From assembly GCF_003597395.2 (NCBI RefSeq), contig NC_133773.1:60253407-60317406 (forward strand): 64,000 nucleotides of DNA, given 5' to 3'. The number at the start of each line of letters is the position of its first letter. The stretch's first letter is position 1. The notes under the pieces were generated by a model that saw only the letters and a program-made list of their open reading frames with translations, ran no database searches and had not been told where the DNA came from. Origin of the DNA: Chelonoidis abingdonii (taxonomy: Eukaryota > Chordata > Testudines > Testudinidae). Positions 1-64,000 of this stretch are shown piece after piece. The position numbers and the translations under genes were made by a program.

Positions 1-790
1 ACTTTTGAATTACATTTCCTGCTTGCCCAGCGTGGAGCTCTGATCAGCACGGCTGGCGATGCAGTTTGAAATCGAAAAAGAGCTCCAGCATAGACCGTAC
101 GGGAGATACTAGGTCTGATCGCTGTATGGGGAGACAAATCTGTTGTATCCAGCTCCGTTACAGAACACGAAATGCCAAAGCGTTTGAATAAAAAACTCCA
201 GGATACACAGCGCTGTGTGACAAGCGTAACGGGAAGCCAGAGACTCAAATGGACGCTCATGAAGGGAGGGAGGGGGTACTGAGGACTCCAGCTATCCCAC
301 AGTCCACAGCAGTCTCTGAAAATTATTTGCATTCTTGGCTGAGCTCCCAATGTCTGTAGGTTCAAACACAGTGTCTGGCGTGGTTCAGGGAACAGCTCCT
401 CAGTTTATTTCCCCCCACCACCACGTGAAAAAAAAAAGGGAAAGATTGCTGTGCTATGGCGTTTGCTCAATGCACTCCGCGAAAAAGGCGCCAAAGGGTT
501 GTCTGCTGCCTTCACAAAGGGAGGGGTGAGGCTGTACCCAGCACCACCCGGGGCAGTGTTTTCTGCCCCATCAGGCACTGTGCTCTCAACACGGAAGTGG
601 GAACTATGGGATAGCTGAGGAACAGCTACCCACAGTGCACCGCTCCTGAAATCGATGGTAGCTTTGGACCATGGACGCAAACAATCGATTTTGGGATCCC
701 ACTGTGGACGCGCTAAACCGATTTTATTAGATCTGTTTTGTAATATCGGTTTAAGCTAATTCGAAATAATCGTGCAGTGTAGACGTACCC
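1..790 (-). mobile_element. PIF/Harbinger-like DNA element, cut by the window edge
   Basis: The right end carries the terminal motif GTGTAGACGTACCC, the inverse of GGGTATGTCTGCAC that opens the related element at 2981. Read on the minus strand, 790 to about 430 aligns with 2981-3360: both hold an ATCGATTT/GTCGATTT segment, a GCACTGTGGGTAGCT block, a TATCCCATA block and a cognate of TGGGGCAGAAAACACTG. No transposase frame is visible in the part shown, so it is likely non-autonomous. The assignment to PIF/Harbinger is inference from the terminal motif shared with 3-bp-TSD MITEs in this window. It abuts the DIRS fragment at 791. Confidence 0.6.
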
Positions 791-1677
791 TCAGAGACCC
801 TACTGGCTGAACTGATCACCAGCAGAAAGTCGACTTTCCAGGAGAGGTGAAGTGAACACAATGCTAATGGCTCAAATTGGGGTGGGGTGGGGGACATGAG
901 CCTTGACAGGACCAGGTTTAAGTCCCACGTTGGGGTCAGTTCCCAAACCTGAGGATAAAGCCTTTCCACCCCTTTAAGAAACTGGACCATCATCTCGTGG
1001 GAGAACACTGACCTGCTATTCACTGAAGGGTGGAAAGTTGAGATGGCTGCCAGATAAACTTTAGTAGATGAGAGAGCCAGACCTTGCTGCTTTAGGTGGA
1101 GTAGATACTCCAAAGTAGAGCGCACAGAAGACCGAGATGGGGAGAGGTTCCATTCAGAGGCCAAACAAGTGACACGTTTCCACTTAGCCAAGTAGGTAGC
1201 CCTGGTGGAAGGCTGTCTACTACTTAGCAAGACTTGTCTAACCTGATCAAGCATGCCTGTTCCTCAGAGTTTAGCCACACAGCATCCATGCCATCAGGTG
1301 TGAGGAGGCAAGTTTTGGGTGGAGTGACCAGTTGTGGTCTTGTGAAATCAAGCCCGGGAAGAGTGGGAGCATGAGTGAAGCTGCCACCAAAAGGTCTAGA
1401 CTCTAGAAGCACGACAAACCAATACTTACATGGCTACTCCAATGCTATCCAGATGATCCTTGCCTTGTCCCATTAAATTTTTATGAGAACCTTGTGAACC
1501 AAGGAAATCGGAGGAAAGGCATACAGTAGATGGTCTGCTCACGAGAGCAGGAAGGCATCGGAGAGGGAGCCCATGCTGTGCCCTCACAGTGAACAGAACT
1601 GAAGGCACTTCCTGTTCTGCCTGGCGGTGAACAGGTCCACCTGGGGAGGCCCCTACCTCTGGAAGATGACTCTGATG
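791..1677 (-). pseudogene. Older DIRS tyrosine-recombinase fragment (5' part of the split copy)
   Basis: The minus strand aligns collinearly with 44339-45225 of the full DIRS element over almost exactly the same length (about 887 bp). Shared peptide motifs include LLSSR-PSTR-TYLAKWKR, STLEYLLHLKQQGLA, AAISTFHP and the catalytic-Arg box SASRVSE (ISARRVSE in the full copy); further along, HLPEVG and LEQEVP/AEQEVP align with the overlapping frame. The alignment stops just past the Arg box, where the Harbinger-like element begins, so the HxxR and Tyr part of the recombinase is absent from the window. Frames are broken by several shifts. It is visibly more diverged than the copy at 43405, hence older or from another subfamily. 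Confidence 0.75.
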
Positions 1678-1685
1678 ACCTAGGG

Positions 1686-2414
1686 CAGTGGTTCCCAAAC
1701 TGGGGTTTGTGAAATGTTACAGGGGGTTCTCAGGTAAAAATTCCCTAATGGCGGACAGAGTTGTCCCTAGGGACCCCATGCAGCATGGGGCCAGCAGCCC
1801 GGAGCACCTAGACTTCCAAGAGCTAAGGAGGAGATCAAAGCAAGCATATCTATCACACTGAGGAGATTTAAACTTCAAGACTCCTTATAAGTAACGGAAA
1901 GGGAGGTGGATTTTTTTTTTGTTGTTTTTAAAATTAAATAGGCAACTAGTATTGTTTTTAAAATTATTATGAAGAACAAGTTTAAGCTTTGTTGTAACAT
2001 GTGTTGTTTGCCTGGACTGCTCAAGACCTGAATGCTTGTGTAGGAGGAACTCTGAGTTGGCTTCTTAAATACCTTCATGCCGTTTCACAACTGATACTCC
2101 TTGATGAAACATAGGAGCCTTGTCTTATAACAGGCTTATTCAAAGTGATATAACCTACAAAAGTGAGATCTTGGAAGAGTGGTTCTGTTTTCATAGTGTA
2201 ATAAAAATATTGTAATGATAAATAATTAATAATAAATAGAGTATAATAAGCATGTCATAAAAACAAATTTAATATTTCCAAGATCACTGCTTTTATAACT
2301 TATACACAGGTAAAGGAGAAAATCCCTTGAAATATTTATTTTTAGGAGGGGGTTCGTGAGACTTGACATTTTAGTGACAGAGGTTCACACGTTGTTAAAG
2401 TTTGGGAACCACTG
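1686..2414. mobile_element. hAT-type non-autonomous element inside the DIRS fragment
   Basis: Seen: termini CAGTGGTTCCCAAACT and AGTTTGGGAACCACTG are perfect 16-bp inverted repeats. They are flanked by ACCTAGGG (1678-1685) and ACCTAGTG (2415-2422), a 7/8 match to an 8-bp target duplication, which is the hAT hallmark. The 729-bp interior is AT-rich with no transposase frame. DIRS sequence resumes after the right duplication, so the insertion post-dates the DIRS fragment. Confidence 0.85.
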
Positions 2415-2422
2415 ACCTAGTG

Positions 2423-2475
2423 TGAAGAGACCACGGAAAAGGCTCACCTGAGGTGATCCACCAGAGAATGGTCAG
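2423..2475 (-). pseudogene. Continuation of the older DIRS fragment after the hAT insertion
   Basis: A short stretch with GGCTCACCTGAGGTGATCCA and the following bases aligns with about 45225-45280 of the full DIRS element (GGCTCAGCCGATCCGCCAGG). It sits directly beyond the hAT target duplication, restoring collinearity. Beyond about 2475 I see no further DIRS similarity. Confidence 0.55.
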
Positions 2476-2980
2476 TCCCAAAAAGCTTTCCGATGCCCTT
2501 CAAAGCCAGTGAAGGAAGGAAGGGATGTAAAGAGAATATAATAAAAAAACAGTGTTGACAAAAGTTTCAGAGTTGGAGCAGACAGATATACCAAAGACTC
2601 AGAAATAACCAAAGTTCAAAAGAAATCCAATGGGATTAAGGATCCAGGTCAAAGAGGGAAGAAGGGATTAAAGAAGAAACATGCCAGAAAGAAAGCATTT
2701 GCAAGGAGCAGCAACAGAATGAAGGAAAGAAATACATGTCCCTGAGCCTCATTTCTTAGCTGCCTGAAAAGAAAACCAGCCTCATTCGTGTTGGATTTCC
2801 TCTCGTCAGATAAAAGTGACAGTAGCAGCACAATCTGATTTTTGTATATAAAGGCACTCTGAGATAACTATGCAAAAGAGAAACATCTGCTCAGCATGCA
2901 GCAGATCACCACTACTGTTGCAGTGAAAAGATACAGTAAATGGGGAGAGGACAAGTGTCAGTAACAGCCATCGACACTGA
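2476..2980. other. Intronic sequence with no recognised feature
   Basis: AT-rich DNA between the DIRS fragment and the Harbinger-like end at 2981. Only short chance frames; nothing recognised. Confidence 0.5.
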
Positions 2981-3385
2981 GGGTATGTCTGCACTATGGG
3001 ATTATTCCGATTTTACATAAACCGGTTTTGTAAAACAGATTGTATAAAGTAGAGTGCACGCGGCCACACTAAGCACATTAATTCGGTGGTGTGCGTCCAT
3101 GTACCAAGACTAGCGTCGATTTCTGGAACCTTGCACTGTGGGTAGCTATCCCGTAGCTATCCCATAATTCCCGCAGTCTTCCCTGCCCATTGGAATTCTG
3201 GGTTGAGATCTCAATGCATGATGGTGCAAAAACAGTGTCACGGGTGATTCTGGGTAAATGTCGTCACTCATTCCTTCCTCCGTGAAAGCAACGGCAGACA
3301 ATCATTTCTCGCCCTTTTTTCCCTGGATTGCCCTGGCAGATGCCATAACATGGCAACCATGGAGCCCGTTTTGCCTCAACCCAAG
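2981..3385 (+). mobile_element. 5' part of a PIF/Harbinger-like element
   Basis: It opens with GGGTATGTCTGCAC after a TGA trinucleotide and shares its blocks in order with the inverted copy at 1-790 (GCGTCGATTTCTGG, GCACTGTGGGTAGCTATCCC, ATCCCATAATTCCC). Similarity ends around 3375-3410, where hAT transposase-related sequence starts. No matching right terminus is found, so this is a 5' remnant or a recombinant. Confidence 0.55.
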
Positions 3386-4215
3386 GTTTCCAAACTTGCT
3401 ACAGCACTCAACCTGAAGTGCTGTCCAAAATCTGAGAGAGATGAGGTGTGAAGCATGCTTTCAGAAGTCTTAAAAAAGCAACACTCAGATGCAGAAACAA
3501 CAGAATGCGAAACACCAAAAAAGAAAAAAATCAACCTTCTGATGGTGGCATCTGACTCATGATGATGATGATGAAAGTAAAGATGCGTCGGTCCTCTCTG
3601 CTTTGTATTGTTATCGAGCAGAATTGGTCATCAGCGTGGATGCATATCCTCTGGAATGGTGTGGAAGCATGAAGGGACATATGAATCTTTAGTGCATCTG
3701 GCATGTAAATATCTTGCAACACTGGCTACAACAATGCCACACAAATGCCTGTTCTGACTTTCAGGTGACATTGTAAACAAGAAGTGGATAGCATTATCTC
3801 CTGCAAACGTAACCAAACTTGTCTCTCTGAGTGATTGGCTGAAGTAGGACTGAGTGGACTTGTAGGCTCTAAAGTTTTACATTGTTTTATTTTTGAATGC
3901 AATTATTTTTTGTATATAATTCTACATTTGTAAAGTCAACTTTCATGATAAAGAGATTGCACTACAGTATTTGTAATGGGGGAACTGAAAATACTATTTC
4001 TTTTGGTTTTTTTTACAGTGTAATAAATAAATCTAAAGTGAGCACTGTACACTTTCTATTCTGTGTTGTAACTGAAATCAATATATTTGAAAATGTAGAA
4101 AACATCCAAAATATTTAAATAAATGGTATTCTATTGTTTGTGTGATTAATCATGATTAATCTTTTCAATCCTGCAATTAATTGTGATTAATTTTTTTAAT
4201 TGCTTGACAGCCCTA
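3386..4215 (+). mobile_element. 3' half of a hAT transposon
   Basis: The segment contains decayed hAT transposase coding sequence followed by an A/T-rich 3' untranslated part and a terminal motif GCTTGACAGCCCTAA at about 4201-4215. The repeated GATTAATC-like motifs at 4141-4200 are typical of subterminal DNA in this element type. No matching 5' terminus (TTAGGGCTGTCAAGC) is present upstream; the left side is joined to the Harbinger-like 5' end. Confidence 0.65.
3545..3847 (+). pseudogene. hAT transposase C-terminal fragment (dimerisation domain)
   Basis: From 3713 one frame reads through to a TAG at 3845-3847 with a single internal TGA at 3755-3757. It encodes LATTMPHKCLF, then LSGDIVNKK, LSPANVTKLVSLSDWL, the layout of the hAT C-terminal dimerisation domain (A-T-x-x-P...LF, GDIV, LSP.NV..L..L..WL). 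Upstream, in shifted frames, lie VLSALYCYRAE and PLEW, also expected ahead of that domain. The stop and the frame breaks show it is dead. Domain assignment is from known hAT/ZBED transposases; the exact family is not determined. Confidence 0.75.
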
Positions 4216-4239
4216 ATTTATTTATATCCATTTATTGAC

Positions 4240-5337
4240 TACAGCTGGGCAGAAACTGGATTTTCCCATTTCTTAGGAAATTCATGAGTTAAAAAAAATT
4301 TCCATTCCCGAATGCAACAAAACCGAAAATTTCCACATTTCCTACAAAGCAAAATTCTTAAAGCTAGTTTCAGGTTAATCAAAATATTTAGTTCTGATAT
4401 TTTTTTATATATATAACATGAAATAAATTTTGAAACAAAATTTTTTGAAATCATCTTTTTTGTATGGCTAATGTAAATGTAGAGCAACAACTCTAATTTT
4501 ACATTCAGATGGCTAAGCCTGGAGTAGCTGAGCGTATCGCTGTAGATGCCTCCATTGTATTTGTGAATTGGGCATTGAGTTGTTTCATGTTCTATAGTCT
4601 GTTCTGGATGACCAGAGTCACACACTGGAGAGTCTTTAATTTTCCATTTGCGCAGCAACCATCTGCATCTGCCATAGTTTGTGCAGATGCAGTTTAGGGT
4701 TGCCCATGAGCCTTGTGGGAGACTGAAGCCAGGGATCTTCTATGTCAGGTCTTTTATGGGGTATTTATTTGTAACTTCTTGTAAACTCCATTTGGCTTTC
4801 CAAGTTTCATCAGGGTTGAAATTGTATTGTTGAAGGTTAAATGTGTGGGTCCAAAAGGGCTTATGTGACTTCAAGCCGTGGTGAGGGAAGGTTATTAAGG
4901 TCCTAGTGAATGGGAAGATGTTCATTTTCCACAATCCTCTGATATTTCCAAATAATTGTGGCATCATGGGAAACGGATGGGGGAATGATGTGCAACAGCA
5001 CTGGCAGCCAAGGTATTGGGGCTGACTTGAGGCGTCCAGTGATGTACCATATTGCAGTGTTCAGTTGGACATTAACAAATCAAGTATGGCTACTTCTGGT
5101 CAATACTGGTGCAGAGTATTCCACTATGGAATATGTTTGAAAATGTAATGTAACGAAAAATCAAAACATTACTTTCCAAAAATGTCACACCAATATGTTT
5201 CATTATTGACACACTTTGTGTCTTTTCTTCCAAAATGAAAATTTGTCAAAATCAATATGCTTCCACACAACAATTAGATTTCAACAAAATCAGTTTCCAA
5301 TGGAAACATGTTTCATCAGAAAATATCTGACCAGTTC
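4240..5337. mobile_element. hAT-like element carrying a LINE fragment
   Basis: The ends AGCTGGGCAGAAA (4243) and TCTGACCAGTTCAG (5324-5337) form an imperfect inverted repeat, and both flanks are A/T-rich with AAAATTTTT-type runs, as in non-autonomous hAT elements. The interior 4490-5115 is a LINE ORF2 tail on the minus strand. No clear 8-bp target duplication was found, so the limits are approximate. Confidence 0.45.
4490..5115 (-). pseudogene. Non-LTR retrotransposon ORF2 C-terminal fragment
   Basis: On the minus strand, 4967 to about 4500 is one frame with a single TAG at 4740-4742. It encodes PGFSLPQGSWATLN, then RCRWLLRKWKIKDSP, CDSGHPEQTIEH and TTQCP, ending HLNVKL. This matches the usual tail of LINE ORF2 proteins: a PGFxLPR-x-W-xxLNR-x-R segment followed by a C-x-C-G...QT-x-H-x-x-x-x-CP zinc-binding motif and a closing LDIQL-like end. 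Upstream, 4968-5110 encodes a block like NVQLNTAIWYITG..K..PIPWLPVL..I.PP, also standard for the post-RT region. The family (Jockey/CR1-like or other) is not resolved. It is truncated 5' and has no visible poly-A tail. Confidence 0.65.
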
Positions 5338-6004
5338 AGTTATCTAGTGTCATGTTCCTTACAATCTGCATTAACAAAACAGAGGCAGCTAGATTTGCCA
5401 CCTATGGAACCATGTCCTTTCAGAATTCTATGAATGTGAAAAGCTGTATGACAAAATCATTGCTTAATGAATGGCTTAATCCTGATTTTTCTCCTCCCCA
5501 CATTTCCCAGTTTGTGACCCTCAATATTGAGACAAATGCAATTTCTGGTTTTCAACCATATGCCATGTTTTGCAATGATCACCATTTCAAAAGTCAATGG
5601 TTACTAATAGATCTATTATATGCATAGAGGAATCGCTGTGGTTCTTTTTTTTAGATTTCTTAAAACATAGGTCATGAAAAAAATGAATTTAGGTCAACTT
5701 TACAGCTAATTTCAGTTCAATTCAATAACACTTTATTGCCATACCAAGATATACGAGTGATGCCAAACTGTAAAAGGAAGCAAAACACCTCTGGTATCTA
5801 TGGAAATATATTGCCCCAGAGGAGGCTTCACACTTTGAGAGTTTAATCCGTGTGTCCAGTGATTCTTTCCAAATCATCATACTTTGCAAATGCTGCAGAT
5901 GAAAAATATTCTGAGATTGCAGCCTCCCAAGTAGAGTATAATTGTATGCTCTATATGCTCAAATGACTATGAAATAGAAAGCTATTAATGACTTCCAAGA
6001 CAAG
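5338..6004. other. Intronic sequence, possible repeat tail
   Basis: Mostly unique-looking DNA. The stretch 5716-5820 (AATAACACTTTATTGCC onward) looks like the 3' end of an interspersed repeat but I cannot name the family. Confidence 0.35.
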
Positions 6005-6260
6005 ATGGATGAGATACATCTTTCCTTGAACCAATTTCTATTGATGAAAAAGACAAGCTTTCGGGTTACACAGAGCTCTTCTTCCTGTTGGGAAAGGTAG
6101 TTAGAGTGTCACACCTAAATACAAGGTGAAATGGATTGTTAAAGCAGCTAGGTAACGTGGGGCAGGAAGGGGTCACTGGGCAGAGGAGACACATGGGACA
6201 GTCATGTGTCCTCCCCTTTAGATTGTGTCCTCCCCGTATGGGGAGGCACACATCATCTAT
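6005..6260 (-). repeat. Interspersed repeat end, same family as 36589-36695
   Basis: The minus strand carries GAAGAAGAGCTCTGTGTAAC, CGAAAGCTTGTCTTTTTCA and GAAATTGGTTCAA, which also occur on the + strand at 36594-36650 (GAAGAAGAGCTCCGTGTTGC, GAAAGCTTGTCTCTTTCACC, AGTTGGTCCAA). The block is a common vertebrate dispersed repeat; family name not assigned. The rest to 6260 is GC-richer and probably belongs to the same insertion. Confidence 0.5.
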
Positions 6261-9109
6261 GTCTGAACCTGACTAGTTAAATTTAGATCTTTTAAAAATT
6301 CTTTGCTCCACTCTGAACCCTTTAAATTATCTATTCAAAAGTATAATGATGCTGATCTCCATTAGAAAATAATCATTCTTTTCCTTTTATAGTAAATTCT
6401 GTTGCTAGAAGGGCACTTTGAAGCAAGTTTTAACATTGTTGCTGTACATTTAAGAACCCTTGTGCAACATATTATTAAGTTACCAGATTAGTGCAATCAC
6501 CATATATTGTAATTATGAGATCCATTGCCATCCTCTCAAGGGTGAAGACAACATAGAATTCTGCAGACAGATTCTCACAAATAAAATGAACTTAGTGATT
6601 ACTGAGAAGGAGAAGAACCTCCTCCACTGACACTGGGGGACAGATGAAGGAGAACGTAAGAAAACCGCAAAAAGTCTTAATCCAGTCAGAACAAACTGTT
6701 CTCAACAACTTAAAAAATTTCCCCACTTGTCACAGACTTCTTTACCTTCTATAGAATGCCTAGAGATTGCCTCTAAATTTGTTTTTATAAATATGAAAAA
6801 CATGGCATACATATACCAGTTCAAAATATAATTGTCCTAATAGCAGGAGTGATGATATCTCATGAAAAAACAACAGACTTTTGTTTTCACTGGCAGAAAG
6901 AATGTAGGAAACCCTTACCAGATTTGTAGTGTGGGTGCAGAGAGGGGTTGTTACATGTCTGACCCACTTCTTTACTCACTGTTTTTAGTGTTGCTGAAGC
7001 TACCATAACTATAAACTTCTCTATGTACCATCACCACCACAAAGTGGTAGACACATTTATGAAAAAGTTACTTAAATTCTTTTTCTCAAAGAGATAATGA
7101 GCCATAACAGACTAGAGAGAAAGGGATGGAAATCAAATTTGTTTTTTGTAGAAGCCCTAATCTAGCATTTCAGTATATCTAGTGCCATCAGCCATTTATT
7201 TTTTTTCCACTTCACTTATGTGACACTTACAAGGATATGTCCTATTGCATTAATTGCCATTATATTTAATCACTTTGTTCTTGGTTTCAAGAGCTCTTGG
7301 CATAAAGAAGGTTATGAGTTTTTTTAAAGTTTTGTTTTCACTGTAACAGCTACATTTCTATCAGCTGACCTTATTATCTTGTTTACAGTTCTGTTTGTAG
7401 GTGTACTGTCTGGTAAAGAGAACAAAACCAAAAGAGTAGCTACCCACAGTCTGATCTCCCTCTGTCATTGGACTCGCACTCATGCATTTTTACTGATTTG
7501 AATGCAGGACAAATTAATGAGGTACATTAAAAATGTGTACCAGATATTCTTGTTCCTTGTGTACATTGGACTCACCCTCATGCATTTTTACTGCTTTGCA
7601 TGCACCAATCTTCAGAAATTATCAAGCTTCATTTATTCAGGCTGTAAGATCGCTTTTCCATAATTTCTTTACATATGTTTAATAAAAGAAAGAAACAAAC
7701 CCAAATAAGACAAGAGGTGGTTTCTGAACTACCCAGTGTTTTATATAGCTTAGGGGCTACTATGGTTGTTACTAGCCTTTGCCCCGTTCCATTACATTTC
7801 TTTACCCTACTGAAGTGAACAGTAAACTATTACACATACACCTATTTGCATTAACTGCGCCAACTTTCTGTTCTACAGTGAATGTAATTTTACACCCTCA
7901 TCTAGCTCCATGAATTTGGACAGATTTTATTAATATGATTTTTATGAGGAACATTTTCATACCGACACCATTAGTGAAATCTTCTGCAATTTAAAATATG
8001 TTCAATGATTCTTTATTTCAATTATGCAGAACCAGAGAAGGATTTTGTATGTCTATTACCACAAACATGACAATGGATGAGGTAGCCTGATTTACTGGGA
8101 ATGCCTAGGAAAGTATACACTGCTTCATGAATATGTTGAAAATAGAATCTTGCTAAATACATTACTAATTGTTACAGTTTTGTCCAAACTCAGATCAAGA
8201 CCCAACTGAGATAAAAACAGACCTGCAGTACCCCACAACAATGAAGATTTACACTCAATGCTACTATTGTTGCTTCTAAGGCAGTTTATTTTAGTTTATT
8301 GGAAGCCAAAAGGAAAATATATCTCACGCTAATATAGCTAAATAATCAATGCTATAATCCTTCCAAAAAATCATTAGGACTGAAGGAAAAGCTAAAGGAA
8401 AAAATGGCATGTCTATTATTACTGTGACTAAATAGGATTATCCAATCCTCATGAGAAAAAGTTATTAATTAAATGAGGGTCTGAATACTAAGAAAATTCA
8501 TGGGAAGAGAAATGCAAATGGTTTCCTAATTATCTACAGCCTATTAACATGCAATCCTGATTACTAGCAATTAAAATCCCCTTAAATTTTATGACAAAAG
8601 TTCAGTGAAATGTTGAAAATTATATGCTAATTATTGCACTTTAATGCACATGCTTAGTGTGTATCCTGACTACAAACTCAGTAAATAACCAAATATTACA
8701 CACACTGTAACCTGAAATCCAACTTAAAATGCAACATTCTGATATCATATTGCAAGACTTCTCATAATATTCATTACATATAATATATTTCTATGAGAGA
8801 TAGGGTCGGTCAATGTTTGCCTAATACAAGATTATCAGCACACGTTAAAAAATGGCAAAGCCAGTCTAAATAGTACTAAATGCATCAGTATTTAAATTGT
8901 AAATACTTTAAAATATTTACTGAATAGCTGAAAGGTGTATTTTTAAAAAAACACCTACAAGTTTATAAATGTCCACTCTTGGACAAAATAACCTCCTCTT
9001 ATCAAGTTAATATATTTTTGTCTAAAGGAATCACAGGAATTTTTGAACCCTTATTTTAAATGGGACAGTATTAATTTTATCTCTACCTACATTTTGAACC
9101 AATCACATA
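6261..9109. other. Intronic sequence without recognised genes or repeats
   Basis: About 2.8 kb of AT-rich DNA. Two short direct repeats, GACTCGCACTCATGCATTTTT (near 7470; 20-base core CTCGCACTCATGCATTTTTA) and GGACTCACCCTCATGCATTT (near 7567), lie 98 bp apart. No exon-like frame with splice sites was found. Confidence 0.45.
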
Positions 9110-9111
9110 AA

Positions 9112-9322
9112 AGGAGCATGGGCTAGTGGTTTGAGCATCAGATTAGGAATCAGGATTCTATTCTCAACTCTGTCACCAAATACTGCAAACTTGGACAAGA
9201 CATTTAAGCCTGTTGCCTTGTTTTTCATTATAAAACAGGGTTAGTGTTTATATCATTGGATATTACCAGGACTAAATAATGTTTGTAAAACATTTATGAT
9301 CCTCAAGATGAAATATACTAAG
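9112..9322 (+). repeat. MIR-like tRNA-derived SINE
   Basis: The order GGCTAGTGGTTTGAGC (A-box region), GGATTCTATTCTCAACTCTG (B-box region), CAAACTTGGACAAGACATTTA, TTTTTCATTATAAAACAGGG and GGACTAAATAATGTTTGTAAA follows the MIR/CORE-SINE consensus closely. It is old, with many substitutions and no clear flanking duplication. Confidence 0.75.
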
Positions 9323-12300
9323 TACAAAGTTTCATCGTTTCAAATTAATAGACCACCTATTCACGGGCAGACTGCCCTCAACAAAGGCTGGCTAGTTATC
9401 TGAAGGGGAAATGCCAGTATGGATCTCAAGGAGGATAGCAGCACTGTTTGTTGTCATGTCCTTCCTCCACCTGGAGTGCCACACCTGAGCACATGGGGGG
9501 TGCGAGGGGAGAGAAGGAAACATTAGGTAGTCACTGCTGACCACCTGCTCCCTCTAATATTGATGTTTTTGTTTTCTTAGTAATGTGATGGTAGCTCTTG
9601 AGGGAGCTGCACTCAGCAGCACAGAAGACAGAAATTACGGGTAGAGCAGCTGCTTAATACTTTACTAGGCTGAAACTTTAGGGGAAGAGGCAGATGCACA
9701 TACAAAAGGACATGGGACTATGGGAAAGAAAAGAAAAGGACAGAAAGAGTGGGAGAAGGTGGGGGAGGTGGAGAAAAATGGGGAAGAACAATGCAGTGAA
9801 AAACTGAAAAGTCAAGTAAAGAGGATAGCTTGAAACAGGGAGAATAGAAATAGAGGAGGTACACTCAGGATCTGGGAGGACATACCTGCATGCATTAGGA
9901 AACAGAAATGCTTGAGATTTCCAGTTTGGCTATTAGTGCCATCCCCCACCTGCTTTGTGGCTCTCTCCCATTTGAAAGTGGCGGCACCAAAAAATGCTTT
10001 TACAAATAAAGAAGATAATATATGCCTTACTTTAGATTAGTTACAATAACATGAGGTCCAAAATATGTGTTTTGGAGTTTTTGTAGATAGGACTCATCTC
10101 TCCATTTCTCCTGCCCTCAATCTACTACTTATTCTCATAATTGCCAGCTGTAACTGGCCAGCCTTTGTTGGGGGCAGTCTGCATGTGAATTGATGGACCA
10201 CGTTTGCAGTATCACCACCAAGATTACTGAGATATTGGATGCAGTACTGTAGGCCCAAAAACTACCAGCTTGTGTCTCAGGCCAAAATTCTGAAACATAT
10301 GGGGCCGCTAGATAGGTTGAGAACAGGGAAGAGAAGGAGTGAGAAGAGGAGAGGGAATATGTAATAGTACATCACTTGACTAGCAAACCTGGGTTCTTTT
10401 ATGAAGACCATGTATGTTTGTTTTTTTATTGAAACCTGTGATATTTATGTGCTCTACTGGAGATGCATTGGGCAGAGGAAGAAGTGGGAAGGAAACAAAG
10501 AAACAACTTGAGGTTATTAAGTTACACAAACCTTTTAAGACTGAAGAGACCCCTGTAACAACAATACTATATAGAGCTGTATCAAGTAACCTAATATTTG
10601 AGATTTAATATATGTAGCTCTCTCAGAATATTCTTCTGTGATTAATCAAAAAGTGATCCTAAACTACACCCCAATCTCAGATGCATGGTATCAATTAAAA
10701 ACTAGCAAATATGTTTGATTTTGAGACGTGAGTCATACATCTGAAATTAGAATAAGGATGTAGGTCACAAAGCTGTCTCAGCCCAAGGATTCAAATATAA
10801 ACATACATAAACTGACTTATGTGTCAGAGTGAGAAAGATTTAGGATCCTGACACGCTGCCACAGTCTTAAAAATATGTAGGGATACTGTAAAGTAATAAA
10901 TATAAACCAAAAAGTAGCAATAATTTAATATTAAAAAAACTCAAATCTGCAAATACATTTGTTGTTCAATACAAAATCTAGATTCCAGTATGTTGAAATA
11001 CGAGAAGTTTTATAAAAATGAATATAACAAAAACAAATTTATTTTTTCCTGGCTTGTGGCAAATTATTTTTGGTTACATAGTGAAATGTGAAGCTCAAGA
11101 AACTGACAGTTGCACTGGGAAGAGCTGTGCACAGGTATGTTTGAGACTGGTAATGAATAAATGCAGCGCCTTAATCCTGACCAGCAACTTTCCTGCTATT
11201 CTGAACCTAGGCCTCCAAGCAGAAAACTTCCAAACTATATGATAATTTGTGATATGACCAAAGTCAGAGGTCCTTCATTTGGAACCTAATCTTAACAGGA
11301 ATCCATGTCTCATGAGATGACATGAAAAAGTGCTAGTACACAGATCTATTGAGCTTCAGTCTTATTTAACAATATGCATTGGACATCATGTTAAGAGACT
11401 TTTTACACAGTCAGGAAGATAAACTTAGAATTTCAAATAAATTGAAATTATACACTTTTTCCTGCTAAACATAACCAACACCATGGAAGAGAAATTAAGT
11501 AGGACAGGGAACTGAAAGGGAAAAAAAGAGTGTGTAAATAAAAGCACCTGCTGTTAACAGACAAAATATAACACAAAAAACACCCAGAAATAAAAATTAG
11601 CATTTATCAGGCACATGAAAAACAGTGGACTGTGTTTATGTATTTTGTTCTCTAGGACACTGAAAAAATTGATTTTAAATGATATTAGATAGATATTAAA
11701 TGATGTTCCTAAAAGGTAAAACAGTTTTTTAAAGTTATTCTTTTAGTGATTTTTCAAGCCCTTAGTTCTAGACTCTAATGTTTTATGTGCCTTATTTTGC
11801 TTTTACTGCAAAAGGAAGAGCTGGCTTCCAAAGATAAAGGAGATTTTTGGTAAATGGTGAAGGTACAGAAATAAATGACCCACTTGGCTAGTGTGTAATT
11901 ACACTGGCTGAGATTGTAACAATCTATCACATGAAGGAGGATGACACCATGCTAAGGGGTTAGTCAAAGGAGATAGCCTTTGACTAACTACTGGACACAG
12001 ACGATCGATACTCCACAGATATTGTTCTCTCAAAAGACAATTGAGTTCTAAAAAAGTTTGAAAATAGATTCCCCCCTCCTTCCCAGATACTGATCAGAGA
12101 CTCATCTCAACCTTATTTTGGAAAAGCAATACTTTCTTTAAAAGGTATATGTAACACATAAATCCTGAGCATGAACTTCTACTCCTTCACTGTATGAAAG
12201 AGGATTTGTTTTGAGGCATTTGGTTTCATTTGTATTTTCTATGCTATTTCAATCTAGGAAAAACAGCTACTGAAATGTTCACTAAAAAAATTCTCTTCAT

Positions 12301-12390
12301 TACACCTTGCCATTTCATCTCATTAACAGTGATGAAGAAAGTCTATAAAAACATATTTTTGGGTGACACAGCCAGAATGTGAGCAAAAGA
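9323..12390. other. Intronic sequence without recognised features
   Basis: About 3 kb. A purine-rich patch (GGGAAAGAAAAGAAAAGGA and GAAGGTGGGGGAGGTGGAG) lies at 9720-9790. The frame at 11018-11242 has no family resemblance and is treated as chance. Confidence 0.45.
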
Positions 12391-12398
12391 GGTATACT
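12391..12398. repeat. Left 8-bp target duplication of the fold-back hAT
   Basis: GGTATACT, identical to 12871-12878 on the other side of the element. Perfect identity suggests a fairly recent insertion compared with most repeats in the window. Confidence 0.85.
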
Positions 12399-12870
12399 CA
12401 GGGCCGGCGCTACCATTTAGGCGACCTAGGCAATGGCCTAGGGCACCAGAATTTTGGGGGGGCGCTATTTTACCGGGGGGGGGCGGCACGCGGGTCTGGG
12501 GGACCTACCACAGTCATTTCGGCGGATGGCCCGCTGCTGGAAAGGCTCTGGTGGAGCTGCCGCAGTCATTTCGGCGGACGGTGCGCTGATCTAAAGGCTC
12601 CGGCGGACCTACCGCAGTCATGCCTGCGGCAGGTCCACCGGAACCTTTAGACCAGCAGACCGCCCGCCGGCACGACTGCGGCAGCTTCACCGGAGCCTTT
12701 CCAGCAGCGGACCGCCCACCGAAATGACTGCGGTAGGTCCCCCAGACCCGCGTGCCGCCCCCCCGGTAAAATAGCGCCCCCCCAAAATTCTGGTGCCCTA
12801 GGTCATTGCGTGACGTCCTAGGCGAAATGGCCGTCCGCCTAGGGCGTCAGATACCCTGGCGCCGCTCCTG
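12399..12870. mobile_element. Fold-back hAT element, nearly self-complementary along its length
   Basis: Seen: perfect 8-bp target duplication GGTATACT at 12391-12398 and 12871-12878; termini CAGGGCCGGCGC and GCGCCGCTCCTG. The left arm (about 12399-12625) and right arm (about 12645-12870) are long inverted repeats: for example GCGCTATTTTACCGGGGGG against CCCCCCGGTAAAATAGCGC, and CCACAGTCATTTCGGCGG against CCACCGAAATGACTGCGG. It is CpG- and GC-rich in an AT-rich setting. No coding capacity. The 8-bp duplication and the CAG/CTG ends place it with hAT MITEs. Confidence 0.88.
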
Positions 12871-13198
12871 GGTATACTACTAGATAATTTATTGTGCTAA
12901 ATGTATTGTTGCGTGGTAGGTTTATGCAGAACACATTTTGCAGTTTTACAGTAGTATAGGACAATTTTCTTATTTTTAGTTAAGGAATAAACTTTTAAAA
13001 TATGGATAAAATGGAAGTATTTGATAACATATTGCAAGAGATAAGATACTGACATGCTACATGCCAAATTAGATTAGAAAATACCTTTTTAGACATTTTC
13101 TAAGAATAAAAAACAAGGCTGGAGTTTTGGGGGAGAGGGAGAGATAATTAGAGAAACTAGGAAAGTTTTTATTTTCCAAATTGTATTTTTTCCAAATA

Positions 13199-13561
13199 CA
13201 ATAGAACCTCAGAATTACAAATGCACTGTGCGTTATTCTGAAATGTCCATAACTCTGAACAAAATGTTATGGTTGTTCTTTCAGAAGTTTACAACTGAAC
13301 ATTGTCTTAATACAGCTTTAAAACTTTGCTACACAGAAGGAAAACGTTGCTTTTAATCATCTTCATTTAAATGAAACAAGTACAGAAAGATTCATTTTCT
13401 TGTCAAAAAATTAACTTTCCCTCTTTTTTTTTTTTTAGTAGTTTACATTCACAGTACTGCAGTACCCCCCGTCTTTTATCTCTGTACTTCTGATTTCAAA
13501 TGAGGTTGTGGCTGACCAGTCAGTTCGTAACTCTGGTGTTCGTAACTCAGAGGTTCTACAG
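13199..13561. mobile_element. Tc1/mariner-type (Tigger-like) MITE
   Basis: Termini CAATAGAACCTCAGAATTAC and GTAACTCAGAGGTTCTACAG are inverted repeats, with an internal GTAACTC repeat, and TA dinucleotides at 13197-13198 and 13562-13563 fit a TA target duplication. The 363-bp interior has no frame. The Tigger-like label is inference from the terminal motif. Confidence 0.75.
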
Positions 13562-13563
13562 TA

Positions 13564-16060
13564 TGGTAAATTATCTGAATACTAAGAAATACTATGAAGA
13601 ATTCGTATATCTAAACAGTATTCAGGCTTTCAGAAGCTGTGTGCACAGGTGATGTGTCAGTCAGACACAGTATTTCGTACTATGTAACTATATTATTACT
13701 GACTTAAATCATCTTGCATATAGGTAAACTCTGAGAGCAATCATGCACCCAAATAAATCCAGAAGCACTTTGGCACTGACTTTCATAGGAACACAGACCT
13801 TTCATACAATAATGGGAATAGTAAGTGAAGTGGCCTTGCCAAGGGTAAGTTAAAAATAGAAGTATCAGCCTTTAGAGTGATTTGGTAGCGTTTACTTCAT
13901 TCTCTGCTCCCCCTGCCCCCTGTTTAAAAATACCCCCAGAGGCGAAGAATACAAAGAACAGGGAAAACAGCCCCAGCGTAGTTACAGCTATTCTAATTCC
14001 ACATGACCCTAAAATGCAGAATAGGAAAGAAAGAATATTACATTTGCTGGGTATTCCATCTACAAATCCCCCTTCTCTGATGGATGACATGATTACTCTT
14101 GACAACATCCAGGACCATCATTAAATTTTTACATATTTTACTGCTTTCCAGATAAGAATTTACATCCTTAATCTAAAAAAGCAGAGTGGAATAGAGAAAA
14201 AATAGCATTCCCTTTGTCTGTTTGTAAGAAACCCTTTAAAGAACTTGGTCTCCATAATACCCCAGAAGACAACTTGTCTTACTGGAGGTCACAAAACGAA
14301 TGACCCATTGCTTAACATGTATGTTTATATTATTCCATCTCCAACAATACTAGACTATAAAATAAGGCATCTTAAAGTTACATCACAACTGGATAGAGTT
14401 TATATAGCAGAGTTTTAACTACATACACTACCTATTTTTAGGCGTCTGTAACAAGGCATATAAAGGAAAAGCATAGAGACTCAACCTGGGGGGAAGCAAC
14501 ATTTGTATCCATCCATTCACACTGAAAGGAGACAAGCGAGGGGCAGGGGAAGACTCAGGAGAGAAGAACTAGTGGACTACATAATTGCAGTCTGCTGGAA
14601 GGGGCACATTGCAGAAAGGAGAGTGAATACTGTATCACTGATACATAAAAGCAGCTGCTGCTTGGGAAAAGCCATTTGCAGGGTTGGAGGCAGTGTCTGT
14701 TCACCAGCACCTCCCTTTCTTTGGTGTTGGTGGCTGCCCTCAGATCAGACACCCGCTTCTACCCCTTGCAGCTACAGCAGCTGCTAGAGAGTAGCTAGGG
14801 AAATCGTATGGTGCTGTCGTTGCTGTGAGTGGAATGAACAAACCCAGTAGAGAGAAGGCACTAGTTTTACCATGAGGTAAACTAGATCAGGTCAACCATA
14901 AGCCATGGGTATACTGTTAATATCACCTAGATACCTTGCGGTAAAAGCTACTGGTGCTTTATCTTCATTTACAGTAAAAAACCAAAACAAAAACAATTAC
15001 CTTTCTGTGCAGTGAAGACTTGGCCTGAGACACCCCACACCAGACAGGCACTTCTCCCAGGTCAGCTCTTCACCAGAAACTGTTTGTTAGCAGCCCAGGT
15101 ACCCTCTTTCCATGATTCTGGCAAAAGCTACAGCTCCTTTCACTTCATACAGTGAACTCCAGAATTCCAGAGCCTCCTTTCACTACAGCTCTGTAGCTCT
15201 GTCCCACCTTCCCAAAATGACTTCTGAAGATAAGAGTGGGGATTACTTATGCATGAACAGATGGAACTCTGCCTTGGCTGACTGGTACTTCTGAAGACTT
15301 CTGCATACGATGGCAAAGCAACCCATTCAATACCACAATCCAACTAGCAGTCTGAGGAGGGGGGAGGAATACAACCTTTACTTTAGCTGGCACTAAAATG
15401 TGTGTGTATTTTTTAAAATTGGTGTTTACTATAGATACATTTAAAATGTGAAGTGTGTATCGAAAGCAAGAACCATACTTTAAGATAAGATTGATTAAGC
15501 TAACACGAGAGAGTTGAGAGGCAGCATGAAGTCAATGTATATCAGCATAAATATCATTCACACCTGTATATTACAGTGAATAAACTGTCAGACAACAGCA
15601 GACATGCTGTGGAAAGTGACTCAGTGTACTACCCAGTCACTGAAAAACATACATTGAATGCTCCCTATCAGGCATCTCTAATTAACGAGGTAGGTATATG
15701 TGTTTATCAGAGTGTGGATTAAGAGAATGTTACTGTCTGTTACCTCTGCATACCCAGTTAACAGAGACACACTTGTATATTTAATGACATTAAAAGTAAC
15801 TGAATTACCAAGATCGAGTGGCCCTCTATTCTTCTTATGCTGCCTCTACACTCTATTAGGAAGATGTCAGCTAAATTTAATCTAAAGCCATACACTGAAA
15901 GTAAAATGAGTATAGGACTTGTGTGGTCATATTGAAAATCATGGATTTATCAACTGCTCTTTACAATTTGTGCTAGCTGTAATTTACAGGCATTAACAAA
16001 TCCAAAAATTTTAGGTTAGGCAAGGTAGTAATAGTGTAGCAGCTCTGGTACGGTGTGAAA
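13564..16060. other. Intronic sequence, no supported gene
   Basis: Opposed frames at 13872-14124 (80 and 78 codons) overlap on both strands. The minus one has a hydrophobic stretch, but there are no splice signals or known family, so neither is called. The rest is unremarkable. Confidence 0.4.
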
Positions 16061-16182
16061 TATAGAGGGCCTGATTCTTCACCGCTTGGCACTCTGAGTA
16101 GTTATTTACACCTGCACAAGGTGAATGTAAACTGCTACCCAATCAGAATTCTCCACTTACACACATCAGTGTTTTACACTTA
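16061..16182. repeat. Old dispersed repeat split by the MITE at 16183
   Basis: GGGCCTGATTCTTCACC, TTATTTACACCTGCACAAGG and TTTACAC resemble a common reptile repeat; the related tail TTTGCACCAGCGCAAGATGC resumes at 16454 after the MITE. Family not named. Confidence 0.35.
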
Positions 16183-16450
16183 GGTCTGGTCTATACTACA
16201 GACTTACATTAGTATAACTATATCACTCAGGGGTGTGAAAAATCCACACCCTTGAGCAACCAACTTAACACCTGGTGAAGACAGTGCTATGTCAGCAGGA
16301 GAGCTTCTCCCATTGATATAGCTACCGCCTCTTGAGGGTGTGCATTAACTATGCTGACAGGAGAGCTCTCTCCTATCAGTGTAAAAGTATCTTCATTAAA
16401 GTGTTACAGTGGTGCAGCTGCACTGACATGTTTTAAGCGTAGACCTGGCC
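16183..16450. mobile_element. PIF/Harbinger-like MITE with TTA duplication
   Basis: Ends GGTCTGGTCTATAC and GCGTAGACCTGGCC are inverted repeats and both sides carry TTA (16180-16182 and 16451-16453), the 3-bp duplication of PIF/Harbinger elements. 268 bp, non-coding. The interior has two similar halves (GCAGGAGAGCTTCTCCCATT and GACAGGAGAGCTCTCTCCTA). Confidence 0.8.
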
Positions 16451-16453
16451 TTA

Positions 16454-18592
16454 CTTTGCACCAGCGCAAGATGCAAGGCAGTGGAGCATTAGGCTCATGC
16501 ACTATAAAACTGGTCTATTTCTTTGTTTTAAAAGTGATGCATTGATCAAGACACAATACTCTATAGTCTAATTAGAATTCTGTGCATTCTTTAATACAGG
16601 TAAAATGGCAAAAAAAAAAGCTTGCCTTACAGCTCATACGTAGCCTATTATTTTCACATCCCCAGCAATAGCTCTGTGTTCAAGTTCTTCAGACAGAGTT
16701 TGTCTGCTTTTTCAACTGCTGTGTGACCACATGTAATTTACCACACCTACAAAGCCATTTATTCTTTTGTGCTATCTCTGGGTTGAGGGTTTCGGGCACA
16801 TAAACCTGGTCATACTATAAATGTGTTAATCAAAATAAAAAACCACAAAACTCACTGCCAATCCATCTGGTGTCTTACAGCTATCAGGACCTATTTCCAG
16901 TTCAAAATAAGAGGTCTCATTTTAATTCATAACATGTCAAAAGCCTCCCTTCCCTTTTGAGTAAATAGAGGCAGCTAACTCCCTGTTAGGAAGTAATGAT
17001 TGTCTAGATTCAGCATGTATGTTAATTAATTTTGAATGCCCAAAAGCATGCGAAATGTTTCACAAATAAAGAATACTTGTTCCCTGCCATGAAGAGTTTG
17101 CATGCCAGTCATAAAAACAAGATTAGACACTACAGGTGAAAGAAATGTGAGGGGATGGAGGAATTAGAGAGGACAAAGTTATAACAAGGTCAAGTAATTA
17201 ATCAGTTTAGTACTATGCACCTCTTGGCAGAATAACAGTATATGCATGTGGATTTTTTTCCTCTTCCTTTAAAGATATTTTCCTTTCCTCTCCTTTTTTA
17301 AAGGTGTATTTTATACCAGCTAGAGTTTTTGTCAAGGTGTGGCTTCATTCTTAGGAATAATTAATTGCAATCATCAAGCCTAGATGTCACAGATGTGCAG
17401 ATTACTATGGTCAGGTCTGATATGGAATCTTTTGGCCAGCTACAGATGCATGTGGGAAATTTTTTCTATTATATCTATTTAGGTATTAATTATTAGAAGC
17501 AACATTGTGAAAAATCATGGGTTTTTTAAAGTAGCCTTACAATTTATTTCCCCTCCAGAGGCCTGTTTTTCCCCTGCTCTCTCTCTCTCACACAAACTCC
17601 TTCCCAAAAAGTTTGATTTAAGAAAATGAAGATTTCTCAGGCAAATTAGTTCTTAGTATAGTCTGATACCTCTTGATATCCTTAGCAGTATTTTTATGAC
17701 TGCATAAAAGTAGGTAATGTGTATTTCCTTGCTTAAGCCAAAGAAACTGAACAGATTTTTCTCGAGTTCCATAAGAAAATTTTCTGGCTTAAATCCTTTG
17801 TATCAAGTTTCAGCCACAAGGGGTTTTCAATTGTTATGAAATATCTGTAAATAGGGGTTTTTGCAAAACCCTGACAACTTCAACACTAGCAATACTACGA
17901 GGATTCTAACACGAAATAGTAACACACCAGATGGAAAACTTTACAAACTCTGTAGTACATTCAGCTATTCATATGCTTGTCATATTATTGTTATTCTTGG
18001 TTATCTCAGCGACAATGTTTATACTATGAAAGGTAAATGTTATCATAAAATGATTTTCTAACAATTCCTTCCACTCCTGTTTTGTGCAACATGTCCATTT
18101 TCTTTAGATCCATCAACTCTCAGTCTCTCTGCAGTGTAAATCTTAACCTTTCTACAGCAAGTGATACCTGTATGGATACCACTTAAGTCAAAGAACATTT
18201 TAGCAATTTTACAGCTTTAAAATGTTGAAAGAGAAAAAACTAGATTAGAAAAATCTCAGAGATAATCTATCATTTTTCTCAAGGACTAAATATATTTACA
18301 AAATATATATATTTTTAAAATTAAAAAAAAACTGGCTATAAAATTAAGACAAACATATGCCAAAAATCCAAGTAAATCACAGAACTTTTTTTCTAAATAG
18401 TCATTCTAGAACATAAAGCAATGCAAAATTAAGGGAAAAAAATATAAAGTATCTACCTACTCCTACCTCCTCCTCCTCTGCTGCTTTTGAGCTTATTTAT
18501 CGCTTTCTCCTTGACATCTTATCCTCACTGAGCTTTCCATAGTCCATCCCTGGTTCTCTCTCCTGCATCTGATCGTTCTTTCAAGTCTGGTC
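16454..18592. other. Intronic sequence without recognised features
   Basis: AT-rich, with a short ATATATAT run near 18304-18312. No exon or complete repeat recognised. Confidence 0.45.
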
Positions 18593-18925
18593 TACACTTG
18601 AAACTCACAGCAGCATAGCTATCTCAGTTATGGGTGTGATGATGATGATGATTATTATTACTGATACAGCTATACCAGTATAAACCCTAATATGGATGCA
18701 GTTATACTGGTGTAACATCCATATATCACTATAGCTTATCCGAGTTTCAGGTCTACATTGGAAACTTTTGCCAGAGTAATAATGCCAATTAGAGGTGTGG
18801 TTTTTTTTTATTTAACAGCAGCTTTATACTGGCAAAAAGCCCTAGCACAGATGCAGTTACACTAGCAAAAAAGTGCATTTGCCAGTACATTTTATTTCAT
18901 TTGGAGAACCAGTATAGCTGGAGCA
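18593..18925. mobile_element. Degenerate MITE of the GGTCTACAC type
   Basis: It starts AAGTCTGGTCTACACTT, and a second AGGTCTACATTGG at 18748 suggests a duplicated or nested copy. Motifs such as ATACTGGTGTAACA and GCAGTTATACTGG recur internally. It includes a GATGATGATG/ATTATTATT microsatellite (18637-18661). Right end not defined. Confidence 0.4.
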
Positions 18926-19199
18926 GCAAACCTTCTCTAGTTTACACAAGGATTCATTATCTCTTTTGGTGGATATTCTTCCACTCTCACATTTTTTGTG
19001 GTGGCCTCAGACCTCTGTCAATGGTTCTTTGCTCCTCTCACTTCACACTTTGCATCTGGGGGATCTCATTTGCTCACACAGCTTTAGCTATTGTCTCTAT
19101 GCTGACTGCTTTCTGATCTCTCCCTTCTTTCCACTTAATCCCATATCTCGGCCTCCCTCTCTCTCAGATAACTCTTGGAGGTCTTGTTAAACTGAATAT

Positions 19200-19878
19200 G
19201 GTCAAAACGAAAATACATATTTTCTATTCCAAACACTAGGATTCAATTCCTATCACTGCCTATACCAGCATCCTCCCCATCACTCAAGGTTGCAACTTTG
19301 GGGTTAATTTTGATTTCTGTCACACACACCATTCAGGCAGTATCTAAATCTGACTCTCAAAATCTCCAGGATCCATCCTCTTCCTTCCATTCGCACAGAC
19401 ATATTTTTCATTCAGGCCTTTGCTGTAACCTATCTTAGGGTATGTCTACACTGCAATTAAATACCTTTGGCAGGCCTGTGCCAGCTGACCCTGGCTTGCA
19501 GGCTGGAATCCGGGCTCCAGGATCCTGCAAGGTAGGATGGTCCCAGAGCTTGGACTGCAGCCTGAGCCTGAAGGTCTACATCACAATTGAACAGCCCATT
19601 AGCCTGGCACAGGCCACCTAGGTTTTTAATCACTCTGTAGACATACCCTGATTGGTCATAACAACCTACTCTCTGGCCTCCCAAAAAACACATTGATCCT
19701 CTTTAGTGGATACATTTTGTTTAAACTGAAGTAATCTTTCTTCCCCTCACTTTTTGTTATTTAATCCATGTCACTTTCCTCTCCAACTCTCTCGTGTCTC
19801 TGTCTGCTAACAAATAAACTTTACATTTCTTACCACCACCTTCAAAAAATCTATATTAATTCTGCTCCTTCTGATTTA
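19200..19878 (+). mobile_element. L3/CR1-like LINE fragment split by a MITE
   Basis: The order GTTGCAACTTTGGGGTTAAT, ATCTAAATCTGACTCTCAAA, CTCCAGGATCCATCCTCTTC, TTCAGGCCTTTGCTGTAACC and, after the MITE, GGTCATAACAACCTACTCTC and GGCCTCCC follows the post-RT coding part of L3-type LINEs, where a leucine-rich segment is followed by a (Y/W)CN-type motif. Frames are fully decayed. The assignment rests on my reading of the codon pattern. Confidence 0.5.
19438..19648. mobile_element. PIF/Harbinger-like MITE inside the L3-like LINE
   Basis: Ends GGGTATGTCTACACTGCA and CTGTAGACATACCC are near-perfect inverted repeats; flanks are TTA (left) and TGA (right), a 2/3 match to a 3-bp duplication. 211 bp. 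The terminal motif is the one seen at 790 and 2981. Confidence 0.8.
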
Positions 19879-20210
19879 GAATAATAGAATTACAGAAATG
19901 TAGGCCCACAAGAGATGCCTAGAGATCATCTAATCCAACCCCCTACACTGTGGCAGGGATACCTAGACCATCCACAGCAGGTGTTTGTCTAACCTGTTCT
20001 TAAATACAACCAGTGACAGGGATTCTACAACCTCCTTCGCAAGCCTATTCCAATATTTAACTATCCTTATAGTTGGAAAGTTTTTCCTAATATCTAACTT
20101 AAATCTCCCTTGCGGAAGATTACTTCTTGTCCTACCTTAGGAGGACACGGAGAACAACTGCCCTCTTCTTTAAAACAATCCTTACATATTTGAAAACTAT
20201 GAGGCTATAC

Positions 20211-20466
20211 CAAAAGGAGGACAAGAAACATGTGACACGGGTTTAATCAGGCCGCACTTTATTATTAGATGTCTGGAACTACTCCGCAGATAAAAGTGTA
20301 CAGTGCAGATAACCTTATGTTTATTCTGTAATTACCCAGGGACTTTTACCAGCTCTACTTCCTTTCCCATCCAGGTCCCTCCAGCAAATCTATCGCCAGG
20401 ACCTCACCATCCATCCCACCTCATAGGAGGATTTAAGGTGGGCTACAAGAATATGGGGTTGGCTCC
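20211..20466 (-). repeat. LTR-like repeat, inverted partner of 23105-23640
   Basis: The segment GGTTTAATCAGG, GCACTTTATTATTAGATGTC and TGGA is the reverse complement of 23587-23627 with few changes, and similarity continues both ways (GTCCCTCCAGCAAAT, GCCAGGACC, and GGTATAGCC against GGCATCACC). It lies inside the CR1 and is cut on its right by a hAT element. Nature inferred from its partner, which has a TATA box and a polyadenylation signal. Confidence 0.55.
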
Positions 20467-20501
20467 AGTGTTCCCTCTAATTTTTTACATCCATGTGTGG
20501 A

Positions 20502-20580
20502 ATGAATTTTGTTATGTGCACCAATATGGAGGTGATGTGTGACACATCACCTCCATATTGGTGCACATAACAAAATTCAT
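20502..20580. repeat. Perfect 79-bp palindrome
   Basis: The left arm 20502-20540 is exactly the reverse complement of 20542-20580, with one central G at 20541. Arm starts ATGAATTTTGTTATG and contains GTGCAC and CCAATATGGAGG. The match ends sharply on both sides. Confidence 0.95.
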
Positions 20581-20808
20581 GTGGTGGGGGTGGGTCCAAT
20601 GGGTTCGGAATGTGGGAGGGGGCTCAGGGCTGGAGCAGAGGGTTGGAGTGTGGGGGAATAAGGGCTCTGGCTTGGGGTGCAGGTTCTGGAGTGGGGCCGG
20701 AAATGAGGGATTTGGGGTGCACACTGCTCAGGGGCTGCGGTGGGGAGAGAGGACTCCCCCCAGCCCTCTCTCATCGCAGCAGCTCGGGGCTGGGCTGGGC
20801 TGAAGAAA

Positions 20809-20970
20809 GGGCTCCTCTCCCTTGGCCGCAGCAAGTGCAGGGCAGGTCTGCTCTGGGACCTGCAGGGAGGGGTTCCTCTCCCTCAGCCGCAGCAAGTGCA
20901 GGGCAGGTCTGCGCTAGGACCGGTGGGGAGGGGGGCGTCTCTCCCCCAGCCACGACAAGTCTTCCCCCCA
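20809..20970. repeat. GC-rich tandem repeat, unit 61-62 bp, about 2.5 copies
   Basis: The phrase TCCTCTCCCT, GCCGCAGCAAGTGCAGGGCA, GGTCTG repeats at 20811 and 20872, and a diverged third start (GGGCGTCTCTCCCCCAGCCA) follows at 20933. Confidence 0.8.
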
Positions 20971-21506
20971 CCCCACTCCAGACATAAAGCACTGTTTCCC
21001 TTCATTCCACCAGCCAGCCAAATACCCACCCGCTTAAAGATGCAGGGCGTTCATTATCAGGTTCCCTTTCAGTATCTTTTCTCAATACTAAACATACACA
21101 GATCTTTTTAACTTTTCCTCACAGGTCCAGTTTTCAAAATCTTTTGACATTTTTGTTGGTTTCCTCTGAACCCTTTCCAGTTTGTTCACATTTTTATTGA
21201 AGTGTGGCACCCAGAATTGGACAGAGTACTCCAGCTGAGGCCTCACCAGTGCTCAGTAGATAAGGACAATTAACTTCCATGGTCTTATATATACACTACT
21301 TCCCTATCAATACACTGCAGAATGATATTAGCCTTTTATACAACTGCATCTCATTGTTGGTTCATATTCAGTTTGTGATCCGCTATAACCCCGAGATCAT
21401 TTTCTGCAGTATTACTGTCTAGCTAGTCATTTTCCATTTTGTAGGTGTCCATTTGATTTTTTTTTTCTTCTTAAGTTTACTACTTTGCACTTGTCTTTAT
21501 GTAATT

Positions 21507-33900: not shown

Positions 33901-36588
33901 TAAATCAGTTTTAAGTTTTGCTTCTAACCATTCTCAATGAGGTAGATGCTACATAATTTCTACTCCTATTTAGAGAGTTTAAGAATAGAAAGTAGAATAT
34001 AATCATATACTCTTTGGTGCTATGAGACCAATCTGTGAAATGTTAACAGTTGGGTCATCTGAGATGGTTTAAGCCTTAGGAATTGGATAAGGAAATGATT
34101 CACTTGGTGCTGTTTCAAAGTTTGGGTTAGTTTTGAATTTTGAATGAAAGATTGTGCATCTGGAAGATATATTAATCTGAAGATTGACTTCTGCTGGGGC
34201 TCATGCTTTACATCTGAAGGGCTTCTGTCAGTTTCAAATTTCATATTATCCTGCACATGGTACCACAGAGAAAATCTGAACAAGAATCTACATGGCCTAT
34301 AAGCAAATGATCATATTTTCACGTTGAACATTAGGATTGGATTGATCAGCAACTTCACTGGGATCATTTGGATCATGGAGGGTGCATTTTCTAAGGTCTC
34401 CAGATGTCAGCATCCAAAGATGGGGGAAACTGATGCTATAGTGAAAAGTGTGGAGAGGTCTTGCCAAGCCACTTATTGAGACGTAAATGCAGCAAACTTC
34501 AATGCAGGCTTGCACCATCAGTTTAACTTAAGGGAGTTTTATTTTTCCAATGCAAGCTTCTTTACTTTCATGGAAGGACAATGAGTCTGGGAGTCAGGTA
34601 TCAGATGATTAGTGTACACAATAAAATTGAAGGGTTGTAATGCCTGTTAGGTTAATACTGTCTTCCTTCTAATTATCTAAAAGACATAAGCTCAAGTATG
34701 TCGTGCCTTCTGAGACCCAATGAAATTGCCATTCTGGTGTTAGAGGAATAGTACTAAGTACCTCACCTCTTATTCCCATTCACCTTGCAACTGGAAAATG
34801 GAGAATTGATCTGTCAGGGATATGAGTGGTTTAGAAGAACTGCCAGGTTACATCACGAACCATGTGTTGATCACATGCACATATCGATATTTGATAAATT
34901 ATTTTTATGTACTTGTACCAATACAGTTAAAATTCAATTACCTGAACCCCTCCTGACCAAAAGTATAGGTTACCTGAAGATCAGCTACATCAAAGGTTTG
35001 AAATCAGAGATCATGAACAACGCATATTTTGTTTGTTTATAACCAGCACATTTTGCAAATGTTCATCTTGAGTAAGCTGGTTAAAGATTTTGTTTGCATG
35101 TAAACTTTTCTACAGTTCTACAAATTATTACACATTTACTTCCTCTGCTTTCTATTGTATAACCATTATGGTTGCAAACTATACTACCAATACATGCCCT
35201 GCAGACTTCTACATGGTTGTATGTAATTAGACCGATACATACCTATGAGTAAATTAAACCAAGATTTCTACTTCTATGAGCACTTTGGTGCTTGAAATAT
35301 ATATTAAATGGTGTTTTGGGAACAGGTCCAATGTATGAACACAACAGCAATCGTTAGAGATATTAGGGAAGGATTTCATAGCCATTGGTACCAGCCATGG
35401 TGGAGCAGGAAATATGAAAGGAGAAAACCACCCTACGTAGCTAGCTGTAGAAAGGTTGTATGGAGAGGGGAACAAATGTGTATTCTGTCATCAGGGTGAT
35501 TCCAGATATGCTGTTAAAAACAAATGGTATGGTGAATTAGAAGATCCTCCCTGTCTCTAGTTCAATCTAGGGGATTATCTGGTACTTTAAAGATAATTTT
35601 GTTTTTAGTTTATAGAAAAACATATCAAATAAAGCTGACTGTTAAAGATTTCCTATGCATGGTAATATTTGCATATGTATCACTACAATCCCTAAAATTA
35701 CCAAGTTATGTTTTACAAAGGCTACATCTAACTTTAACAGCATTTGATAGGAGCAAAGATTTTTAAAAAGACTACATTATCTTACAGTCCATTTTCTGTA
35801 CGTCAGCTTGCCACAAAGCTCTCACTAACCATTTTGAAGTATTCCAATTCCTTCACCTAATTTGGCTAAAAATTACTACCATCATGAACAACTTGTCCAG
35901 GAAAATGTCATTTAAGAGAAAAAAAAATACTCCAGAAGACAAGAGATAGTCCTGCTGCCAATGCAAATTCCCTTTAAATAAGGACATTGTAGTAAATGAA
36001 GGCACTCTTCAATCTTCCACTTTCAAAGATCTTTGCACTTGATCCCTGACCTCAGGCTACGAGTCTGGACTAAAAAAAACGCTACCCAGGGAAATCTTAC
36101 AAAGACTCCTGAATAAGACTTAGAAAAATGAAAGCTTAAAAACTCAATAGTGAACAAAAGTCAACCAATGACAATGTCTGACAGCCACGTTCAATTCTGA
36201 AGTGATGCCTCTGTCATCCAGCAACTCAAAGTATTGATTTCTCTCAGCATGAAAAAAAGCCTAAGCCAATGAAATAGATATAGCATCATCCCCCCGATAA
36301 TAGCCATCGAGGTTAGCACAGGCAGAACACTTATCAAAGTATCTCTTCTATTTCTTCTTGTTTTAATCGACTGGGTACAATGTGATGGCTTCTCATTTCT
36401 ACAACCTACAATTTCCAAACCTCATTTATCCAGCCTTTTAACTGATTTGGAGATTAAGAAAAAAATCTGCATCTAATTTAATTATGTCACACAATTATTA
36501 CAAAATACATGTTCATGTTCAGGCATTTCTAGAAGAAAATGTGCCCAACCTGCTCCAAAAATGACAAATTAATTTTAAGAAGGAAAGA
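30907..36588. other. Intron upstream of the BEACH-family exon
   Basis: About 5.7 kb of AT-rich DNA. An (AAAT)5 microsatellite is at 32166-32185 and a CTCCTC run at 33306-33320. No further exon recognised. Confidence 0.45.
32166..32185. repeat. (AAAT)n microsatellite
   Basis: Five tandem AAAT units followed by an imperfect AAAATAAAG. Confidence 0.9.
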
Positions 36589-36695
36589 CCCGAAGAAGAG
36601 CTCCGTGTTGCTTGAAAGCTTGTCTCTTTCACCAACAGAAGTTGGTCCAACAACAACAAAAAAAAATTACCTCACCCACCTTATCTCTCTAAGAG
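36589..36695 (+). repeat. Interspersed repeat end, partner of 6005-6260
   Basis: GAAGAAGAGCTCCGTGTTGC, GAAAGCTTGTCTCTTTCACC, AGAAGTTGGTCCAAC, ACCTCACCCACCTTATCTCT. Same block as 6020-6080 in reverse. An A-rich insertion (AACAACAACAAAAAAAAA) interrupts it. Confidence 0.6.
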
Positions 36696-36794
36696 GGGGA
36701 AAAAAGGCAGTCTATTGATGACAAAATTCTAAGAGTCAGAAATATCAAGCCAGATGCGTATTAGTAAAATTATGGTCAAAACTAAAGAGACTCT

Positions 36795-36920
36795 ATCAGA
36801 GGCAGTTATTTGGGTGAGTGGTTAGACTGAACAGTTGTGATCAAGAGATTTCAGATTTTAATCTGGGCTGAGCCAATTGCTTGCTCTGTGATCTTGGGTA
36901 AATCAGCCAATATTCTGCTT
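36795..36920 (+). repeat. MIR-like SINE fragment
   Basis: GGTGAGTGGTTAGACTGAAC, AGATTTTAATCTGGGCTGAG, TGCTCTGTGATCTTGGGTAA match the head and core of MIR. Truncated at the 3' side. Confidence 0.65.
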
Positions 36921-37073
36921 TAGTAAACCCAACCAAAATCTGGAGAGAATAGGCATTTACCAAAAATGTATGGCTGCAAATGAACAGAATGTTCTAGAAT
37001 TAATAAACCAGCAAAACTAATGAGTCAAACCAGACACTAAAATATGGCACCCCAATATTGAGTAGTCAAGCAG

Positions 37074-37640
37074 TGGTGCCAGAACAGGGGGCGGGACCAG
37101 GGCACCACTGCCTTCCCACTTTTTGCCACCAGCCCCGCCCCTCAGCTTTCCGCTTAGCCCCACCCCAGGCAGGCTGGCAGCGGAAGCCTGGGGAAGCTAT
37201 GGGGAGCCTCCACCTGTCTGGGGGGTGAGAACAGCCACCAGCCTATGTCCCTGCCTTCTGCCCAGGGCAGGTGGAGAGTCTGAGGGTCCCCAAAGCTGCC
37301 CAGGAGACTCTTACTACGGCCTGGCTAGAGCGCCGAGACCCCCGTCCCCCTGCCAGAGCTGGGTCAGGGTAAGAGCTGTGAGGGGCCTGGGACATGGGTG
37401 AGGGGCTGTCCTGGGCTGGGGGCCCAGGATACAGGCCAGGGGCTACTCTCAGGCCCCTCCACTCCATTCAGGTGGAGGAGCCAAGTCTCACTGGCCCTGC
37501 TCCAGCTTTTGGACTGGCCAAGGGTGGGGGCTCCAGGGGAAGAGGAGGGGCAGGAATGGGGCTACAGAGGGAGCAAGGGCTCCTGCCCGCCCCCCTAATT
37601 CTGGAAAGGCTCCGCTGCCCCCGGTGGGAAGAAAGAAATC
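37074..37640. repeat. GC-rich interspersed repeat
   Basis: An abrupt GC-rich island (CAGTGGTGCCAGAACAGGGG start, many CAGGG/CCTGG motifs) in AT-rich intron, ending near CGCTGCCCCCGGTGGGAAG. The start resembles a hAT-type CAGTGG end but no matching right terminus or target duplication was found. Frames inside on both strands are explained by composition. Confidence 0.45.
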
Positions 37641-37819
37641 ATTATATCAGTAGTGGTTGTAGGAAACTGTGATGTGATGACCTGGATTAATTTTTTGTGA
37701 ACATCTTAATACCCATTAATCATGACATGTGCAACCTCCTCCTCTGGTATTTTCTGACACTCACCTCATTACAGTAGCACCTTCAGACCCACTCAGGGCC
37801 TATAAATCCATGTAATAAG

Positions 37820-38215
37820 AGGACAGTTTTGTTCCAGCCATCCTTCCAAAACTCTGACACTAGTGGTTGGATCACTTCAAGTCCCTTCACTGGCTCCCTG
37901 AATACAATTCAATTCTTTGTTCTCACCTTCAAGGTCTTCTGCAAGTTAGCTCCTGTTTACCAGGCCTTTTGTTCCCAGCCCCAAATCACCTTCCCTCAGC
38001 CCAAGATGTTCCTCTGACTATTCCCTTTGTGTAGTCCCCCATCCATGCCCACCTCTGCACTCTCTCTCATGTTGGCCTTTACACATAGAATCTCCCTCCT
38101 GCACCACACACCTGCCTACACACCAAATCCATTCTCAAACCACTTGCAGGTAGATCATCCTCAATACTTTTCTGTTACAAGACCATGTCTCTTCATGTTG
38201 TTCTTGCCTTAAAAT
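37820..38215 (+). mobile_element. L2/L3-type LINE ORF2 tail fragment
   Basis: The frame 37829-38017 includes TGSLNTIQFFVLTFKVFCKLAPVYQ (key residues: L-x-x-(I/V)-Q-F-x-V-L-T-F-K-V and L-A-P-x-Y), which fits the HWLP-RI-FK-LLLTYKALHGLAPSYL block at the end of L2/L3 ORF2. Downstream it becomes out of frame. Old and truncated. Confidence 0.55.
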
Positions 38216-38429
38216 AGGCCACTATCCTGACTCAGTGGGCCTATGGATGCACTCTAGCATATGTTATGGGAGGATCAGGATTATCCCCAGTAATCGTCTA
38301 ATTTGAGACTTCGCATCTGAATTTGCAGAGTACTTAGCATTTTTCCAGCACTTTATATATTGAAAGCACAGCACCAATAGATTTTAATTTCAGTTGTGAG
38401 CACTCAGCACTTATATAAATCTGGTGTTG

Positions 38430-38800
38430 CCATTTAGGTATCCAGAAAATAAGGAACAGACAATTAGTGACAGAGTCAGATCTAGGTTTTTTGCAGCCCC
38501 CAAGCAAAAAAAACCAAAAAAAAAAAAAACCCCAAAGAACAACTGCCCTCTGAGAGCGCAACTGCCGAAGCAAAACAAAAAAAACAAAACACCTCCGAGA
38601 GCACCCAGAATGCTGCTCCTGAAATTGTGCTGCCCCAAGCACGTGCTTGGTTTACTGGTGCCTAGAGACAGTCCTGATTAGTGACAACTTGTCTAAAGTT
38701 TGGTTTAAGAGTCTGTGTCAATATCACACAGTAACTTTATGATAGAGACAGGGATAGAATCCAGTTCTCCAGGGTAGTGTTCAACTACCACAGCCACTTT
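38430..38800 (-). repeat. MIR-like SINE, antisense, split by a hAT MITE
   Basis: AGGTATCCAGAAAATAAGGA and ACAGACAATTAGTGA on the left, then CAACTTGTCTAAAG, TCACACAGTAACTTTATGAT, GGGATAGAATCCAGTTCTCC and AACTACCACAGCC on the right, follow the reversed MIR core and head. The hAT element 38471-38676 lies between them. Confidence 0.6.
38471..38676. mobile_element. Short hAT MITE with perfect target duplication
   Basis: ATTAGTGA at 38463-38470 and 38677-38684 is a perfect 8-bp duplication. Ends CAGAGTCAGATCTAGG and CCTAGAGACAGTCCTG are imperfect inverted repeats. 206 bp, A-rich interior, non-coding. Confidence 0.88.
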
Positions 38801-39266
38801 CTCTTCCTTCACTTTCCTGACTCATTCACTAAATCCTGCCCAACTTCTGCAACAAACAAGGCAGGGGTCATACAGATGACAGCCTCCTTCAGTACAACCC
38901 CTTCTGGGCTATCTTTAAGCCTCTCCACTTTGGGACACAACATTGTCTCCCAGCTACTTCCCTGGACTCCTCTGCTTTTTCCAGACTTACTTCAGCACCT
39001 TTCACAGAGACCAGTTGCTCTCTGTGGTTCTCCTCTACTCCCCATTTCTCCCCAGAACCACCTCCCTGGAGCCTGGTGCTTTTTCCAAGGTTCACCTATG
39101 GGAGATAGGACTACGATAGGAGCTAGCTCCACTCCTGTAGCTCTCTTTCCTTCACCTTACTCCCTCTCCTAGGCTTCTTCCCTTTTGAACTCCTACTCTC
39201 AAGCGTAGATGAGGCAAGAGAGGACTAACTTACAGGACTGACTAGCCCCAGGCCTCCTGGCACTTA
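38801..39266. other. Pyrimidine-rich intronic sequence
   Basis: CT-rich DNA (for example CTCTCCACTTTGGG, CTTCACCTTACTCCCTCTCC). It may be an old repeat but no family is recognised; the 131-codon frame at 38777-39172 is attributed to composition. Confidence 0.35.
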
Positions 39267-39516
39267 CAGTTATGTCTACACAGCCTGCAGCAGCGTGCCT
39301 CTGAGCTCAGTCAACAGATTCAGGTTGTAGACTGCAGCTCAGGTTGGAGCTCAGGGTCTGAAGCCTAGGGAATGGGGTTGGGCTTCAGATCGAGGTCCAG
39401 CCCAAGCTGCAATGTCTACAAACCAATTTTAGCACAGTAGCATGAGTCCTACGAGCCCAAATCCGTCGACCCAGGCTCAGAGCCACACTGATGCTAGCTG
39501 TCTAGACACACAACCC
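39267..39516. mobile_element. Degenerate PIF/Harbinger-like MITE
   Basis: Left CAGTTATGTCTACACAGC and right GTCTAGACACACAACCC approximate the GTCTACAC terminal repeat; flanks TTA and TAA partly agree. The interior resembles the one at 19438 (CAGGTTGTAGACTGCAGCTC, CAGCCCAAGCTGC). Confidence 0.55.
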
Positions 39517-41045
39517 TAATGGCCAGGCCACCCTGTTACAGTGATCGTGTAGTTAAAGACCATATCATAATGCACAAGGGTTGCACAGATAATCTTGCTT
39601 CTCATATATCCTAAATTTTGTGTGTTTGACTTTGCAACCATCATGATTTTCTTTCAATGTAGTCTTTTGTACATTTCTTCATGAGTTTTGAAATCACAAA
39701 TTGAAAATACCATCCATTACTGACCCCAAATCAGTACAGACTTCTGTCACATAAGTAGCTGGTAGGAAATAACAGACTACTGTTGCTATGTGAACAACGG
39801 TGTATGAGACACGCACTTTGCCTATGGATTTCACCATTATTTGCTGACAGAATGGGAATTTTGGGACTCAGGAATCCTATGTTCAATTCCAGGCTCCAGA
39901 GGGGAGTATTCTCTAGTGGTTAGAAACTCTTTTGCTCCTACCTCCCCCTACTCTTCAGCTCATGTCCCTCTCTGCTCCATCCATGCCCATCCACCCACCT
40001 ACCAGTTCCTTTTCCTGTCCCCTAACCGTTCCTGCCTCTATCTTTGCTCCTCAGCATTTGAGTCAGGATGCTCTCTTTCTCTTTCATGTTGCCTGGGCAG
40101 AAGCAGAAGGATCAGAGAGTATATGAGGGGCAGTTATCCTGCTCTCAGTTCCAGTGTCTGGTGTCACTGTGGCCCCAGCAGCCATGAGGAACCATTACAC
40201 AGAAAGTCTTCCTCTGCCCCAGTGGAATGAAACATGCTCACTCTATGGGGATGATGGATGTACACTCTGGTCAGCATATAGAAGCTCTATGGGGAGGGAT
40301 TATGCTCAGTGTGGTCAGAATCTTTGGAGAATTCAGCTGCAAATTCTAACAAGCCTTATATGAGCACACACAGACTACTTTTTTTCAATGTTCGTATTGC
40401 TACCCTCATACCAGGACAACACCTCTACTGCAAAGCATTGCCCTGCCTTCAGTGGACAGAAGACCGAGTGCTTCTCAAGTAAACAGTAGTAAGGTTTTTT
40501 CCCCTTAAACTTGGACCTACTTTTCCCCAATCTTGTTCTACGAAACAGCTGGAGAGTTTTTGCTGAATCTTCCAAAAAAATATTTAGACTGAGGCAGACA
40601 TTTGACACGGAAAATTTATAAGCAAGTAATAATGGAGTCTTATAATGGAAAAAGTGTTAGGCAACTTTAACTATAAGTCTCATTACCAGCTCTCCCTATA
40701 ATTAATTGAAAGGTATTTGCAGGAGAAGTATTTTTTTAGCTTCTGTACACATCATAAATATATAACCACAAATGTACACATCATAAATATACAGCCACAA
40801 ATACTTTAAACTCTACAATAATATGAAATTATATGAATAATTGAAGTTTTATATTAACCACAGTAAAATGGAAGAAACCAAATAATATAGTTCTGGTTAA
40901 CCGTCATCTTACATACATGCAGAAATCTGCCTAATATTATATCTATGAACCAATGAAAAAAATCATTGAATATATTTTAACTACTTACCATTTGCTACCG
41001 TAGCTGTATCATGCATGTTCAGTGACCACTTAGAAATCTTCTAAA
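39517..41045. other. Intronic sequence
   Basis: 39862-39935 (GGGACTCAGGAATCC, TCTAGTGGTTAGAAACTC) looks like a tRNA-SINE scrap. The remainder has no recognised feature. A direct repeat (GTACACATCATAAATATA at 40745 and 40775) is present. Confidence 0.4.
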
Positions 41046-41840
41046 CAGAATCATCGAAATGTAGGATTGCAAGGGATCTTAAGAAGTCATCTAATGCTTA
41101 GGTAGGACCAAGTAAACCTAGACCATTTCCAACAGGTGTTTCTCTCATCTGTTCTTAAAAAGCACCAGTGACAGGGATTCCACAACCTCTCTTGTAGGCC
41201 CATTCCAGTGCCTAACTATCCTTATAATTAGAACACTTTTACTAATATTTCACCTAAATATCCTTTGCTGCAGATTTAGTGCTTTACTTCTTGCCCTACC
41301 TTCAGTGGACATGGAGAACAACTGACCACAGTCCTCTTTATAACAGCCCTTAATTTATTTGAAAACTTATCAGATCTCTGGGTCCCCCTGTCAGTCTCCT
41401 TTTCTCAATACTAAAAATGCCCAGCTTTTTCAACCTTTCCTAAGTCATGTTTTCTAAACCTTTTATCATTTTTGTTGCTCTTCTCTGCACTCTCTCCAAT
41501 TTGCCCACATCTTTCTTAAAACATGGTACCCGAAACTGGACACAATACTCAAGCTAAGGCCTCACTGAGTAGAGTGGAACAATTACCTCATGTCTTACAT
41601 ATGCCAGGATCATAGAAGCATAGAACCAGGTTAGAAGGGTCTGCAGGGCCATCTAGTGTAATCCCCTGCCAAGATGCAGCATTTGTTGCATCTAAGAGAG
41701 ATGGCTATCCAGCCTCCTTTCGAATGATATTTGCCTATTTTGTAACTCCATGATACTGTAAGTTCATATTCAATTTGTGATCCATTATAACCCTCAAATC
41801 CTTTTCTGTAGTATTACTGCCTAACCTGTTATTTCCCCCA
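41046..41840 (-). mobile_element. CR1 LINE 3' portion with a second CR1 nested in it
   Basis: Antisense CR1 motifs in order: GGATTGCAAGGGATCTTAAG, CAGTGACAGGGATTCCACAA, CTTTTCTCAATACTAAAAAT, CGAAACTGGACACAATACTC, then after an interruption TGATATTTGCCTATTTTGTA, TTTGTGATCCATTATAACCC, AGTATTACTGCCTAACC. The break at 41611-41725 is another CR1 end. Confidence 0.8.
41611..41725 (-). mobile_element. Short CR1 3' end nested in CR1
   Basis: ATCATAGAAGCATAGAACCA, GAAGGGTCTGCAGGGCCATC, TAGTGTAATCCCCTGCC is the reversed extreme 3' end of a different CR1 copy. It separates two halves of the outer CR1 that rejoin collinearly. Confidence 0.65.
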
Positions 41841-43404
41841 TGTGAAAAAGTAATTCATGCGTTGCTAAGAGATCTATGCAAATAGTTTCCAAAGGATAAT
41901 TATGAAAAATTATTTTCAAAAGGTTCTGTAATGCAGCTAACAGTGAACAAAAAACCAAGTCAAATGTAATACTTGCTAACCATTTATCTAATCTAACCAC
42001 CCCACTCAAAAAAACAAAAAAAGACATTGCTTTGCAGTTTGTTCTGTGAAACTTAGCCTAGCCAACTGCTAGCATATGTCAGGTGGGATCCTGCAGCTTG
42101 CATATCCATTCATTTTAGATAGGTAAAGCTACATCTGCTACCTTAATTGTTCTGCTGGACCAAGAGGTCCTGGCCTTGAGCACCTGGTGTTCCATTTTGC
42201 TTTCAGGATTACAGTACATTCAAAGGAATCTTTCCACCCTCTACCCCCTCAAAGATGGGCAGGTTAGTCCCTTCTCCCCCTTTTCAATAATCCATCTTGT
42301 TAGTTTTTCTTCTTCCCAGTATAACCTAAAACACAAGTACCTACTTCTATCTCTGTTTTCTACATAGTTCCAGTCAGAAACCCTAAAAAGCCTTCAGGTC
42401 TCTCTACACATGGTCTTAATTTTGGACCACAGTGTCAATCACTGGGTGAAGAAGTGAGACTCTGGAAGTCTCATTTCCAATACTACTAGCTTGGTTTGCT
42501 CACTCACTTGCTTTTGAAACTGGTGCATAATGGGATGAAATTTATACTCATTATTTCTCTCCAACACAGTACTCTCATTTATCCTAGTTGATAAGACGTG
42601 ATTACCGGCATCCGCACTGATACAACCCTCCTGGTAAAAACACAGTTGAGATATATACACCCAACTGCCAAGTTAATGTGGTCCAACCATTTAGCACAAA
42701 GGATTTGGAGGTGAACTAACATAGTGAACAGATATCCAAGAATGGAGAAGTCACATGTTAATTCAGGGGCAAGACACCTTATGCACAAGGACTTCATATT
42801 ATGACCTCTTTTGACCTGAGCAGTTAATCTTAACTCCATGGTCCTGCAGGTTATTTCAGTTAAGAGGAGAAATTAGAGTCTGGTACCTTTGATGAAATCT
42901 TATTTTTAAGGAATGTACAAAGTCCCGCTTCTCTGAATGCAGAAGGGACTGACACTGAAAGGAACAGTTTTCCCACTTATAGGCCTAAGCTTTGTTCAGC
43001 CAGCATCCTGACCCTGATGTCTCTCTAGGCTTCTCCACATCACATTATGCTTACAGACCACTGCTTGGCTTTCTTGATCTGGTCCCGAGTCACTCTCGCT
43101 CTGTGTGTTCTGCCTTCTCTTCTCTTACCCAACAAACACACACAATCCCAAACTCCAGGGCAGGTTCACCACGCCTTTTGTCTTAGGTGGGAACTTGTTA
43201 TTAACTTGTCCTGAAAGTTATGTTAACTGAAGGGTGTGTCCACACACCCAATCTCAAAGAAGTTTGTGATCGATGTAGTCACCAGTACCTGTCAGCATAA
43301 TACGTAATTCTGGACTGTTTTATGCCAATGACAGGTACATCTATAAAACAAGCTTCAGTACCTTTAATACTGACTTGGCTTGAGGCTTGACTGGGTTGTA
43401 CCGG
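41841..43404. other. Intronic sequence flanking the DIRS insertion
   Basis: No recognised gene or repeat. The last bases before the element read GGGTTGTACCGG. Confidence 0.45.
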
Positions 43405-43637
43405 AAAAGATGGTTACTCACCTTTGTAACTGTTGTTCTTCAAGATGTGTTGCTCATATCCATTCCAGTTAGGTGTGTGCGCGCCGCATGCACGTTCGTC
43501 GGAGAAACTTTTACCCTAGCAACACTCGGCGGGTTGGCTGGGCACCCCCTGGAGTGGCACCGCCATGGCGCCGCATATATATCCCAGCCGACCCGGCCAT
43601 CCTTCAGTTCCTTCTTGCCGGCTACTCCGACAGTGGA
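43405..43637 (-). repeat. Right (3') inverted terminal repeat of the DIRS element
   Basis: Inverted match to the left repeat, with an extra outer extension of roughly 27-30 bp (43405-43435, GGTTACTCACCTTTGTAACT) not present at the left end. Such an asymmetric right extension is also described for Dictyostelium DIRS-1. Confidence 0.9.
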
Positions 43638-43653
43638 GAAGGAGGGTGGGTGT

Positions 43654-43754
43654 GGAATGGATATGAGCAACACATCTCGAAGAACAACAGTTACAAAGGT
43701 GAGTAACCGTCTTTTCTTCTTCGAGTGATTGCTCATATTCATTCCAGTAAGGTG
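43654..43754. repeat. Internal complementary region (ICR) of the DIRS element
   Basis: 43654-43714 is the inverse of the right terminus (GAACAACAGTTACAAAGGTG, GAGTAACC) and 43712-43754 is like the left terminus in element sense (TTTCTTCTTCGAGTGATTG, CATTCCAGTAAGGTG). The two meet at TTT (43712-43714), exactly as the ends would in a closed circle. Known role: template for joining the ends during formation of the circular intermediate. Confidence 0.9.
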
Positions 43755-43769
43755 ATTCCCAAGCCTTAC

Positions 43770-44940
43770 CTAGGCGGAGGGGTCGGAGTGAGATGTGGCA
43801 GTATGGAGCACCGCTGCACCAAAGGCTGCATCATCTCTAGATTGCTGGACCAACGCATAGTGCGAGGCGAAGGTGTGGACTGATGACCAGGTCGCAGCAC
43901 AGCATATCTCTTGGATGGGCACGTGCGCCAGGAAGGCGGCTGAGGAAGCTTGAGCTCTAATAGAATGCGCCGTGAGGCATCCCAAGGGAAATGAGCCAGG
44001 TCATAGCACGTGCGAATGCAGGCTGTCACCCAGGAGGAAATCCTCTGGGAGGAGACTGGCAGACCTTTCATTCGCTCCACAACCGCCACAAACAGCTGAG
44101 GAGACTTTCGGAAGGGCTTCGTTCTCTCAATATAGAAAGCAAGCGCTCTACGCACATCTAAGGTGTGTAGCTGTTGCTCCCGCCGAGAAGAGTGGGGCTT
44201 TGGAAAGAAGACCGGGAGGAAGATGTCCTGGTTGGTATAGAAGGCAGACACTACCTTAGGTAGAAACGCCGGATGAGGTTGCAGCTGCACTTTGTCCTTA
44301 TGGAAGACAGTATAAGGTGGGTCCACCGTGAGGGCTCTGAGCTCAGAGACCCGCCTGGCTGAGATAATGGCCACCAGGAAGACTGTCTTCCATGACAGGT
44401 ACAGGAGTGAGCAAGTCGCAAGTGGCTCAAAGGGCGGTAGCATCAGCCTGCTTAGGACTAAGTTGAGGTGGGGGCAGGGCGACGTGCGGGGGGATAGATG
44501 CGCTCCAGGCCTTTAATGAACCGAGAGACCACTGGGTGAGAGAATACAGAATGACCACCCTCGCCTGGATGGAAAGTGGATATAGCTGCGAGGTGCACCT
44601 TCAGGGAGGATGTCGCCAGGCCCTGCTGCTTAAGGTACCAGAAGTAGTCTAAGACCGTGGGAATCGAGGCCTCTAAGGGAGTAATGCCCTGAGTCGTGCA
44701 CCAGCATGCGAAGCGCTTCCACTTAGCCAAATACGTGGAGCGGGTGGAAGGCTTCCTGCTACTGAGGAGAATATGCTGTACCGGAGCGGAACAGCACAAC
44801 TCCGCAGCATTCAGCCATGCAGGAGCCACGCCGTGAGGTGGAGGGCACGCAGGTCCGGATGGCGAAGCCTGCCGTGGCCCTGTGTGATCAGGTCTGGGAA
44901 GAAAGGGAGGGGAACCGGAGTGGCCACTGACAGATCCAGC
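43770..44940 (-). pseudogene. DIRS tyrosine recombinase, disrupted by two frameshifts
   Basis: The N-terminal core-binding part (LLSSRKPSTRSTYLAKWKR, LDYFWYLKQQGLATS, HLAAISTFHP, RFIKGLERIYP) lies in one frame down to about 44480. A one-base shift moves it to a second frame with LNLVLSRLMLPPFEPLA and ISARRVSELRAL, the catalytic Arg box. Near 43980 a second shift leads to the last frame with TAHSIRA (the H-x-x-R box), TWSSVHTF and SHYAL, whose Tyr is the likely nucleophile, ending at a stop at 43770 just before the ICR. All catalytic residues can thus be found, but not in one frame. Known: in DIRS elements this enzyme integrates the circular copy without target duplication. Confidence 0.88.
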
Positions 44941-46775
44941 AAGGTGGTGTACCAGGGCTGCCTGGACCATGCAGGCGCGATCAGGATCAGATGCGCTTTG
45001 TCCCTGCGGAGCTTCAGCAGGACCTTGTGCACCAGAGGAAACGGAGGGAAGGCATATAGCAGGCGGTGTCCCCAGGGCAGGAGGAACGCATCCGTGATCG
45101 ATCCCGGGGAAAGACCCTAGAAGGAGCAGAACTCCTGGCACTTCCTGTTCGAGCGGGAGGTGAACAGGTCTACGAGAGGAAACCCCCACCTCTGGAAGAT
45201 GGAATGTATGACGTCTGGCCGAATTGACCACTCGTGGCAGAGGAAGGACCGGCTCAGCCGATCCGCCAGGGCGTTCTGGACCCCCGGGAGAAAGGACGCC
45301 ACTAGGTCCACCTGGTGGGCTACACAGAAGTCCCAGAGTCGAATGGCCTCCTGACACAGGGGAGACGAGTGGGTCCCCCCCATCTGTTGATGTAGTACAT
45401 GGCCGTTGTGTTGTCCGTGAACACAGAAACACAACGGCCACAAAGATGCTGCTGGAATGCCTGACAGGCTAGGTGGACAGCTCTCAACTCCCGGACATTT
45501 ATATGGAGCGTGAGCTCCTGGGCTGACCAAAGGCCCTGGGTACGCAGGCGACCTAGATGGGCCACCCAACCAAGGGATGACGCGTCCGTCGTCAAGGTCA
45601 GCGATGGCTGCTGTGGTTGAAATGGTATTCCCGTGCATACCAGGGACAGATTCAGCCACCAGTCGAGGGAGCGGAGGGGGCTCGGAGGAACCGTGACCAG
45701 GATGTCCATACGGTCCCTGCTCGGGCGGAAGACCGAACGGAGCCACGTTTGAAAGGGCAGCATGCGGAGCCTGGCGTACTTGGTGACATAAGTGCATGCG
45801 GCCATATGCCCCAACAGGCCTAGGCAGGTGCGACCCGAGGTGAGTGGGGAGGCCTGCAGGCCCCGGATGATCAAGGCGATCGTTTGGAAGCATGCCTGGG
45901 GCAAGTAAGCCCTGGTGAGCATGGAGTCCAGGGTTGCTCCTATGAAGTCCAGCCTTTGAGAAGGGATCAGTGTGGATTTCTCCATGTTGAGGAGCAGTCC
46001 CAACCGGGAGAAGAGGGCCATGATTACGCTGATGTGCTGATGGACCTGAGTCTGAGAGGTCCCTTTGATGAGCCAGTCGTCGAGATACGGAAACACATGT
46101 ATCTGCTGCCTGCGGAGGTGTGCGGCGACGACTGCCATGCACTTTGTAAACACCCTCGGGGCCGTGGAGAGGCCAAAGGGGAGGACTGCGAACTGGAAGT
46201 GCTGGTGGTTGATCGTAAACCGAAGGTACTTCCTGTATGGTGGAAAGATGGCAATGTGGAAGTACGCGTCCTTCATGTCGAGGGCAGCGTACCAGTCTCC
46301 AGGATCCAAAGACGGGATAATAGTTCCCAGGGAGACCATGCGTAACTTCAACTTGAGCAGCCACTTGTTGAGCCCCCGCAGGTCTAGAATAGGCCGGAGG
46401 CCTCCCTTGGACTTGAGAATTAGAAAATAGTGGGAGTAAAACCCCTTTCCTCTCTCGGCTATCGGGACCTCCTCTACAGCTCCTGCGGCAAGGAGAGACT
46501 GCACCTCTTGCAAGAGGATTTGCTCGTGAGAGGGGTCCCTGAAGACGGACCGGGATGGGGGGCGGGAAGGCGGGGATGAAGCAAATTGGAGGTGGTATCC
46601 TTGCTTCACCGTGCACAGCACCCAAAGGTCTGAGGTAAGCTGGGACCACACCGGGAGGAAGTAAGAAAGGAGGTCGGAGAAGGGGGGAGAAGGATCCTGT
46701 GTTGAGGCTGGTACGTCGTCCCCAGGCGCACCTTCAAAAGTTGGTCTTAGGCCCTGGTGGAGCCTTAGAGGGCCC
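44811..46775 (-). pseudogene. DIRS reverse transcriptase / RNase H (plus downstream domain), disrupted
   Basis: From 46651 a frame of about 425 codons contains RT motifs LRPILDLRGLN, LDMKDAYFHI, LPFGLSTAP and YLDD (residues 189-192, the catalytic aspartates), then RNase H motifs TTDAS (D356), NVRELRAV (E388) and FTDNTTAMYYIN (D413). In-frame sequence continues upstream to about 46775 with no clear ATG. A frameshift in the G-run near 45375 moves the rest (GGTHSSPLCQEAIRLWDF, ALADRLSR, the fourth RNase H region) to another frame, which then meets a TAG at 45117-45119 and continues to a stop at 44811. That last part (DVIHSIFQRWGFPLVDLF, AFPPFPLVHKVLLKLRRD) is where DIRS elements carry a methyltransferase-like domain; calling it so here is inference. 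Its end overlaps the recombinase frame. Confidence 0.88.
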
Positions 46776-48340
46776 TTGGCTCTGCCCCCCTTGGAGGCAG
46801 ATAAGAGCCACTCTTTGAAGGAGGTCCTGATGGGCCCTAAGGTCTATCGGCGGAGGCCCTGAAGAAGAGGTCCCCACCACAGCCTCATCTGGGGAAGAGG
46901 AGGAAGATACCCCGGGAATGAGGGGGTCCTGAATAGCCCCATGCTCCTGGGGTGGTTCCTGCTCCAGCTGGCCTGGGGAGTCAGGGGGATGTGGGACGTG
47001 CTCTTCCGACTTGTCCGCGGGAGGTGGTGGCCTCTGGTGCCCGATGTTCCGAGGCAGCAGAGTGGGCCTGGTCTAGGGGAGCACCCTGGGCTTGATGGTA
47101 CGCCCAGGGTGTCCAAAAGGATCACTGTTGAGGCCTGGCGTCCTGAGGACGTGTGTACTGAAAGACCCCCGTGGGCACCTCCATGTCCCGGTCCTGGTCG
47201 TAGTAGCTGTCTGCCTGCGAGGAGACGGACGTCTGCCTGGACGGCCACAGAGGAGCAGAAAACCCCGGCGCTGAAGTGCCAACTGATCTTGCACCCCGGG
47301 ACCGTGAAGACCGGTGCCGGTACGCAGAGCGGTACCGAGAGCGAGACCGGGACCTGCGACCAGCCCGGTGCCGGGAGGTCGACCGGGATCTCGAGCCCCT
47401 ATGGCGAGATCTGCTCCGGGAGGAACGGTGTCCGTGACGGTGCTGGGAGCTGAAGCTGTACCGTGAGTAGCAGGATGGGGAGCGAGAGACCGAGCGGCGC
47501 CTTGAGATCGACCAGTGCCTAGAGGTTGATGGCACCACGAGCTCGACCGGTGCCGTGGGGAGTGGTGCCGGGACTGGGAGTGGTGCCAGGAGCGGGAGTT
47601 ACGTCTTGATCTGGAGCGCCCCCGGGATCGCGACCTTATGCGGTGCCGGTCCGCCACGCTGACAGACGACGGTCTGGCCAGGGACGGCTTGCCCATGGAT
47701 GGTGGTACCCACACCGGCGGTGCCGGGGGTAAGGGCGGTGCTGGCTCAGTCATGACGATCAAGTCCCTCGCCGCCGAGAACATCTCTGGAGTTGACGGCA
47801 AAGTGAGCTCTACCACGGCGGGTGCCGGGGAGCTGCCAGGCGCCGGACTCAACGGCCCTCGTGGGGCTGGAGTCAACGGTGCCGGTTTAGGCGGTGCTGC
47901 GGCAGGTGTTGGTGCCGGGTGGGCTGACTTGGGCGCTGTGTCTGGCTGCGACGCGGGTGTTGTCGAGCCTGTCTGAGGTTTCGCCGTCTTCGACCTCGGG
48001 GAGAGGGAGCGGCGCGGAGTTGACTTCAGTGCCAGCTGCGGCCAGTGCTGGGAAGCCTTAGGCGTACCGACGGTGCCCGGAACCATAGGGGCAGTCTCGC
48101 TCACCTGCTGGCTCGTCCTCGGTGCCGAAGGTGAGGGTGCTAGTGCCACTTCCATTAGGAGCTGCCTTAACCTAATGTCCCGCTCCTTTTTGGTTCGTGG
48201 CTTAAAAGCCTTGCAAATTGGGCACTTAGAGGACAAGTGCGATTCCCTGAGGCACTTCAGACAGGAGTCGTGGGAATCCCGTCGGCATCGGCCTATGGCA
48301 GGCCGCACATTGCTTGAAGCCCGGTTAGCCAGGCATGAAC
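46734..48340 (-). pseudogene. DIRS gag-like frame with CCHC zinc knuckle and SR-rich region, disrupted
   Basis: The N-terminal part (frame opening at 48308) holds C16-x2-C19-x4-H24-x4-C29, an exact retroviral-type zinc knuckle, then KAFKPRTKKERDIRLRQLLME, a standard DIRS gag block. A Pro/Ala-rich stretch and an Arg/Ser-rich tract (SRSRGRSRSRRNSRS, then further SR repeats in the next frame) suggest a basic nucleic-acid-binding domain. The frame changes near 47540, a TGA interrupts at about 47119-47121, and it changes again near 46995 to end at TGA 46734-46736. A further frame break lies just upstream of the knuckle, and a TAA lies shortly after the likely true ATG near 48340. The last residues overlap the start of the RT frame. 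Role inferred: particle/RNA-binding protein. Confidence 0.75.
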
Positions 48341-48818
48341 TCCGGCACCGGGTGCGGGGCAGGGGTTACCCCCCAAACCCTGCCGATTCACTATATAACT
48401 AACAACTACAACTATAACTATAACTAATCCAACTAACTATATAAGAACAAACAACTAGAACTATGGTTAGAAAACGAGAATAACTTCCATTAGGAGCTGC
48501 CTTAACCTAATGTCTCGCTCCTTTTTGGTCCGTGGCTTAAAAGCCTTGCAAATTGGGCACTTAGAGGACAAGTGCGATTCCCTGAGGCACTTCAGACAGG
48601 AGTCGTGGGAATCCCGTCGGCATCGGCCTATGGCAGGCCGCACATTGCTTGAAGCCCGGTTAGCCAGGCATGAACTCCGGCACCGGGTGCGGGGCAGGGG
48701 TTACCCCCCAAACCCTGCCGATTCACTATATAACTAACAACTACAACTATAACTATAACTAATCCAACTAACTATATAAGAACAAACAACTAGAACTATG
48801 GTTAGAAAAACGAGAATT
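48149..48818. repeat. Tandem direct duplication of 335 bp at the DIRS gag 5' end
   Basis: 48151-48485 and 48486-48818 are nearly identical (offset 335 bp): both contain TCCATTAGGAGCTGCC, AAGCCTTGCAAATTGGGC, GGGCAGGGGTTACCCCCC and an ACTATAACTATAACTAA run. In element direction the upstream copy encodes the knuckle and ends in a TAA shortly after RQLLME, so the duplication adds an extra gag start that leads nowhere. Confidence 0.92.
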
Positions 48819-48870
48819 AGAACTACGAGTAGCTAGGGAAGGTGGAGGTCAGCTAAGCTGCACTTCATTG

Positions 48871-49064
48871 TTCCAACGACCGACACGGGCGGGAAGAAGG
48901 AACTGAGGGGTGGCCGGGTCGGCTGGGGTATATATGCGGCGCCACTCAGGGGGCGCCCAGCCGACCCGCCGAGTGTTGCTAGGGTAAAAGTTTCTCCGAT
49001 GAACGTGCATGCGGCGCGCACACACCTCACTGGAATGGATATGAACAATCACTCAAAGAAGAAA
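48871..49064 (-). repeat. Left (5') inverted terminal repeat of the DIRS element
   Basis: The reverse complement of about 43470-43637 with about 90% identity by eye: shared blocks GTGTGTGCGCGCCGCATGCA, CGGAGAAACTTTTACCCTAG, CAACACTCGGCGGG, CAGCCGACCCGGCCA and CAGTTCCTTCTT. The outermost 38 bp (TTTCTTCTTTGAGTGATTGT in element sense) differ from the other end but match the internal complementary region. A TATATA-like motif (CGCATATATA) lies in the repeat and could serve the promoter. Confidence 0.9.
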
Positions 49065-49151
49065 TGGGACACCTTAGTTAAAATCAAAGTTGATAGTATT
49101 TGTGGAGGTAATCTTTGCAAAAAATTTCCTTTGTGCTTTGATAGTATAATC

Positions 49152-49459
49152 CAGGGGTCGGCAACCTTTCAGAAGTGATGTGCTGAGTCTTCATTTATTC
49201 ACTCTAATTTAAGATTTCACGTACCAGTAATACGTTAACGTTTTTAGAAGGTCTCTTTCTATAAGTCTCTAATATGTAACTAAACTCTTGTTGTATGTAA
49301 AGTAAGTAACGTTTTTAAAATGTTTAAGAAACTTGATTTAAAATTAAATTAAAATGCACAGCTCCCTGGACCAATGGCCAGGACCCAGGAGTGTGAGTGC
49401 CACTGAAAATCAGCTCGCATGCCGCCTTCGGCACCTGTGCCATAGGTTGCATACCCCTG
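49152..49459. mobile_element. hAT-type MITE next to the DIRS element
   Basis: Ends CAGGGGTCGGCAACCT and AGGTTGCATACCCCTG are inverted repeats; GTATAATC (49144-49151) and GTACAATC (49460-49467) are 7/8 duplications. 308 bp, non-coding. Confidence 0.88.
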
Positions 49460-49467
49460 GTACAATC

Positions 49468-52400
49468 AAAGGTGAGTCAGGTCTTTTGTAAGCACTCCTG
49501 TTCTGAACAGTCCATCAGACTGTGGGATAAATGAGGAAAGTGATAAAGCTTTTAAAACTCAATGAAGTTTGGCTATATCCAGGAATCAACCCACTATCCT
49601 GTACCAACGGAAAATGGAGCCATATAAGTATTCTATTTTTGTGTGATACTTGATAATATCCCTTCATAGTACTTTGCATGGGACAACAATTCTATTTAGG
49701 ATTGGACAGACATTAATAATGAGGTAACCCATGAAACTGAATGCTATAAATATCAGAATGGATATAAATGGTACAAAGAATAACTAACTGTCATCTGCCC
49801 TTCACCAGCTCGTTACAGTCCATTACATTGTCTTAAGGGTTTCATTTAGTTGGTTTTACCTTAGTTTGTGGCCTTTTAAGCCCTCTCTAACTTGAAGCTC
49901 TGACTGGCCTCACTAGTACTTGCAATGCAAAGTTACTAATGTTGCAGAGGCCTGAACAGGACAAACATTGTATTTGTTGTCATCACTACATTTAGAAACA
50001 CTGCCTCACAATTTCCACTACGATGAGTCCATGTGTCTAGCAGCATCTGGGCAAAGGTTTCAACTAGTTACAACACTTTTATATTTGAAATAGCATTAGG
50101 GGCTTTGATTTTCTGTCAGAGGAACTTTCAAATGACTGTCAGGAACCTCTGAAGGGAATAAGAAAAAGATAAAGGATTATATAAGATTTTATTCAAAGGT
50201 CCATCTAAAATTTAAGATTCTCAGCTGTGTTTATCCATAAATGTCTGACTCTCGCTTGCTTGCTTTGAATCTTATGATAAACAGAAATACTGGCGATATT
50301 TAATGTTTGTATGAACAAAGTATTAAAAAAAAGTAATGGTTTTGATTTAAGAGGAGATAGGAGAAAACATGACTGAAAAGGGGAAAAAACCCAAGAAGCA
50401 AATGGAGAGGAAGGTTATAGAAGGACAGAACTGTTAGTTTTCAATAAGAGAGTCTTCAATGATGTTCCCAGCCATGTATTTTAAAACTTAAATATCACAA
50501 TCAAGACATAACCTATAATATAATTTAAAAGCCTTCCAGCTAAATTTGCTATTATCTCAAACTATCAAAAGTGAAATGCTTGAGCATTCTAATACACATT
50601 TCACTATTTGTGGTAAATAGTCTACCTTTTACATTTCATTCTAGCTAGAGAGTGAATCTTAACTATTCAGTTTCCCTTTTGTTTCTAGTTAATTTTGTTT
50701 ACGGGTCTCATACACTTGCACAATATTGGTTTTGGTTTTCAGAGCGCAGAGAAATAGTTAAGCAATTTAAAAAAAATAATACATTTTCATTCAGATAAGG
50801 TATTCTAAAATCCTTTAAAAATCTATTTTTTGGCCTAAAACTTGTTGATAGTTTTTTTTTTAATTTAAAATATCTATATAATAAATATTGCCAGTATACA
50901 CCTTAACATACACATTGTGTGAAACATTTTCGTTACTCTAAGGGCCAAAAAGCAACAGGCTCTGTAGGTGAAGTCAGAATGGTTCAGATTTAAAATACTA
51001 TTTCAAACCACCATAAATGGATCCTTTATCTGAGAGTGTGGAAAAAAGGGGTCAAACGCTATGGAATGTGAATAGTCCCACAGTTTAAGCTTTAAACCAC
51101 CTGGTTTAGCCAATATAACTACATTATTGTAATAGTCTCCTACATCAAACTATTTAACTGCCTTAAATGTTTTATTCAGACATAGGTAACGCTATATGTA
51201 GCCATAACTATAGCAACCAGAATTGCTTTGCAAATCCTATTTTCAAAATCTGTAAACTCTTTTAAAGTGTAATCATTTGCATGAGGATGGGAACAGATGT
51301 ATATTAAATCTACTCCATGAGCTTTCTAATGGGAAGTTGCTAATACTGAGTATCAGAGCTACTGATAACTGCATTAAAATTAAAACTCAGATTCTTGTCA
51401 GTGGAATGTTTTTTGTTTTTAGTGGAAATGTTATTTCACACTTCCACTGGCTAGGAACTTCATTGTAAGCAGGTGTTCAGCTGCTCTTATGAATTTCTGC
51501 ACAAAGGTATGGGAAGAAGAATTACCTACATAAAACTGTATAATTCTGCACAATTAGATTTGAGTAATTGTCCCTAAATTTAAAAGGGACATCACCTTGA
51601 AAAATTTAATTTTAACTCCACTGGAGCTTTTACTGACCCTTGACCACACCCAGCACCACTGCTTGGCCCTCTGAAAGTGCTCACTGTGGCACCCCTATTA
51701 ATTCCATGCAGGAAATATCCATTATCATTAGGGTGAAGCAGGATTCTCTCATATGTGTGTTTACCTCTACCCCAATAAATTAAGTCAGATTAAAAGCTTT
51801 ATTTTCTGGTAGCGATAAGAGGTTTCCACCTGACTCTGTCTCTGCAGATGTTTATCTTCTGTGAAATAGCCACAGATCGTGCTGGAGATCAAAGAGAAAT
51901 AGAATCCTGGGNTGTCCCTCTTCGTCTGTCCATCTGTCCCTCTGGACCCACCCACCCTCCCTCTGCCCTGGTTTTCCAGAGGACAGGTGCATAGGATGAA
52001 AAAAAACCAAGAGTGTTTTCCTGAAATAGCTAGTTCTATTAAAGTAAATCTTGGCAGATCTTTTCTCTTCCAGAATGTGTCATGCTCCACTTTTTGAATG
52101 CCTGAGTTTGGGGCAAAATGAATGAAGAAACAAACAGTCTCCTATCATGTACTGAAGGAAGAGCTTATAATTCTAACAAATGTTTCTGGAGTACAAGTCA
52201 TGAAATAAGATGAGACATAACCTGGAAACTCTGACCCACACCACATTCCTTGTGCATTGTGGTATTTTGGGTGAGGAGATAACCCTGGCCTCACATCAGC
52301 GTCTTATTTTCATGAAGGGACCCAATCACTCTTGATGATTTCTTCACATTGTTTTGCATTTTTGGAGGAGTAGTTACAGATTTTAAGGGAAGTTCCTAAA

Positions 52401-55400
52401 ACTCTCTCTCACGTGCTTTTCCTCATGTTACAATCTCCGTGCATGAGACCAAAGGACACAGGAGCTGACAATAAACAGAAGACATTCTGGTTCTGAAACC
52501 TTGGAAATAAATGCCCGGACTCACTGAGTCTTTTCTGCATTGATTGGATGCTGGCTTTGTGCCCATCTTGAATGTACATTATGAACATATAGCATTATGA
52601 ACACACTGTGGAGAAAGGACGGATAACAAGAAGATTGAAGAGATAACATTTTGTACTGGCACAGACAATTACCAGGTCCACCAGTCTTAAGTCTCCAAGA
52701 GAGGTTGAAGCAACAGTGGAAGCTTGAATCTTCACCCTGAATTTCAGTTTGTTCAGCCTCATGAGGACTAACACGCTCCACAACCCATTATATATATTTC
52801 TGATAAGCAAATGAAATAAAGCCCTGAGCAATTTTAGCTTTCAGGGACAGGCACAATTGCCCCTGTCCTTTGCAGATAAAATTCTGTGATCCTTAATTTT
52901 GTATTCAATGCCCAGGTACTGTGTTAATAGGTTCTAAGATACAGTGTCTTAACATGAACTATGCTTTTTCTGCCTCTAATTTTTATTTCTGAGTTCTCCC
53001 TGCTATGTCTCCATGAAAATTAATTTGATTTACAAAAACAGCCTCCATAAGCATTGGTAATAGCCTGGATGAATCAAGCTTTGTTATGCTTAAGTAACGG
53101 AACATCTGGAAGAAGACTGCATTAGTTGTAAGATCAAACTATCTATGCTCATGATAATTTGATTACAGTGAAGTTGATAAAAAACGTATCTATTCCTTCA
53201 CACAGGCAAGCCTCAGTAGAACAAGGCAAAATTTCTAAGTGAATATTAGCTTTTGCATACCATATTCCATATTTTCAATGCCGTCTTGGACAGATCAGGC
53301 ACTTTAGGGCTACAGGAGTCACGTTCGTGTGGTTTTGGAGTGGAGTTCAATCTCTAATTCTGAGGGAGTTTACTCCCTCTTCCATCCAATGAGTCACAGA
53401 GAGGGCATGGAATATAAGTGCTCAAGTGCTTGTAATAAGTTTGCCAAATAAAGGATGAGGACATGGAGAGGAAAGTTGGCAAGGCTGAAGGTCTTAAAAA
53501 TAAAATCCACACATATATTGCTTATATGTTTATTTTACATAGTATCTTGTTAGGAGATGGAAAGTATTCAAACACGATAATCTACTTCATGTGACCAACT
53601 GTTAAAACACACACACACACACACACACACACTGATGTTTATTTAGCAGCTATTTGTACCCTAGAAAGGAGAAGAGTTGAAAAACCCTTAAACTGAATTA
53701 AGGAGTTTAAGGATTCTAAAATCCCAGCTAGCAAGTAGCTTAACATTTGGGAGAACGTTCATACACACCACAGAGCTGCTGAGTGTTATAGGAAATTTAA
53801 CTACAGCTGAACAGGGTGCCCAGGCCCCAACAGCATTAAGTCAGCTGATCACACTGTCATAATCAGCATTTGCAGTTGAAGAGTGTTAATTAGCTAGGAA
53901 AATTAAAACAAGATAGTGATTAAATGCACAGAAGGAAGCAAAGAGGAAACGATACAATTACTGATAGAAAAAATACTTTCTATTTTTGTGTCAACTTTCT
54001 TTAATAAGCCTTTAATATAAAAAGACTTTCAAAAAAGAAAATTGTATTGCCATAAATAGATAAAGCTCCTCAATGGCTGCCAAATGCATCTGGACCAGAT
54101 GTGACAATATGCTGGATCAAAACCTCTCAATCTAACACACATTTAACAAACAGCTGCATATTTCATCCCAAATGAAGGCCTGGAAAGGAGAGTTCACTTT
54201 ATTCTGGATGCAGGTATCATAGCAGATCTCACAAAGCAACAGAGGCGCATCATCTAAGGATCTTTTTCACATTAAGAATCCTATTAGAAGAAAAACACTA
54301 AAAGGTAATTGAATTTCCCTCAGTTATCTTCATCTCTGTCAGCTCCTGCTACAATAACTTACTCTCCAGAGCAGAGATAACTCAATTCTGTCCAGCAAGC
54401 ATATGTTATGAATCTCCAAAGCAAACTTGTCTAAATCATTCTGGTCTTCTATCAAGGTTGGCTGTGGATATAAACTCTGACAGAAAGCAAACAAATTTAT
54501 TTTTATCTTTTCAATAATTCACTTCCTCATGCTTTGATGGAAGAATCTAAAGACATATAGGTTTCCACTAATTCTGGAATTATAAAGACCAGCTGAAAAT
54601 GTTGCATCTGCAAACTAAGCTATTAAAAATTGCTTAATTAACCCTATTATTTTTAGCAAAATTGATGGTGAAATCTTGCCATAGCAATGTTTAACCTTTC
54701 TACAGATTTGCATGAACAAAACCGTCCTTTCATGTTTTATTTCCAAAGTTTGTTTCAAAATGGTTTTGATGTTTGCACTTTCACATTCAAAGAAAGTAAA
54801 TCTTATTTATACAGATTAATGTCAACAGAAAAAAAATTCTATTCTTATTTAGCTTTATTCTTTTCTTCAGTTCTCTTTTCATGTCTCAAAGTGATTTTTA
54901 AGAGTACAAAATATATTGATGATCAGCTAAAACAGCAAATGACTTTTATAAAAATATACGTAATCATTTTGGAAAGGGATGTCTGGCTTTTAAATTTTTT
55001 AAAATTACACATCTGTATTACAAAACTCTACTCTAATATCAAACATGGAAAGAAGAAAAGCATTCCCCAAAATGTAATGAGAATACAGTGAAAAAAATGA
55101 AATCCTTTAGATCTGAATATTATTTACTGTTAAAATTTAAATGTATTAACAGCAGTGCCAAATACTGTTAGACTTTAGTGAATAATAATAGACATATTTT
55201 TGGGACCTTAAATTCCTATTATAAACAGTAAGTGAAGTAAGCGTTATGAACACCTCAAAACTCACTTCTTCAATGTGACAAATTATATCCTCTACATTTA
55301 AAAAAAGCCTCGTTCTTAAGATATATGCATTTGCTTCCCAAACATACTACCCTCATCCTCGCCTTTCCCTTCTCCTGCCCCACTCGGTTTTAATCTCCTC

Positions 55401-57744
55401 CTGCTCTTCTCGCCTTAATTGTAAACCTCTTTGGGGAAGGGAATCCATCTTTATCTGCACTGTAAAACACTATGCATGTCTGTGGCCCTATGTATGTACT
55501 CATCCCAAGAAGTTCTCAATATGCTTTGACACTTTTTTCTTATTTTACGTTGTAATATCCTGTGTCACCCTTGTGGCCCTACGTTGAGAAATTCAACTTT
55601 CCAACAGTGGAAGGGATGAGATCCCCTCTGGAGCCCATCAATGAACTCTCCTTAATTGGTCTCAGAAGTTTGTTGAGAGGCTCTATGGCAATTCCATTCC
55701 CCATGTTCTGAGACCAAGTACACTTCACTCGAGCAAGACTCTGCGTATAAGGACCTGTTTATCAAACCTAAATAATTACAATGGCACAGGGGAGCATTAT
55801 AAGCTACCAAGAATATAACATAAAGGAGTCATAGCAGGGGTTAGGACATCTCCCCAGGTTCATATCCCTATTGAACAATGAAGTTTATGATCACTGGCTC
55901 TGCCAACTAGCCAGGTTAAGAGCGGACATGTTAGCTGGCAATCCTGCAGGTGTGTGTTATCTGTCCACAGTTGAGACACATACTTTGGTTAGCAAGGAGT
56001 TTCAGTTAACTGCTGTTAGGCAAACAAGGGTTGTACTGTTGATTAGATTGAATTATATCCCCCATTTCTTTTCTTTGTTATCCTTCCACACAATACTGTC
56101 CCCCAAAGTGATCCAGTTCTAGCTCATCTATCCTTATATAATAGCTTGGGCATGGCTCCCACTACAAATGGGCAACAATGATCACTACCTCCATAGAGAG
56201 AGTCGCTTAAAGAAAATATAAAACATTTCTCCTTCTTTCCTAGACAAGCAGGACCCAGGGATTAAAATTCAGATCTCTTCTGTTGTCATTAAACTGCCTG
56301 GCCAATACTAGTCATGATTTTTTATTTATCATTCAAGTAATTTAATGTACCTGCCTTGTTCAGGTCAAAGCAATCTATATTTAACTATTTAGCTATCCAT
56401 AAAGGATTTCTACTCTTTACAGTGACTTGTCTTCATGGCTCATGTACCAAAAAAGCCTCATTAAAGAGGGAAATAAAGCACTGCCCACCATTGTCCAAAT
56501 GATTTTTTAGATTTAAAATGCCAAATCAAGTAGAGTAAGATATTAAATACTTTAACACTAAAAATATGCAATATATGTATTAAAGCCAGTTATTTTAGTC
56601 AGAACATGTGATCCTAAATGACCCTTTCCTGTATAAATTACCACAAACACTCATACACACATTATAAGCAAGGTAAATACTAATTATTTGTTTTGCATAA
56701 ACAGGTAAGATTATCAAGATTTCTGCTGGGAACATTTATTTTTTAAGCAAGCATTCTTTCGGAGCAACTGACAGTTTTCATATGATGAGGTCATTAAATA
56801 TTTATGGAAGATAACAGCAGCTTGTTTCATTGTGAGACGGGAAAAATAATTAATCAACTGAAAAATTAAGAGGCTCTCTCAATCGTCTGAGTGGATTTTG
56901 TTACAATCAGTAACAAGAGAGTTTCTGTTGCCCTAGACAAAATGAAAGTATACACACCATTGACAGTTCAGTCAAACTTTCCCTATATCCAGCAACCAAC
57001 AAACTCCATCTCAGATACCGCAAGCTAAATGATACACATTTTGACTATTTGAAGGTCTACATTAGCCCCAACACAAAAGTCAGAGTTCATGAAAGAAATG
57101 ACTGTTGACTTTAACAAGACCTAAATCCTCCACACATTAACGTAAGAGTAAACTTTCAATTCTTAGATCCTTGTAGTAGTTATACTCCCAATATTTTCAC
57201 TCACAAAGATAACTCACATTAACACACAGAAGATGTTGTTCTAAATAAAAGGACTCTGAAAATTGATCGTTTACCAACACAACCAATACCGATACCAATG
57301 GCAAGAGAACTTCAGGATACTCTAAAAGGACGTTAAAATAATTCAGGCATTCAACTTTTGCTTTATCTGTGAGGCAAGCCCACTATTCTTTAAACCAATA
57401 CTTGTCAGCTACCTGATTTGTCATTTTACCCTTTATTTACTTCTTAATGAAAATTCTAATGAGAATGAAGGGTTTTAAATGGTGACAATGAAACAAAGTT
57501 ATACAAACCACAATTTGGAATAAAAATAAAGAAACGATTAAAAAACAAATGTCAACAGCACTGCTTTTCTATTTGATAACAGGATGAACCTAGAACAGTA
57601 CATAAAATGTACTATTTAGATTGTATTAGCGTATTCACATTGTAAAATCTTCTGGACAAGCATCAAGCCTTATCCTGTGTCTTGTACAGTAGCTAGTACA
57701 CTTCTGTGGGTTAAAATAACTAAATAATAATTAGCCTTCTGATT
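49468..57744. other. Long intronic stretch, mostly without recognised features
   Basis: About 8.3 kb of AT-rich DNA. It contains an (AC)13 microsatellite at 53607-53632, an ambiguous base at 51912, and a likely old repeat tail at 55400-55500 (TTGTAAACCTCTTTGGGGAA). No exon-like frames with splice sites found. Confidence 0.4.
53607..53632. repeat. (AC)13 microsatellite
   Basis: Uninterrupted AC dinucleotides, 26 bp. Confidence 0.95.
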
Positions 57745-59945
57745 ATGGATTCTGTTCTGGATGCAGAGGCACTAGAGAGATTAGAGTTCAAAGTCCCAAG
57801 ATTGTTGCTTATTGCCTGGTCCAGCAGAGAGGCTGAAAGCACTGAAGAGGGATGGGACACTTTCATCCCTTGGGTAAGTACCTCATATCAACCTCAGGAA
57901 AATCCCTTTATCTACTGTCTGTTACAGCTATCCCCCTATTCCATTTTGTTTTCTTACAGCTGTCCCCATACTCCATTTTGTTCTCCTCCTGTGGCTGCCC
58001 CTTCCCTGGCTGTTAAGTTGTTTACCAGGGCCATTGCCCTTCTCAAAGGGATGGCCACTTGTGCTAAGTGGGACCACTGCCCTGTTCAAAGGGTTAGTCC
58101 TGTTATCACCTTGTTAAACCTGGGCTCGGTGTAGGATAGGCAATGTCCAGAGCTGCAAGACCTATTGTGTTTTTAGAAGATCTTGGGCATGAGTCATAGG
58201 CCTCATCTGCTTTTGAGTCACCTACCTGCACAGGACTCTGCCCAGACATGTCTCTGTGCTTACATTACAGTTTTTTCCCTGGCTCCCCCCCCTGTGACAG
58301 AGGAGGCCTATCAAAAGTACTGGCGGGAAAAGCTGCCTGAGTTTGCCTTTAAAACAGACATTTTTAAAAACTAACAGCAGAAAGGTTCCTGATTGCTGCC
58401 TGGTCTGATCATCCAGGGGTTCTGGGGGGTCCTTCTCACTCTCGTTTTATTTTGGCATACCCCTGTTTTTTGACACCCCCCGAAGAACGAATTGCTGCCT
58501 GAGAGATCTCCTGATTATTGAGACCGTACCCAGCCTTCTGATGTTCTTGCTGCTTTTACCTCTGCTGCTGCCTTTGGGGCTGGTAAGAATCCCTCTGTGA
58601 AACTCTCTATACTTTCATTTATTATTTTAGCTGCTGGTCTCTGTCTCCCAACACACAGACTCAAGCTAAACCTTGGTCTGTGTCTTAAAACCTCTCCTAA
58701 ACTCTGCGCACTTTGCTTTAAAAATAAGCTTGTGCCGCTGCTAAGGTCTGCTCCTGTGGCCTTTGCCTCCGGGCTCTCTGCTTGCAGCTGTATCCACTGC
58801 TGCAGCCACCATCCTTGGCTTCCTGGGAAGCTGGATCCTGGCATAGACCACTCTGCCCTCTGTAACTTCCCCATAACATAAGGTGCACCATAGGTCTTGT
58901 TTCTTTTAGTTTTAATAAGTCATAGTTTGTTAAGATTATAGAGCTTGTAAGTTTCACTGCCTTTTGATAGGTTTGCTGCTTTGTGCTCCATATAGTTGCT
59001 TATATAAGTTTTTGCTTAGAATTGTGATATTTGTTGTTTGCCTAGTCGTGGTTAAGATAGAGTAAAGGTTTTTTGCTACTTGAATTCGTCTTCCCACTGT
59101 TACAACTCCCTCTGTGTGCTCTCCCGTTCTCCCTGTTACAACTCCTTGCTGCCCCCCACAGCCGACTCTGCATCACCCTGTGAAACTTCCCAAACCCGTT
59201 GCTGCTCTTTTTTCCCTGCATCTGTCACTCTCTCCTGTTATACTAAACTACCTTTGCTGCCCCACCACGCGTCTGCATCGCCCTCCAAACTTCCCGAACC
59301 CTTGCCGCTTTTTCCTTTGTTTTCGGTGTTGCCTTGTTGGCTTAAAACCTCTCTTCTAGCCCGCCTGTCCTTACCTTGCAGGGCTCAAGCCTCCGCTGCT
59401 TCCAGCCCGCACTCTCTCTCATTCAGTTGCCACTAATCATTCACTCTATCATTCACTCCCCCCCTCTCCTCCATTCCTTGACCCAGCCATTAGGTACACT
59501 CTTGCGATCACAGCCTCACAAATTAAGTCAGCAATTTCTCACTGCTTGTAACTATACACACTCAGTTGTCCTTCCACTTTTCAATATATTTTTGTATCTG
59601 CCATTAATACCATGGTGTTCATGTATATAAGGCAACTAACCACTTATACATTTATCTAAGATTGTTAACCATTTATATTAGAAGCTAGCATTTTAATTTT
59701 TGCATTTCTTTGTGTACAGTTTGCATTAGAGTTTGTTCCTAATAAAGCTGAGTTGTTTATTAACTGTACTGTATCCCCATGTGCCTACACTCCCACTTAC
59801 TGTACCCCACTGTTATGACTCCCTACACTGTTCAATAAGAATCCCCCCATCATTAGTCTATTGTAACACCCTATACCACCCATCCCGTTCGTATTTTATT
59901 GTTACTTCCCACCACTCCTCTTTCCTTTAATAAAGAAATTAATTG
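57745..59945 (+). repeat. Long low-complexity-coding, LTR-like repeat region (uncertain)
   Basis: The segment is C/T-rich and differs in composition from both flanks. It contains a local repeat (ACAGCTATCCCCCTATTCCA at 57926 and ACAGCTGTCCCCATACTCCA at 57957, both followed by TTTTGTT), poly-C tracts, and AATAAA motifs at 59741 and 59929. These suggest one or more LTR-type or other retroelement pieces, but I could not define ends or a target duplication. Several frames of 60-130 codons on both strands lack recognisable domains and are not called. Confidence 0.3.
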
Positions 59946-60245
59946 CACCCCCTGTATGTGTGTAATTGCTCCCCAAGGATCCATAATACCTGCTGTCAGG
60001 GGACATCTACGAAGCCCTGTATCTAACACCATCTCAATTTGAGTGTTATTGAACACACAGAACAACATTTAAAGGACTAAAGATCTAGAATTTGATTTCT
60101 GTCCTTCTTCCAGCACAGATTTTTGAGAGTCTCTAAGCTCACACTATCCTGAAATGACAAGGCCATCATTAATTACTGCAGAGAACTTCTTTGACCACAA
60201 CCTGCAAGTCTTTCATCTTTCATTAAGCACGGTAGAAAGAGCGTC

Positions 60246-61035
60246 TGTCATAAACAGATAGTTTAAGGGTTAATGTCTCTATTTACTGTAAAGGGTTAAG
60301 ATGCTCATAAACCTGGCTGACACCTGACGCAGAGGACCAATAGGGGACAAAGATACTTTCAAATCTTGTGGAGGGAAGCCTTTGTTTGTGCTCTTTGTTT
60401 TGGATGTTGTTCGCATCTGGGACAGAGGGAACCAGACATCAATCCAGGCTCTCCAATCTTTCGAAGCAAGTCCTCTCGTGTTCAAAATAAGTAACAGCCA
60501 GGCAGGTGGAGTATTTTATTTGTTTTTTCTCAACTGTAAATGTCCTTCTGCTGAGAGGATTTTACCTTCTGCTTGCTGTAACTTGAACCTAAGGCTAGAG
60601 GGGTTCCTCTGGGCTACAGATCTATTATCCTGTAAAGTATTCCATCCTGATTTTACAGAAATGATTTTTTTACTTTCTTTCTTTAATTAAAAGCTTTCTT
60701 TTTTAAGAACCTGATTGATTTTTCCTTTTTTAAGATCCAAGGGGCATTGGATCTGGACTCACCAGGGATTGGTGTGGGGAGAGGAGGGGGATGGATTAAT
60801 TTCTCCTTGTTTTAAGATCCAAGGGGTTTGGATCTGTGTTCACCAGGGAACTGGTGAAGTCCCTCAAGGCAACCCAGGGAGGGGAAGTTTTGGGGGGACA
60901 AAAAGTGCTCCAGACACTGAAATTTCTGGATGGTGGCAGAGTTACCAGATCTAAGCCAGTAAATAAGCTTACAAGTGTCCATGCAGGTCCCCACATTTGT
61001 ACCCTAAAGTTCAGAGTGGGGAAGGAACCTTGACA
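60246..61035 (+). mobile_element. Solo LTR of an endogenous retroelement
   Basis: It begins TGTCATAAACAGATAG and ends GAACCTTGACA, so it has the TG...CA ends of an LTR, 790 bp long. ATTAAA-type signals lie at 60686. An internal duplication of roughly 82 bp repeats AAGATCCAAGGGG...GGATCTG...CACCAGGGA at 60733 and 60815. Flanking GCGTC and AGCTC agree only partly as a short duplication. No internal coding region accompanies it, so it is a solo LTR, presumably from LTR-LTR recombination. Confidence 0.65.
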
Positions 61036-61237
61036 AGCTCTCTTTAGCTTACCAATAACATTTGTTGAAAATCACTAGTAGTTAATACCTCACTGTGGAA
61101 AAGGTTAGAAAAACTGTAGACTGATTATTCACGGAGACTTCATACAACTGGGAGCGAAAAGAGATAAAGACATATCGTATCTGTGTGTAAAAGATAAAGC
61201 AATCAAATAAAAAAAATCTCCTCCCCAATAGTTTAAG

Positions 61238-61497
61238 ATAGGGGTGCCCAGCGTGGTGCCCGCGGATGTGTGCCCACGTCCTGGCCGGCGGTTGAGCATC
61301 CACCAAAATGCACCGAATTTCAACAGCATTTCAGCAGCAATGCCTGTCGATGACGCCGCTTGCCGCTGACAAGCGGCGTCATCGAGAGGTGTTGCCGCCG
61401 AAATGTCGATGAAATTCAGCGGCATTTCAGTGGATGCCCGACCATCACCATGATCCTTCGTCTGGCGTCCACCAGACAAAAAGGTTGGGGACAACTG
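61238..61497. mobile_element. hAT-like MITE with CpG-rich hairpin
   Basis: It starts near AGGGGTGCCCAGCGTGG and ends near AAGGTTGGGGACAACTG, imperfectly inverted, as in hAT MITEs of the CAGGGGT type. The interior is CpG-rich and repeats GCATTTCAG. Target duplication not clear. Confidence 0.55.
61347..61385. repeat. Perfect 16-bp inverted repeat with 7-base loop
   Basis: TCGATGACGCCGCTTG (61347-61362) and CAAGCGGCGTCATCGA (61370-61385) are exact reverse complements around CCGCTGA. It lies inside the hAT-like MITE, so it is part of that element and not a host terminator. Confidence 0.9.
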
Positions 61498-61499
61498 CT

Positions 61500-62040
61500 G
61501 AAAGAGGTGTTTTTTAAAACACTGGAAATAAAGCGTAATCATATAATAATTTTTGCCTCTTTAAACAGGCATTCTAAAACCTAGTCATTCTGACAGAAAT
61601 ATTTGTTTGGTGTTTTACAATGACTGTTGAACATCTACCAGGACTTTACTCAGCAGCCTGCCACATTTTTATCATCCACAGCATGCTTCATTTACATATA
61701 CAATGTGATCTGGAGGGGCAGGGGGTGGTTTTTGGCTGGTATGTATTACAATATGTTTTGATATCTTTTTGGAAGGGGAAATGCATACATGTAGTAGTAG
61801 GATTTTATGTTTGTATTTTGTATAATTTAGAATAAAAATAATAAGATAATGTAGCATGTATTAAATGTATTAATGAATGATTTGACCATATCCTGCCACA
61901 ATTTAAAACAAACAAAAAAAAAAAGCAAGCACTCAAACAATTAATTACAGCATGATGGTGCAAAAGTCACTGGTCCCAAAGAAAAAAAAATCACTAAATA
62001 AATAGAGTGCCTTGCCATGAAACTTTGAGTTCAGCCTGCC
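61500..62040. other. Intronic sequence without recognised features
   Basis: AT-rich, a short A-run at 61911-61923; nothing recognised. Confidence 0.4.
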
Positions 62041-62270
62041 AAGACTTCCCTGGAGATTGTGTCGTGACCGACCGAACCTGGCTCCTACCTACCTGTGATC
62101 AACCTAGCTGGCCACTAGTTTGACCCAGACTCTGGACTGATAACTATAACATCGACTGGTGGAACAGTGTCTGTGTGATTAAATGCATATGATAATTGTT
62201 TCTTCAATAAATGCGGAGCATTGCCTTTTCCCCTGAAGATTCCATGTGCTTCTTATAAGCATAACATACA
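62041..62270 (+). repeat. Possible LTR 3' part
   Basis: A GC-moderate segment (GTGTCGTGACCGACCGAACC onward) leads to TTCAATAAATGCGGAGCATT and a CCTTTTCCCCTGAAGATTCC tail, which looks like the polyadenylation signal and U5 of an LTR. Ends and duplication not established. Confidence 0.3.
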
Positions 62271-64000
62271 AACTACATTTTATTTACGTGATCACTTCCG
62301 TCCACTCTTCAAAGTGTTTATCTAATTGTTCTTTGAAAATGTCCATATTTGCCACTCCTGAAATCTAACTGGCAATGGCTGATCAGTCCTAAATGTTTCA
62401 CAGTAAGTTCAAGCAAGTCTGAATTGTACACGTTTCTAACTAAATAAATATGCAGATTGTATTCATTTCAAGCAATAACACAACATGATTAAGTTTCACC
62501 TTTCAAAAAAAAAAGAAATGGGGGAACATCTTTTCATATAATTCAGATAACCCCTTTTCATGGTTTGCCAGATAATGGCAACCACAAATTATTAGGGAGA
62601 TCATCATTACTGTTCTTTCCAAAAGGGCTCATACAGCAGGAGAAGGTGGTTACAAGAAGAAGTTCCTGCTGTAGTATCATGCTGCACTTGAAGCCATGTC
62701 ACAACTTAAATTACCCTTAGAAACGCAGCTCTGAGAAATTTTACGAAGTAAGGAAAACTAGGGGCGGAAAACAGAGGAAGGAAAGTCCCTCATCCGAAGC
62801 AGCCCTGTGTGAGCTTTTCCCCCCTTCTCCTCCCTCTCTTCCTGGGCCATTAACAAAGTTATGGCAGGCTCACCACAGGCACGTTGGCATCCACTCTTTC
62901 ATATCAAGATACTATTTTTATGCCTCTGACATCATGACTTCCCAGTGAACAGGTACAGCTATGGCACCTTTCTAGCTGTGAACACCAACTAAAAATATTT
63001 TTCAACGTGCAACCGGATCTCTTACTTTGGGATTTTTTTTTTTTACTGTCAGATGAGTCTTAGAGTAAGCCTCTATCATCTTGAGAAAACAATAAACCCA
63101 AATCTTCAGTCTGGGGCTCTCCAACATACCACAGCAGCACAATACTTAGCATGTTGAGTCTCCAGAAGAGAATGCTTCCAAGCTGAGAATGTCATCAGAA
63201 TGGTTTCTATTTTATTTTAATGTAACATCTAAAATAAAATATTAAAAAACAGAGTCAAAATACTTTCTTCCTCCTCCTTCTGAGAGATGGAGCTATAACG
63301 CTTAAGCTATCCAGTGCAAAACATATTCTTTATTTATTTATTTAAAGCTGTAAATTTGAGATGGAATTAAGTTGATTCACAGTGAAAGGTGTGATGTCAT
63401 ACTTTTGGGTGTGACAACATGTCCTATTGCCAGCAAACTACATTCTGCAATAACACAATGTGGCAACATAAAGGAGTATGACAGTTTTGTGACAAGTACT
63501 ACAAAATCTTTATTCAAACTGGACCTGCTAATAGATAAGAGCCCACACTACTGTTCAGAATATCTAGTTAGTTAAAAGTATTACTAAATACTTTATTTCT
63601 ACAAATCTGGTCACTAACATTTAGTGCACTGAAGACCCTTGCATGCCAGGATGCTGCAAAGACTTGCAAACCTTCACTTCAAAGTGTCAGCTTGATATAA
63701 AAATTCTATAATAAAGCAGCTTTCATTTTAAAAATTAATCTTGGAAATTATATGGAGAATATAACTATATAATTAGGATAAACTCCCCTTCTCCCAAACC
63801 AAAGAAGATGAATGCTGTATATGTAGATCACCAATTGCTATAAATACTCGCCAGATGTACCAAGACACAAAAAAATGAAACTTGAATCAAGTGAAAAAGA
63901 TTCACAAATATCCTTCTAGGGCTCCTTGATACCCATTGAATTAAGGCTATTCTGCTTGGCTTCCAATTCCCTTTGGTTATTTTCCTTGTTACAAAAGAAC
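62271..64000. other. Intronic sequence to the window end
   Basis: AT-rich; a TTTA microsatellite lies at 63330-63344. No exon or repeat termini recognised. Confidence 0.4.

What the first reader, a model, noticed from the sequence alone, without database searches (positions are those of the whole stretch)
43405..49064. Near-complete DIRS-type tyrosine-recombinase retrotransposon in an intron
Non-identical inverted ends, ICR, gag with an exact CCHC knuckle, RT with YLDD, RNase H triad and a recombinase with identifiable R, HxxR and Y boxes are all present in order. Such elements are rare compared with LINEs and LTR elements in amniotes. This copy is long enough to define the family's architecture, although it is not active.
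Basis: partly seen in the sequence, partly recalled or inferred. Interest (0 to 1): 0.75.

Follow-up and report, generated by a model that had tools for sequence, protein, structure and literature searches.

The report
Damaged DIRS jumping gene, turtle genome
This is a broken copy of a DIRS retrotransposon, a jumping gene that copies itself through RNA and inserts with a recombinase, from a large family in what is very probably a turtle; the kind is already known in turtles, so the find is ordinary.

Summary
The element at 43405-49064 (minus strand) is real and is a DIRS1-like retrotransposon. The internal complementary region (43653-43757) matches the joined 3' and 5' ends in 97 of 105 positions through one shared TTT. 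Gag CCHC knuckle, RT (Pfam RVT_1 4e-22), RNase H and recombinase boxes are in order. All 20 other fetched copies carry the missing segment, and none shows the duplication. The family is abundant: 4041 first-look RT candidates, of which 40 were scored, at 86-100%. Its RT groups with turtle proteins, beside Gopherus. DIRS in a tortoise is already in print. Four copies, this one included, share a core of at least 2256 bp with no difference but have divergent ends, in an assembly that also shows blocks of dense short indels in this family. I read the shared core, and perhaps the duplication and deletion, as assembly artefacts. The intron claim is not settled. Most novel lead: the DIRS MT domain may be related to the cap methylase PCIF1, with an altered catalytic motif.

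The parts
43405..49064 (-). Whole DIRS1-like element copy (5660 bp), with TTT at both ends
   Evidence: Ends compared with fetched copies at other places
48890..49064 (-). Left (5') inverted terminal repeat
   Evidence: Inverted repeats I1, I3, I4
43405..43620 (-). Right (3') inverted terminal repeat with outer extension
   Evidence: Inverted repeats I1, I2, I3
43653..43757 (-). Internal complementary region: complement of 3' end joined to 5' end through one TTT
   Evidence: 97 of 105 positions match, no gap; 86 of 91
47073..48365 (-). gag-like ORF (430 aa) with CCHC knuckle at 48225-48266; an Arg/Ser-rich ORF overlaps it in another frame
   Evidence: ORF list, motif position, Pfam RSRP weak (0.0084, under cut-off) for 47122-47598
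48483..48817 (-). First unit (5' side) of a 335-bp tandem duplication, carrying a second copy of the CCHC stretch
   Evidence: 99% identity; not seen in any of 20 fetched copies
48148..48482 (-). Second unit of the duplication
46798..46802 (-). Point where this copy lacks about 850 bp that all 20 fetched copies have, between gag and RT
   Evidence: BLAST joins in 20 of 20 copies, 810-907 bp apart
45323..46843 (-). Reverse transcriptase ORF (507 aa) with FPYLDD, and part of RNase H
   Evidence: RVT_1 4e-22; RT_RNaseH 3.4e-4, under its cut-off; best PDB match Ty3 RT 4ol8, 1.5e-10
44811..45240 (-). Methyltransferase (MT) region (VDLFTS at 45176, YAFPPF at 45059), with an in-frame stop between them and in another frame than the RT; outer limits approximate
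   Evidence: no Pfam match in this copy's own pieces; family evidence from homologues
44461..45468 (-). Recombinase (YR) ORF, N-terminal part, overlapping MT; SAM-like domain at 44572-44760
   Evidence: Phage_int_SAM_4 E 0.0012, under its cut-off; 7 of 9 homologues are named turtle proteins
43770..44512 (-). Recombinase catalytic part: SARRVSEL (44365) in one frame, AHSIRA (43973) and SHYALV (43868) in another
   Evidence: alignment with turtle proteins P0121 and P0126

Best explanation
It is an inactive copy of a DIRS1-like tyrosine-recombinase retrotransposon, from a large family in what is very probably a turtle. Proposed working of an intact element, following the published DIRS1 model: (1) it is transcribed from the left ITR; (2) RT/RNase H copies the RNA; (3) the ICR, which is the complement of the 3' end joined to the 5' end with one shared trinucleotide, acts as the splint that completes and joins the ends into a circle; (4) the recombinase inserts the circle at an NTT site without duplicating the target. 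Shown here: the ICR/terminus match, NTT next to the 5' end, no target duplication, independent sites, domain order. Inferred: transcription, circle formation, integration. As assembled, this copy cannot code for a whole RNase H/MT or recombinase. Its 335-bp duplication, ~850-bp deletion and the core shared letter for letter with three other loci are most likely partly or wholly products of the assembly.
For: Repeats and ICR. In 16 of the 21 copies held (window copy included; L016, L024, L025, L026, L028 left out for lost or uncertain ends), the circle junction aligns to the copy's own ICR over all 91 nt in 15 and over 79 in one. The triplet before the 5' end is NTT in 13 of 16 (exceptions L011 GCA, L023 GCT, and L018, whose damaged end I placed by hand). 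Direct repeats between the two flanks are 0-3 bases in 16 of 16, and 0 of 120 pairs of copies share a 20-mer within 200 bp of flank on either side. RVT_1 4e-22. MT profile in 94 of 98 listed RT homologues of 600 aa or more, 77 of 81 without the profile's own members. RT tree: the 12 turtle rows lie together with one unnamed row (96/91), window copy beside Gopherus (96/91). Artefact reading: no substitution and no gap over window-element positions 3030-5285 in all six pairs of the window copy, L009, L010 and L011, while the gag parts of the three differ from this copy's by 7-9%. Blocks of dense short indels start and stop sharply in other copies (per 300 bp: L015 17-35, L021 11-30, L023 6-19 and 21-31).
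Against: Pfam has no match to the recombinase catalytic domain in the window copy or in 5 ORFs of other copies (one unrelated weak row, UPF0253, 0.033), and only weak SAM-like matches in 8 homologues. The YR identity rests on these, on motifs and on homologues. The YR model was poor (mean pLDDT 49.6) and was not searched. The window copy itself has no dense-indel block, so the artefact reading is indirect. Host as turtle rests on relatives of the element; no host gene was used to name the species.
Confidence: 0.93

Rival explanations
1. The mosaic pattern is biological: new copies arise by frequent template switching during reverse transcription between co-packaged family RNAs (or copies exchange tracts by gene conversion), so one core sits between different ends.
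For: In 16 copies (427 sites), neighbouring sites are less incompatible than in any of 500 permutations (0.382 against a mean of 0.403, minimum 0.387), also without the four core-sharing copies (0.413 against 0.432, minimum 0.415). Mean r2 falls from 0.199 under 10 bp to 0.067 over 3.2 kb, about the 1/(n-1) expected of unlinked sites for 16 rows. Shared perfect tracts have different ends in different pairs, and L012, L013, L014 share another tract in the 5' half. No two of the 16 copies share flanks.
Against: No difference at four loci on three large contigs over 2256 bp sits oddly beside 7-9% differences in the same copies. Blocks of dense short indels show that this family is not cleanly assembled. 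The nearest scored relative of the window copy's gag part is only 94% (40 of 2630 candidates scored), so no donor was seen. Copies were chosen by likeness to the window core.
Confidence: 0.25
2. A Ngaro or PAT element (other tyrosine-recombinase retrotransposons).
For: They share RT, RNase H and a recombinase (recalled).
Against: Termini are inverted and paired with an ICR, not split direct repeats (recalled as the mark of Ngaro and PAT); an MT region is present; the recombinase has the same orientation as the RT.
Confidence: 0.02
3. A Ty3/Gypsy LTR element.
For: Best solved relative of the RT is Ty3 (4ol8, 1.5e-10), as expected since DIRS RT/RH is described as close to Ty3/Gypsy (PMC3266345, passage).
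Against: No direct terminal repeats and no integrase domain in the 7 ORFs scanned.
Confidence: 0.01

Closest known systems
DIRS1-like elements of sauropsids: AcDIRS1/AcDIRS2 of Anolis (PMC3266345, Table 3, section read), Gopherus agassizii (same paper, Table 1, passage), DIRS-5_CBP named as sauropsid in the Xenopus paper PMC9210276 (passage; that the code means painted turtle is recalled)
   Same: Size about 6 kb in the undeleted copies, ITR plus right extension, two ICRs overlapping on 3 bp, NTT-type ends (AcDIRS2 TTT...TGT, junction AAA; here TTT...TTT, junction AAA), RT-RH-MT with overlapping YR, HSTR box in other copies, YLDD
   Different: This copy is 5660 bp with a duplication and a deletion. 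No DNA comparison with the Repbase entries was possible, so it may be one of them.
Turtle proteins in public databases (Gopherus flavomarginatus P0006/P0121/P0126, Chelydra P0003/P0004, Macrochelys P0002)
   Same: RT 61-69% identical for P0002, P0003, P0004, P0006; YR 60-61% for P0121, P0126; same motifs
   Different: Other families or species. P0126 keeps SARRVSEL, HSTR and Y in one frame.
PCIF1/CAPAM and phage-type Dam methyltransferases (possible relatives of the MT domain)
   Different: Where PCIF1 has NPPF (seen in the host's own PCIF1 exon), DIRS MTs have F-P-P in 83 of 94

Membership tests
DIRS1-like superfamily | Inverted terminal repeats with divergent outer parts | tested here: met
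DIRS1-like superfamily | ICRs near the 3' end complementary to both termini, overlapping on a 3-bp circular junction | tested here: met
   97 of 105 and 86 of 91 in this copy; full 91 nt aligned in 15 of 16 copies (a fixed TTT was used as the shared triplet)
DIRS1-like superfamily | NTT-type ends and no target site duplication | tested here: met
   NTT before the 5' end in 13 of 16; direct repeats between flanks 0-3 bases in 16 of 16; no orthologous empty site was available
DIRS1-like superfamily | gag, RT-RNase H-MT and overlapping YR in one orientation | tested here: met
   Order and positions; MT recognised by motifs in this copy, which has a stop in it
DIRS1-like superfamily | Tyrosine recombinase with R, HxxR and Y | tested here: met
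   Motifs in order but in two frames; continuous in turtle homologue P0126; no Pfam match to the catalytic domain
DIRS1-like superfamily | RT groups with other vertebrate DIRS elements | tested here: inconclusive
   Groups with turtle, then newt proteins (21 of the 23 listed rows that name an organism and 11 unnamed ones were given); most long RT homologues carry the MT; no named DIRS, Ngaro, PAT or Gypsy reference was in the tree
Ngaro / PAT | Split direct repeats | tested here: not met
   Ends are inverted; the direct repeats of 20 nt or more are the 335-bp duplication and short ones, one of which (26 nt) pairs the 3' ITR with the ICR
Ty3/Gypsy | Long terminal direct repeats and integrase | tested here: not met
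PCIF1/CAPAM-like methyltransferase (for the MT domain) | Catalytic motif NPPF | tested here: not met
   FPP in 83 of 94 MT regions, YPP in 4, other or none in 7 (the first PP in the span was taken, so a few may be other positions)
PCIF1/CAPAM-like methyltransferase (for the MT domain) | Same fold and profile-level similarity | tested here: inconclusive

The most novel reading that the evidence does not exclude
The MT domain that DIRS retrotransposons carry, of unknown function in the papers seen, is a sister of the cap-specific adenosine methylase PCIF1 rather than a plain DNA adenine methylase. It acts on, or merely binds, the capped 5' end of the element's own RNA. Its catalytic motif has lost the polar residue (FPP in place of NPP), so it may be a binder or use an altered chemistry.
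Probability: 0.22. Interest if true: 0.55.

Novelty: new member of a known kind. Interest (0 to 1): 0.28.

Why it matters
As an element it adds a copy of a known kind in a known kind of host. It is useful as a caution: in this assembly, copies of one repeat family hold blocks of dense short indels and cores that agree to the letter, so structure, age and recombination read from a single copy are unsafe. The MT lead would matter more: the two DIRS papers seen in passages here call the domain's function unknown, and a link to PCIF1 would make it testable.

Full report
What was claimed and what is there. On the minus strand the named features are present and in order. The outer coordinates hold: other copies begin at the same base, mostly after an NTT triplet, and end with TTT (11 of 15), TAT (3) or TTA (1). 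The inverted ends are far beyond chance: longest exact inverted match 36 nt, against at most 11 in 100 Markov shuffles.

Ends and ICR. The region 43653-43757 is the reverse complement of the 3' end joined to the 5' end through one shared TTT: 97 of 105 positions match, without gaps. Of the 21 copies held (window copy plus 20 fetched), 16 had both ends recognisable and were kept; L016, L024, L025, L026 and L028 were left out. In 15 of these 16 the junction aligns to the copy's own ICR over all 91 nt, in one over 79 nt. NTT lies before the 5' end in 13 of 16. Direct repeats between the two flanks are 0-3 bases in 16 of 16, and 0 of 120 pairs share a 20-mer within 200 bp of flank on either side, so these are separate insertions without target duplication. 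This is the structure by which Piednoel and others 2011 define DIRS1-like elements (PMC3266345; section 10 read, passages).

Coding parts. Gag has an exact CX2CX4HX4C knuckle. RT is Pfam RVT_1 with E 4e-22; RNase H scores 3.4e-4, under its cut-off. The recombinase N-terminal part overlaps MT in another frame, as in about half of the elements annotated in that paper. Its R box and its HSIR/Y boxes are in different frames in this copy, and RNase H/MT is also broken. Among 16 copies, neighbouring landmarks are in one frame without a stop in 2 of 16 (RNase H to MT) to 12 of 16, so the breaks differ between copies, except that the four core-sharing copies share theirs. In a Gopherus protein (P0126) SARRVSEL, HSTR and Y stand in one frame.

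Family and host. The host assembly has 2.26 Gb in 3849 contigs. An RT query gave 4041 first-look candidates, of which 40 were scored, at 86-100% (window copy included). A 33-base terminal/ICR motif occurs 3234 times exactly, its reversed control never; a copy can hold it twice, so this is not a copy count. 1114 proteins of 7991 scored match the RT at E up to 0.001 and the best 120 were listed; named ones near the top are turtles, then a newt and fish. A tree of 33 rows was made from the window copy, 21 of the 23 listed rows that name an organism (two Chrysemys rows without the RVT_1 label left out) and 11 of the unnamed ones. The 12 turtle rows lie together with one unnamed row (96/91), the window copy pairs with Gopherus flavomarginatus (96/91), and newts are the next named relatives, four unnamed rows being nearer (midpoint root). 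Of the 120 listed, 98 are 600 aa or longer and 94 of those carry the MT domain; without the profile's own members 77 of 81.

A warning about this copy. All 20 fetched copies have about 810-907 bp at the point where this copy jumps from 46802 to 46798, and none shows the 335-bp duplication. This copy, L009, L010 and L011, at four places on three large contigs, have no substitution and no gap between them over element positions 3030-5285 in any of six pairs. The longest difference-free runs are 2256-3273 bp, counting substitutions in aligned columns. The gag parts of the three differ from this copy's by 7-9%. L012, L013 and L014 share another difference-free run of 1499-1710 bp in the 5' half. 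The closest scored relative of this copy's gag part is 94%. In the same set L015, L021 and L023 have stretches with 6-35 short indels per 300 bp that begin and end abruptly next to stretches with few or none; this looks like uncorrected long-read sequence patched in (inference). I therefore read the perfect tracts as repeat collapse or filling by the assembler, and hold the duplication and deletion of this copy in doubt. Real recombination in the family is not excluded: LD decays to the unlinked level, and neighbour incompatibility is below all 500 permutations, with and without the four copies, but both could come from the assembly. The copies were found by likeness to this copy's core, which favours core sharing.

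Verdict. A DIRS1-like element, firmly; a new copy of a known kind in a host group where DIRS is known; damaged and perhaps distorted by assembly. The 'rare in amniotes' argument for high interest does not hold for this genome.

Noticed in passing
window 790-1677 (-): A second, older DIRS fragment with MT and recombinase parts (protein matches 39% and 64%, best E 1.3e-41).
   Followed up: partly
L015, L021, L023 (also parts of L013, L017, L018, L020, L027): Blocks with very many short indels next to clean stretches inside repeat copies, as if raw long reads had been patched into the assembly.
   Followed up: partly
L012, L013, L014: Another difference-free shared tract, 1499-1710 bp in the gag half, at three separate sites.
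   Followed up: partly
L013:2538-3104 (-), window 44811-45240: MT domain model closest to PCIF1/CAPAM in the second look, with FPP in place of NPP.
   Followed up: partly
P0005 and P0090 (database proteins): DIRS RT proteins filed as host genes (RAD51 homolog 2 isoform in Pelodiscus, KIF6 isoform in Misgurnus): chimeric or mistaken annotation.
   Followed up: no
window 12495-12740: Two adjacent GC-rich arrays of 52-bp units, 81% and 78% matches.
   Followed up: no
[quoted passage not shown] not tested (seen).
   Followed up: no
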